From: Thermobaculum sp. | GTDB taxonomy: Bacteria > Chloroflexota > Chloroflexia > Thermobaculales > Thermobaculaceae | Assembly (NCBI GenBank): GCA_016782125.1 | Contig: JADDPA010000161.1 | Coordinates: forward strand, 1 to 40,779 | Length of the DNA: 40,779 nt | Direction of reading: 5' to 3' | Shown: positions 1-40,779 of the stretch, piece by piece | Position numbering within the stretch: position 1 is the stretch's first letter | How the letters are laid out: each line of letters begins with the position of its first letter | The notes under the pieces: model-generated | The model's input: the letters and a program-made list of their open reading frames with translations, nothing else | Told to the model about the DNA's origin: nothing | The model's database searches: none | Translations under genes and position numbers: made by a program

Positions 1-189
1 GTGAGCGCGCTGCTGGGCCTGGTGGCCATTGCTCGCTACCTGCAGCGGCGTGCGCGTTCGGCGCAGCCGTGGGAATACTCGCCGGCGCTGGCGCTGCTGA
101 GCCTGTTCGTGATAATCCTGCTGGCCTCGATAGCCCTCGCCATCATAGCCTTCGCTGGCTGGGAGTTCCCTCCGCGACCGCCGCGGTAA
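1..189 (+). CDS. small membrane protein, possibly cut by the left edge
   Basis: The reading frame is open at the first base of the window, where a GTG stands, so the true start may lie upstream. The 62 visible residues have a basic N-terminal part (LQRRARSAQ) followed by one clear hydrophobic segment at about residues 28-52 and a short proline/arginine-rich tail. This suggests a single-span membrane protein or the C-terminal end of a longer one. It belongs to the putative integrated element that ends at the tRNA-Thr. I do not recognise a family. Confidence 0.4.
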   Translation: MSALLGLVAIARYLQRRARSAQPWEYSPALALLSLFVIILLASIALAIIAFAGWEFPPRPPR

Positions 190-210
190 GCCGGGCGCGG
201 GGGGTGTACC

Positions 211-414
211 TTGGAGATGCACGCCGTCCGTGACGAAAGCCGGGACGAGCTGGAGCGGGGTGTCGAGGCGATGCGCTCTCGGGGCTGGGTGCTGTGGCGG
301 GTGGTCGACGTGCCGGAGAACGCCCTGATCGCCCACTTCGGCAGGAGGTCCTCCGCGTACCCAGCGGAATCCGCCGGGGAGACGGGCCAGGGAGTGGGGC
401 GAGAAGATGACTGA
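211..414 (+). CDS. small hypothetical protein
   Basis: This 67-residue frame starts at TTG behind a G-rich stretch, or at the ATG at 217, and ends in TGA. It is charged at the N-terminus (several Glu/Arg around residues 5-20), has a central segment with hydrophobic residues (WVLWRVVDVPENALIAHFG) and a Gly/Glu-rich tail. It lies 21 bases after the preceding small membrane frame in the same direction, which fits a run of small accessory genes. No family is recognised and the start is uncertain. Confidence 0.4.
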   Translation: MEMHAVRDESRDELERGVEAMRSRGWVLWRVVDVPENALIAHFGRRSSAYPAESAGETGQGVGREDD

Positions 415-479
415 GGTCGTATGGGCTGCCACAGTACGCGCGACACTTAGCGGGGAAGGTGCTGCTAGATTGTCACGGG

Positions 480-782
480 CTACGTGGGGGGGCACTTTAC
501 CTGGCCTAAGACCTCCAATACCTCGACCGGTGAAGCGCTACTGATAAACTGAGCGGCCTGCTGGAGCACCTGGGTGATCTGGGGCATAGCGGCTTCCATC
601 GCCTCTTGTGACTCCCACAGCGCTATACCCTGCCCCCTGCCGCTCTGCCTGTCACCTATCAGACACGCAGAGTGCAGCCCCTCGACCTGCCCCTTCAGCC
701 CACCTATGGTGTCCTGCCACCACCGGGCAAACTCGTCGATCCTCTCTGGAGATACCTGAGCAGTGCTAGTTCGTGCAATCAT
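480..782 (-). CDS. antibiotic-biosynthesis-monooxygenase-like small protein
   Basis: The 100-residue protein has the size and pattern of a ferredoxin-like dimeric alpha-beta barrel (ABM-like) protein. An N-terminal strand (MIARTSTAQVSPERIDEF) is followed by a helix with WWQDTIGGLKGQ, a strand with LHSACLIGD, the phrase GQGIALWESQEAMEAA typical of these folds, and a closing helix. The ATG start is well supported by AAGGAGAGG a few bases upstream. Members of this fold range from monooxygenases to heme-binding or purely structural dimers, so the function is open. It sits in the integrated element, antisense to its flanking genes. Confidence 0.6.
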   Translation of the reverse strand: MIARTSTAQVSPERIDEFARWWQDTIGGLKGQVEGLHSACLIGDRQSGRGQGIALWESQEAMEAAMPQITQVLQQAAQFISSASPVEVLEVLGQVKCPPT

Positions 783-888
783 GGTACACCTCTCCTTCAG
801 TTACCGGACAGAATCGCCGGTATCGCGCTAGTGCGGATGAGGATAGCAGCGACTCCATAGACGGTCAATGTCATCGGGCGACAAGAAA

Positions 889-908
889 GGCCGGGGCACC
901 CCCCGGCC
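889..908 (-). terminator. terminator of the small acidic protein gene
   Basis: A perfect 8-bp GC stem (GGCCGGGG/CCCCGGCC) with a 4-base loop is followed on the minus strand by TTTCTTGT. It lies 30 bases after the stop codon of the gene ending at 938, as expected for a rho-independent terminator. Confidence 0.7.
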
Positions 909-937
909 GTGCGTGTCACCTAGATTGTCGCGGACTG

Positions 938-1192
938 CTATGCCGCGTCGCCCCACAGGTACCGCTGCCCGAGCGGCAACTGTAGCGCCGCGGCCAGCCG
1001 CTCCTGCTCCTGGGCATCCCAGCGCGCGTGGGTTTCCGCTAGCAGCCGCATCGCATCGAACTCCTCAGCCATCATCGTCTCGAACTGGACGTGCTCGTCG
1101 GCCTCAGCATCCAGCTCGTCCGCCGCCAGGTCGTCCCAGTCCTGCAACTCCGCCAGGATCTCCAGCTCACCGTCCGTGAGTGTGTGTGCCAC
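938..1192 (-). CDS. small acidic protein divergent from a Cro/CI-type regulator
   Basis: The 84-residue protein is very rich in Asp and Glu (stretches such as DWDDLAADELDAEADEH) and looks largely helical. The GTG start at 1192 is preferred over an upstream ATG because AAGGAGG stands six bases before it and the promoter at 1232-1260 gives a short leader. It is divergent from the regulator gene that begins near 1361 and shares its control region. This arrangement is typical of a repressor and its first controlled gene in phages and integrative elements. I do not recognise the family; a protein-binding or antagonist role would be speculation. Confidence 0.65.
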   Translation of the reverse strand: MAHTLTDGELEILAELQDWDDLAADELDAEADEHVQFETMMAEEFDAMRLLAETHARWDAQEQERLAAALQLPLGQRYLWGDAA

Positions 1193-1212
1193 TGTGTGCC
1201 TCCTTCGTGTAC

Positions 1213-1241
1213 TTGCATCCGCTCTATGTGTATAGTACACT
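1213..1241 (+). promoter_or_regulatory. possible promoter for the regulator-integrase operon
   Basis: TTGCAT (1213-1218), 17 bases, and TACACT (1236-1241) could drive the regulator and integrase. It overlaps the opposing promoter, so the two -10 boxes share the same palindrome. Confidence 0.45.
1228..1240. promoter_or_regulatory. 13-base palindromic operator candidate
   Basis: GTGTA-TAG-TACAC is a perfect inverted repeat covering the -10 boxes of both divergent promoters. A second perfect palindrome, GACTAGTC, lies at 1251-1258, next to the minus-strand -35 box. The likely ligand is the Cro/CI-type protein encoded next door; that link is inferred. Confidence 0.5.
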
Positions 1242-1260
1242 ATCTTATATGACTAGTCAA
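1232..1260 (-). promoter_or_regulatory. sigma70-type promoter of the small acidic protein gene
   Basis: On the minus strand TTGACT (1260-1255), a 17-base spacer and TACTAT (1237-1232) form a near-consensus promoter. The -10 box lies inside the palindrome at 1228-1240. Confidence 0.7.
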
Positions 1261-1360
1261 TAGGATGGAGGGTGAATTGGCGACTAATTTGCATGACTAC
1301 CCATTGTTACGCGGTGCACAGGCGAGTACACTGGAGGCACCTGGAAAGGGGGTGTCTGCG

Positions 1361-1582
1361 GTGATACAGAGCAGGCTTTCGACACTACTCGGCGAGCGGC
1401 GGATAAGCATCACCGAGCTGGCGCGCGGCGCGGGCATCAACTATCAGGCGGCGCACTCGCTGTATCACGACAAGACTCGGCGCTTCGATGCGGACGTGCT
1501 CGATGGTGTGTGCCGGTTCCTCGGGATACAGGTCGGCGATCTCCTGGTGCACATACCGGATACGGAGGGAGAAGATGCCTAA
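1361..1582 (+). CDS. Cro/CI-type (XRE) helix-turn-helix regulator
   Basis: A compact DNA-binding protein of 73 residues from the GTG at 1361, which has GGAAAGGGGG upstream. The helix-turn-helix is visible as ISITELARGAGINYQAAHSL, followed by a helix with DVLDGVCRFLGIQVGDLLVH, the usual end of the small single-domain XRE proteins. An in-frame TTG at 1277, behind GGAGGG, would add 28 residues and cannot be excluded. The stop codon overlaps the integrase start by 8 bases, so the two are co-transcribed and probably coupled. It probably controls the integrase and the divergent gene through the palindrome at 1228-1240. Confidence 0.8.
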   Translation: MIQSRLSTLLGERRISITELARGAGINYQAAHSLYHDKTRRFDADVLDGVCRFLGIQVGDLLVHIPDTEGEDA

Positions 1583-2666
1583 GAAGAGCAACGTCACGAA
1601 GCGTGCTGACGGCCGGTGGATGGGCCGGGCAATGATCGACGGCAAGCGCCGGTCGGTGTACGCCCCGACCCAGCGGGAGGCCGAGCAGAAGTTGCGCGCG
1701 CTCCTGAGTGATGCCGACAAGGGACTGACCCAGCCGGAGGAGCAGCGCACGCTCAGCGTCCACCTGGATCGCTGGCTGGAGGACATAGCCCGGCCGCGCG
1801 TGAAGCCGTCCACATACCGCAGCTACGCCCTGCTGATCAAGCTCTACATCAAGCCGGCGCTCGGCACCAAGCGGCTCCAGAAGCTCACCCCCGGCGACCT
1901 CCAGGCGCTGTACGGGGCAATGAGCGCCCAAGGTCTCTCGGCGAATACCGTGGGCCGGGTACACGGCGTGCTGCGCTCCAGCCTGCGCCATGCACTCGAC
2001 ACGGGGCTCGTGTATCGGAACGTCAGCCAGGCTACAAGGCCGCCCAGTGTGCGGCGCCATGAGATGCACGCGCTGGATCGCGTGCAGGCTCGCAAGCTCC
2101 TCGGAACTGCGAAGGGCACCCGATACGAGGCGATGCTTGCACTCGCGTTATCGACAGGGATGCGGCAAGGCGAGCTACTTGGCCTCGCATGGTGCGCCGT
2201 CGATCTGGAGGCCGGGAAGCTACGTGTGGTGCGGCAGCTGGGGACGGATGGCATCTTCTCCAGTCCCAAGTCCCGTAACAGTACGCGCTCGATCGACCTG
2301 AACCCGTCCACCGTGGCGGCGCTGCGCGAGCACAAGACCCGTCAACTGGAGACCCGGCTGATCCAGGGCGCCGCCTGGGAGGACCAGGGCCTCGTGTTTT
2401 GCACGTACACCGGCCGCCCGCTGGGATGGCGCAACGTGGTTCGCGACTTCAAGGCGCTATTACTGAAGGCCGAACTGCCCGAGATGCGCTTCCACGACCT
2501 GCGCCACACGGCCGCGACGCTGATGCTGCTCGCCGACACGCCCCTACACGTCGTCTCTCGCCGGCTGGGACACTCCAGCATCGTGCTCACGGCGAACACC
2601 TACGCGCATGTGCTGCCTAGCCAGGATAAGGATGTCGCGGCCCGCATGGAGGCCTTGCTGGGCTGA
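1575..2666 (+). CDS. int: tyrosine recombinase (phage-type integrase)
   Basis: A 363-residue site-specific recombinase that would integrate and excise the element at the neighbouring tRNA gene. The N-terminal part resembles an AP2-like arm-binding domain (KKSNVTKRADGRW, then GKRRSVYAPTQREAEQKL). It is followed by a SAM-like core-binding domain (about 60-155) and the catalytic domain. The full catalytic set is visible: R197 (STGMRQGEL), K232, H307 and R310 (HDLRHTAAT), H333 (LGHSS) and the nucleophile Y343 (NTYAHV). The ATG at 1575 has GGAGGGAG just upstream and overlaps the regulator gene. The gene appears intact, so the element may still be mobile if its other end is preserved. Confidence 0.93.
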   Translation: MPKKSNVTKRADGRWMGRAMIDGKRRSVYAPTQREAEQKLRALLSDADKGLTQPEEQRTLSVHLDRWLEDIARPRVKPSTYRSYALLIKLYIKPALGTKRLQKLTPGDLQALYGAMSAQGLSANTVGRVHGVLRSSLRHALDTGLVYRNVSQATRPPSVRRHEMHALDRVQARKLLGTAKGTRYEAMLALALSTGMRQGELLGLAWCAVDLEAGKLRVVRQLGTDGIFSSPKSRNSTRSIDLNPSTVAALREHKTRQLETRLIQGAAWEDQGLVFCTYTGRPLGWRNVVRDFKALLLKAELPEMRFHDLRHTAATLMLLADTPLHVVSRRLGHSSIVLTANTYAHVLPSQDKDVAARMEALLG

Positions 2667-2701
2667 GTGGTGTCAAAGGTGGTGTCAACCTGCAATACAA
2701 A

Positions 2702-2728
2702 GCCCTCCCATACTGGTTCTGGGAGGGC
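2702..2728. terminator. hairpin between integrase and tRNA-Thr
   Basis: A perfect 9-bp stem (GCCCTCCCA/TGGGAGGGC) with a 9-base loop. On the minus strand it is followed by TTTGTATT, so it can end tRNA-Thr transcription; on the plus strand it follows the integrase by 35 bases and may act in both directions. Confidence 0.65.
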
Positions 2729-2767
2729 ATGTTTGCGCCTAAGTCCGCGTATTTACTGCGTTTTCTT

Positions 2768-2842
2768 TGGAGCCGACGGTGGGATTCGAACCCGCGACCT
2801 ACTGTTTACGAAACAGTTGCTCTACCACTGAGCTACGTCGGC
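2768..2842 (-). tRNA. tRNA-Thr (anticodon CGT)
   Basis: The minus strand folds into a full cloverleaf. It has acceptor GCCGACG/CGTCGGC, D arm with AGCTCAGTGGTAGAGC, anticodon stem ACTGT/ACAGT with loop TTCGTAA (anticodon CGT, reading ACG), and T arm GCGGGTTCGAATCCCAC. A 3' CCA is encoded at 2770-2768. Its 3' end faces the integrase, the usual arrangement for a tRNA used as attachment site. Confidence 0.95.
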
Positions 2843-2855
2843 GCGACGCTGCGCC

Positions 2856-2883
2856 AGTATACCGAAAACCCCGATAAAATCAA
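2856..2883 (-). promoter_or_regulatory. promoter of tRNA-Thr
   Basis: Minus strand TTGATT (2883-2878), 16-base spacer, TATACT (2861-2856), about 14 bases before the tRNA 5' end. Confidence 0.65.
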
Positions 2884-3134
2884 ACTGTCTGAATCTCCTG
2901 ATCCCGGCGCCTCTTCGCGCATCCGACACCGCCGGCACACCTGTATGAGACACCGCGAGACTCGTGCCGCATCTGGCGGCTCCATGACCCAACTGGACAG
3001 CATGCACAAAGCCGCGGAGTGCCGTTTGGGCAGTTGGACACTGCGCACGGGTATCTCCCTATCGTACAGTGAACGGACAAGCCCACGCCTTCCCGGTTCT
3101 ACGGGAATGGTATTCCAACCCGAAAGGAGACGCC

Positions 3135-4592
3135 ATGACGGAAACAATCACTAGAACAGAAAGTATTCAGCCTCAGGAGGCGCAGCAGGTGCTCGCGCTC
3201 GCGCGGTCGTCCGGCATCAAGATGGTGGACCTGCGGTTCGTGGACCTGCTCGGTATCTGGCAGCACTTCACGCTCCCGGTGCAGGAGCTGTCCGAGACAC
3301 TTTTCACCGAGGGTGCGTTCTTCGACGGTTCCTCCGTCAAGGGCTTCCAGGCGATCAATGAGTCGGACATGCTGCTCATCGCGGATGCGTCGACCGCCGT
3401 CGTGGACCCGGTGCTTCGGATTCCGACGCTGTCCATAACGTGCTCCGTCGTGGACCCGTTCACCAAGGAGCCGTACAGCCGGGATCCGCGCAACATCGCC
3501 CGCAAGGCCGAAGCGCACCTCGCCCGGTCCGGTATCGCGACGACCAGCTACTTCGGCCCGGAGGCGGAGTTCTACATCTTCAACTCCCTGCGATTCGATC
3601 AGAACAGCCACTCTAGCTATTACTTTATCGACAGCGATGAGGGCATCTGGAACAGCGGCGCGCCACCGAACGGCAAGCCGAACCTGGGCTATCGCGCCCG
3701 CCCGAAGGAGGGCTACTTCCCCGTACCGCCGACTGATAAGCTACAGGATCTGCGCTCAGAGATTGTGCTCAGGCTCATCGAGGCGGGCATCGAGGTTGAG
3801 TTGCACCACCACGAGGTTGGCAGTGCCGGTCAGGCAGAGATCGACCTGCGCTTCAGCACGCTCACCGACATGGCCGACCGGATGATGCTCTACAAGTACA
3901 TCGTGAAGAACGTGTGTTATCAACAAGGCTACACCGCGACGTTCATGCCCAAGCCGGTGTTCGGTGATAACGGCTCGGGGATGCACGTGCATCAGAGTCT
4001 GTGGGACGAGAACGAACCCATCTTCTATGACTCGGACGGCTACGCGCTGCTGAGCGATGAGGCCCGCTGGTACGTGGGCGGCCTACTGGCACACACGCCC
4101 GCACTGCTCGCGCTGTGCGCGCCCACGACGAACTCGTATCGGCGCTTGGTGCCGGGCTTCGAGGCACCGGTGAACCTGGTGTACTCACAGCGCAACCGGT
4201 CCGCGTGCGTGCGTATCCCGGTGAGCAGCAACCCGAAGGCGAAGCGCATCGAGTATCGTGCGCCGGACCCGAGCGCCAATCCATACCTGGCCTTCTCGGC
4301 GCTGTTGATGGCGGGACTGGACGGCATCCGCAACAGGATCGAACCGCCCGCACCGATGGACATGGACCTGTACGAGCTTTCCGCCGAAGAGGCTAGAAAC
4401 GTAGCGTCGGCACCCAGCTCACTCGGGGAGGTGCTGAACGCCCTGGAGCAGGACCACGAGTTCCTGCTGGTTGATGATGTCTTCACACCCGACGTTATCG
4501 AGCAGTGGGTCACGCTCAAGCGGGAGCGGGAACTGGAGCCGATGGCTCAGCGGCCCCATCCGTACGAGTTCTACCTGTACCACGACGTGTAA
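3135..4592 (+). CDS. glnA: glutamine synthetase, type I
   Basis: Makes glutamine from glutamate, ammonia and ATP in the cytosol. The 485 residues have the type I order: an N-terminal beta-grasp domain (VDLRFVDLLGIWQHFTLP), the DGSSVKGF segment, the catalytic EAEFYIF metal-binding strand, the NGSGMHVHQSLW loop (ammonia and metal site), the RRLVPGFEAPVNLVYS loop and RNRSACVRIP. Y413, in MDLYELSAEE, matches the position of the tyrosine adenylylated in GSI-beta enzymes, so control by an adenylyltransferase is possible. The ATG is chosen because AAGGAG lies five bases upstream; a start further upstream lacks conservation. It is monocistronic between a tRNA and a strong terminator. Confidence 0.96.
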   Translation: MTETITRTESIQPQEAQQVLALARSSGIKMVDLRFVDLLGIWQHFTLPVQELSETLFTEGAFFDGSSVKGFQAINESDMLLIADASTAVVDPVLRIPTLSITCSVVDPFTKEPYSRDPRNIARKAEAHLARSGIATTSYFGPEAEFYIFNSLRFDQNSHSSYYFIDSDEGIWNSGAPPNGKPNLGYRARPKEGYFPVPPTDKLQDLRSEIVLRLIEAGIEVELHHHEVGSAGQAEIDLRFSTLTDMADRMMLYKYIVKNVCYQQGYTATFMPKPVFGDNGSGMHVHQSLWDENEPIFYDSDGYALLSDEARWYVGGLLAHTPALLALCAPTTNSYRRLVPGFEAPVNLVYSQRNRSACVRIPVSSNPKAKRIEYRAPDPSANPYLAFSALLMAGLDGIRNRIEPPAPMDMDLYELSAEEARNVASAPSSLGEVLNALEQDHEFLLVDDVFTPDVIEQWVTLKRERELEPMAQRPHPYEFYLYHDV

Positions 4593-4614
4593 TCGGTACT
4601 GCTTCAGACACGCA

Positions 4615-4647
4615 GAGGGGCGCTTCCTTTTTGTGGAAGCGCCCCTC
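4615..4647. terminator. strong hairpin after glnA
   Basis: A perfect 13-bp stem (GAGGGGCGCTTCC with its complement) closes a T-rich 7-base loop, 22 bases after the glnA stop and 30 bases from the tRNA-Gln 3' end. No long T run follows on either strand; it probably separates the two convergent transcripts. Confidence 0.7.
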
Positions 4648-4676
4648 GCTGTATCTGCTCTGATTGACGGCCCCGA

Positions 4677-4750
4677 TGGTTCGGGGACAGGGATTCGAAC
4701 CCCGATACGCAGCTTCAAAGGCTGCTGTCCTACCATTAGACGATCCCCGA
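4677..4750 (-). tRNA. tRNA-Gln (anticodon TTG)
   Basis: The minus strand gives acceptor TCGGGGA/TCCCCGA, D arm with GTCTAATGGTAGGAC, anticodon stem GCAGC/GCTGC with loop CTTTGAA (anticodon TTG), T arm CGGGGTTCGAATCCCTG, discriminator A and an encoded CCA at 4679-4677. Confidence 0.95.
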
Positions 4751-4766
4751 AAGACGCCCCAAAGAT

Positions 4767-4796
4767 ATTGTAGGGAACCTAGTCGGAGAGTGTCAA
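4767..4796 (-). promoter_or_regulatory. promoter of tRNA-Gln
   Basis: Minus strand TTGACA (4796-4791), 18-base spacer, TACAAT (4772-4767), 16 bases before the tRNA 5' end: a near-consensus stable-RNA promoter. Confidence 0.8.
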
Positions 4797-4851
4797 CGCA
4801 CTTGGTGGCCCCAGCGTCCACGAAGACTCGCGGGGTTGGTGTCTGTCACGG

Positions 4852-5058
4852 CTAGCGAACGGCACCGCTCGCGACGAGCAATTCCGGCAGTGTGAGCGCA
4901 TGGAGGTCCTTGGTACGCTCCAGGCGCTGCAAGCGCCAGATGACAGCCTCCGGCCGGTTTGACCGCACGGCGCGGTGTATTTGCCGCCAATCCTCCCGGA
5001 CCTGCTTCAGCAGCATCATTCGATCTTCGTATTGTCTGCGCGCAAGGGTAATCGCCAC
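4852..5058 (-). CDS. small basic helical protein of unknown function
   Basis: From the GTG at 5058 (GGAG four bases upstream) this gives 68 residues; an upstream ATG at 5097 would add 13 poorly supported residues. The sequence is rich in Arg and predicted helix (ARRQYEDRMMLLKQVREDW, then VIWRLQRLERTKDL). It lies 40 bases after the zinc-finger gene in the same direction, so the two probably form a small operon. I do not recognise the family. Confidence 0.5.
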   Translation of the reverse strand: MAITLARRQYEDRMMLLKQVREDWRQIHRAVRSNRPEAVIWRLQRLERTKDLHALTLPELLVASGAVR

Positions 5059-5098
5059 GGCGCTCCGTCCTCTCCGAGTACAAACAACTGAGTCCAAG

Positions 5099-5368
5099 CT
5101 AATAGATCATGTCCGAGAGCTTGTTGCGTCGCTTGCGCCGCTGCTTCGCGATCGCCTTGCGCCGGCAGTCATCAGAGCAGTACTTGCTCTTCCCGTAGGC
5201 CTGGTACGCGGTGCCGCAGACATCACATGCCTTTTGCCCCACCGCGAGTGTGATCAGCTTCTTGCCAGCCGGCTTCTTGCCGAAGACGCACGTCTCCGAC
5301 TTGCACTGCGAGCAGGGGAACGACTTATAGCGACGATTCTCGTCCATACACGGCCACGGTCCGCCCAT
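5099..5368 (-). CDS. small zinc-finger protein
   Basis: Eighty-nine residues from the ATG at 5368, which has AAGGAG eight bases upstream. Cysteine pairs are visible as C-x2-C-x4-C (CSQCKSETC), C-x2-C (CDVCG) and Y-C-x3-C (KYCSDDCRRKA). This resembles paired zinc knuckles ending in a treble-clef or MYND-like CxxxC. The C-terminus is strongly basic (KAIAKQRRKRRNKL), suggesting nucleic-acid or ribosome contact. A TATACT -10 box lies at 5424-5419, but no good -35 is seen. Function unknown. Confidence 0.65.
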   Translation of the reverse strand: MGGPWPCMDENRRYKSFPCSQCKSETCVFGKKPAGKKLITLAVGQKACDVCGTAYQAYGKSKYCSDDCRRKAIAKQRRKRRNKLSDMIY

Positions 5369-5655
5369 TCTCCAGACTCCTTTCGACTCCCCGTCATAGG
5401 GTCGCCTCATCTGTCGGGAGTATATGGCCCGCCCGCTAAACTACTTGTAACATTCCCCAAGGCATTGTAAACGGCGTATAAATCGACGGCCCTGCTTGGT
5501 CTGGAGCCACCGTGCGCTACATCCGGGACCTTCGTCGTGGTGTCCTGGCGGGCGCGGACTGGCGTGGCGGGCATTCCCGGCTGCCGGCCGTAGACCGATG
5601 CAGTACGGCGATCGGAGTTGAAGTACCCTAGCTTGTAATGGCGCTCACAGGCATT

Positions 5656-5694
5656 GAGTACTAAGGACGACCACGAACGCGTCCGCTAGTACTC
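5656..5694. repeat. compound inverted repeat of unknown role
   Basis: An outer perfect 8-bp stem (GAGTACTA/TAGTACTC) encloses an inner 5-bp stem (GGACG/CGTCC at 5665-5669 and 5680-5684) with a 10-base loop. No T run follows on either strand, so a simple terminator is unlikely; a small RNA or a protein site is possible. Confidence 0.45.
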
Positions 5695-5770
5695 GGGACG
5701 GGGGAATCGGACAGTTACAGGTCGCGCTCAATCACGGTGCTAACCGCAAACCCCGTGTCATATGGCGCAA

Positions 5771-5808
5771 AACGTCGCGCAGCCGAGCATTTCTGACCGC
5801 GCGACGTT
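5771..5808 (-). terminator. terminator of the kinase/regulator operon
   Basis: A perfect 10-bp stem (AACGTCGCGC/GCGCGACGTT) with an 18-base loop. On the minus strand it runs into TTTTGCG, about 55 bases after the stop of the last regulator gene. Confidence 0.65.
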
Positions 5809-5862
5809 CAACTGACAGAGGATGGTCTGCGTGTCCAACTGGCTGAGAGCCGGCGACAGTCG

Positions 5863-6561
5863 CTATGCCAGAGCGTCGATAAAGCGGTAGCCAACACCCT
5901 GCTCAGTCGCGATGAATCTTGGGCCGTCCAAGCCGGTGCTCAACTTGCGCCGTATTCGTCCGATGTAGACGCGCAGGTACTCGTTCTCCTCGGAATAATC
6001 GGGGCCCCATACCCGGTGCAGCAGCATCTGATGCGTGAGAACCTTGCCCGCGTTCTGAACGAGCTGCTCAAGTATGGAATACTCCGTGGGGGTAAGCTTT
6101 ACCTCATCGTCGTTCAGCGTAACCTGCCGACGCGAGAAGTTCATATTGAGCGGACCTGAGCGGAACACCGACTGCTGCGGCTGAGCTGGCCGCTCCTCCG
6201 CTCGGCGGAGTTGTGTGCGCACCCGCGCCAGCAACTCCGTGACGTAGAACGGCTTCCGCAGATAGTCGTCCGCGCCAAGATCCAGCGCCTCGACCGCGTA
6301 GTTGGCGTCGTTGAGCGCGCTGACGACGATGATGGGCACCTTGGACCATTCGCGCAGCCGCTTGCAAACCTCGAGCCCGCCGAGGTTGGGCATCCTGACA
6401 TCCACGAGAAGCAGATCGGGGTTGTGCTGCTCGACGAGAGTGATCGCCTCCTCCCCGTCGATTCCGGTGTACACGTTATAGCCTGTAACTTTCAAGGTAG
6501 ATGAAATCAACTTCAAGATGCTCTTCTCATCATCGACGACAACAATGTTTTCCTTCTTCAC
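5863..6561 (-). CDS. response regulator, OmpR/PhoB family
   Basis: A DNA-binding output protein of a two-component system, 232 residues. The receiver domain has the acidic pair D10-D11, phospho-acceptor D54 (LLVDVRMP), S81 and K103 (LRKPF). The C-terminal winged helix (about 135-230) shows LTPTEYSILEQLVQNAGKVL and the recognition part YLRVYIGRIRRKL, most like KdpE/PhoB. The start is GTG at 6561 with AGGAG about ten bases upstream. It is the third gene of an operon after the membrane kinase and a receiver-only protein. Its target promoters are not evident in the window. Confidence 0.9.
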   Translation of the reverse strand: MKKENIVVVDDEKSILKLISSTLKVTGYNVYTGIDGEEAITLVEQHNPDLLLVDVRMPNLGGLEVCKRLREWSKVPIIVVSALNDANYAVEALDLGADDYLRKPFYVTELLARVRTQLRRAEERPAQPQQSVFRSGPLNMNFSRRQVTLNDDEVKLTPTEYSILEQLVQNAGKVLTHQMLLHRVWGPDYSEENEYLRVYIGRIRRKLSTGLDGPRFIATEQGVGYRFIDALA

Positions 6562-6588
6562 CCTTAGAACTCTCCTGCAACTGCGAAA

Positions 6589-6960
6589 CTACGCCCGTGC
6601 GGGCACCAACGCGCTGATCCTGCTGAGCATCTCCGTGATCGTGAACGGCTTCACCAGATAGTCCGCGGCGCCCAGCCCTCGGGCGCGCCGCTCATCTTCC
6701 TCCCGACTTGCAGCGGTGACGACGATCACCGGCACATAGGTCAGAATCTCCTCGCGGGCGAGGTGCTTCAGCACCTCCCATCCGGACATGACGGGTAACA
6801 TCAGATCCAGCATGATGATGTCTGGATACATATTGCGCGCCTGCGCGAGACCCTCCTGGCCATCTGTTGCCACCACCACGTCCCACCCGCGCAATGCGAG
6901 GTTCTGACTCAGGAGCTTGAGAATACTCGGTTCGTCCTCCACAATCAGGACGCGAGACAT
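6589..6960 (-). CDS. receiver-only response regulator
   Basis: A single CheY-like receiver domain of 123 residues with no output domain: acidic residues E8-D9, phospho-acceptor D52 (MLDLMLPVMSG), T82 and K104 (YLVKPFT). The ATG at 6960 has AGGAG six bases upstream and overlaps the kinase gene by 16 bases, so translation is probably coupled. Located between the kinase and the PhoB-type regulator, it may be a second phosphoryl acceptor, either a sink or a diffusible signal. That is inference from gene order. Confidence 0.88.
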   Translation of the reverse strand: MSRVLIVEDEPSILKLLSQNLALRGWDVVVATDGQEGLAQARNMYPDIIMLDLMLPVMSGWEVLKHLAREEILTYVPVIVVTAASREEDERRARGLGAADYLVKPFTITEMLSRISALVPARA

Positions 6961-8705
6961 GCTTCGCTCCTCCCTACTGCCGACGGTAGGGTGAAATAAA
7001 AGATCGACCCCTGTCCGACACTGCTCTCGACCCATATCTTTCCACCGTGCGCTTCGATGATGTTGCGGCAGATTGCCAGCCCCAAGCCGGTGCCATGTTG
7101 TGGTCGAAACTCCATACCTTCAACCTGATAGAAGCGCTCAAAGACCTTTTCGAGCGCATCCGGCGGTATGCCTGTACCTTCGTCGAGTACCCCGACCAGT
7201 ACGCCGTCCCTGGTGCGCTCCGCTCCTACAACGAGGTCGCTATCCTCGGGTGAGAACTTCGCCGCGTTCTCCACGAGGTTGCGCAGCACCTGCCCAATGC
7301 GTTCGCCATCGCAACGCACCAAGGGGAGCGACGAACCGACCTGAAAGATGAGGTTCCGACCACCTGCCAGGACCTCCAAATTGCCTCGCTGCTCCTCGAT
7401 AACGTCGTCCATGTGCTGCCAGTCGAAAATCATGCGGAGTGCTCCTGCCTCGAGCCGTGAGAGGTCCAGCAGATCGGTGACGAGCCGGCGCAGCCGCTCA
7501 GCGTTCGACTCGATCTCATCGATCCAGTCCCGCTCCATCTCCTTGGAAATATTCAGTTCGTCGGCGCATTTGAGGGAGGACGCGAAACCTTGAATCACCG
7601 TGATCGGGGTGCGCAGCTCGTGGCTGACGGTACCGAGCAATTGTGTGCGCAGCTTGTCCGCTTCCTTCGCGGCCTCGCTCGCCGCAGCTTCCTCGAACAG
7701 AAACGCCGTGTGGATCGCGGTAGCGGCCTGCATGGCCAAAGTGTTCGCAAAGCGCAACTCGTGCTGCGTTGCCCGGTGGCTCTCAGCTCGCCCCAGGCAG
7801 AGGACGCCGATGCTTCGAGCGCCGGGTGCAACCATCGGCATCAGCGTCGCCGAGACGATCGGCGCCTGATGCAGCACCGAGGGCCGGGAACGACGCGTCG
7901 CCGGGAGGTCGGGGATCGAGGCGGGCACACGGCTATACAGCACGCGGTACAAGATGTCCGATGGTATGGCGCACATCGGCGCCTGCTTGAACTGGCCGTC
8001 ACTTCTCAGTGAGTAGCACGTCGTAAAGGTGGCGTCGCGTTCGTCGTATAGGAAAATAGCGGCGTAGCAGCACCGCGACGGCCCGAGCGCCCCCGCCAGC
8101 ACCGCCTCCGTCACGGTCGAGATGTCGCCCATATGCATCGGCGCCGCCGCGGCGCGCTGGAGGGCGCTAAACTCATCGCGCCGGCGTGCCTTTCCCTCGC
8201 GTGAGTCTCCCGCCCTGCTAACATACGTAAGCACAAAGAAGAGCGACCACAGCAGACCCAGATGCACCATCCACGCCGACGAGTAGCTTGGTCCAAGATT
8301 GACGATAAGGCCGTAGAGCACACTTGCGCCGAGGCAGTAATACGCTCCAACCTTAGCGCCGTGCTGTAGGACAACGACGGCGAGCGGCAACATGAACAGC
8401 GCGACGAGTGGACTCTCCGAGCGCCCGGTGACGAGCACGAGGAGGGTTATGCACGCCAGGTCGAGCGTCAGCGCAACGCGGCGGGCCAAGTTTGTCAGGT
8501 GGTATTTGTGCAAACTCGGCGTGTGGTGCAACGCTGCGTAACCAGCTGCAGCGATTACGATCGCCCAGGGGAAGGACTTGACGGAGAGGGCAGAACCAGT
8601 AACCAGCAGTGCCACTCCGGTAAGCACAACAAGGCCCAGTCGAAGCCGCGCAACGGTCGAATCAGTCGCATTAACGAGAAACTGGCGTTGTTCGTAGACG
8701 GCCAT
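6945..8705 (-). CDS. membrane sensor histidine kinase with GAF domain
   Basis: A 586-residue sensor kinase. Residues 20-165 hold about six hydrophobic segments (for example LGLVVLTGVALLVTGSAL and LLWSLFFVLTYVS). A GAF-like domain spans roughly 185-340. A short coiled linker leads to the dimerisation domain with phospho-acceptor H362 (SHELRTP). The ATP domain has the N box at N480, the G1 box DEGTG (508-512) and the G2 box GTGLGLA (538-544). The ATG at 8705 is chosen because GGGGGAG lies seven bases upstream and a strong promoter sits at 8735-8763. No extracytoplasmic domain of any size is visible, so it may sense a membrane or cytosolic signal. First gene of a three-gene operon. Confidence 0.92.
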   Translation of the reverse strand: MAVYEQRQFLVNATDSTVARLRLGLVVLTGVALLVTGSALSVKSFPWAIVIAAAGYAALHHTPSLHKYHLTNLARRVALTLDLACITLLVLVTGRSESPLVALFMLPLAVVVLQHGAKVGAYYCLGASVLYGLIVNLGPSYSSAWMVHLGLLWSLFFVLTYVSRAGDSREGKARRRDEFSALQRAAAAPMHMGDISTVTEAVLAGALGPSRCCYAAIFLYDERDATFTTCYSLRSDGQFKQAPMCAIPSDILYRVLYSRVPASIPDLPATRRSRPSVLHQAPIVSATLMPMVAPGARSIGVLCLGRAESHRATQHELRFANTLAMQAATAIHTAFLFEEAAASEAAKEADKLRTQLLGTVSHELRTPITVIQGFASSLKCADELNISKEMERDWIDEIESNAERLRRLVTDLLDLSRLEAGALRMIFDWQHMDDVIEEQRGNLEVLAGGRNLIFQVGSSLPLVRCDGERIGQVLRNLVENAAKFSPEDSDLVVGAERTRDGVLVGVLDEGTGIPPDALEKVFERFYQVEGMEFRPQHGTGLGLAICRNIIEAHGGKIWVESSVGQGSIFYFTLPSAVGRSEACLAS

Positions 8706-8734
8706 TTGTTCGCTCCCCCTTCCTCGTACTGCGC

Positions 8735-8763
8735 AGTATATGGATGCCGCCGGAGCGTGGCAA
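8735..8763 (-). promoter_or_regulatory. promoter of the kinase-regulator operon
   Basis: Minus strand TTGCCA (8763-8758), 17-base spacer, TATACT (8740-8735), giving a leader of about 23 bases. Confidence 0.75.
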
Positions 8764-8928
8764 CAGGTTGAAACGTGTTTGAAGGTGAAAATATTTGACA
8801 AGAGTTAACAGCGTGACTGGCAAGGTTTGGCAACTCCCGACGCCCTCACGGTCCCCATGTGCCGTCACGCATAGGTGTAACAGACCGTTGCGGAAAGTCG
8901 CTTTTTTCGCTGCCTATAACTTCCAGGT

Positions 8929-8958
8929 TTGACACTCTTTCTTTGTCGGTTCTAAAAT
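8929..8958 (+). promoter_or_regulatory. promoter of gcvT-gcvH
   Basis: TTGACA (8929-8934), 18-base spacer, TAAAAT (8953-8958). The start codon is only about 22 bases after the expected transcription start, so there is no room for a glycine riboswitch. Confidence 0.75.
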
Positions 8959-8986
8959 ACGGGTCATTCATAGTGGGGAGACGGCA

Positions 8987-10099
8987 ATGCACACAGCCAC
9001 GCGACAAACGCCCTTGTTTGAGACACACCGGGAACTGGGTGGGCGCATGGTCCCCTTTGCGGGGTGGATGATGCCGGTCCAGTACACCGGAGTGTTAGAG
9101 GAGCACCGCGCGGTGCGTTCCGGCGCGGGGCTGTCCGATCTGTCGCATATGGGCGAAATCGAGATCTCGGGGGAACAGGCACTCAGCTTTCTCAACTACG
9201 CACTAACTAACGACGCAGCAAAGCTCGAGCCCGGCTCGGCGCAGTACACGCTCATCCCTTACACCGATGGAACCATCGTTGACGATGCGATCTTGTACCG
9301 GCTCGAAGACCGCTACCTGCTCGTCGTTAACGCCAGCAACGTCGTGAAGGACCTGGACTGGCTCCGACACCAGGCGCTTGGCTTTCCCGCCTCCGAGATG
9401 CGCGACGTGTCTGACCAGACTGCCCTCGTCGCCATCCAGGGGCCATGTTCCGAAGAGGTACTCCGGCCACTGATGGACGCTGACGTCGCGACACTTGGCT
9501 ACTACCACGCCGCCCAGGCAACGGTCGGTGGCGCTTCCGCGCTGGTTGCGCGTACCGGCTACACCGGCGAAGATGGCTTCGAGATCTTCGTAGGTTCGGG
9601 CGACGCGACCCGCGTTTGGCACGCGCTGCTAACCCAGGGTAAGCCGCTCGGACTTATTCCGGTCGGGCTTGCCGCACGGGATACGCTACGGCTGGAGGCG
9701 AAGATGGCATTGTACGGGCACGAGATCAGCGATCAGACAAACCCGGTCGAGGCGGGACTTGGCTGGGCGGTCAGCCTGGAGAAGGGTGACTTCGTCGGCC
9801 GTGAAGCCTTGGAACGTGAGAAGAGGCTTGGTCCGGCTCGCAAGCTGATCGGCTTTGAACTGCTCGAGCTCGGAGTGCCACGTGCGGAGCAGCCGATCTA
9901 CAAGGACGGTGTGCAAGTCGGCTTTGTGACCAGCGGCACCTACTCGCCGACCCTTAACAAGCCCATAGGTCTTGGCTATGTCCCCATTCGCTTCTCACGG
10001 CTGGAGACGGAGTTCGACATCTTGATCCGGTATCGCCCGGTCCGGGCGCGAGTCGTCAGAACCCCATTCTATAAGCGCGAGAGAGGAGCAAGCTCGTGA
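8987..10099 (+). CDS. gcvT: aminomethyltransferase, T-protein of the glycine cleavage system
   Basis: Transfers the methylene group from the aminomethyl-lipoyl H-protein to tetrahydrofolate and releases ammonia. The 370 residues match the usual GcvT length. Landmarks include TPLFETHRELGGRMVPFAGW at the N-terminus, the DLSHMGEI segment with folate-site residues, ANTYTLI-like QYTLIPYTDGTIVDDAILYR, ARTGYTGEDGFEIF and the C-terminal GFVTSGTYSPTLNKPIGLGYV. The ATG has GGGGAG upstream. The stop overlaps the gcvH start by four bases. gcvP and lpd are not in this window. Confidence 0.95.
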   Translation: MHTATRQTPLFETHRELGGRMVPFAGWMMPVQYTGVLEEHRAVRSGAGLSDLSHMGEIEISGEQALSFLNYALTNDAAKLEPGSAQYTLIPYTDGTIVDDAILYRLEDRYLLVVNASNVVKDLDWLRHQALGFPASEMRDVSDQTALVAIQGPCSEEVLRPLMDADVATLGYYHAAQATVGGASALVARTGYTGEDGFEIFVGSGDATRVWHALLTQGKPLGLIPVGLAARDTLRLEAKMALYGHEISDQTNPVEAGLGWAVSLEKGDFVGREALEREKRLGPARKLIGFELLELGVPRAEQPIYKDGVQVGFVTSGTYSPTLNKPIGLGYVPIRFSRLETEFDILIRYRPVRARVVRTPFYKRERGASS

Positions 10100-10476
10100 A
10101 TCCCGATGATCGCCGGTATACACAAGAACACGAGTGGGTCCGGATCGAGGGCGACCTCGCGACCATTGGCATTACCCACCATGCACAGCATCAGTTGGGC
10201 GATGTTGTGTACGTGGACCTGCCGGAGGTCGGTGCGACGCTGAATCAGCATCAGCCGTTCGGCAGTATCGACTCCGTCAAGACTGCCTCCGATCTTTTCA
10301 GCCCAATTAGTGGCGAGGTTGTCGAGGTCAACAGTGCGGTCACAGACGACCCCGCGGTCGTAAACGCCGACCCCTTCGGCCAGGGGTGGATGCTGCGCGT
10401 ACGACCCAGCGATCCGGCGGAAGCAGACGCCCTTATGACTGCAGACCAGTATGGGTTGTACACGCAGGAGTCGTAG
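10096..10476 (+). CDS. gcvH: glycine cleavage system H protein
   Basis: The lipoyl carrier that shuttles the aminomethyl group between the P, T and L proteins. At 126 residues it has the normal length. It starts RRYTQEHEWVRIEGDLATIG, and the lipoylated lysine is K62 in GSIDSVKTASDLFSP. The C-terminal DPFGQGWMLRV is also standard. The start is GTG, overlapping the gcvT stop (GTGA), so the two are coupled. Confidence 0.96.
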   Translation: MNPDDRRYTQEHEWVRIEGDLATIGITHHAQHQLGDVVYVDLPEVGATLNQHQPFGSIDSVKTASDLFSPISGEVVEVNSAVTDDPAVVNADPFGQGWMLRVRPSDPAEADALMTADQYGLYTQES

Positions 10477-10590
10477 GCAGAGTGGTTATTAGCCTACTTC
10501 AATCGACAAAAACATATCATTCATCCGCACCCTTTGCGGCCAACGCCCGTTTTCACTGATTTTTGCTGCGACCGTCCGATGACTCGCCTA

Positions 10591-11241
10591 CTAACTTCTG
10601 GCTTGGCCTAACCCGGCCTCTCGAGCCAGCAAAACAGCTTCCGCCCGGTCCGCGACTTGGAGCTTCGCGAAGATGTTGGAGACGTGGTTGCGGACCGTCT
10701 TGAGAGTGAGTGTGAGGCGAGCGGCGATCTCCGGGTTGCTACGGCCCTGCGCGATGAGGTTCAGGATCTCCCGCTCACGCTCGGTGAGCTCCGGGAAGGC
10801 AGGTGCGGCGGACAGGGGCCGGGAGAAGAAGGCGATCAACCGCTCGGCGATAGCGGGGCTGAAGATCGCTTCACCATCGCCCGCCACCTTGACGGCGCGG
10901 ACCATGTCTGCTGCACTCGCGCCCTTGAGCACGTACCCCCGCGCGCCGGCCCTGAGCGCGGCGAATACCAGATCGTCGTCCTCGTACATCGTGACGATGA
11001 GGACGCGCGCATCGGGGTCTTCTGCGAGGATACAGCGGGTCGCCTCGATGCCGCCTGTGCCAGGCATCTGCAAATCCATAAGCACGACGGCAGGCCGCAA
11101 GTCCACAACTAGCTCGACCGCTTCCTCGCCCGTGGCCGCTTCGCCCACGACTTCTATTCCGGGCGTCGAGGCGAGCAGCGACCGCATCCCACTTCGGAAG
11201 ACGGGGTGATCATCGGCCACGAGTACTCGCAAGGTCTCCAT
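10591..11241 (-). CDS. response regulator, NarL/FixJ family
   Basis: A 216-residue regulator with an N-terminal receiver (D10-D11, phospho-acceptor D56 in LMDLQMPGTGG, K106 in YVLKGAS) and a C-terminal LuxR-type helix-turn-helix (LTEREREILNLIAQGRSNPE, then TVRNHVSNIFAKL). It starts at an ATG with AAAGGGAG upstream, 12 bases after the stop of the paired kinase, so the two form one operon. It is most probably phosphorylated by that kinase; the target genes are not apparent. Confidence 0.93.
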   Translation of the reverse strand: METLRVLVADDHPVFRSGMRSLLASTPGIEVVGEAATGEEAVELVVDLRPAVVLMDLQMPGTGGIEATRCILAEDPDARVLIVTMYEDDDLVFAALRAGARGYVLKGASAADMVRAVKVAGDGEAIFSPAIAERLIAFFSRPLSAAPAFPELTEREREILNLIAQGRSNPEIAARLTLTLKTVRNHVSNIFAKLQVADRAEAVLLAREAGLGQARS

Positions 11242-11253
11242 TCTCTGCTCCCT

Positions 11254-13392
11254 TTAGCTCGGATGATCCATGGTAGATGGCTCATCTGACGGCCCGGACA
11301 GCGGCAGTTCCGCACATACGCGCAAGCCACCAGTTGGCACCGACTCGAACACACAGCGGCCGCTCAGCTCCTCGGCGCGCTCGCGCATCGAGTGCAATCC
11401 CACGCCGGTCTTGCGCTCCCGCGGCATGCCGATACCATCATCGGTGACATCGACCACGAGTGCGTCGCCGTCGAGTGCGATCCGCACGAGGCACGTGCTC
11501 GCGCGGGCGTGTTGGACAACGTTCGCAAGCGCCTCCTGGACGATCCGGTAGGCGGCGACCTCGACGGCCGCAGGCAATGTTGGCAGGAGTTGTGGCGCAT
11601 CTACGCGCACCTGGAGGGCGTCTCGCCCGTACTGGGACACACGGGCACGTATGGCCCCGGCGAGGCCCAGCTCGTCGAGGGCAGGTGGGCGCAACGCGTA
11701 CACGAGGCGTCGCACCTCGTCCACTGCCGCCTCGGCCTCCCCACCCAGCTCGATAAGCAGTTTGTCGGCGGCATCGGGATCGCGCCTGAGCAGGTTGCGA
11801 ATTGCGCCGACCTGCAGACCGACGCCGGCTAGTACGGGACCGAGACCGTCATGCAAGTCACGGCGCAGCCTGCGCCTCTCCTCCTCACGCGTCGTCACCA
11901 ACTGCTCGCGCGAGCACTGGAGGTCAACGGTGAGACGCACTGCGTGGAGCGCCACACCGGCATTCCGGGCCAGGTCATCGAGAAGTTGCCTGTCCGCAGG
12001 CCCAAATCCCCGCTCGCCTCCGCGGGGTGCGAGCAGCAGCTCCCCTACTGGCTCTCCCTGATATAGCAGCGGTACCCGTACCGGCTCGCCTCGCGGCATC
12101 CCCCCACTGGCGACCATCGTGCTACCATCCCCGTGCCCGAGAGCTATCGCGGCATAGGGAAGCCTGAGCGCATCCTTGACTGTCTCGACGATGGTAGGCA
12201 ATACGGCATCGGGAGCGAGCGCGGCGTCCAGACGTCGCCCAAGTCGGGATAGCACACTGTACGGATCTTCCCGTTCGCCATACATCAGGTGGTTCACTCC
12301 CCGTTGCAGGCGATCCCTGAGCGGAGCAAACAGTATCGAGACGAACCCCGCACCCACCAGTGAGAGCAACAGGTTGCCCTCGGCCCGATTCAGCGCCCCT
12401 ATACCTCCCACCACCAACAAATACAGCCCAGCCACAATCGCGGTGAGCGAGCCATATACCAGTGTCCGGTTGATGACGATGTCGATGTCCCACAAGCGGT
12501 ATCGCAGGATCGCCACGCCGATGCTGAGCGGAATCAGCAAGATGAAACCGTAGATCAGGGTGCGGAGGATCGTCCAGCCCAGCGGCCCGGAGATGGTAGC
12601 CGGGACCAGGGTGGCAAGTGCGAAGGCCAAGCAGAACCCTACCAGCGCGACCGCGGAACCGAAAACCACCCACTTGGTCTGCTGACGTTGCGCCGGACTT
12701 GATGCGTACTTGTAGCGATAGATCTGGACAAACACGAGGCTGCCGATGAAGAAGGGGCCTCGGAAGAGATCGGGGGCCGAGTCCGGAAGGAAGATATTGA
12801 CGCCGAACAGTAACCCGGCCGCGGCTACGAGCCAGCGTGTCCAGGAAGGCACAAATCGTCCGTCAGGGAAAACGTAGAAGAAGGCTGCGAAGCAGAGTTG
12901 TCCAGCGAAGTCCAGCAGGTTTGCGGGCAACCGGAACTCCGCGTGTACATCAGCCAGATCGTGCATCGTGCCGGTGAAGGACGCCCCGCCAAACAAGAGG
13001 AGCACAAACGAACTGAACCGGGCAACCAGATCGTCCGAACGTCGCTGGTAGAGCACCAGTGCCACTGCCACAAACACCAGCGTAGTTACAATCGGAATCA
13101 CGACGCCGTTGTATGCAGCGTACAATCCAACGGAGAGGCCAAGCTCCCAGAGTCTTTGTGCGGCCTCGGGAGTGAGCAGGCCGTCCTGGGAACATGCCTG
13201 GGCGGCACGGGTGCAAATCGTGGCGTACCGCTCGTAGGCGTACGGGATCCCCAACAGATTGAGCCCCAGGACGATGATGGCCAGGATGATCCAGACCGAC
13301 CGAGCCAGGTGCGCTGTCCCAACGTAAGAACCGTCGGGCGAGGCGAGACGAGGAACTCCTGGCGCCCCGACCTCTCCCCGCTCGACGTTCAT
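11254..13392 (-). CDS. NarX-type membrane sensor histidine kinase
   Basis: A 712-residue kinase of the HisKA_3 class. The N-terminal 340 residues are largely hydrophobic, with about eight to nine segments such as SVWIILAIIVLGLNLLGI and WLVAAAGLLFGVNIFL, plus an extracytoplasmic loop containing two Cys (CTRAAQACSQDG). A GAF-like region (about 365-480) precedes the phospho-acceptor H514 in RRDLHDGLGP. The ATPase part has EALANVVQHARA (N box), DDGIGMP and GVGLHSMRERA. The ATG has GGGGAG nine bases upstream. A TACAAT -10 box lies at 13457-13452 but its -35 is poor. Likely partner: the NarL-type regulator downstream. Confidence 0.9.
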   Translation of the reverse strand: MNVERGEVGAPGVPRLASPDGSYVGTAHLARSVWIILAIIVLGLNLLGIPYAYERYATICTRAAQACSQDGLLTPEAAQRLWELGLSVGLYAAYNGVVIPIVTTLVFVAVALVLYQRRSDDLVARFSSFVLLLFGGASFTGTMHDLADVHAEFRLPANLLDFAGQLCFAAFFYVFPDGRFVPSWTRWLVAAAGLLFGVNIFLPDSAPDLFRGPFFIGSLVFVQIYRYKYASSPAQRQQTKWVVFGSAVALVGFCLAFALATLVPATISGPLGWTILRTLIYGFILLIPLSIGVAILRYRLWDIDIVINRTLVYGSLTAIVAGLYLLVVGGIGALNRAEGNLLLSLVGAGFVSILFAPLRDRLQRGVNHLMYGEREDPYSVLSRLGRRLDAALAPDAVLPTIVETVKDALRLPYAAIALGHGDGSTMVASGGMPRGEPVRVPLLYQGEPVGELLLAPRGGERGFGPADRQLLDDLARNAGVALHAVRLTVDLQCSREQLVTTREEERRRLRRDLHDGLGPVLAGVGLQVGAIRNLLRRDPDAADKLLIELGGEAEAAVDEVRRLVYALRPPALDELGLAGAIRARVSQYGRDALQVRVDAPQLLPTLPAAVEVAAYRIVQEALANVVQHARASTCLVRIALDGDALVVDVTDDGIGMPRERKTGVGLHSMRERAEELSGRCVFESVPTGGLRVCAELPLSGPSDEPSTMDHPS

Positions 13393-13476
13393 GCCCGGTC
13401 TCTCCCCTGGTTACCTTTTTACATTCCTCGGACCGGCAGCTACCGAGGCGTATTGTACACCTGCGCGCCCCGGCAT

Positions 13477-13860
13477 CTAACGCCGCCGCCGCCAGACGAA
13501 GCTGCCGATAACGAGGGCCGATACAGCGGCTACACCCCTGCCGACCGAAAGCGCACCGGCAGCCGTCCCGCCCGCTCCGGTGTCCGGCATGCTTGGCACC
13601 TCGCTACCCTCAGCCTCGAAGCTGTAGGTCGCGCTATTGACCTGGTCGGCGTCAATCACTTCAAAGTCCTCCGCGGTGGGGAGATCCATAGGGTCGCCCT
13701 TGTGGCTACCCCCAAACCCCTCAGAGTTCTCCAGATCGCTCACGAGAGCGGTGTCCAGGGAGTAGTGTATGGACGTACGCCGTGGCACCTCGAGTTGCAC
13801 CGTGTATGTCTTTCCCCCCTCGCATTCGCGAGTGTTCGCGGGGGTCACCTCCATACCTAG
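13477..13860 (-). pseudogene. 3' part of a split gene for a secreted, anchored protein
   Basis: This fragment encodes about 127 residues of the C-terminal portion. There is a domain with CEGGKTYTVQLEVPRR, then a Ser/Glu-rich stretch, and a cell-surface sorting-like end: MPDTG, a hydrophobic segment (about 20 residues) and the tail RRRR. It has no signal peptide of its own. Its reading frame runs without interruption into the left end of the IS701-like element. If both insertion sequences are removed it joins in phase to the 5' part at 16540-16839. An internal ATG at 13854 could yield a cytosolic remnant, but the GGAGG-like sequence needed is missing. Confidence 0.75.
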
Positions 13861-13861
13861 T
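13857..13861. repeat. target-site duplication of the IS701-like element, left copy
   Basis: CTAGT here is repeated at 15300-15304 directly outside the other inverted repeat. If only CTAG is counted, the duplication is 4 bases, as I recall for this family. Confidence 0.75.
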
Positions 13862-15299
13862 CGCTGGTTGGTCAGGTTAGGGCACGGGGACTGCTGCAGC
13901 TGTCGGCTGCAGTTAGGAGGTGTCCTATGGCTACCCCTCGCAAGTCAACAAACCCAACGGTGCAGGCGATCGACCGGTTCTGTGTACAGTTCGATGACCT
14001 GTACTGCCGGGTCTCGGAGCGGCAGGCATTCCGGCAGTACCTGATCGGGCTCTTGCTGCCGAGGGAACACAACAAGACCCTGACTGTGTTGTCCTCGCTC
14101 GTGCCCGGGGCCAACAGACAGAAGCTGCATCACTTCGTGCACGACTCGCCTTGGGACTGTGATGCCGTAAACGCGCGAAGGCTCTCCGTATGGCAACAAC
14201 ACCGGGCGCTCGGCCCTCATCCGGGCGGGGTGCTCATAGTGGACGAGACGGGGGACAGAAAGCGCGGGCACGGGATCGAGCTGGCGGCAAGCCAGTACAT
14301 CGGCAAGCTTGGCCACACGGCGAACGGCGTTGTAAGCGTAACCAGCCACTGGAGCGATGGGAGCAGGCACGTGCCGCTAGGGGTGCGCGCGTACCGCCCG
14401 AAATCTCGCCTGCCTTTGGGCCAGGCTGATCCGAGGTTCCATACCAAGCCGGAACTCGCCTGGGAGTTGATCGAGGAGGCCAGGGAAGCCGGGGTGCCGT
14501 TCCGGGTCGTGGTCGCGGACAGCGTGTATGGGGAGAGTCCGAAGCTGGAGGAGAGGCTGTACCGAGCCAAACTCAAGTACATCCTGGCGCTGCGCCCTAA
14601 TAAGGGCACGTGGCAGCTGGTGGAGGATGAGGAGCATCCCCCCGCCTTCACCCCTGCCGAGGCAGCACAGAGCGTGCCGATCCCGGACTGGCACAGGACG
14701 GTGCGCACCGACAGCCACGGCAAGGGGTTAGTGCGGTACGTGGCCGAGCTCGAGCTGGGACCGTACTATGGGCCGGACAGGCCAACGAGGCTGGTAGCCG
14801 CGACCGAGGACCCTGAGAAGCTCAAGGCCGAGAACACCTGGTACATGATGACCAACCTAAGCCCCAAAGAGGCGAGCGCACCTGAGGTGTACGAGCTGTA
14901 CAGCCTGCGCGACTGGATCGAGCACTACTACAAGCCGGTCAAGCACGAGTTGGGCTGGGCGGACTTCCAGATGAGAAAGGAGCGGGCGATAGTGCGCCAC
15001 TGGCACCTGGTGATGCTGGCGTTCACCTTCAGTTTGATCGAGGGGATCGCACCCGGCGAGGGAGAGGCAGAGCAGGAAACCAACAGGGACGATGCGGAGG
15101 GGTCGGGGGGGAAAATCAGCCCCGCGTATAGTGTGGAACGATACGCTCCGACGAGTAAGGAGCTGGCTGTGCCCCTGGGCGCGCATCACCCTCTATTGGG
15201 GCAGATGGTCCACCGCACCTCCTCCAGTTGAACTCTCCGCCTTGCTTGACCATGTCGCCCATTCCCGACCCCTCGCCGCCCCCACCTGACCAACCAGCG
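13862..15299 (+). mobile_element. IS701-like insertion sequence, complete
   Basis: A 1438-base element. The first 16 bases (CGCTGGTTGGTCAGGT, 13862-13877) are repeated exactly in inverted orientation at 15284-15299, and the repeat continues imperfectly for about ten more bases. It is flanked by CTAGT duplications and contains one intact transposase gene. A hairpin (CTGCAGC/GCTGCAG, 13894-13912) stands just before the transposase ribosome-binding site and could block translation from transcripts reading in from outside. It inserted exactly at the edge of the IS630-like element. Confidence 0.88.
13927..15231 (+). CDS. IS701-family DDE transposase
   Basis: A 434-residue transposase. The catalytic acids are visible in their usual contexts: D106 (VLIVDETGDRKRG), D198 (VVVADSVYGES) and a Glu in the segment RDWIEHYYKPVKHELGW, which resembles the YREK-like signature of this group. 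The ATG has AGGAGG six bases upstream. The reading frame is intact and both ends of the element are preserved, so it may be active. Confidence 0.88.
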   Translation: MATPRKSTNPTVQAIDRFCVQFDDLYCRVSERQAFRQYLIGLLLPREHNKTLTVLSSLVPGANRQKLHHFVHDSPWDCDAVNARRLSVWQQHRALGPHPGGVLIVDETGDRKRGHGIELAASQYIGKLGHTANGVVSVTSHWSDGSRHVPLGVRAYRPKSRLPLGQADPRFHTKPELAWELIEEAREAGVPFRVVVADSVYGESPKLEERLYRAKLKYILALRPNKGTWQLVEDEEHPPAFTPAEAAQSVPIPDWHRTVRTDSHGKGLVRYVAELELGPYYGPDRPTRLVAATEDPEKLKAENTWYMMTNLSPKEASAPEVYELYSLRDWIEHYYKPVKHELGWADFQMRKERAIVRHWHLVMLAFTFSLIEGIAPGEGEAEQETNRDDAEGSGGKISPAYSVERYAPTSKELAVPLGAHHPLLGQMVHRTSSS

Positions 15300-15304
15300 C
15301 TAGT
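15300..15304. repeat. target-site duplication of the IS701-like element, right copy
   Basis: CTAGT, identical to 13857-13861. Its TA is also the left target dinucleotide of the IS630-like element, and its last GT belongs to that element's end. Confidence 0.7.
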
Positions 15305-16518
15305 GCATAATCAAGCTGTATTTTCGGGAATGGAGAGGTGAACCTCGTGGGAGCACCCCAAGGCGGCGCACACCCTGCCGGTGAGTTCCGTGGTGCTCAG
15401 CAGCCCGTCGGGCTCGACTATCTTGCGCTTCGTATGCACCCACTTCGGCTCGATCGGATTGAGCCACGGGCTCTTCTTGGGCAGCAGGCAGGCCAGGATG
15501 CGCACGCCACTACCCTGCCCCTTGGCTCGCCGGTTGTGCTCGTCGATCCACTCTCTGACCATCTTGCTCGTATGCCGCGGCGCGTTGTCCCACACCAGCA
15601 GCAGCGCGGTCTTGCCCGATGCTTCCAGCTTCCCGCAGCACCACTCTAGATACCGGCACGTGACCTCGCTCACCGGTCGCCCGTCTACGAATCGTAGCCA
15701 TACCTCACGCTCCAGCGCCCCATCCTCGCCCCGTAAGTGCGTATACAACCCGTAGCACGCCGGCTCCTTCGGCTCCTTCGCTCCCTTTCCGCTTGTGTCC
15801 TGTCTCTTCGCGACCGGCTGCTCCACCTGCTCCTTGAGGCGTATAGGCCTGCCCTGCGGTGCCCACGCGTGCATCGAGGGCTGCTCGAAGCGGCTCCACC
15901 ACACCTCGTCCTGGAAACCCAAGACCCACTCGGGATGAGTAGTCGCAAGCCGTATCAGCCGGTCGCGCTGGCTTTTTTCCTCGCATACCCCGGGTCTGGG
16001 CTCGTGATCCACCGCTTGGCCCGCTTCCAGCCCACCCCCAAACGCTTCATTGCCTGCCGGATAGTCTCATCCGATACTCGCGACTGCGTCAATCCCTGCT
16101 CGAAGCTCACGTCCGCGGCCAACTGGAGCGTCCACACGCTCGTGTCCTTGCCGAAGTCCCTCGGGCTTTGGTGCAGCAAACTCTCGAGCGCCTCGCTGCG
16201 CTCCTCGTCGAAGGTCACCTCGATAGTCTTGCGACTGTGCGAGCCCCTGATAAGGGCTTGTGTACCACGCTCGTTGAACGCGCGGATGACGTTCCTGACG
16301 GTCTGGTCGTTGCAGCCCACAGCCACGGCGATACCTGGTGCCCGCTCTCTCCTACTACTTGCCAGCAGTATCTGACACCGACGGAGGACAAATGTATCCT
16401 TCGAGCGCAGACCCGCCTCCAAAGCCTGCCGCTCGGCGTCCGTTATGGGACGCACATATATTGGTGCTCTCATGCACCCTACAATACCTGTTACCCTACA
16501 AACCTGCTTGGCTTTCAC
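15303..16518 (-). mobile_element. IS630-like insertion sequence
   Basis: A 1216-base element bounded by TA dinucleotides (15301-15302 and 16519-16520), the usual IS630/Tc1 target duplication. The ends both begin GTG and share an imperfect inverted repeat of about 28 bases (CAAGC, TT-T, GGG and other blocks match). It encodes a transposase in two overlapping frames. It inserted first; its left boundary CTAGT was later used as target by the IS701-like element. Confidence 0.75.
15311..16473 (-). CDS. IS630-family transposase in two frames, probable -1 frameshift
   Basis: The first frame (16473 to 15955) carries the helix-turn-helix DNA-binding part (QILLASSRRERAPGIAVAVG, NDQTVRNVIRAFNERG). The second frame (16012 to 15311) carries the DDE domain: D in WVLGFQDEVWW, D in LLLVWDNAPRHTS, E in PWLNPIEPKW. 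Related proteins have both parts in one chain, and the two frames join smoothly at YARKK/SQRDRLIRL if translation slips back one base on the run of six A's at 15978-15973. The ATG at 16473 gives MRAPIYVRP. Whether this is programmed frameshifting or an inactivating indel cannot be told from one copy. Confidence 0.75.
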
Positions 16519-16539
16519 TAGCCCCTCAGCGAGCTGCTT

Positions 16540-16839
16540 CTAGTATCCCTCAGGGCCACAGAAGCCACCGATCGCCTGCACCAAGCTCTTTGGTGGCTGC
16601 ACCGGCTGCTCGGAAGTGTACAGCTCGGCCAGCTGCTTGCCCAGTTCGGCGGGGCTAAGGTCAGGGGAGTAGAAATACGTCACAGCGAAGAGCCGATCGG
16701 CTGAGTCGTCTACCGCTCCCTTGATCGTAAGCTCAAAGGTTTTCGTGACCATGTCATTCTGCTCACCGCCCGCGAGGGCTGGCACCGCAAGCACGAGTGC
16801 TAGCGCCAGCGCCAAAGAGATCGAGGCCAACGTCTTCAT
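16540..16839 (-). pseudogene. 5' part of a split gene for a secreted, anchored protein
   Basis: Ninety-nine residues from the ATG at 16839, which has AGGAGG five bases upstream. It opens with a clear signal peptide (MKTLASISLALALALVLAVP, then ALAGG as cleavage region) and continues with KTFELTIKGAV and a region ending FCGPEGY. A TAG at 16542-16540 then stops it. The frame after the TAG reads KQLAEGLG and, across the excised insertion sequences, joins MEVTPANTRECEGG of the 3' part. The cysteine before the break and the one after would fit a disulfide in one folded domain. The restored protein would have about 233 residues. The truncated form may still be secreted. Confidence 0.75.
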
Positions 16840-17136
16840 AGTTCCTCCTGCTCCTATGGGGTATCTGTTGCCATTCCGGTGCACCTGCTCACACCGTAAC
16901 GCTGGATGTATCCCGTCGTCATGAGACTTGATCCTGAGTTGAGCAGGAACTTGTTCCCGGCATAATCGGGAACTCGGACACGAAGGTTGGTGGCGCGACC
17001 AGAAGGGACGGGGATGCGAACAGGACGCGAGCGAGATCAACACGAATAGGCTCGCCAGCAACCCCAAAACGGTTGATCGCCCGCTCTGGAGCAGACTAGA
17101 ATCACGGGAAACGGTAGGGCTAAGAGCAGGACAGGT
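16840..17136. other. divergent intergenic region with an inverted repeat
   Basis: About 300 bases between the secreted-protein gene (minus) and the acetyltransferase gene (plus). It contains an inverted repeat GTTCCCG/CGGGAAC at 16953-16959 and 16967-16973 with a 7-base AT-rich centre, which may be a regulator site or a weak terminator. No convincing promoter could be assigned. Confidence 0.35.
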
Positions 17137-17631
17137 ATGTCTGGTCACGTGGTCCGGGGAATCAAGCTGCTGGAGCCGGGTGAAATGTCTGACTTGCTGC
17201 AGGAAAGCGAGTCGGAGGGATTTGGTTTCATAAGGCGGCTGGTGGACGATTACGCCTCCGGTGTTAATCGTTTCGACGACCCAGCGGAGGCGCTGTACGG
17301 AGCGTACTACCCAAGGCTCGTCGGCACCTGCGGTCTGAACCGAGATCCGTACCTCTCCGACCCTAACGTGGGCAGGGTGCGCCACGTCTACGTCTTGCCC
17401 AGCTATCGCCGGGCAGGGGTTGGGAGGTCCCTTGTTGCGACGCTCATCGCGGACGCCCAAAGCCACTTTCGCTTGCTCGTCCTGCGGACGACAAACCCGG
17501 AAGCCGACAGGTTCTACCGCGCCCTCGGCTTCTCTGCAGAGCCTCGCTTTGAGCAGGCGACCCACTACCTCGATCTATCCCGAGCAGATGGAGAACGGGA
17601 TGAAACGGCAGGGTACGACGCTACCCCTTGA
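17137..17631 (+). CDS. GNAT-family N-acetyltransferase
   Basis: A 164-residue acetyltransferase. The acetyl-CoA-binding motif is visible as VYVLPSYRRAGVGRSLVATL, with the pyrophosphate loop RRAGVGR. The closing motif NPEADRFYRALGFSAEP is typical of the GNAT fold. The N-terminal half (GFGFIRRLVDDYASG) would form the acceptor site, but the substrate cannot be told. The ATG is preceded by a weak AGGACAGG. Both neighbours are unrelated and it appears to be transcribed alone. Confidence 0.82.
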   Translation: MSGHVVRGIKLLEPGEMSDLLQESESEGFGFIRRLVDDYASGVNRFDDPAEALYGAYYPRLVGTCGLNRDPYLSDPNVGRVRHVYVLPSYRRAGVGRSLVATLIADAQSHFRLLVLRTTNPEADRFYRALGFSAEPRFEQATHYLDLSRADGERDETAGYDATP

Positions 17632-17726
17632 GGCGCAAATCAGCAGCGTCACAGATATGAAACTCGGCCCGAACACAGCAGGAAGCATCCCAGTTGTCTA
17701 TCGACATCAGGGATTGTCCGAATGCA

Positions 17727-17755
17727 TTGTTTTACCGGGTCGCACCGTGTATAGT
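17727..17755 (+). promoter_or_regulatory. probable promoter of the ABC exporter operon
   Basis: TTGTTT (17727-17732), 17-base spacer, TATAGT (17750-17755). It would produce a leader of about 240 bases before the exporter ATPase. Confidence 0.55.
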
Positions 17756-17812
17756 GGTTTCCGGCGGCGCAGGTGCGTGCATTGCCAGAAGAAGACGATC
17801 AGGAGAGTCGGT

Positions 17813-17917
17813 ATGTGGTTGGATAGCATCGCCCAGTACACCAGCGGTAGCGCTGGTCGCTGTGCGCTGTCCGTGCGGCCACGTTCGCCGTCTCTTCGCC
17901 TGGGACATCCCTGCTGA
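17813..17917 (+). CDS. possible 34-residue leader peptide
   Basis: A short frame with ATG, an AGGAG eight bases upstream and a TGA stop, lying within the leader of the ABC exporter. It reads MWLDSIAQYTSGSAGRCALS, then an Arg/Pro-rich end. Its stop is about 25 bases before the terminator hairpin at 17943. Codons near its end (17878-17883, GCCACG) are complementary to CGTGGC in the 5' arm of the terminator. Translation could thus influence hairpin choice. It has no hydrophobic segment and no run of one amino acid, so the signal, if any, may be ribosome stalling by a drug or peptide. It may also be chance. Confidence 0.4.
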   Translation: MWLDSIAQYTSGSAGRCALSVRPRSPSLRLGHPC

Positions 17918-17942
17918 CGGGATAACCAGAGGGGTTCTGAAC

Positions 17943-17985
17943 AGGGCCGTGGCGGAGAAATACTCCCCACGGCCCTATTATTTTG
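17943..17985 (+). terminator. terminator or attenuator in the exporter leader
   Basis: A perfect 10-bp stem (AGGGCCGTGG/CCACGGCCCT) is extended by GGAG/CTCC around a 5-base loop and followed by ATTATTTT. It lies only 16 bases before the exporter ATG, so it would stop transcription into the operon unless disrupted. Confidence 0.75.
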
Positions 17986-18000
17986 CATCGAGGACGAGAA

Positions 18001-18909
18001 ATGATCCAGACCGACCAGGAAGAACGCACAGCCGGACCATTGGTCCGGGAGATAACAACAACTGACACGCACCCGCACGATGCTGTTGTAGCTAATGATT
18101 TGGTCAAGGCTTTCGGCGGCGGCTCCCAGCGGATCTTTCGCAGGGCTAAGCCAGCGAAGAAGGATCAGGTAATGGCGGTCGACCACGTGAGCATGCGCAT
18201 TGCGAGAAACGAGATTTACGGCGTGCTCGGGGCAAACGGTTCGGGTAAGAGCACCCTGATCCGGCTGCTCTCCACCCTCCTTCTGCCGGACAGCGGGACG
18301 GTCGGCATCTTCGGATACGATGTTGTGCGGGATGAGCGAATCGTCAAGCGGATGCTGAATCGAGTCTCCGTGGAGGCGAGCTTCTTCAAGAAGCTCTCCC
18401 CGTTCGAGAACCTGATGTACGCCACACGCCTCTATGGTCTCACCGGAGCAAGCGCCCGGCGGGAGATCCCAATCGCGCTCGGCAGACTCGGAATCGCCCC
18501 CGACCGCATGCATCGGCCGTTGGAGCAGATGTCGCGCGGTATGCAGCAGAAGGTCGCAATCGCCCGCGCCTTCCTGACCGCCCCGGTCTTCCTGCTCCTG
18601 GACGAGCCGACGACGGGTCTGGACCCGCGCTCGAAGGTGGATGTGCAGGAGTTCGTCTTACAGCTGCGGCGGGAGCACGATGCGACAGTGCTGCTCACCA
18701 CGCACGATATGGCCGAGGCAGACGCGTTGTGCGACCGCATCGCGATCCTGGACCGTGGCCGGGTCGTCGTGGAGGGTACGCCGGAGGAATTGAAGGCACA
18801 GGCCGCCAGCCACGACATTCCGGAGCCCACCATGGAGGATGCGTTCATGGTGTTCACCGGACGGTCACTGGAGGAGGCGGAGCAGGATGAGGAACCCGCC
18901 GCGAGGTAG
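18001..18909 (+). CDS. ABC exporter ATP-binding protein (DrrA-like)
   Basis: A 302-residue ATPase of the ABC-2 export type. It shows Walker A GANGSGKST (77-85), the signature MSRGMQQK (177-184, a variant of LSGGQ), Walker B LLLDEPTTGLD (198-208) and the switch histidine in TTHDMAEADALCD. A C-terminal extension (GTPEELKAQ) is typical of drug or polysaccharide exporters. The ATG at 18001 has GAGG seven bases upstream; a TTG at 17983 is less likely. It is followed by its permease. The N-terminal 30 residues before the first strand are longer than usual. Cargo unknown. Confidence 0.9.
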   Translation: MIQTDQEERTAGPLVREITTTDTHPHDAVVANDLVKAFGGGSQRIFRRAKPAKKDQVMAVDHVSMRIARNEIYGVLGANGSGKSTLIRLLSTLLLPDSGTVGIFGYDVVRDERIVKRMLNRVSVEASFFKKLSPFENLMYATRLYGLTGASARREIPIALGRLGIAPDRMHRPLEQMSRGMQQKVAIARAFLTAPVFLLLDEPTTGLDPRSKVDVQEFVLQLRREHDATVLLTTHDMAEADALCDRIAILDRGRVVVEGTPEELKAQAASHDIPEPTMEDAFMVFTGRSLEEAEQDEEPAAR

Positions 18910-18980
18910 GGTCCGCACGTGCGGGATAGGTAGTGGGATACGGCGGCGAACTAGCTTCGCCGCGAAAGGGAAAGTTTACG

Positions 18981-19805
18981 GTGGCAGTTTTCAATCCGCC
19001 TGGCATCGCGCGGGAAGTACGCGCGAGCTACGCGTTCGTAGAGCGTAACATGAACCTGGTGAAGCGGTACTGGGGTTGGGAGATCGCGTTCTTCCTGTAC
19101 ACCATCTCGTCTTCGCTGTCGGTCATCTACATCGGCGAGGCGCAGGACCCCGCGCGGCGCGGCGAGCTCGTCCTCACGCTGGGAATCGGTACGCTCGTGT
19201 GGGCATACCTCCGCTCGGTATTCGACTCGATCAGCGAGATGATCTCCTGGGAGCGCTGGGAAGGCACCATCGAGTACACGTTTATGGCGCCGATCAGCAG
19301 GCTCACCCACATGTTGGGTACCGCGCTATTCAGCATCGTGTACGGCATCCTGCGCACGGCGGCGCTCTTCGTCGCTCTGGCGCTGTTCGTGGATCTCGAT
19401 CTGAGCCGCGCGAACTTCCTCGCAGCACTCGTCGTGACGCTGGTCGGCTCGCTCAGCTTCCTCGGTATCGGGATCATGGCGAGCATTCTGCCACTCTGGT
19501 TCACCGAGCGGGGCGCCGAGATGACGTTCATGATCAGCGCGATCCTGCTGCTCATCTCCGGGGTGTACTATCCGATCTCCGTACTACCAGACTGGCTGGA
19601 GCCCCTGGCGCGCCTCTCGCCCGCCACGTACTTCCTGGACGGGATTCGGCGCACGGTGATCTCCGGGCAGGGTCTCGCACAACTAGGAGATGTGCTGTTG
19701 CCACTGCTGGTCATGGGCGTGCTTAGCATTCCGCTCGGGGTCTGGGTGTTCCTGCGGGTGGAGACGTACGCCAAGCGCACTGGACGGCTCAAGCGCAACG
19801 GTTAG
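18981..19805 (+). CDS. ABC-2 type permease
   Basis: The membrane partner of the ATPase, 274 residues from the GTG at 18981 (GAAAGG upstream; a GTG at 18933 would add 16 residues). It has about six hydrophobic segments, for example LFSIVYGILRTAALFVALAL and FMISAILLLISGVYYPISVL. It ends with the typical ABC-2 region LPDWLEPLARLSPATYFLDG, and the amphipathic stretch before TM2 reads SISEMISWERWEGTIEYTFM. Together the two proteins form a half-size exporter that would work as two plus two subunits. Confidence 0.88.
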   Translation: MAVFNPPGIAREVRASYAFVERNMNLVKRYWGWEIAFFLYTISSSLSVIYIGEAQDPARRGELVLTLGIGTLVWAYLRSVFDSISEMISWERWEGTIEYTFMAPISRLTHMLGTALFSIVYGILRTAALFVALALFVDLDLSRANFLAALVVTLVGSLSFLGIGIMASILPLWFTERGAEMTFMISAILLLISGVYYPISVLPDWLEPLARLSPATYFLDGIRRTVISGQGLAQLGDVLLPLLVMGVLSIPLGVWVFLRVETYAKRTGRLKRNG

Positions 19806-19856
19806 AATCGCAGAGGGTCGCTCGCTGACCGCAGCCAGCAGTACCTCAACCAATAA

Positions 19857-19890
19857 GGACAAGGGCGTTCGATTGAGCGCCCCTGCGTCC
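19857..19890. terminator. terminator between convergent exporter and proC operons
   Basis: GGAC and AGGGCG pair with CGCCCCT and GTCC around an AT-containing loop. On the minus strand the stem is followed by TTATTGGTT, so it can end the proC transcript; it may serve both sides. Confidence 0.5.
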
Positions 19891-19907
19891 TGCACCACGC
19901 TCGCAGA

Positions 19908-20756
19908 TCAGGACCCCTTTGTCATCGCTCGATCGGCCGCCTCGCTGAGCGCGATGGTGCGCTGATAGGCGGCGTAGACGGCACGTGACAGGACGGTGCG
20001 GAGGCCGCCTTTCTCCATCTGGTAGATGGCCTCGGCGCTTGTGCCGCCGGGGGATGTCACCATGTTGCGTAGCTCCGCGGGGTGCCGGTTTGTTTCCTGC
20101 GCGAACATTACGGAACCGAGCATTGTCTGCTGCACCAACTCCTGCGAGACTCGGCGCGAGAAGCCCATGTGAACCCCGGCGTCGACGAGCGCCTCCATGA
20201 CAAGGAGCACATATGTTGGCCCCGTTCCACTCAGCGCGGTCGCCATGTCCAGCAGCTTCTCATCTTCGACCCACAGCTCCTTGCCAAGCGCACCCAGCAA
20301 CGCTTGAACGTGCTCCCTTTGCCGAGGCTGGACTTGGGGAGTCGCGGTCCACACTGTCATTCCCTGACCGATCTGCGCAGGGGTATTCGGCATCGCCCGC
20401 GCAATGGATGAGTGCAGCAGGCCGGTCGCGACAGCATTGATCGATGCCCCGGCAACGATGCTCAGAGCCATCTGCTCCGGCTTCAGCGCGCCACGCAGCT
20501 CACCGAGTAAGCCCCGCAGTACCTGAGGCTTTACGGTGAGCACGACAATCTCGCTGCACTCCGCCGCCTCGACGTTCGACGCGACGGCCTCGACACCATA
20601 GCGAGCGCTTAACTCCTCGCGCCGGGACGCTCGCGGGTGGCTGGCATGGACCTGGGCAGGCGAGAGCAGGCCACCCTTCAGTACCCCGGCAATCATGGCC
20701 TCGGCCATCGCGCCCGCTCCAAGGAAAGCGACAGTGGTATCGTTCAGTGCGCTCAT
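19908..20756 (-). CDS. proC: pyrroline-5-carboxylate reductase
   Basis: Catalyses the last step of proline synthesis, reduction of pyrroline-5-carboxylate with NAD(P)H. The 282 residues begin with the Rossmann motif FLGAGAMAEAMIAG, show LTVKPQVLRGLLGEL and MPNTPAQIGQGMT. They contain the family signature region around ALSGTGPTYVLLVMEALVDAG and NMVTSPGGTSAEAIYQME. The ATG lies 3 bases after the serA stop without its own clear ribosome-binding site, suggesting translational coupling in the yvcK-serA-proC operon. Confidence 0.95.
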   Translation of the reverse strand: MSALNDTTVAFLGAGAMAEAMIAGVLKGGLLSPAQVHASHPRASRREELSARYGVEAVASNVEAAECSEIVVLTVKPQVLRGLLGELRGALKPEQMALSIVAGASINAVATGLLHSSIARAMPNTPAQIGQGMTVWTATPQVQPRQREHVQALLGALGKELWVEDEKLLDMATALSGTGPTYVLLVMEALVDAGVHMGFSRRVSQELVQQTMLGSVMFAQETNRHPAELRNMVTSPGGTSAEAIYQMEKGGLRTVLSRAVYAAYQRTIALSEAADRAMTKGS

Positions 20757-20759
20757 CGA

Positions 20760-22331
20760 TTACAGATGCGCGCGCATCAGGCTGCGCAAACCCTTGACCT
20801 CGGCCTTGATGCGCTCGCATACCTCGTCGGTCGCCGGCTCATCGAGCGTCAGCACGAGCATGGTTTCGCCGCGCGGTGCGAGCCTGCCGCTCATCGCCGC
20901 GCTGATGTTGATATTCGCCTGCCCGAGCAGGGTTGCCACGGAGCCAATCACCCCGGGCTGATCGACGTGCGGGCAGAAGAGGAAATGCCCGCTCGGGGTG
21001 AAGTCGACCGGATAGTTGTCATAACCGATGATTCGCAACTCTTCACCGATCACGCTGCCTTCGATGGTGCCCTCTGGACCGGAAAGGCGGATGCTGTTGG
21101 TGTACCCCTCCGGCGCAATACCTTTGCTTTCCGTGAGTTGCAGTCCCCGTTGCTCGGCGAGGAGTTCGGCATTCACGACGCTCACCCGCTCGGTGCTGAT
21201 CGGCTCCAACAGTCCACGAATAAGAGCGCGGCGAAGCGGACGCGTATCCTTGCTGATGTTCTCTCCGGCATATGTCACCTCCAGAAGACCAAGGGGCTTC
21301 TGCTGGAGTTGCGTATGGAGCCGGCCAAGGCGATCGGCAAGTTCCAGGAAAGGTCCCAACTCGGCCAGGACATCCGGCGCGAGGGCGGGAGCGTTCACCG
21401 CGCCCCGGGCCGGCCGACCGTTCAAGACGTCCACGACCTGCTCTGCCACCTCAAGCGCGACCTTCACCTGCGCCTCACGCGTCGACGCGCCAAGATGCGG
21501 CGTGAGCACGGTGGAGGGGACCCCGCGTAAGGGATTATCGTCCTTTATCGGCTCCTCCGTAAATACATCGAAGCCAGCGCCGCCGAGGTGCCCGGTCTCC
21601 AGTGCTTCTGCGACCGCGGCCTCATCAACGATGCCACCGCGAGCGACGTTGATGAGCAGCGTGCCAGGCTTCGTGAGCGCGATCTCGCGCTTGCCGATCA
21701 GGTTCCGGTTTCCGGACGTGAGCGGGACATGCACGGTGATGACGTCTGCCTCACGCAGCAGGTCATCGAGGCTCACGAGGAGTGCGCCGACGGCCTCCGC
21801 CGCGGCCGCGGAGATATACGGGTCGTACGCGACCAAGCGCATCCCAAAGGAGCGGGCCCGTCGAGCTACCTCCAGGCCGACCTTGCCCAGGCCAACGATG
21901 CCAAGCGTCTTGTGGTTGAGCTCTATACCCATAAACCGTGAGCGCTTCCATTCGCCCAAACGTACGGAGGCATCGGCTTGGGGCACCCTGCGCGCAAGGC
22001 CAAGCATCAACGCCATCGCGTGCTCAGCGGCCGCGACGGTGTTGCCCAGGGGCGCGTTAACTACGAGCACGCCGCGCTTCGTTGCGGTCTCGACGTCTAT
22101 GTTGTCGACGCCCACACCCGCGCGCGCGACCACTTGTAGTTTCTCGCTCGACTCCAGAACCGGAGCCGTAACCTTCGTCTCGCTGCGCACGACGAGTGCG
22201 TCATATGGCGCAATCACGCCGGGCAACTCCTCTGGTGCGATGCCGGTACGCACGTCCACTTGGAGATACTTTTCGAGGAACGCTATGCCTTCCGCGGCTA
22301 TAGGGTCTGCGACGAGAACCTTGAACTGCAC
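20760..22331 (-). CDS. serA: D-3-phosphoglycerate dehydrogenase
   Basis: First enzyme of serine synthesis, oxidising 3-phosphoglycerate with NAD. The 523 residues fit the long type: catalytic and NAD-binding domains (GIVGLGKVGLEVARRA, INVARGGIVDEAAVAEAL, LTPHLGASTREAQ), an intervening ASB domain (about 325-450) and a C-terminal ACT domain (VDQPGVIGSVATLLGQANIN) that usually binds serine. The start is GTG with GGAGG four bases upstream. It lies 46 bases after yvcK in the same direction and is tightly coupled to proC. Confidence 0.96.
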   Translation of the reverse strand: MQFKVLVADPIAAEGIAFLEKYLQVDVRTGIAPEELPGVIAPYDALVVRSETKVTAPVLESSEKLQVVARAGVGVDNIDVETATKRGVLVVNAPLGNTVAAAEHAMALMLGLARRVPQADASVRLGEWKRSRFMGIELNHKTLGIVGLGKVGLEVARRARSFGMRLVAYDPYISAAAAEAVGALLVSLDDLLREADVITVHVPLTSGNRNLIGKREIALTKPGTLLINVARGGIVDEAAVAEALETGHLGGAGFDVFTEEPIKDDNPLRGVPSTVLTPHLGASTREAQVKVALEVAEQVVDVLNGRPARGAVNAPALAPDVLAELGPFLELADRLGRLHTQLQQKPLGLLEVTYAGENISKDTRPLRRALIRGLLEPISTERVSVVNAELLAEQRGLQLTESKGIAPEGYTNSIRLSGPEGTIEGSVIGEELRIIGYDNYPVDFTPSGHFLFCPHVDQPGVIGSVATLLGQANINISAAMSGRLAPRGETMLVLTLDEPATDEVCERIKAEVKGLRSLMRAHL

Positions 22332-22377
22332 GCTGCCTCCCGTGCTACTGTGTCGATTACAAGTAAAATGGGTTCCG

Positions 22378-23436
22378 TTAGGCCGGGGTAGGCGCCTCTT
22401 CGGCGATCCGCTGCGTCTTGTGCTGGCGGTAGATCTCCATCACCGCATCAGCGAGCAGGTGGGAGTCGTGGCGGACATACGCGCCCACTTTTGTGAGGGG
22501 CTTCACCCGTATCTCCGGGACTAGCTCATAGCATTCCGTCAGATCGAGGCCCACCGGCACCGAGCCGTCCGCCGCGTATCGACGGAGCACGGCGGAATCG
22601 AGCCGTTCGTGATAGTTCGCGAGCACGTAGTCGATGCTGGTCTCCGAACCCAGATACCGGAGGATCTGGCGGGTGAAGTCGGATGCTCGATACCCGTCGG
22701 TCTCACCGCGCTTCGTCATGATGTTGCAGACATAGACCTTTGCCGCCTTGCTGCGATTGATTGCCTCGGGTATGCCACGCACCAGCAGGTTGGGCAGTAA
22801 CGATGAGTACAGATCGCCGGGGCCGATCACCACGATATCCGCTTCTTCGATCGCCCGGACCGCCTCCGCGTGGGCCTCCGCGCCCGGTTCCAGATAGACT
22901 CGCGCAAGTGGCAACTCCGGGTGGATCGTGCGTACGTCGATGTTGGTCTCGCCCCGGATGACGTGACCGTCCACTGTTTCAGCAACAAGATGGGTATCGG
23001 TCAGGGTGACTGGGATGACCCGCCCGCGAATGTTGAGAATGTGCGACGTCTCCGCTATCGCCATATCAAGACTTCCGCTGATCTCGGTGAGCGCGGTGAG
23101 GAACAGGTTCCCGAAGGTATGGCCGCTCAGACCATCCCCTTTCTCAAACCGATATTCAAACAGCCTGCGCAGTATCAGACTCGTGTCGTCATCCGGCGCG
23201 AGCGCGACGAGCGCCTTGCGCACATCACCGGGTGGCAGGTGGCCAAACTCGTCCCGCAGCCGCCCGGTGCTCCCGCCGCTGTCGGCCATAGAGATAATCG
23301 CGGTGAGCACCCGGGTATGATGCTTGAGCCCCATCAGCGCGGTGTAGGCACCGGTTCCGCCACCGATCACAACGATGTTCGGTTCGCGCCGTCCGCGGTT
23401 CAGGATTGTCATTCGGGTATCCTCGCCTTGACTCAT
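22378..23436 (-). CDS. yvcK: YvcK/CofD-like protein (gluconeogenesis factor family)
   Basis: A 352-residue member of the CofD-like superfamily that in Bacillus binds UDP-sugars and is needed for growth on gluconeogenic carbon and for normal cell-wall synthesis. The N-terminal nucleotide-binding part reads VVIGGGTGAYTALMGLK, followed by the family motif MADSGGSTGRLRDEFG and LPPGDVRKALVAL; later VVIGPGDLYSSLLPNLLV and CNIMTKRGETDGY. The ATG at 23436 follows GTG at 23439; AGAGG serves either. It heads an operon with serA and proC, which links it to central carbon flow; its usual neighbours rapZ and whiA are absent. Confidence 0.92.
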   Translation of the reverse strand: MSQGEDTRMTILNRGRREPNIVVIGGGTGAYTALMGLKHHTRVLTAIISMADSGGSTGRLRDEFGHLPPGDVRKALVALAPDDDTSLILRRLFEYRFEKGDGLSGHTFGNLFLTALTEISGSLDMAIAETSHILNIRGRVIPVTLTDTHLVAETVDGHVIRGETNIDVRTIHPELPLARVYLEPGAEAHAEAVRAIEEADIVVIGPGDLYSSLLPNLLVRGIPEAINRSKAAKVYVCNIMTKRGETDGYRASDFTRQILRYLGSETSIDYVLANYHERLDSAVLRRYAADGSVPVGLDLTECYELVPEIRVKPLTKVGAYVRHDSHLLADAVMEIYRQHKTQRIAEEAPTPA

Positions 23437-23540
23437 CACAATATCCTCTTAGTCCTGCGACTACGCCTGCATGCTGATTCGCTATCTTGCGGTCAGTCGG
23501 TACGAGACGGTACAGAAAGTAAACAGTTATGCCTCATATC

Positions 23541-24275
23541 TTAGCGTTTCGGCAGCCTGTACCGCAGGTACAGTTCGCCCTCATGCTCGAAGATCGTTTG
23601 CAGCAGCGCCCCACTCGGCGGCCCACCGTACGCTGTTCCCGCTAGCATATCGGCAGCAGACGCATCTGCGCTAACCTTGGGGGCAACGGTCCAGAAGATC
23701 TGATCGACGAGCCCGCACTGAAGAAAGGCGGTATAGATCGACGGGCCACCTTCAATTAGCAGCCGCCGAACCTTGTGCCGCTCATGGAGGATATGCACCA
23801 CATCTACGGGGTCTGGACGCCCGGACTCGGCGCGGTACACGGTCGCATGATCGTTCAGGGGAGCGGGGTCCGCCTCGTGCGGAAGAAAGACCACCAGATC
23901 ATCAGGAGAGCTGCGAGCAAGCCGGCCACGCAGGTCAACACCGTCGCGCCCGCCAAGCACGACACTCAGGGGCTGTGGTCGCCGGTTCGCGGCAATCCTG
24001 GCGGCCCGCAGGACAGCGGGCACTCCGGGACTCACGCACTCCTGCCGGATAGTTCCCGCACCGAAGAGCACCGCATCGGCGCCCGCTCGTATCTGCCGCA
24101 TCAGGACGTGGTCCGTCGCAGAGCCAATACCGTGGCTCTTGTTGTCGATCGCCGTTCGGCCGTCCAAAGTGGTGACGACATTCATCCAGACCTCCCGGTC
24201 CGCGCTGTCGAATACCAGATCGGCGTATACATCCGTGGTGTCGCAGACGCGTAGCGCTGGAAATAGCTGTCGCAT
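23541..24275 (-). CDS. RibD C-terminal-type (DHFR-like) reductase
   Basis: A 244-residue NADPH-dependent reductase with the fold of the RibD reductase domain, which reduces the ribosylamino side chain of the riboflavin precursor. Seen are VWMNVVTTLDGRTAIDNKSH (substrate strand and loop), MRQIRAGADAVLFGAGTIRQ, and the nucleotide-binding turn VRRLLIEGGPSIYTAFLQCG. The ATG has GGAGG four bases upstream. No deaminase domain or other riboflavin genes are nearby, so it may be a stand-alone pyrimidine reductase or an unrelated dihydrofolate-like reductase. It probably has its own transcript, divergent from the next gene. Confidence 0.85.
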   Translation of the reverse strand: MRQLFPALRVCDTTDVYADLVFDSADREVWMNVVTTLDGRTAIDNKSHGIGSATDHVLMRQIRAGADAVLFGAGTIRQECVSPGVPAVLRAARIAANRRPQPLSVVLGGRDGVDLRGRLARSSPDDLVVFLPHEADPAPLNDHATVYRAESGRPDPVDVVHILHERHKVRRLLIEGGPSIYTAFLQCGLVDQIFWTVAPKVSADASAADMLAGTAYGGPPSGALLQTIFEHEGELYLRYRLPKR

Positions 24276-24322
24276 AGCGCCTCCAGCCGAATAATACCAC
24301 GTCCGGTACCCAGCCAGAGCCA

Positions 24323-24351
24323 GTCAGATGGAGGCGGTGCTAGTGTATAAT
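24323..24351 (+). promoter_or_regulatory. possible promoter of the RNase H-like gene
   Basis: A perfect TATAAT (24346-24351) stands 17 bases after a poor -35 match (GTCAGA), 63 bases before the start codon. Confidence 0.5.
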
Positions 24352-24413
24352 CCGGTTCTCAAGCAGCACGTCCGACCTGGTGGCGAGTCCGATTACGGAG
24401 AGGCGTCGAGCAA

Positions 24414-25667
24414 ATGGACACCGAGCGGCCCGTGTTCATCCAAAGGTACTCAACACGCCCTTCGCCGCTCGCGGCCGCTGTCCCCCAGATTGCTGAGACG
24501 CTTTCTGGCGTGTGGGCAGAAGGGCCTGAGGGGCGGTACTTCACCGCGGAACAAACATTCCCGCGGAGCCACCGGCAGGGTGACTACCCCCTGGATGCCT
24601 TTCTTACGATGGACAGCCGTGCAGTAGCGCGGTTGTGCCGGGAACCGGCAATCGACGGCGTTGATCTATCCTCCGCGCTGTTTCTGGACACCGAAACGAC
24701 CGGACTGGACACCGGTGGGAGTACCTTTGTTTTCCTGGTCGGCCTCGGCTACTTCGAGCGCGACGAGTTTAAGGTGCGGCAGTTCTTCCTGTACGATCCG
24801 GCGTGCGAAGTAGCGATGCTGGATGCCGTCTCGGCACTAATACAGCGCTTCGGTGTGCTCGTAACCTTCAATGGCAAATGCTTTGACGTGCCGATGCTTG
24901 GTGCCCGCTACTGGTCCCACGGGCAGGGGCATGCGCAGAGCTATCTGGCCGGCATGCCACACGCCGACCTGCTGTATCCGGCGCGCCGCCTATGGAAGGA
25001 ACGGCTGGGAAGTGTCCGACTCGCGAACCTGGAGCGGTCGCTGCTCGGTATACACCGAACGGGCGATGTCGCCGGCGCGCAGATACCCGAGATCTACCTG
25101 CGCTATCTGCACGACGGTGGGGTGGACCGACTCCTGCCCGTTTTCTATCACAACGAACAGGACTTGCTCACGCTTGCTACCCTCGCGACCCACGCGGCGA
25201 CAGTCTATGCGGACCCGTTCGGGGGGCACGTGCGCGACGGCCTTGATTTCCTCAGTGTCGGCAAAGCCTACGAAACCGCGGGCGACATCGATAACGCGAT
25301 CCGCGCCTACGATCGCGCGCTGAGCCTCTCACTCCATCCGGCGGCCCAGCACGACGCGTGCAAGCGGATTACCCCTCTCTACAAGCGGACGGCACGTCTC
25401 GACCATGCGGTCGCCCTGTGGGAGGAGATGGTAGCATCAGACCAACGCCACGGTATATTTCCGTACGAAGAGTTGGCGAAACACTGTGAGCACGTGCTGG
25501 GAGATTTCGGGCGCGCGGAGTCGTTGGTCATCGAAGCGCTCCGGCTTCTGCCGTTGGACCCGTGCGCCCGCACGACCGTGCGCAATCTGGAGAAGCGTTT
25601 GCGCCGTATCCAGGCGAAGCTTGCCGCCATGCCCGTAGCCGTCTCTCCAGGCGGTGATTCCCGTTAG
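24414..25667 (+). CDS. RNase H-like exonuclease-domain protein with TPR repeats (YprB-like)
   Basis: A 417-residue protein of two parts. Residues about 80-265 form an RNase H-like DEDD exonuclease domain: FLDTETTGLDTGG (D and E), LVTFNGKCFDVPMLGARY (D) and YHNEQDLLTLATL (final acid). Residues about 280-400 look like tetratricopeptide repeats (FLSVGKAYETAGDIDNAIRA, YDRALSLSLHP), a protein-interaction platform. This pairing is known from YprB-like proteins, sometimes beside a DEAH helicase, which is not found here. Substrate, DNA or RNA, is unknown. The ATG has GGAGAGG about 11 bases upstream. Confidence 0.82.
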   Translation: MDTERPVFIQRYSTRPSPLAAAVPQIAETLSGVWAEGPEGRYFTAEQTFPRSHRQGDYPLDAFLTMDSRAVARLCREPAIDGVDLSSALFLDTETTGLDTGGSTFVFLVGLGYFERDEFKVRQFFLYDPACEVAMLDAVSALIQRFGVLVTFNGKCFDVPMLGARYWSHGQGHAQSYLAGMPHADLLYPARRLWKERLGSVRLANLERSLLGIHRTGDVAGAQIPEIYLRYLHDGGVDRLLPVFYHNEQDLLTLATLATHAATVYADPFGGHVRDGLDFLSVGKAYETAGDIDNAIRAYDRALSLSLHPAAQHDACKRITPLYKRTARLDHAVALWEEMVASDQRHGIFPYEELAKHCEHVLGDFGRAESLVIEALRLLPLDPCARTTVRNLEKRLRRIQAKLAAMPVAVSPGGDSR

Positions 25668-25786
25668 GACCGGTCGGCAAGGAGTTCCGCTCACACCCGG
25701 CGCATTGTGCTCGTCGAGCGATAATCAGCCGGAGTTCTTGCCCCTTCCCGTATGATGTTTGGCGCTCTGGGGGCAAGTACTGGGCA

Positions 25787-26689
25787 ATGCCTACATGGGC
25801 AGACTCGTACGATGCGCACTGCGCAGGTTGCAGGGCTTGGTGGCAGTCTCTATACTCGATTTATGACGCTACGATGGATTGGCACGTCGACCAGGGATTA
25901 TGGCGCGTGAGGTCCCGGTCGCGCCGCATCAGGTTGACAGACGCCGCCCCCGAGGTCCGTGCGCCTCAGACACCGCTTACCACGGAAGAGATGGACACAC
26001 TCCTCTGTGAAGGGGAGGTCGTGGACGGTACGCTCGTGCCTTGGGGCTCAAACTATACCTACTACGTGACCGTGCGACACGGCGGTCTGGTGCATCGGGC
26101 GGTGTACAAGCCGCGCCGGGGTGAGGCGCCGCTGATCGACTTCCCTTCCGGCACGCTGTACCTGCGCGAGTACGCCGCATATCTGACCTGCTGCTGGCTT
26201 GGTTGGGACCTTGTGCCGCGTACAGTGATCCGAGACGGACCGTACGGTCCAGGTAGCTTTCAAGTGTACGTTGAGGCCGAAGGCTCCCCACACGTGTACA
26301 CGCTCGGCCCGGCACAGGCTGAGCAGCTTCGGCAGTTAGTGGTGTTTGACTTGCTCGTGAACAACGCGGATCGCAAGCCGGCTCACTGCTTCAAGGGGCC
26401 GGGCGGAAAGGTCTGGGCCATTGATCACGGCCTGACGTTCCACGCACGCCCGAAGCTGCGCACGGTTATCTGGGACTTTTGCGGCGAGCCGATCCCGGAA
26501 CCAATCCTCGCGGGTCTGGAGGAGCGACGATTCGACGACGAGCAGGTTGCGGTGCTCAACGCTCAACTCCGACCGCTCATTTCACCGCGTGAACTCGATG
26601 CGTTCTGGCGCAGATATGACGCGATTCTCGAGCAGCGTATCTACCCGAACCTGGACGCACGCTACAACATTCCGTACGGGTTCGCCTAA
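25787..26689 (+). CDS. SCO1664-family, PI3/PI4-kinase-like protein
   Basis: A 300-residue protein of the SCO1664 family, which shares elements with phosphatidylinositol 3/4-kinases. Visible are HRAVYKPRRGEAPLIDFPSG (lysine-containing ATP-site strand), VPRTVIRDGPYGPGSFQVYV, the catalytic-loop-like VFDLLVNNADRKPAHCF (D and N) and WAIDHGLTFH (the DxG-like metal site). LRTVIWDFCGEPIP is another family hallmark. The first 60 residues are not conserved as far as I know; the true start could be the ATG at 25874. In Actinobacteria the gene often sits near a DUF3090 gene and a phosphoglycerate-mutase-like gene; neither is here. Confidence 0.8.
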   Translation: MPTWADSYDAHCAGCRAWWQSLYSIYDATMDWHVDQGLWRVRSRSRRIRLTDAAPEVRAPQTPLTTEEMDTLLCEGEVVDGTLVPWGSNYTYYVTVRHGGLVHRAVYKPRRGEAPLIDFPSGTLYLREYAAYLTCCWLGWDLVPRTVIRDGPYGPGSFQVYVEAEGSPHVYTLGPAQAEQLRQLVVFDLLVNNADRKPAHCFKGPGGKVWAIDHGLTFHARPKLRTVIWDFCGEPIPEPILAGLEERRFDDEQVAVLNAQLRPLISPRELDAFWRRYDAILEQRIYPNLDARYNIPYGFA

Positions 26690-26740
26690 CGAGCCATAGC
26701 CGCAAGGGCAAGGCTCGATACCCGCGACCGGCCGATTGGC

Positions 26741-27871
26741 CTACCGGTTTGCCATGTGCATCGGCATGATGACGTGGGTGTAGCTGCCGTTGCCAATGGG
26801 CTTGATAACGCCCGGGGCGTTCGCCGTCTGCGTTTCCAACGCCACCTGGCCGGTCGACACCACCGCGAGCACATCGGCGAGATACTTCGCGTTGAACGCG
26901 ATCTGCCCGCCCGTGCCCTCGATCGTGGCCTGCAACTCATCAGCCCCACTGCCCATCTCCGCCGCGGTGGCGGTGATGAGTATCCTGCCCGGCCTTAGGT
27001 CATCTCCCGGCTCCAGTTGCAGCCGGACCACGTTCTGGCTATCCCGGGCGAAGATAAACGCCCTGCGAGTCGCACGGAGGAACTCCTGGGTATCCACTAC
27101 AGTCCGGGTCTCATGCTGCTTCGGCACGATCTGATTGTAGTTCGGGAAGTTGCCATCCACGAGGCGGGAGATGATGTCCACGTTCTCGCTATGGAAGAGG
27201 ATCTGCGAGCGATTCGGCGTGACCGTGATCTCCACCGCTTCCTCCGCGTCGCCGATTAGTCGGGCGAGCGCATCCAGCGCCTTTGCCGGCACGATGACGC
27301 TGATTCCCGTGGCGTCGACATCGACCTCATGTTCCTTCACGGCAAGCCGGAAGCCGTCCGCTGCCGCCATGGTGAGGCTCCCATTCTCCAACTTCACGAG
27401 CACGCCGGCCAGGACCGGGCGACTGTCGTCGCTCGCGGCGGCAAAGGCAACCTGGGAGATCATCTCCTTGAGCAGCCCCGGCTCTATCCGCACCGTCGGC
27501 TCATCCGTCACGGTTGGGATGACCGGGAAATCCTCGGGATCCATGCCGTGAATATCGGCGGAGGAATGACCGGCAGAGACGCGAACCTTTTGCCCGCCTG
27601 TAAGCTCAATGTGCACCTTTTCGTTGGGCAGTGTGTTCACGAAGTCGGTGAGCAGGCGGGCTGGAATCGTGATCGATCCCTCCTGCTCCACCTCTGCACC
27701 GATCCACGTGGTGATCCCAAGCTCCAGGTTGGTCGCGGCGAGCTTGAGCCGTCCGTTATCAGTGGACAGGAGGATGTTGCTCAGGATCGGGAGTGTGCTT
27801 CGAGCACTCACCGCCCGACTCACAATCGAGAGACCACGGTTCAGATTGTCTTGCATACATGTAAGCTTCAC
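26741..27871 (-). CDS. dnaN: DNA polymerase III beta subunit (sliding clamp)
   Basis: The ring-shaped processivity clamp of the replicase. The 376 residues have the usual length and three-domain order. The N-terminus VKLTCMQDNLNRGLSIVSRA fits the family when the GTG at 27871 is used (GGAGGG nine bases upstream). Further landmarks are LPILSNILLSTDNGRLKLAA, DFPVIPT and the C-terminal YTHVIMPMHMANR. dnaA, recF or gyrB are not adjacent, unlike in many bacteria; the gene has its own strong promoter. No dnaA-box cluster was noticed nearby. Confidence 0.96.
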   Translation of the reverse strand: MKLTCMQDNLNRGLSIVSRAVSARSTLPILSNILLSTDNGRLKLAATNLELGITTWIGAEVEQEGSITIPARLLTDFVNTLPNEKVHIELTGGQKVRVSAGHSSADIHGMDPEDFPVIPTVTDEPTVRIEPGLLKEMISQVAFAAASDDSRPVLAGVLVKLENGSLTMAAADGFRLAVKEHEVDVDATGISVIVPAKALDALARLIGDAEEAVEITVTPNRSQILFHSENVDIISRLVDGNFPNYNQIVPKQHETRTVVDTQEFLRATRRAFIFARDSQNVVRLQLEPGDDLRPGRILITATAAEMGSGADELQATIEGTGGQIAFNAKYLADVLAVVSTGQVALETQTANAPGVIKPIGNGSYTHVIMPMHMANR

Positions 27872-27910
27872 TTGGGAATTCCCTCCACCGTTGTATTTAT
27901 GTGTGGCGGG

Positions 27911-27940
27911 ATTATAGGGTCGATTCCGGTCCGGTTGCAA
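27911..27940 (-). promoter_or_regulatory. promoter of dnaN
   Basis: Minus strand TTGCAA (27940-27935), 18-base spacer, TATAAT (27916-27911), about 34 bases of leader. Confidence 0.8.
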
Positions 27941-28060
27941 CGAAGCGTCTCGCGAAGTTCAACCTTATTCCGTGAACGCTCCAGACCGATAATACGGACT
28001 CCGGCTGAACGGTGTAGCTTGTGTCAGTCCGAGCATGCGGGGAACCCGTGGTACAGGCTA

Positions 28061-28088
28061 CAGATCCCTCACTGCGTACGGGATGACA
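28061..28088. repeat. REP-like intergenic palindromic repeat
   Basis: CAGATCCCTC-(10 bases)-GGATGACA, with ATCCC/GGGAT able to pair, closely resembles the short repeat AGATCCCTCGC...GGGATGACA scattered between genes in many bacterial genomes. Only one copy is in the window. It lies in the 300-base gene-free gap (27941-28242), where I see no other feature. Confidence 0.5.
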
Positions 28089-28242
28089 CGCACCACGGTT
28101 CAAGCGGCTCGCGTATGATTCGCGCCTGCTCGGAGCGTTCGCGATACGCCCATCGCACGCACCGCCCAGAGCTCGTTTGCCAGCACCGCGATTCGGACAG
28201 GATCGAGTGCCTTGCCGGGACGGCCAACGCGCCCAATGGCTC

Positions 28243-29229
28243 TTACGGTTTCGCTTCTGCCTTCTCTACCTCGACACTCGGTCTGTGCCTGCTGTGGAAC
28301 AAGCGGCGGCGGGATACGAGCACGAGCGCGACGACTGTGGCCACATACGGGATCATGAGCACGAACTGACTGGGCAGTCCACGGGTCTGCAACCGTACAC
28401 TGACGGCGTCCGCCAGGCCGAAGAACAACGAAGCAAGCGCGGTGCCGATGGGCGTCGCGCCGCCGAACGTCTGCGCCGCCAGCGCGATGAAGCCCCGGCC
28501 CCCCGTCATGTTCGCCGTGAATTGACCGAGGTACCCGAGCGAGAGGTTTGCGCCCGCCAGACCGCAAAGCAGCCCGCTGATTAGCACCGTCGCGAACTGG
28601 ATCCTCCGGACCTGAATACCCGCTGTCTGAGCCGCCTCGGGGTTCTCTCCAACGGACCGGACGCGCAGGCCGAAGCGTGTGCGATACAGCACCAGGTGGG
28701 CGACGACCACAATAACGATGGAGATATACAGCAGGATATTCTGCTGACGGAAAAGCTCGCCGAGCACGGGGACCTCACGCAAAAAGGGCAAACGAATATC
28801 CGGTAGGCGCCCCTGCGCCGAAAAGCTTCCCTTCGTTTCAAAGAACCGCTGCATCAGCACGATCGTCCCGCCCGCAGCGAAAAGGTTGATCGCTATACCG
28901 GTCACGACGAGATCGGCGCCGAACCGGATGCTGAACAGGCCGAACACCGCGGCAAGCAGTGTCGAAGCTATTACAGCGCAAAGGAGCCCGAGCCAGGGGG
29001 CGAGCGTGGCGAGCCAGGCGCTGTTCTGGGCGACCTGATCGCTCTGGAAAAAGTACGCACCAGCGGCTGCCCAGAATGCCGCCATAAGCATCATGCCTTC
29101 GAGCGCGATGTTCAGGACGCCCGCCTGCTGGGTGTACAGTCCGCCGATCGCGGCGAGTAAGATCGGGGTAGCGAGCCGCAACATCGGCCCGAGCAGGCGC
29201 GTATCGAACACGCTGAGCACGTCGTCCAT
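28243..29229 (-). CDS. nucleoside ABC transporter permease (NupQ-like)
   Basis: One of two permeases of a BmpA-type ABC importer, 328 residues from the ATG at 29229 (AGGAGG four bases upstream). It has about eight to nine hydrophobic segments and the family motifs LATPILLAAIGGLYTQQAGV, LNIALEGMMLMAAFWAA and the ATPase-contact loop GENPEAAQTAGIQVRRIQF. The stop codon of the preceding permease lies within its ribosome-binding site, so the two are coupled. C-terminal tail is charged. Confidence 0.9.
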   Translation of the reverse strand: MDDVLSVFDTRLLGPMLRLATPILLAAIGGLYTQQAGVLNIALEGMMLMAAFWAAAGAYFFQSDQVAQNSAWLATLAPWLGLLCAVIASTLLAAVFGLFSIRFGADLVVTGIAINLFAAGGTIVLMQRFFETKGSFSAQGRLPDIRLPFLREVPVLGELFRQQNILLYISIVIVVVAHLVLYRTRFGLRVRSVGENPEAAQTAGIQVRRIQFATVLISGLLCGLAGANLSLGYLGQFTANMTGGRGFIALAAQTFGGATPIGTALASLFFGLADAVSVRLQTRGLPSQFVLMIPYVATVVALVLVSRRRLFHSRHRPSVEVEKAEAKP

Positions 29230-29237
29230 GCGGCCTC

Positions 29238-30287
29238 CTAACCTCGCTGTCCTGCGGTAACCACATGCCGCCGCCGCACGAAACTCCACAGACCCTCCGC
29301 CGTGACGAACAAGATGATGATCGCCTGCAGAACGTCCACCACCTCGCGGCTGACCTCGGTGTCCACCGCTGCGATGCTCGCGCCCGCCCGCAAGACAGCA
29401 AAAAGGAAGGCGGCGAATGGGATCGCGAGCGGCTCTACCCGTGCAAGGAGCGCAACGGTGATACCGTCGAAGCCATATCCCGGCGAGAACCCACTTCGGA
29501 AGCGGTATTGGACGCCTAACACCTCGATGGCGCCAAGGAGTCCCGCGAGTACGCCGCTCAGCAGCATCGCGATGAGCACGGTACGCCGTACGCTGATACC
29601 GCCGTACTCCGCGAAACGCGGGTTCGCGCCAGTCATCCGCACCTCGTAGCCGATTGTCGTCTGATACAGCAGGATGTACAGCCCAACCGCCAAAGCGAGG
29701 GCGATGAACAGGCCCACGTGCGCCCGCGACTCCGGCAGAAAGCGCGCGAGGTGCGCGGTGGCCGCTATCGGTTCAGAATCGGCGGTCGCCGCGTTCGGTG
29801 CCCGAAAGGGACCGGTAACCAGATACGTGGTGAGATTGATCGCCACATAGTTCAGCATGATCGTTGTGACGATCTCGCTGGCGCCGGAGTACGCACGGAG
29901 CAGCCCCGGCAGGAACGCATAGACCGCTCCGACCAGTGCGCCAAACAATAGGGCGGCAAGGATCAGCACGATACCCGGCCCCGCAAGCGCGAAGCCGACC
30001 CACGCCGCCGCGAGCGCGCCCAGGTAGAGCTGTCCCTCCACGCCCAAATTAAAGACACCGCTACGGAACGCCACGGCGACCGCGAGCCCTGAGAGGAGCA
30101 GCGGTACCATCCGGACCAGCACCTCGCTGAAGGTCGCGAGGCTCTCGAAAGGGGACAGCAGCAGCGCCTTGTATACCGGCAGCGGGCTGCTGCCGAGCGC
30201 GGCTATGATCAGGCCACTTAGCGCGAGCGCCGCAACTAGGGAGAGTACCGGAGGAATGACCTCCGCGACCAGGCCGCGCTGCCTCAC
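29238..30287 (-). CDS. nucleoside ABC transporter permease (NupP-like)
   Basis: The other permease, 349 residues, starting at GTG that overlaps the ATPase stop by four bases (GTGA). Seen are PLLLSGLAVAVAFRSGVFNL, GVEGQLYLGALAAAWVG, a cytosolic coupling loop GANPRFAEYGGISVRRTVL and about nine hydrophobic segments. It belongs to the branched-chain-amino-acid/ribose/nucleoside permease superfamily; with BMP-type binding protein and two-domain ATPase next door, nucleoside (purine) uptake is the best guess. Confidence 0.9.
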   Translation of the reverse strand: MRQRGLVAEVIPPVLSLVAALALSGLIIAALGSSPLPVYKALLLSPFESLATFSEVLVRMVPLLLSGLAVAVAFRSGVFNLGVEGQLYLGALAAAWVGFALAGPGIVLILAALLFGALVGAVYAFLPGLLRAYSGASEIVTTIMLNYVAINLTTYLVTGPFRAPNAATADSEPIAATAHLARFLPESRAHVGLFIALALAVGLYILLYQTTIGYEVRMTGANPRFAEYGGISVRRTVLIAMLLSGVLAGLLGAIEVLGVQYRFRSGFSPGYGFDGITVALLARVEPLAIPFAAFLFAVLRAGASIAAVDTEVSREVVDVLQAIIILFVTAEGLWSFVRRRHVVTAGQRG

Positions 30288-31834
30288 GCGCTGGCCCTTC
30301 GTGCGTCACTCACACCGAGCATGGCGAGGCCGAGGTCCTGTTCCGTCGCCTCCTCGCCCGCAAACTCAGCCACGATCCGCCCGTCGAACATCACGCCGAT
30401 ACGATCCGCGAGCGCAAGCACTTCCGACAACTCCGCCGACACCAGCAGGATCGCCGCACCGGCGTCCCGGTACTCGACGAGCTTACGGTGAAAGAACTCT
30501 ATGGCGCCAATATCTACGCCTCGGGTCGGCTGTGCGGCGACGAGCAGGTTCGGCTCCCGGCTCATCTCGCGCGCCAGAATCAGCTTTTGGATGTTGCCGC
30601 CGGAGAGCGAGCCGATCGGCGCCTCGGGCCGTGCTCCTCGAATGTCAAAGCGCCGAATCAGATCCAGCGCCCAGCGTGCCCGCCGGCTCGTCGCGAGCCA
30701 GAGGCGGCGGGCCAGGGGAGGGTGATAGTGGTAGCCGATTACGGCGTTGTCCGCGATAGACGACGATTCGCTCGATCCGTAGACCAGTCGATCCTCGGGT
30801 ATGTGCGCCATTCCGAGCTCGCGCCGCCGCCGCGCGGATGCACGCTCGATGTGGACGCCATTGAGCAGGATACTTCCACCACTGGTCTTACGCAGCCCGG
30901 TGAGCGCTTCGAGCAGCTCCGACTGGCCGTTGCCCTCCACCCCGGCGATGCCATATATCTCGCCTGCTCGCACCTCAAACGAGACGCCTCGCACTGCCGG
31001 CAGGCCCTGATCGTGCTCGGTCGTGACGGACATGGCCTGCAGCACCACCGCCCCGGGTTGGGCGTCGCCCTTTTCTACGCGGAGCAGGATGTCGCGACCT
31101 ACCATCATCCGCGCAAGCTCTTCTGTGCTCGTCGCGGCGGTGTCCACCGTGCCGACGTACTTGCCGGCGCGCATCACTGTTACTCGATCGGAGTTGTTCA
31201 TGACCTCGCGAAGCTTATGCGTGATGAGTACGACGCTCATCCCCTGCCTAAGGAGTCCCCGCAGTACCTGAAACAGTTCGTCGGCCTCTTGGGGGGTGAG
31301 CACAGCGGTCGGCTCATCAAGGATCAGCACGCGCACGCCGCGTGCGAGAGACTTCAGGATCTCCACCCGTTGGCGCTCTCCCACCGAGATGTCCCGGATC
31401 CGGGCGGATGGATCGACGCGCAACCCGTACGTCGTGGAGAGTTGCCGCGCGTGCTCGATAGCCGCGTCAAGGTCGTAAAATGGGCCGCGCTTCTGCTCCA
31501 TCCCCAGGCTGATGTTCTCGGCCACGGTCAGCGAGGGGATCAGCATGAAGTGCTGATGCACCATACCTATGCCCAGGTCAATGGCGGTCTGCGGGCTGTC
31601 AATCCGAACGGTGCTTCCGCCCATGGTGATGCTGCCGGCGTCGGGGGTGTACAGCCCGAACAGGATCTTCATCAGGGTGCTTTTTCCCGCCCCATTCTCG
31701 CCGACCAGCGCATGCACCTCGCCTTCGCGCAAATCGAACTGGGCATCCTGGTTCGCTATGACGCCGGGGAATTCCTTCGTTATCCCGCGCATCACGACAA
31801 CCGGCGCGGCGTCAGCGCCGTGCTGCTCTTCCAT
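30284..31834 (-). CDS. nucleoside ABC transporter ATP-binding protein, two domains (NupO-like)
   Basis: A 516-residue ATPase with two fused ABC modules, as in sugar and nucleoside importers. The first has Walker [10 protein letters not shown], signature [12 protein letters not shown] and Walker [14 protein letters not shown]. The second has a degenerate Walker A ([14 protein letters not shown]) and signature [15 protein letters not shown], features usual for the second half of RbsA/YufO-like proteins. The start is ATG at 31834 or GTG at 31840. It lies 69 bases after the binding-protein gene and overlaps the permease gene by four bases. Confidence 0.93.
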
Positions 31835-31903
31835 CCTCACCCCACGCAGTCCACGCGCGATCAGCCTGCTCGCCGCGCCATCGGGGGCAACGGAGTTGCC
31901 GGC

Positions 31904-33052
31904 CTACTTGAAGCCTGACTTCACCCGTACCATCTTGCTGGCGATGTCCTGCTTCGCTCGGTCCACCTGATCCTTGCACTCCTGCGGAACATGCTGATTG
32001 TAATACTTGTCCTCGGCAAGACCGACCCCGTCGTTCTGTATGCCGTACAGGTACGTCTTGCCAGTCCGCAGTGAGCCGGTTGCCTCCATCTGTATCAGGT
32101 CGAACACCGAGTTATCTACGCGCTTCAGCATGCTCGAGAGCACGACGCCCGGCGCCTCTCCGTTCTGATTCGAGTCGACGCCGATGGCATAGCGATTCTG
32201 CTCCTTCGCGGCGTCGATCACGCCGAGGCCGGAACCGCCCGCTACTTGGAACACGATGCTCGCGCCATCGCTGAACTGCGCCGTCGCCAGTTCCTTCGCC
32301 TTGGCCGGGTCATTGTATGCGGCAGCTCCCGTGCCGACGTACGCCTTGAGCACCTGCACTTCGGGGTCCACGTACTGCGCGCCCTGCTCGTAGCCAACAA
32401 CGAAGTCGTTGATGACCGCCACATCCTCACCGCCGACTACGCCAACGGTCTTGTCGCCGGAGACGTTCGGTAGATCACTATTCGCGACGCAGCCGGCCAG
32501 CACGCCAGCGAGGAAAGAGCCTTCGTTCTGAGCGTACGAGATGTTCGCGACGTTACTCTGGTCAACCGTGGCATCGAACAGGATGAACTTCTTGTCCGGA
32601 AAATCCGGTGCGACCGAGTTCACGATATCGGGCATCTGGAACGTGCCGACGAGAATAATGTCATAATCGGCCTGCGCGAGACGCCGAAGTGCCGGCTCCC
32701 ACGAGCTGACGTCGAAGCCGCCCTCGACAACGCGAACCTCGGCACCAAGCTCTGTGTTCGCGCGCCGTACTCCAGCGTTCGCGGAATCCCAGAAACTCTT
32801 GTCGCCCAGCGCACCATTGACGAACATGGCGACGCGCAGCTTCTCGACGGCTTCCGCGGTCGGGCTGGCCCCCGCGCCGACCGTGCCGTCCGTTATCACT
32901 GGCGCGGTTGCCGCCATCGTAGCCTCGGCCGTGGGGCTCGTGGCCTTTGGAGCGGCAGTAGTAGCACCGCCCGGCGTGGCGACCCCGCCGGAGCCACATG
33001 CGGCGAGCAGCAGACAAAGGATGGCCATCACGATCATCGGCTTGGACTTCAC
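31904..33052 (-). CDS. BMP-family substrate-binding lipoprotein
   Basis: The extracellular receptor of the importer, 382 residues from the GTG at 33052 (GGAGG five bases upstream). A lipoprotein signal peptide ends LLLAAC with the lipidated C19, followed by a Thr/Ala/Pro-rich linker to about residue 70. The BMP domain shows VAMFVNGALGDKSFWDSANA, DIILVGTF, PDKKFILFDAT, the NISYAQNEGSFLAG segment and GVDSNQNGEAPG, as in PnrA/BmpA purine nucleoside receptors. It is the first gene of the four-gene operon. Confidence 0.93.
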   Translation of the reverse strand: MKSKPMIVMAILCLLLAACGSGGVATPGGATTAAPKATSPTAEATMAATAPVITDGTVGAGASPTAEAVEKLRVAMFVNGALGDKSFWDSANAGVRRANTELGAEVRVVEGGFDVSSWEPALRRLAQADYDIILVGTFQMPDIVNSVAPDFPDKKFILFDATVDQSNVANISYAQNEGSFLAGVLAGCVANSDLPNVSGDKTVGVVGGEDVAVINDFVVGYEQGAQYVDPEVQVLKAYVGTGAAAYNDPAKAKELATAQFSDGASIVFQVAGGSGLGVIDAAKEQNRYAIGVDSNQNGEAPGVVLSSMLKRVDNSVFDLIQMEATGSLRTGKTYLYGIQNDGVGLAEDKYYNQHVPQECKDQVDRAKQDIASKMVRVKSGFK

Positions 33053-33105
33053 CAGGGCCTCCAGTTGTTCTCGTGGGGCGGTTGAGGGCAATGCGGGCGC
33101 AAAGG

Positions 33106-33135
33106 ACTGTAACACACGCGTTTCGGCATGGTCAA
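33106..33135 (-). promoter_or_regulatory. promoter of the nucleoside importer operon
   Basis: Minus strand TTGACC (33135-33130), 18-base spacer, TACAGT (33111-33106), about 50 bases before the binding-protein start. Confidence 0.65.
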
Positions 33136-33168
33136 TAGGCGTGTGGGCGCGAACAACGCGTGTCCTGC

Positions 33169-33198
33169 TTGACCCTTACTCGCGCCCTCTGCTACCAT
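33169..33198 (+). promoter_or_regulatory. promoter of the SAM riboswitch and met operon
   Basis: TTGACC (33169-33174), 18-base spacer, TACCAT (33193-33198), with the riboswitch starting about 25 bases downstream. Confidence 0.6.
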
Positions 33199-33227
33199 CA
33201 TCGCAGAACACAACTGAATACGCTTGC

Positions 33228-33324
33228 CTTATCGAGAGAGGTGGAGGGAGACGGCCCTGTGAAGCCCGGCAACCAGCGCTATCGCGCCAGGTGCCAATTC
33301 CGGCGGGAACACCCGCAAGATAAG
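33228..33324 (+). promoter_or_regulatory. SAM-I (S-box) riboswitch
   Basis: All core blocks of the S-box aptamer are present in order. They are CTTATC opening helix P1, GAGAGAGGTGGAGGGA, the GGCCCTGTGAAGCCC arm with the GAAGC and GGCAACC joints, GGTGCCAATTCC, the P4 hairpin GGCGGGAACACCCGC-like arm, and the closing AAGATAAG. When S-adenosylmethionine is bound, P1 forms and frees the terminator downstream; otherwise AAGGGGT (33322-33328) can pair with ACCCCTT (33348-33354) as antiterminator. It thus turns the methionine genes off when SAM is plentiful. Confidence 0.95.
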
Positions 33325-33345
33325 GGGTTGTCAGAAACAAACACC

Positions 33346-33378
33346 ACACCCCTTGCGCTTGCGGGGGTGTTTTCTTTG
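33346..33378 (+). terminator. riboswitch-controlled terminator
   Basis: A stem ACACCCC/GGGGTGT (33346-33352 and 33364-33370) followed by TTTCTTT. Its 5' arm overlaps the antiterminator partner of the SAM riboswitch. Confidence 0.88.
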
Positions 33379-33441
33379 CCCGGATCGCTGTTCCCCCTCC
33401 TCTCTCCTACAAGGCGGCGAACGGCCCGTGAGAAACCTGCC

Positions 33442-34611
33442 ATGCTACAGCCGCTCGTGTCCGCGCTCCAATATCACACGCTTCCCCGCCCGCTGCCGTT
33501 GTGGCGGGGTGGTGCGCTCTCCTCCGTCACCGTCGCGTATGAGACGTGGGGCACGCTCTCGCCCACACGCGACAACGTTGTTTTCGTGCTGCACGCGCTG
33601 ACCGGGGACTCCCATGCGGCGGATCCGCATGTCCCGGATAATCCCAAGGCGGCGTGGTGGAACCCTTTGATCGGTCCCGGACGCGCGTTCGACACCGATC
33701 GATACTTCGTGATCTGCTCGAACGTGCTGGGTGGGTGCCAGGGCACGACGGGTCCGGCGTCCACTAACCCGGAGACCGGCAGGCCGTATGCGCTCGACTT
33801 CCCGGTGATTACGGTACAGGACATGGTGCGAGCGCAGCGCGAGTTGCTCACCGCACTTGGGATTCGTAGACTCGCGGCCGTGGCGGGCGGCTCGATCGGG
33901 GGGATGTAGGCCCTGGAGTGGGCGGTGCGGTACCCAGCGGACCTCGACGCGGCGCTGCTGTTCGGCGCGACGGAGCGCATTGGACCGCAGGCGATAGGAT
34001 TCAACGCGATCGGCCGGAATGCGATCATGCTGGATCCCGCCTGGTGCGACGGACGGTACGTGCCAGGACATGGGCCGGATGCAGGGCTCGAGCTTGCGCG
34101 GATGGTGGGAATGCTGACCTACCAGAGCTCAGAGGGACAGTGGCTTCGCTTTGGGCGGGAGCCCGCCTCGCGTCCGACGAGCCCTTCCCCGCTCGGTGAG
34201 AAGTTCGACATCGAGGGATACCTGGAGTACCAGGGGCGCGCCCTGGCCCGGCGGTTTGACGCCAACTCGTATCTCTATCTCACGCGGGCGATGGACCTGT
34301 ACGACGTGGCCGAGGGATGGGAGTCGGAGCAGGTTGCGCTGCAACGGATCCAGGCGCGTACCCTGCACGTCGGCATGAGCACCGATTGGCTGTATCCTCC
34401 CGAGCAAGTGCGGGCCCTAGCTCAGAAGCTGCACGCACTCGGGAAGGATGCGGTATATCGGGAACTGCCGTCGGTGCACGGGCATGATGCGTTCTTAAAG
34501 GAATGGCCGAGCATGGCGCGCATCATCGACGACTACCACGATGCACCGCGAGCGATACTCGCCGTCGAGGAAACGGGGCAACCGGCCACAACGCCCCAGC
34601 AGGCATCCTGA
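33442..34611 (+). pseudogene. metX: homoserine O-acetyltransferase with an in-frame TAG
   Basis: Activates homoserine with acetyl-CoA, the first committed step of this methionine route. Read through, it gives 389 residues of the alpha/beta-hydrolase type: VAYETWGTLSP, VLHALTGDSHAADP, SNVLGGCQGTTGP, nucleophile S152 (AGGSIGGM), the acid in STDWLYPPEQ and the histidine in VHGHDAFLKEW. Codon 156 is TAG (33907-33909) where relatives have Gln after GGM (GGMQALEW), a one-base change from CAG. The frame resumes at once and is intact to its TGA. It is therefore either a very recent nonsense mutation, a base-call error or a read-through site. The start ATG lacks a strong ribosome-binding site. Confidence 0.88.
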
Positions 34612-34651
34612 GAGCCAAAGCAACACAAGAGTAAGGCATTCACAAGGATAA

Positions 34652-36028
<1,377 letters not shown>

Positions 36029-36041
36029 CGGTTGACTTGGA

Positions 36042-36114
36042 CCGGCATGCCGGCCGGGTGCCCAGAGCTGTGCGTCGTGAGGCCCGGCGCACTATGTCCT
36101 ATGAGCACCCGGCC
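36042..36114 (+). other. structured segment between metY and lysC
   Basis: A perfect 10-bp stem (GGCCGGGTGC at 36052-36061 with GCACCCGGCC at 36105-36114) encloses a second hairpin (GTGCG/CGCAC at 36070-36092). A 12-base palindrome CCGGCATGCCGG (36042-36053) overlaps the outer stem by two bases, so the two folds compete. No T run follows. It could be a processing site, a weak terminator or a regulatory RNA for lysC; I do not recognise a known class. Confidence 0.45.
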
Positions 36115-36179
36115 AGCGGCTAAGGCATCGACCTGGGTTCGGACGGTATGATGAGAGGGCAGCAGTCGAAGGGGTCTCG

Positions 36180-37568
36180 TTGATAGTCTTGAAGTTCGGC
36201 GGAACCAGCGTCGGCAACGCCGAAGCGATGTTGCGCGTCGGCACCATTATCCGCGCTCACCAGGATCGGTCGCCGGTCGTGGTACTCTCCGCGATGAGCG
36301 GTGTGACGGACGCGCTCTTGGTCGCAGCACACACCGCAGCACGCGGCGAGCACGAACAGGTGCACCACCTGTCGCACGCCCTGCGCGAGCGGCATCACGC
36401 GGCGGCGCGCCAGGCTGTTGTCGAGCCGTACCTGCGCGATGTGCTCCAACAGTTTGATGCCTGGTTCGACACGCTGGACCACATACTGGCGGCGCTCAGC
36501 CTGCTCCGTGAGGCGTCACCACGCTCGCTCGATATGATCGCTGCCTACGGAGAGAAGTTGTCCTGCGCCCTGATGGTCGGCGTACTGTGCACGCAAGATG
36601 TGCAAGCCCAAACCATTTCCGCTGAGGCGCTCGTGCGCACCGACGGCAACTTCGGGGAGGCGATGCCGCTGATGGAGGCGACCTCCACGGCCGCCCGCGA
36701 CCGGATCGCGCCGTTGGTCTCCAACGGTATCGTCCCGGTTATTCCCGGTTTCGCGGGTGCGACGGCCGAGGGCGTCACTACGACACTGGGCCGTGGCGGC
36801 TCAGACTATACCGCCACCATCCTTGGGTCTGCGCTGGATGCTCAGGAGGTGTGGATCTACAGCGACACGGACGGTGTGCTGACTGCGGACCCGAAGATCG
36901 TGCCAGGAGCGCGCTCGCTGCCGCATCTGTCGTACGCCGAGGCACGTGAGCTTTCCTTCTTCGGCGCGAAGGTTATTCACCCCCGGACCGTACTGCCGGC
37001 GATTGACGGCCAGTTCCCCGTGCGCGTCCGCAACAGCTTCAACCCTGAGTTTCCGGGCACAACGATCACCGGGTACGGATCGCGCGCCGGCGGCTCCGTC
37101 AAGTCGATCGCGTACACACGCAACGTGTGCACGGTCACGGTGGAGGGGTCGGGCAGACCGGGGGGACCGCGGGTCGCCGGGCGGGCACTCGGTGTAATCG
37201 AGCGGCTATCAACGGATGCATTCCTGACGAACGCCTCTTCGCCGGAACAGAACCTGAGCTTTGTGCTGCATGCGGAACGGGCTCCCGCGATCATCCGTGA
37301 CCTCAAGGATGAGTTCGCCGACGAGATGCGGCGCGGAGAGGTGCGCCGGATCGACGTGCGCGACGGCCTCGGGGTATTCGCGATGGTTGGGGAGTCCCTG
37401 GGCGATACCTCCGGCATCGGCGCCCGAGTATTCGGCGTACTGGGCCGCATCGGGGCAACGGTACACGGCTTCGCCCAGGCGCCCTCTGGTACCAGTTTCT
37501 CCTTCGTCGTGGACGCCAACCGCCTGGACGATGCCGTGCGCGCGCTCCATGAGGAATTCATGCCATGA
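36180..37568 (+). CDS. lysC: aspartokinase
   Basis: Phosphorylates aspartate, the entry step to lysine, threonine and methionine. The 462 residues start at TTG (AAGGGG about six bases upstream), giving MIVLKFGGTSV directly, the ATP-site strand. Further: VVVLSAMSGVTDALL, the helical insert typical of the longer ThrA/LysC type, TTLGRGGSDYTA, EVWIYSDTDGVLTADPKIV and a C-terminal pair of ACT domains (about 310-460) that bind the feedback amino acid. Its last bases overlap the hom start (ATGA), indicating translational coupling. Confidence 0.94.
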   Translation: MIVLKFGGTSVGNAEAMLRVGTIIRAHQDRSPVVVLSAMSGVTDALLVAAHTAARGEHEQVHHLSHALRERHHAAARQAVVEPYLRDVLQQFDAWFDTLDHILAALSLLREASPRSLDMIAAYGEKLSCALMVGVLCTQDVQAQTISAEALVRTDGNFGEAMPLMEATSTAARDRIAPLVSNGIVPVIPGFAGATAEGVTTTLGRGGSDYTATILGSALDAQEVWIYSDTDGVLTADPKIVPGARSLPHLSYAEARELSFFGAKVIHPRTVLPAIDGQFPVRVRNSFNPEFPGTTITGYGSRAGGSVKSIAYTRNVCTVTVEGSGRPGGPRVAGRALGVIERLSTDAFLTNASSPEQNLSFVLHAERAPAIIRDLKDEFADEMRRGEVRRIDVRDGLGVFAMVGESLGDTSGIGARVFGVLGRIGATVHGFAQAPSGTSFSFVVDANRLDDAVRALHEEFMP

Positions 37569-38650
37569 CGCGGCAGGTCCGACTGGTGCAGATCGGCGTC
37601 GGAACCGTGGGCCGCGCGGTGATCCAGCTCGTGAACGAGAACCGCGAGCACTGGAGGAAGCAGTATGGACTGCATGTCCAGTACGTCGCGCTGCTGGACA
37701 CGCAGGGCGCAGTGATCGACCGAGATGGACTCTCCGACGCCGGGCTCCAAACCGTCCTGGCCGCGAAGGCAGCAAACCAGACGCTCGCCGAGGTCCCATG
37801 GGGTGAGCGTGCCAGCACCGCGCACGTCCTGCAGGCCCTGTCGGATCTACCGGGCGTCGTGCTCATCGACTGTGCCACCGGCGAGGGCACGGCGGACGCG
37901 CTCCTTCAGGCGCTTCGACAGAAGTGGCGTTGCGTCCTGTCCAACAAGGCGCCGCTCGCACTCGATCAGCAGCGATACGACCAGCTGCATGAGGCGGGAG
38001 GTCCGGACCTGTGGTATGAGGCGACAGTCGGCGCGGGCCTGCCGGTGATCAGTACGGTGCGTTCGCTGGTAGCCACGGGGGATGAGATCCGTGAAGTCAC
38101 CGCTTGTGCTAGCGGGACACTCGGCTACATAACGAGCACGATGATGGCGGGGACGCCATACTCCGAAGCCGTGCGACAGGCGCACCAGCGGGGATACACC
38201 GAGCCCGACCCACGCGACGATCTATCGGGACTCGACGTTGCCCGCAAGGCGTTGATCCTGGCGCGCGCATTCGGACGCCGGCTGGACCTGTGCGATGTCC
38301 GTGTCGAGATGCTGATGCCCGCGCTCGATCCGTCCGTCACCGTCGAGGAGTTCATGGGCAAGCTGGCGTCGGCGGACGCAGCGTTCGGCGAGCGAGTTGC
38401 ACATGCTCGAAGCGCCGATGCATCGCTGAAGTATGTCGCTACAATACCGGCAGAGGGGGAGATCACGGTGCAGTTGCGAGAGATCCCTGCCGCAACTCAG
38501 ATGGGCTCGCTCAACGGCCCGGACAACATCTTCGTGTTCCACACGCGGGAATATGCCGACAACCCGCTCACGGTTATTGGGCCGGGCGCGGGGCCGACGG
38601 TCACTGCGATGGGTGTGGCCGGTGACCTTCTTCAGGCGGCGCGACAATGA
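37565..38650 (+). CDS. hom: homoserine dehydrogenase
   Basis: Reduces aspartate semialdehyde to homoserine. The 361 residues have the Rossmann motif VQIGVGTVGRAVIQLV, the VLSNKAPLAL segment with the conserved Lys, YEATVGAGLPVISTVRSL and the catalytic region GTLGYITSTMM, with the DDLSGLDVARKALILAR helix. There is no ACT domain, as in the shorter homoserine dehydrogenases. It overlaps lysC and asd by four bases each. Confidence 0.95.
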   Translation: MTRQVRLVQIGVGTVGRAVIQLVNENREHWRKQYGLHVQYVALLDTQGAVIDRDGLSDAGLQTVLAAKAANQTLAEVPWGERASTAHVLQALSDLPGVVLIDCATGEGTADALLQALRQKWRCVLSNKAPLALDQQRYDQLHEAGGPDLWYEATVGAGLPVISTVRSLVATGDEIREVTACASGTLGYITSTMMAGTPYSEAVRQAHQRGYTEPDPRDDLSGLDVARKALILARAFGRRLDLCDVRVEMLMPALDPSVTVEEFMGKLASADAAFGERVAHARSADASLKYVATIPAEGEITVQLREIPAATQMGSLNGPDNIFVFHTREYADNPLTVIGPGAGPTVTAMGVAGDLLQAARQ

Positions 38651-39693
38651 GTCGGATCAAGGTCGGCGTGCTCGGCGCGGCGGGCACGGTAGGCCAGCGC
38701 TTCGTGCAGCTCCTTGCGGATCATCCCTGGTTCGAGGTCACCGCGCTCGCGGGGTCCGAGCGAACGCAGGGACAAACCTACGCCGACGCTGTTCAATGGC
38801 ACCTGGGAGAGGATCCGCCGGCGTACGCGCGGCAGATGACCCTCCAGGCATGCGAGCTGGGAATCGACTGCGAGATCGTGTTCTCCGCACTGCCGGGCGA
38901 GATCGCGGGACCAATGGAAACGAGCTTCGCGGCAGCGGGATACAAGGTCTTCACGAACGCGGGAGCGCACCGGATGGACATCGACGTGCCGCTGATGGTG
39001 CCATACCTGAACCCTGACCATCTCGCGGCGATACCGGCCCAGCAGATGCGCCACAAGTGGAGCGGTTTCATCCTGTCCAATCCCAACTGCGCCTCGATAC
39101 CACTGGCAATGGCACTGGCCCCGCTGTGTGAGCGCTTCGGTGTATCGCGCGTGTTTGTTTCAACGATGCAGGCGATCTCCGGCGCAGGCTATCCAGGCGT
39201 GCCGTCGTATGACATTCTCGGGGATGTCGTGCCCTACATCGGTGGCGAAGAGCAGAAGTTGGAGACTGAGCCGCTCAAGATTCTGGGTACGTGGAACGGC
39301 GTGAGCTTCGAACAGGCGGCGATACAGATCAGCGCGCAGTGCCACCGTGTCCCGGTGCGCGAGGGGCACCTGCTCGCCATCTCGGCCAAACTCGGAACCC
39401 GCGTTACAGCGGACGAAATTCTGGCTACGTGGCGTGAGTGGCGGCCAGCCGCGGTGGAAATGGGCCTCCCGAGTGCGCCGGCACAGCCGCTCGTGTATCG
39501 CACCGAGCCCGACCGGCCACGTCCCGGCAAGGACGCGCTTGCATCGGACGGTATGGGCGCGGTGCTCGGACGGCTCCGCCCGTGTCCGCTCCTGGGCTGG
39601 AAGTTCAGCGCGCTCGGGCACAACACCGTGCTCGGCGCAGCGGGCTGCTCCCTGCTCAATGCAGAGCTCTACGTGGCCTCGGAACAAGCCTAG
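38647..39693 (+). CDS. asd: aspartate-semialdehyde dehydrogenase, fungal/archaeal type
   Basis: Reduces aspartyl phosphate to the semialdehyde. The 348 residues show VGVLGAAGTVGQRFVQLL, the catalytic C148 in ILSNPNCASIPLAMAL, MQAISGAGYPGVPSYDILGD and QCHRVPVREGHLL with the catalytic His. The Cys context and GYPGVPSYDILGDVVPYI mark the type found in archaea, fungi and some bacterial phyla rather than the E. coli type. It is the last gene of the coupled lysC-hom-asd group. A small hairpin (CGGCGA/TCGCCG) shortly after the stop is a possible weak terminator. Confidence 0.95.
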   Translation: MSRIKVGVLGAAGTVGQRFVQLLADHPWFEVTALAGSERTQGQTYADAVQWHLGEDPPAYARQMTLQACELGIDCEIVFSALPGEIAGPMETSFAAAGYKVFTNAGAHRMDIDVPLMVPYLNPDHLAAIPAQQMRHKWSGFILSNPNCASIPLAMALAPLCERFGVSRVFVSTMQAISGAGYPGVPSYDILGDVVPYIGGEEQKLETEPLKILGTWNGVSFEQAAIQISAQCHRVPVREGHLLAISAKLGTRVTADEILATWREWRPAAVEMGLPSAPAQPLVYRTEPDRPRPGKDALASDGMGAVLGRLRPCPLLGWKFSALGHNTVLGAAGCSLLNAELYVASEQA

Positions 39694-39738
39694 CGGAGTG
39701 GTCCTGCAGCCTTCCGGCGAGGGATTCGCCGAATTCGG

Positions 39739-39999
39739 TCAGGTATCCTCCGCATGACCGGCAACCGGCGTGCGTCCGGCACCGCCCAACACCCACCCGC
39801 GGTACTCCGCTGCCCTCTCGGGGGCGAGCCGGAAGAAGCGCCGTCCCCGGCAGAGACTGACGCTCGCGCGCGCCTGAAGGACAAGATCGCATTCGCCGGA
39901 ACCGCCGGGCGTCCGGCGGGTGTTGACCCGATAGACACAGTACCGGCACTCGTCGTAGCGGCACAACGATGTCGGCTACAATAAAGTCGTCTCGCTCAT
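39739..39999 (-). pseudogene. small cysteine-rich reading frame with an early TAG
   Basis: An ATG at 39999 with AGGAG eight bases upstream starts MSETTLL, then a TAG (39978-39976), then the same frame continues 78 residues to TGA. The continuation has C-x5-C-x2-C (CRYDECRYCVYR), two more Cys (GGSGECD, VSLCRG) and a coherent end (FFRLAPERAAEYRGWVLGG), with GC-rich third positions as in real genes here. I do not recognise a family. It could be a gene broken by a C-to-T change (CAG to TAG), or it starts at the TTG at 39966 without a ribosome-binding site. Confidence 0.45.
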
Positions 40000-40141
40000 G
40001 GCCTGCTTCTCCTATTCCCAGAGATTACTGTGCCCGTCCGCGGTACGACCGAGGTCCGACCGGTACCACGAGCGATGCAGATTGCAGTATGCACAAATCG
40101 TCAGTCACGCTCTGATAGTAACCGCGGCGTGGAGAGGGTGA

Positions 40142-40165
40142 CTACTGTGTTGTGCGCGACAGTAG
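40142..40165. repeat. inverted repeat downstream of the hydrolase gene
   Basis: CTACTGT/ACAGTAG, a perfect 7-bp stem with a 10-base loop, about 55 bases after the hydrolase stop codon. No T run follows, so termination is uncertain. Otherwise the gap 40000-40217 shows nothing I can name. Confidence 0.35.
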
Positions 40166-40217
40166 CAGGCTGCTTTTGTGCAAGATGTCCAGTGCAGATG
40201 ATGGCGGTGGGCACCGG

Positions 40218-40779
40218 CTACGAAGTGAGAGCACCTTGCTTGCGGAGATACCGTACGTAACCGGCGACGTTCATCGCGTAGCCGGCGACTAGCCCGTATC
40301 GGGCACGTAGCTTAAGATTCGTTCGCGCCCGTTCCCCAAGAGCGTGGTTGGCTTGCTGTTGCAACTGTTGGGCAACAGCGGTTTCGTCCCGACCCTCGCG
40401 CAGCGCCGCGAGCACCAGGTCGCGCCACTCGTACAATCGCCGGTCCAATTCCTCCAGGTGGTTACGCGGGTCGTGGACCGGTCCGTAGTGGGTGAGATAC
40501 AGCGTGTGGGCATCGAGCGCCAAGAGCTTGCCGATGCTGCCGGACCATAGCTCGAGGTCCAGATCAGGTGGCGGCGTTGGCGGCAGGACAGCGTCAACGC
40601 CGGGGAGCCGTATGCCGGCGGCATCGCCCGTGTAGACGGTATGACCTGTAGCATCCCAGTACGCGATGTGGTGTGAGGCGTGCCCCGGTGTATAGAGCGC
40701 TTTGAGCTTCCGCCCACCGGCGATGACCACCTCACCATCGTCGAGCACGACCACCCGGTCGGCGGGCACGGGCAGCACA
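40218..40779 (-). CDS. metallo-beta-lactamase-fold hydrolase, C-terminal part
   Basis: The gene runs off the right edge, so its N-terminal part with the HxHxDH metal motif is missing. The visible 186 residues show two metal-site elements of the fold, LYTPGHASHHIAYWD (second His) and VYTGDAAGIRLPG (bridging Asp), and a later histidine in LYLTHYGPVHDPRNHLEEL. A helical C-terminal tail follows. Such proteins range from glyoxalase-II-like thioesterases to lactonases; the substrate is not clear. The stop is TAG. Confidence 0.85.
   Translation of the reverse strand, partial: VLPVPADRVVVLDDGEVVIAGGRKLKALYTPGHASHHIAYWDATGHTVYTGDAAGIRLPGVDAVLPPTPPPDLDLELWSGSIGKLLALDAHTLYLTHYGPVHDPRNHLEELDRRLYEWRDLVLAALREGRDETAVAQQLQQQANHALGERARTNLKLRARYGLVAGYAMNVAGYVRYLRKQGALTS

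Follow-up and report, generated by a model that had tools for sequence, protein, structure and literature searches.

The stretch of DNA analyzed here (the window) is the 40,779-nucleotide contig JADDPA010000161.1 of Thermobaculum sp., in which a single gene for a secreted, putatively wall-anchored protein (minus strand, 16839 to 13477) is broken by two insertion sequences (ISs), one of the IS701 and one of the IS630 family, with one element sitting on the very edge of the other. This arrangement raises the questions of which element arrived first and whether the second landed on the edge of the first by coincidence or by preference. The features concerned are listed in Table 1.

Table 1. Features of the interrupted locus and its downstream neighbors (positions in the window)
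Feature	Position	Strand	Remarks
LuxR-type response regulator	10591..11241	-	same module as sensor histidine kinase
Sensor histidine kinase	11254..13392	-	directly downstream of broken gene; synteny anchor
3' part of interrupted gene	13477..13859	-	from within codon 107 through the stop codon; sorting signal of MPDTG type, hydrophobic segment, RRRR tail
CTAGT, target duplication of IS701, left copy	13857..13861	.	
IS701-family insertion sequence	13862..15299	+	1438 bp; terminal inverted repeats of 16 bp, perfect
IS701 transposase, 434 aa, open	13927..15231	+	NF033540, DDE_5, DDE_Tnp_1
CTAGT, target duplication of IS701, right copy	15300..15304	.	holds IS630 left TA (15301-15302) and first two IS630 bases
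IS630-family insertion sequence	15303..16518	-	1216 bp, ends GTG...CAC, TA duplications 15301-15302 and 16519-16520
DDE part of IS630 transposase (ORF B, 233 aa)	15311..16012	-	DDE_3; -1 frame relative to ORF A
Helix-turn-helix part of IS630 transposase (ORF A, 187 aa)	15955..16518	-	HTH_23, HTH_29
AAAAAAG (A6G) run in ORF A/B overlap	15972..15978	-	candidate frameshift site
5' part of interrupted gene	16521..16839	-	signal peptide; codons 1-106 plus the first base of codon 107

The best explanation, which we consider quite probable, is that a functional gene for a secreted, sortase-anchored surface protein was put out of action in two steps at a single host CTAG, by IS630 and then by IS701, the second landing being favored. 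In the sequence, IS630 sits at the TA of the host CTAG, with the TA duplicated, and since G is the first base of its ends, CTAG arises anew at both junctions. IS701 sits at the left IS630 junction, and its 5-bp duplication CTAGT takes one base (C) from the host, two from the duplicated TA, and two from the tip of IS630, which places it second. This second step would have been favored if, as we infer, the IS701 lineage recurrently targets the TA at IS630 boundaries.

The IS701 element is typical of its family in that its transposase passes the cut-off of NF033540 (4.3e-91; 305.9 bits versus a cut-off of 150), its terminal inverted repeat CGCTGGTTGGTCAGGT matches at 16/16 bp, and it is flanked on both sides by CTAGT, a duplication whose 5 bp agree with the 4 or 5 bp described for the family (PMC8024623). 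The draft genome (2.96 Mb in 220 contigs) contains it only once. Scans of 400 genomes of the phylum and of viral contigs with a 15-bp tip pattern gave almost only scattered single matches and no further copies, and a DNA search for the same element across 158 genomes of the class yielded nothing beyond a 172-bp fragment at 82% and two matches no longer than 33 bp.

The IS630 element, also a single copy in this genome, resembles other IS630/Tc1-mariner elements in its TA duplication, its insertion at CTAG, and its DDE_3 and helix-turn-helix domains, but differs in having its transposase in two overlapping frames (-1 shift), in its imperfect terminal repeats, and in being itself the target of another element. 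Its tips agree as GTG...CAC, and no ungapped repeat match was found within 12 mismatches of 28. On the NF033545 profile, ORF A covers positions 1-129 and ORF B positions 140-295, with 60 and 64 bits against a cut-off of 100 that is set for one whole protein. Decay was rejected as the source of the double frame, since the same -1 two-ORF layout is common to relatives at 34-60% identity in other families of the class (L028, L029, L038, and L040); the AAAAAAG run in the overlap may be a site of programmed frameshifting or of slippage during transcription. In the sister genome G002, an IS630 with the same left end also sits at CTAG (L037); this copy is degenerate and has A8 instead of A6. Judging from their sequences, both elements in the window appear capable of moving: the IS701 transposase frame is open over all 434 codons, and IS630 has the -1 pair of overlapping frames also present in its relatives, with the A6G run in the overlap.

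In annotated plasmids carrying related IS701 elements, IS630 genes directly adjoin the element, and we therefore surveyed 45 IS701 loci of the related lineage, located on plasmids of Streptomyces and Rhodococcus and in genomes of Streptomycetaceae. These loci are a non-random sample, some of them from the same plasmid, and their IS701 elements are only 40-46% identical to the transposase in the window. A side was scored as positive when an IS630-like element began precisely at the TA within the IS701 duplication and was complete, its terminal repeats being paired and both its ends bordered by TA. This was the case for 16/76 sides and 15/45 loci, compared with 1/595 when the same test was applied to the other TAs of the same flanks. 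The 15 positive loci are from Streptomyces and Rhodococcus and represent ten genomes or plasmids and about ten IS630 types; six further sides (L227, L234, L240, L284, L290, and the right side of L230) abut an IS630 transposase of which only the near end could be delimited. The IS630 tips at these junctions differ (GTGTCCTGCGCC, GTGATCCGG, GTGTCCTGAGTC, CTGAGGTTTTCG, CTGACGCTC, CTGACCTCTTCG, CTGATCTCTTCG, CTGGTCTCTTCG, CTGACTTCGGCG, and CTGAGTTTTTCG), and the pairing is thus not one composite that has been copied around. IS701 and IS630 are recurrently and exactly co-located in these loci, with IS630 first wherever the order is readable. In the IS701 subgroup whose duplication is not CTAG, all landings on an IS630 (8/8) are at a junction, and the 120 internal TAs of those eight IS630 elements are unused in the sampled loci. 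The Streptomyces flanks contain few CTAG sites (0.37 per kb). Among 41 loci of other IS701 lineages, some on the same plasmids, there was no clear case at an IS630 junction, and none of the ends seen in the nearest relatives of the window IS701 (69-70% identical) lies at an IS630.

Some of the surveyed loci are more complex. In genome G540 (contig C1, 588970-592174; L274 and L301), one IS630 has an IS701 at both of its junctions, forming an IS701-IS630-IS701 sandwich. At L273 (G647) and at L224/L230 (Rhodococcus plasmid NZ_CP050953.1), IS701 lies between two IS630 ends that meet at a TA (CAC-TA-GTG). As two IS630 ends share one TA in these cases, IS630 may insert at its own junctions too.

The co-location pattern suggests that the IS701 transposase prefers IS630 junctions as targets, and we lean toward the view that an IS701 lineage of the Actinobacteria and of the window's group is specialized for the TA junctions of IS630-family elements. 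If so, each IS630 insertion would recreate CTAG or NTAN at its ends and thereby offer safe landing sites for IS701. Shared target letters account for part of the co-location, because IS630 prefers the TA in CTAG, according to the title of Tenzen and Ohtsubo (1991) as listed in PMC2170065, and IS630 ends rebuild that site. The harmlessness of landing beside an existing IS may add to the enrichment. It is unlikely, though, that this accounts for everything, i.e., that two elements with relaxed, TA-containing targets met by coincidence and survived because insertion beside an IS is harmless. Only one copy of each element is present in the window's genome, as such a chance meeting would allow, and neutral landing pads do gather insertions; however, a distance of exactly zero recurs at the duplication TA and hardly ever at other TAs of the same flanks, the internal TAs of the same IS630 elements would have been equally neutral and yet are unused in the sampled loci, and the 41 loci of other IS701 lineages, some of them on the same plasmids, do not show the pattern.

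As for the order of events at the window locus, the original prediction was that it could simply be read from the sequence, IS630 having created the CTAGT into which IS701 then moved. The order itself holds up, given CTAGT and the 5-bp duplication of a relative, but its plain readability does not, since the host sequence after removal of both elements reads ...CATAC-CTAG-CCCC... and the insertion site was thus already CTAG. Had IS701 duplicated 4 bp, no order could be read, because both histories then give the same letters. With a 5-bp duplication, an IS701-first history is excluded, because the right-hand copy would read CTAGC, whereas CTAGT is seen. A 5-bp duplication, CGTAG, is found in the nearest relative of the window IS701 (69-70% identical), in the Streptomycetaceae draft genome G504, where it precedes the left IS701 end on contig C300 and follows the right end on contig C161. 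When the flanks were rejoined with one CGTAG, a 407-residue frame was obtained with a Pfam fatty-acid desaturase match (1.3e-11, residues 105-340) that crosses the join at about residue 314; the gene interrupted in G504 is thus one for a fatty-acid desaturase. Support for the 5-bp rule is thin, coming from one relative and two contigs of a draft genome.

The surveyed loci bear on the order as well. There, a single base reveals the order in loci with a non-CTAG duplication, and in all informative cases (8/8) the far copy of the duplication carries the IS630 tip base rather than the host base beyond IS630, indicating IS630 first; IS701 first was indicated in 0/8. The reverse history, in which IS701 entered the host CTAG with a 4-bp duplication and IS630 then homed onto the TA of the right-hand CTAG, is in accordance with the CTAG host site, with the 4-bp duplications (often CTAG) of the Streptomyces IS701 relatives, and with the IS630 preference expressed in the title cited above. 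We nevertheless regard it as improbable, given the bases read in the informative relatives and the 5-bp duplication in the nearest one, and because it leaves an extra T at the left end of IS701 unexplained, although the two CTAGT copies match perfectly and the inverted repeats are perfect without that T. We therefore consider it very likely that at the window locus IS630 came first and IS701 second.

The two-step history presupposes a formerly continuous gene, and this was examined by deleting 13860-16520 (2661 bp), which comprises both elements plus a copy of each duplication. The restored frame comprises 233 codons, from the ATG at 16839 to the stop at 13477, and contains a single in-frame TAG (16542-16540, codon 100), with the junction falling inside codon 107. 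The original prediction that the two parts share one reading phase once an IS630-like element flanked by TA and an IS701-like element flanked by CTAGT are removed is thereby borne out, as is its single TAG, which however lies 7 rather than 8 codons before the junction. An uninterrupted homologue of about 233 residues, proposed as a check, was found among 150 related genomes: the orthologue in the same-family genome G003 (L003, G003:C371:991-1689) has 233 residues and no stop, spans the junction, and is 76% identical to the broken gene over residues 1-232 (E 8.5e-113). The alignment is gap-free over 233 residues, through both the TAG and the junction, with the 5' part pairing with residues 1-107. 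Around these positions, the window reads GGA TAC TAG AAG CAG CTC GCT GAG GGG CTA GGT ATG and G003 reads GGG TAC CAG GAG CAG CTT GCC GAG GGC CTG GGT ATG, so that the TAG corresponds to CAG in the orthologue and the junction, inside the window codon CTA, is seamless. The structure predicted for the orthologue (mean pLDDT 76, core near 90) is a single beta-rich domain with strands from both sides of the break. It is thus very hard to believe that the two parts are separate genes or that the junction is an assembly artefact: the genome is a draft of 220 contigs and the TAG ends the 5' part before the junction, but an orthologue runs without gaps across that junction, the predicted single domain draws on both halves, and a chimera would not yield two exact target duplications.

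The broken gene and its orthologue differ with dN 0.16 and dS 0.83 (dN/dS about 0.19), similar to the values for the neighboring kinase and its G003 counterpart (dN 0.20, dS 0.86), which argues that the break is recent and that the divergence was mostly built up under constraint. Regarding the product, an MPDTG-type motif, a hydrophobic segment, and a basic tail were recognized by eye in the 3' part, suggesting wall anchoring, and the window's genome has three sortase (PF04203) matches above the cut-off; we do not claim membership in the curated NF058571 family (GVDTG sorting domain), against which the 3' part scores 20.4 bits, below the cut-off of 29. Compared with PDB structures, the orthologue showed weak beta-sandwich matches at best (TM-score to query <0.3), and so no function was assigned from structure.

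The histidine kinase directly 3' of the intact orthologue on G003 contig C371 is 73% identical to the kinase in the window. The broken gene is a member of a paralogous family of anchored secreted proteins of about 205-233 aa encoded beside sensor histidine kinases of roughly 710 aa, and this module was seen in the window (10591-16839, where a LuxR-type response regulator is also present), in G000 (C24, C31, C40, and C203), in G002 (C22, C28, C36, and C49), in G003 (C371 and C463), and in G006 (C129). As the module recurs several times per genome, the anchored protein may work with the kinase. A separate observation concerns JADDPP010000344.1, which was deposited as Rubrobacter sp. LC5_2 and is identical over 1731 bases to G003 contig C6 (L043, L023).

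The split gene as such is an ordinary IS-disrupted pseudogene, with one stop codon and a close intact orthologue, and it goes beyond other such cases in nothing more than the stacked order of events. The locus thus represents a clean two-step gene inactivation with a readable order. The nearest precedent for a mobile element homing onto the edge of another is that of IS4321/IS5075 (IS1111 family), which target the terminal inverted repeats of Tn21 (PMC8269217). Those elements belong to another enzyme family with another specificity, and IS5075 recognizes the repeat itself, whereas the feature shared by the junctions described here is the TA (in CTAG or NTAN), with about ten different IS630 tips being used. 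In the open-access full text searched, we found no report of IS701-IS630 junction pairing, and the papers found on the IS701 family do not mention the recurrent position at IS630 TA junctions that sets the related lineage apart; recurrent landing of IS701 on IS630 edges therefore seems to be undescribed so far.

Target choice determines where mobile elements do harm, and for an IS, homing onto the edge of another IS via the leftover TA would be a simple route to a safe site, one that would also build compound structures of the IS701-IS630 type. A testable rule follows: in genomes with both elements, this IS701 lineage should often occupy IS630 junctions.
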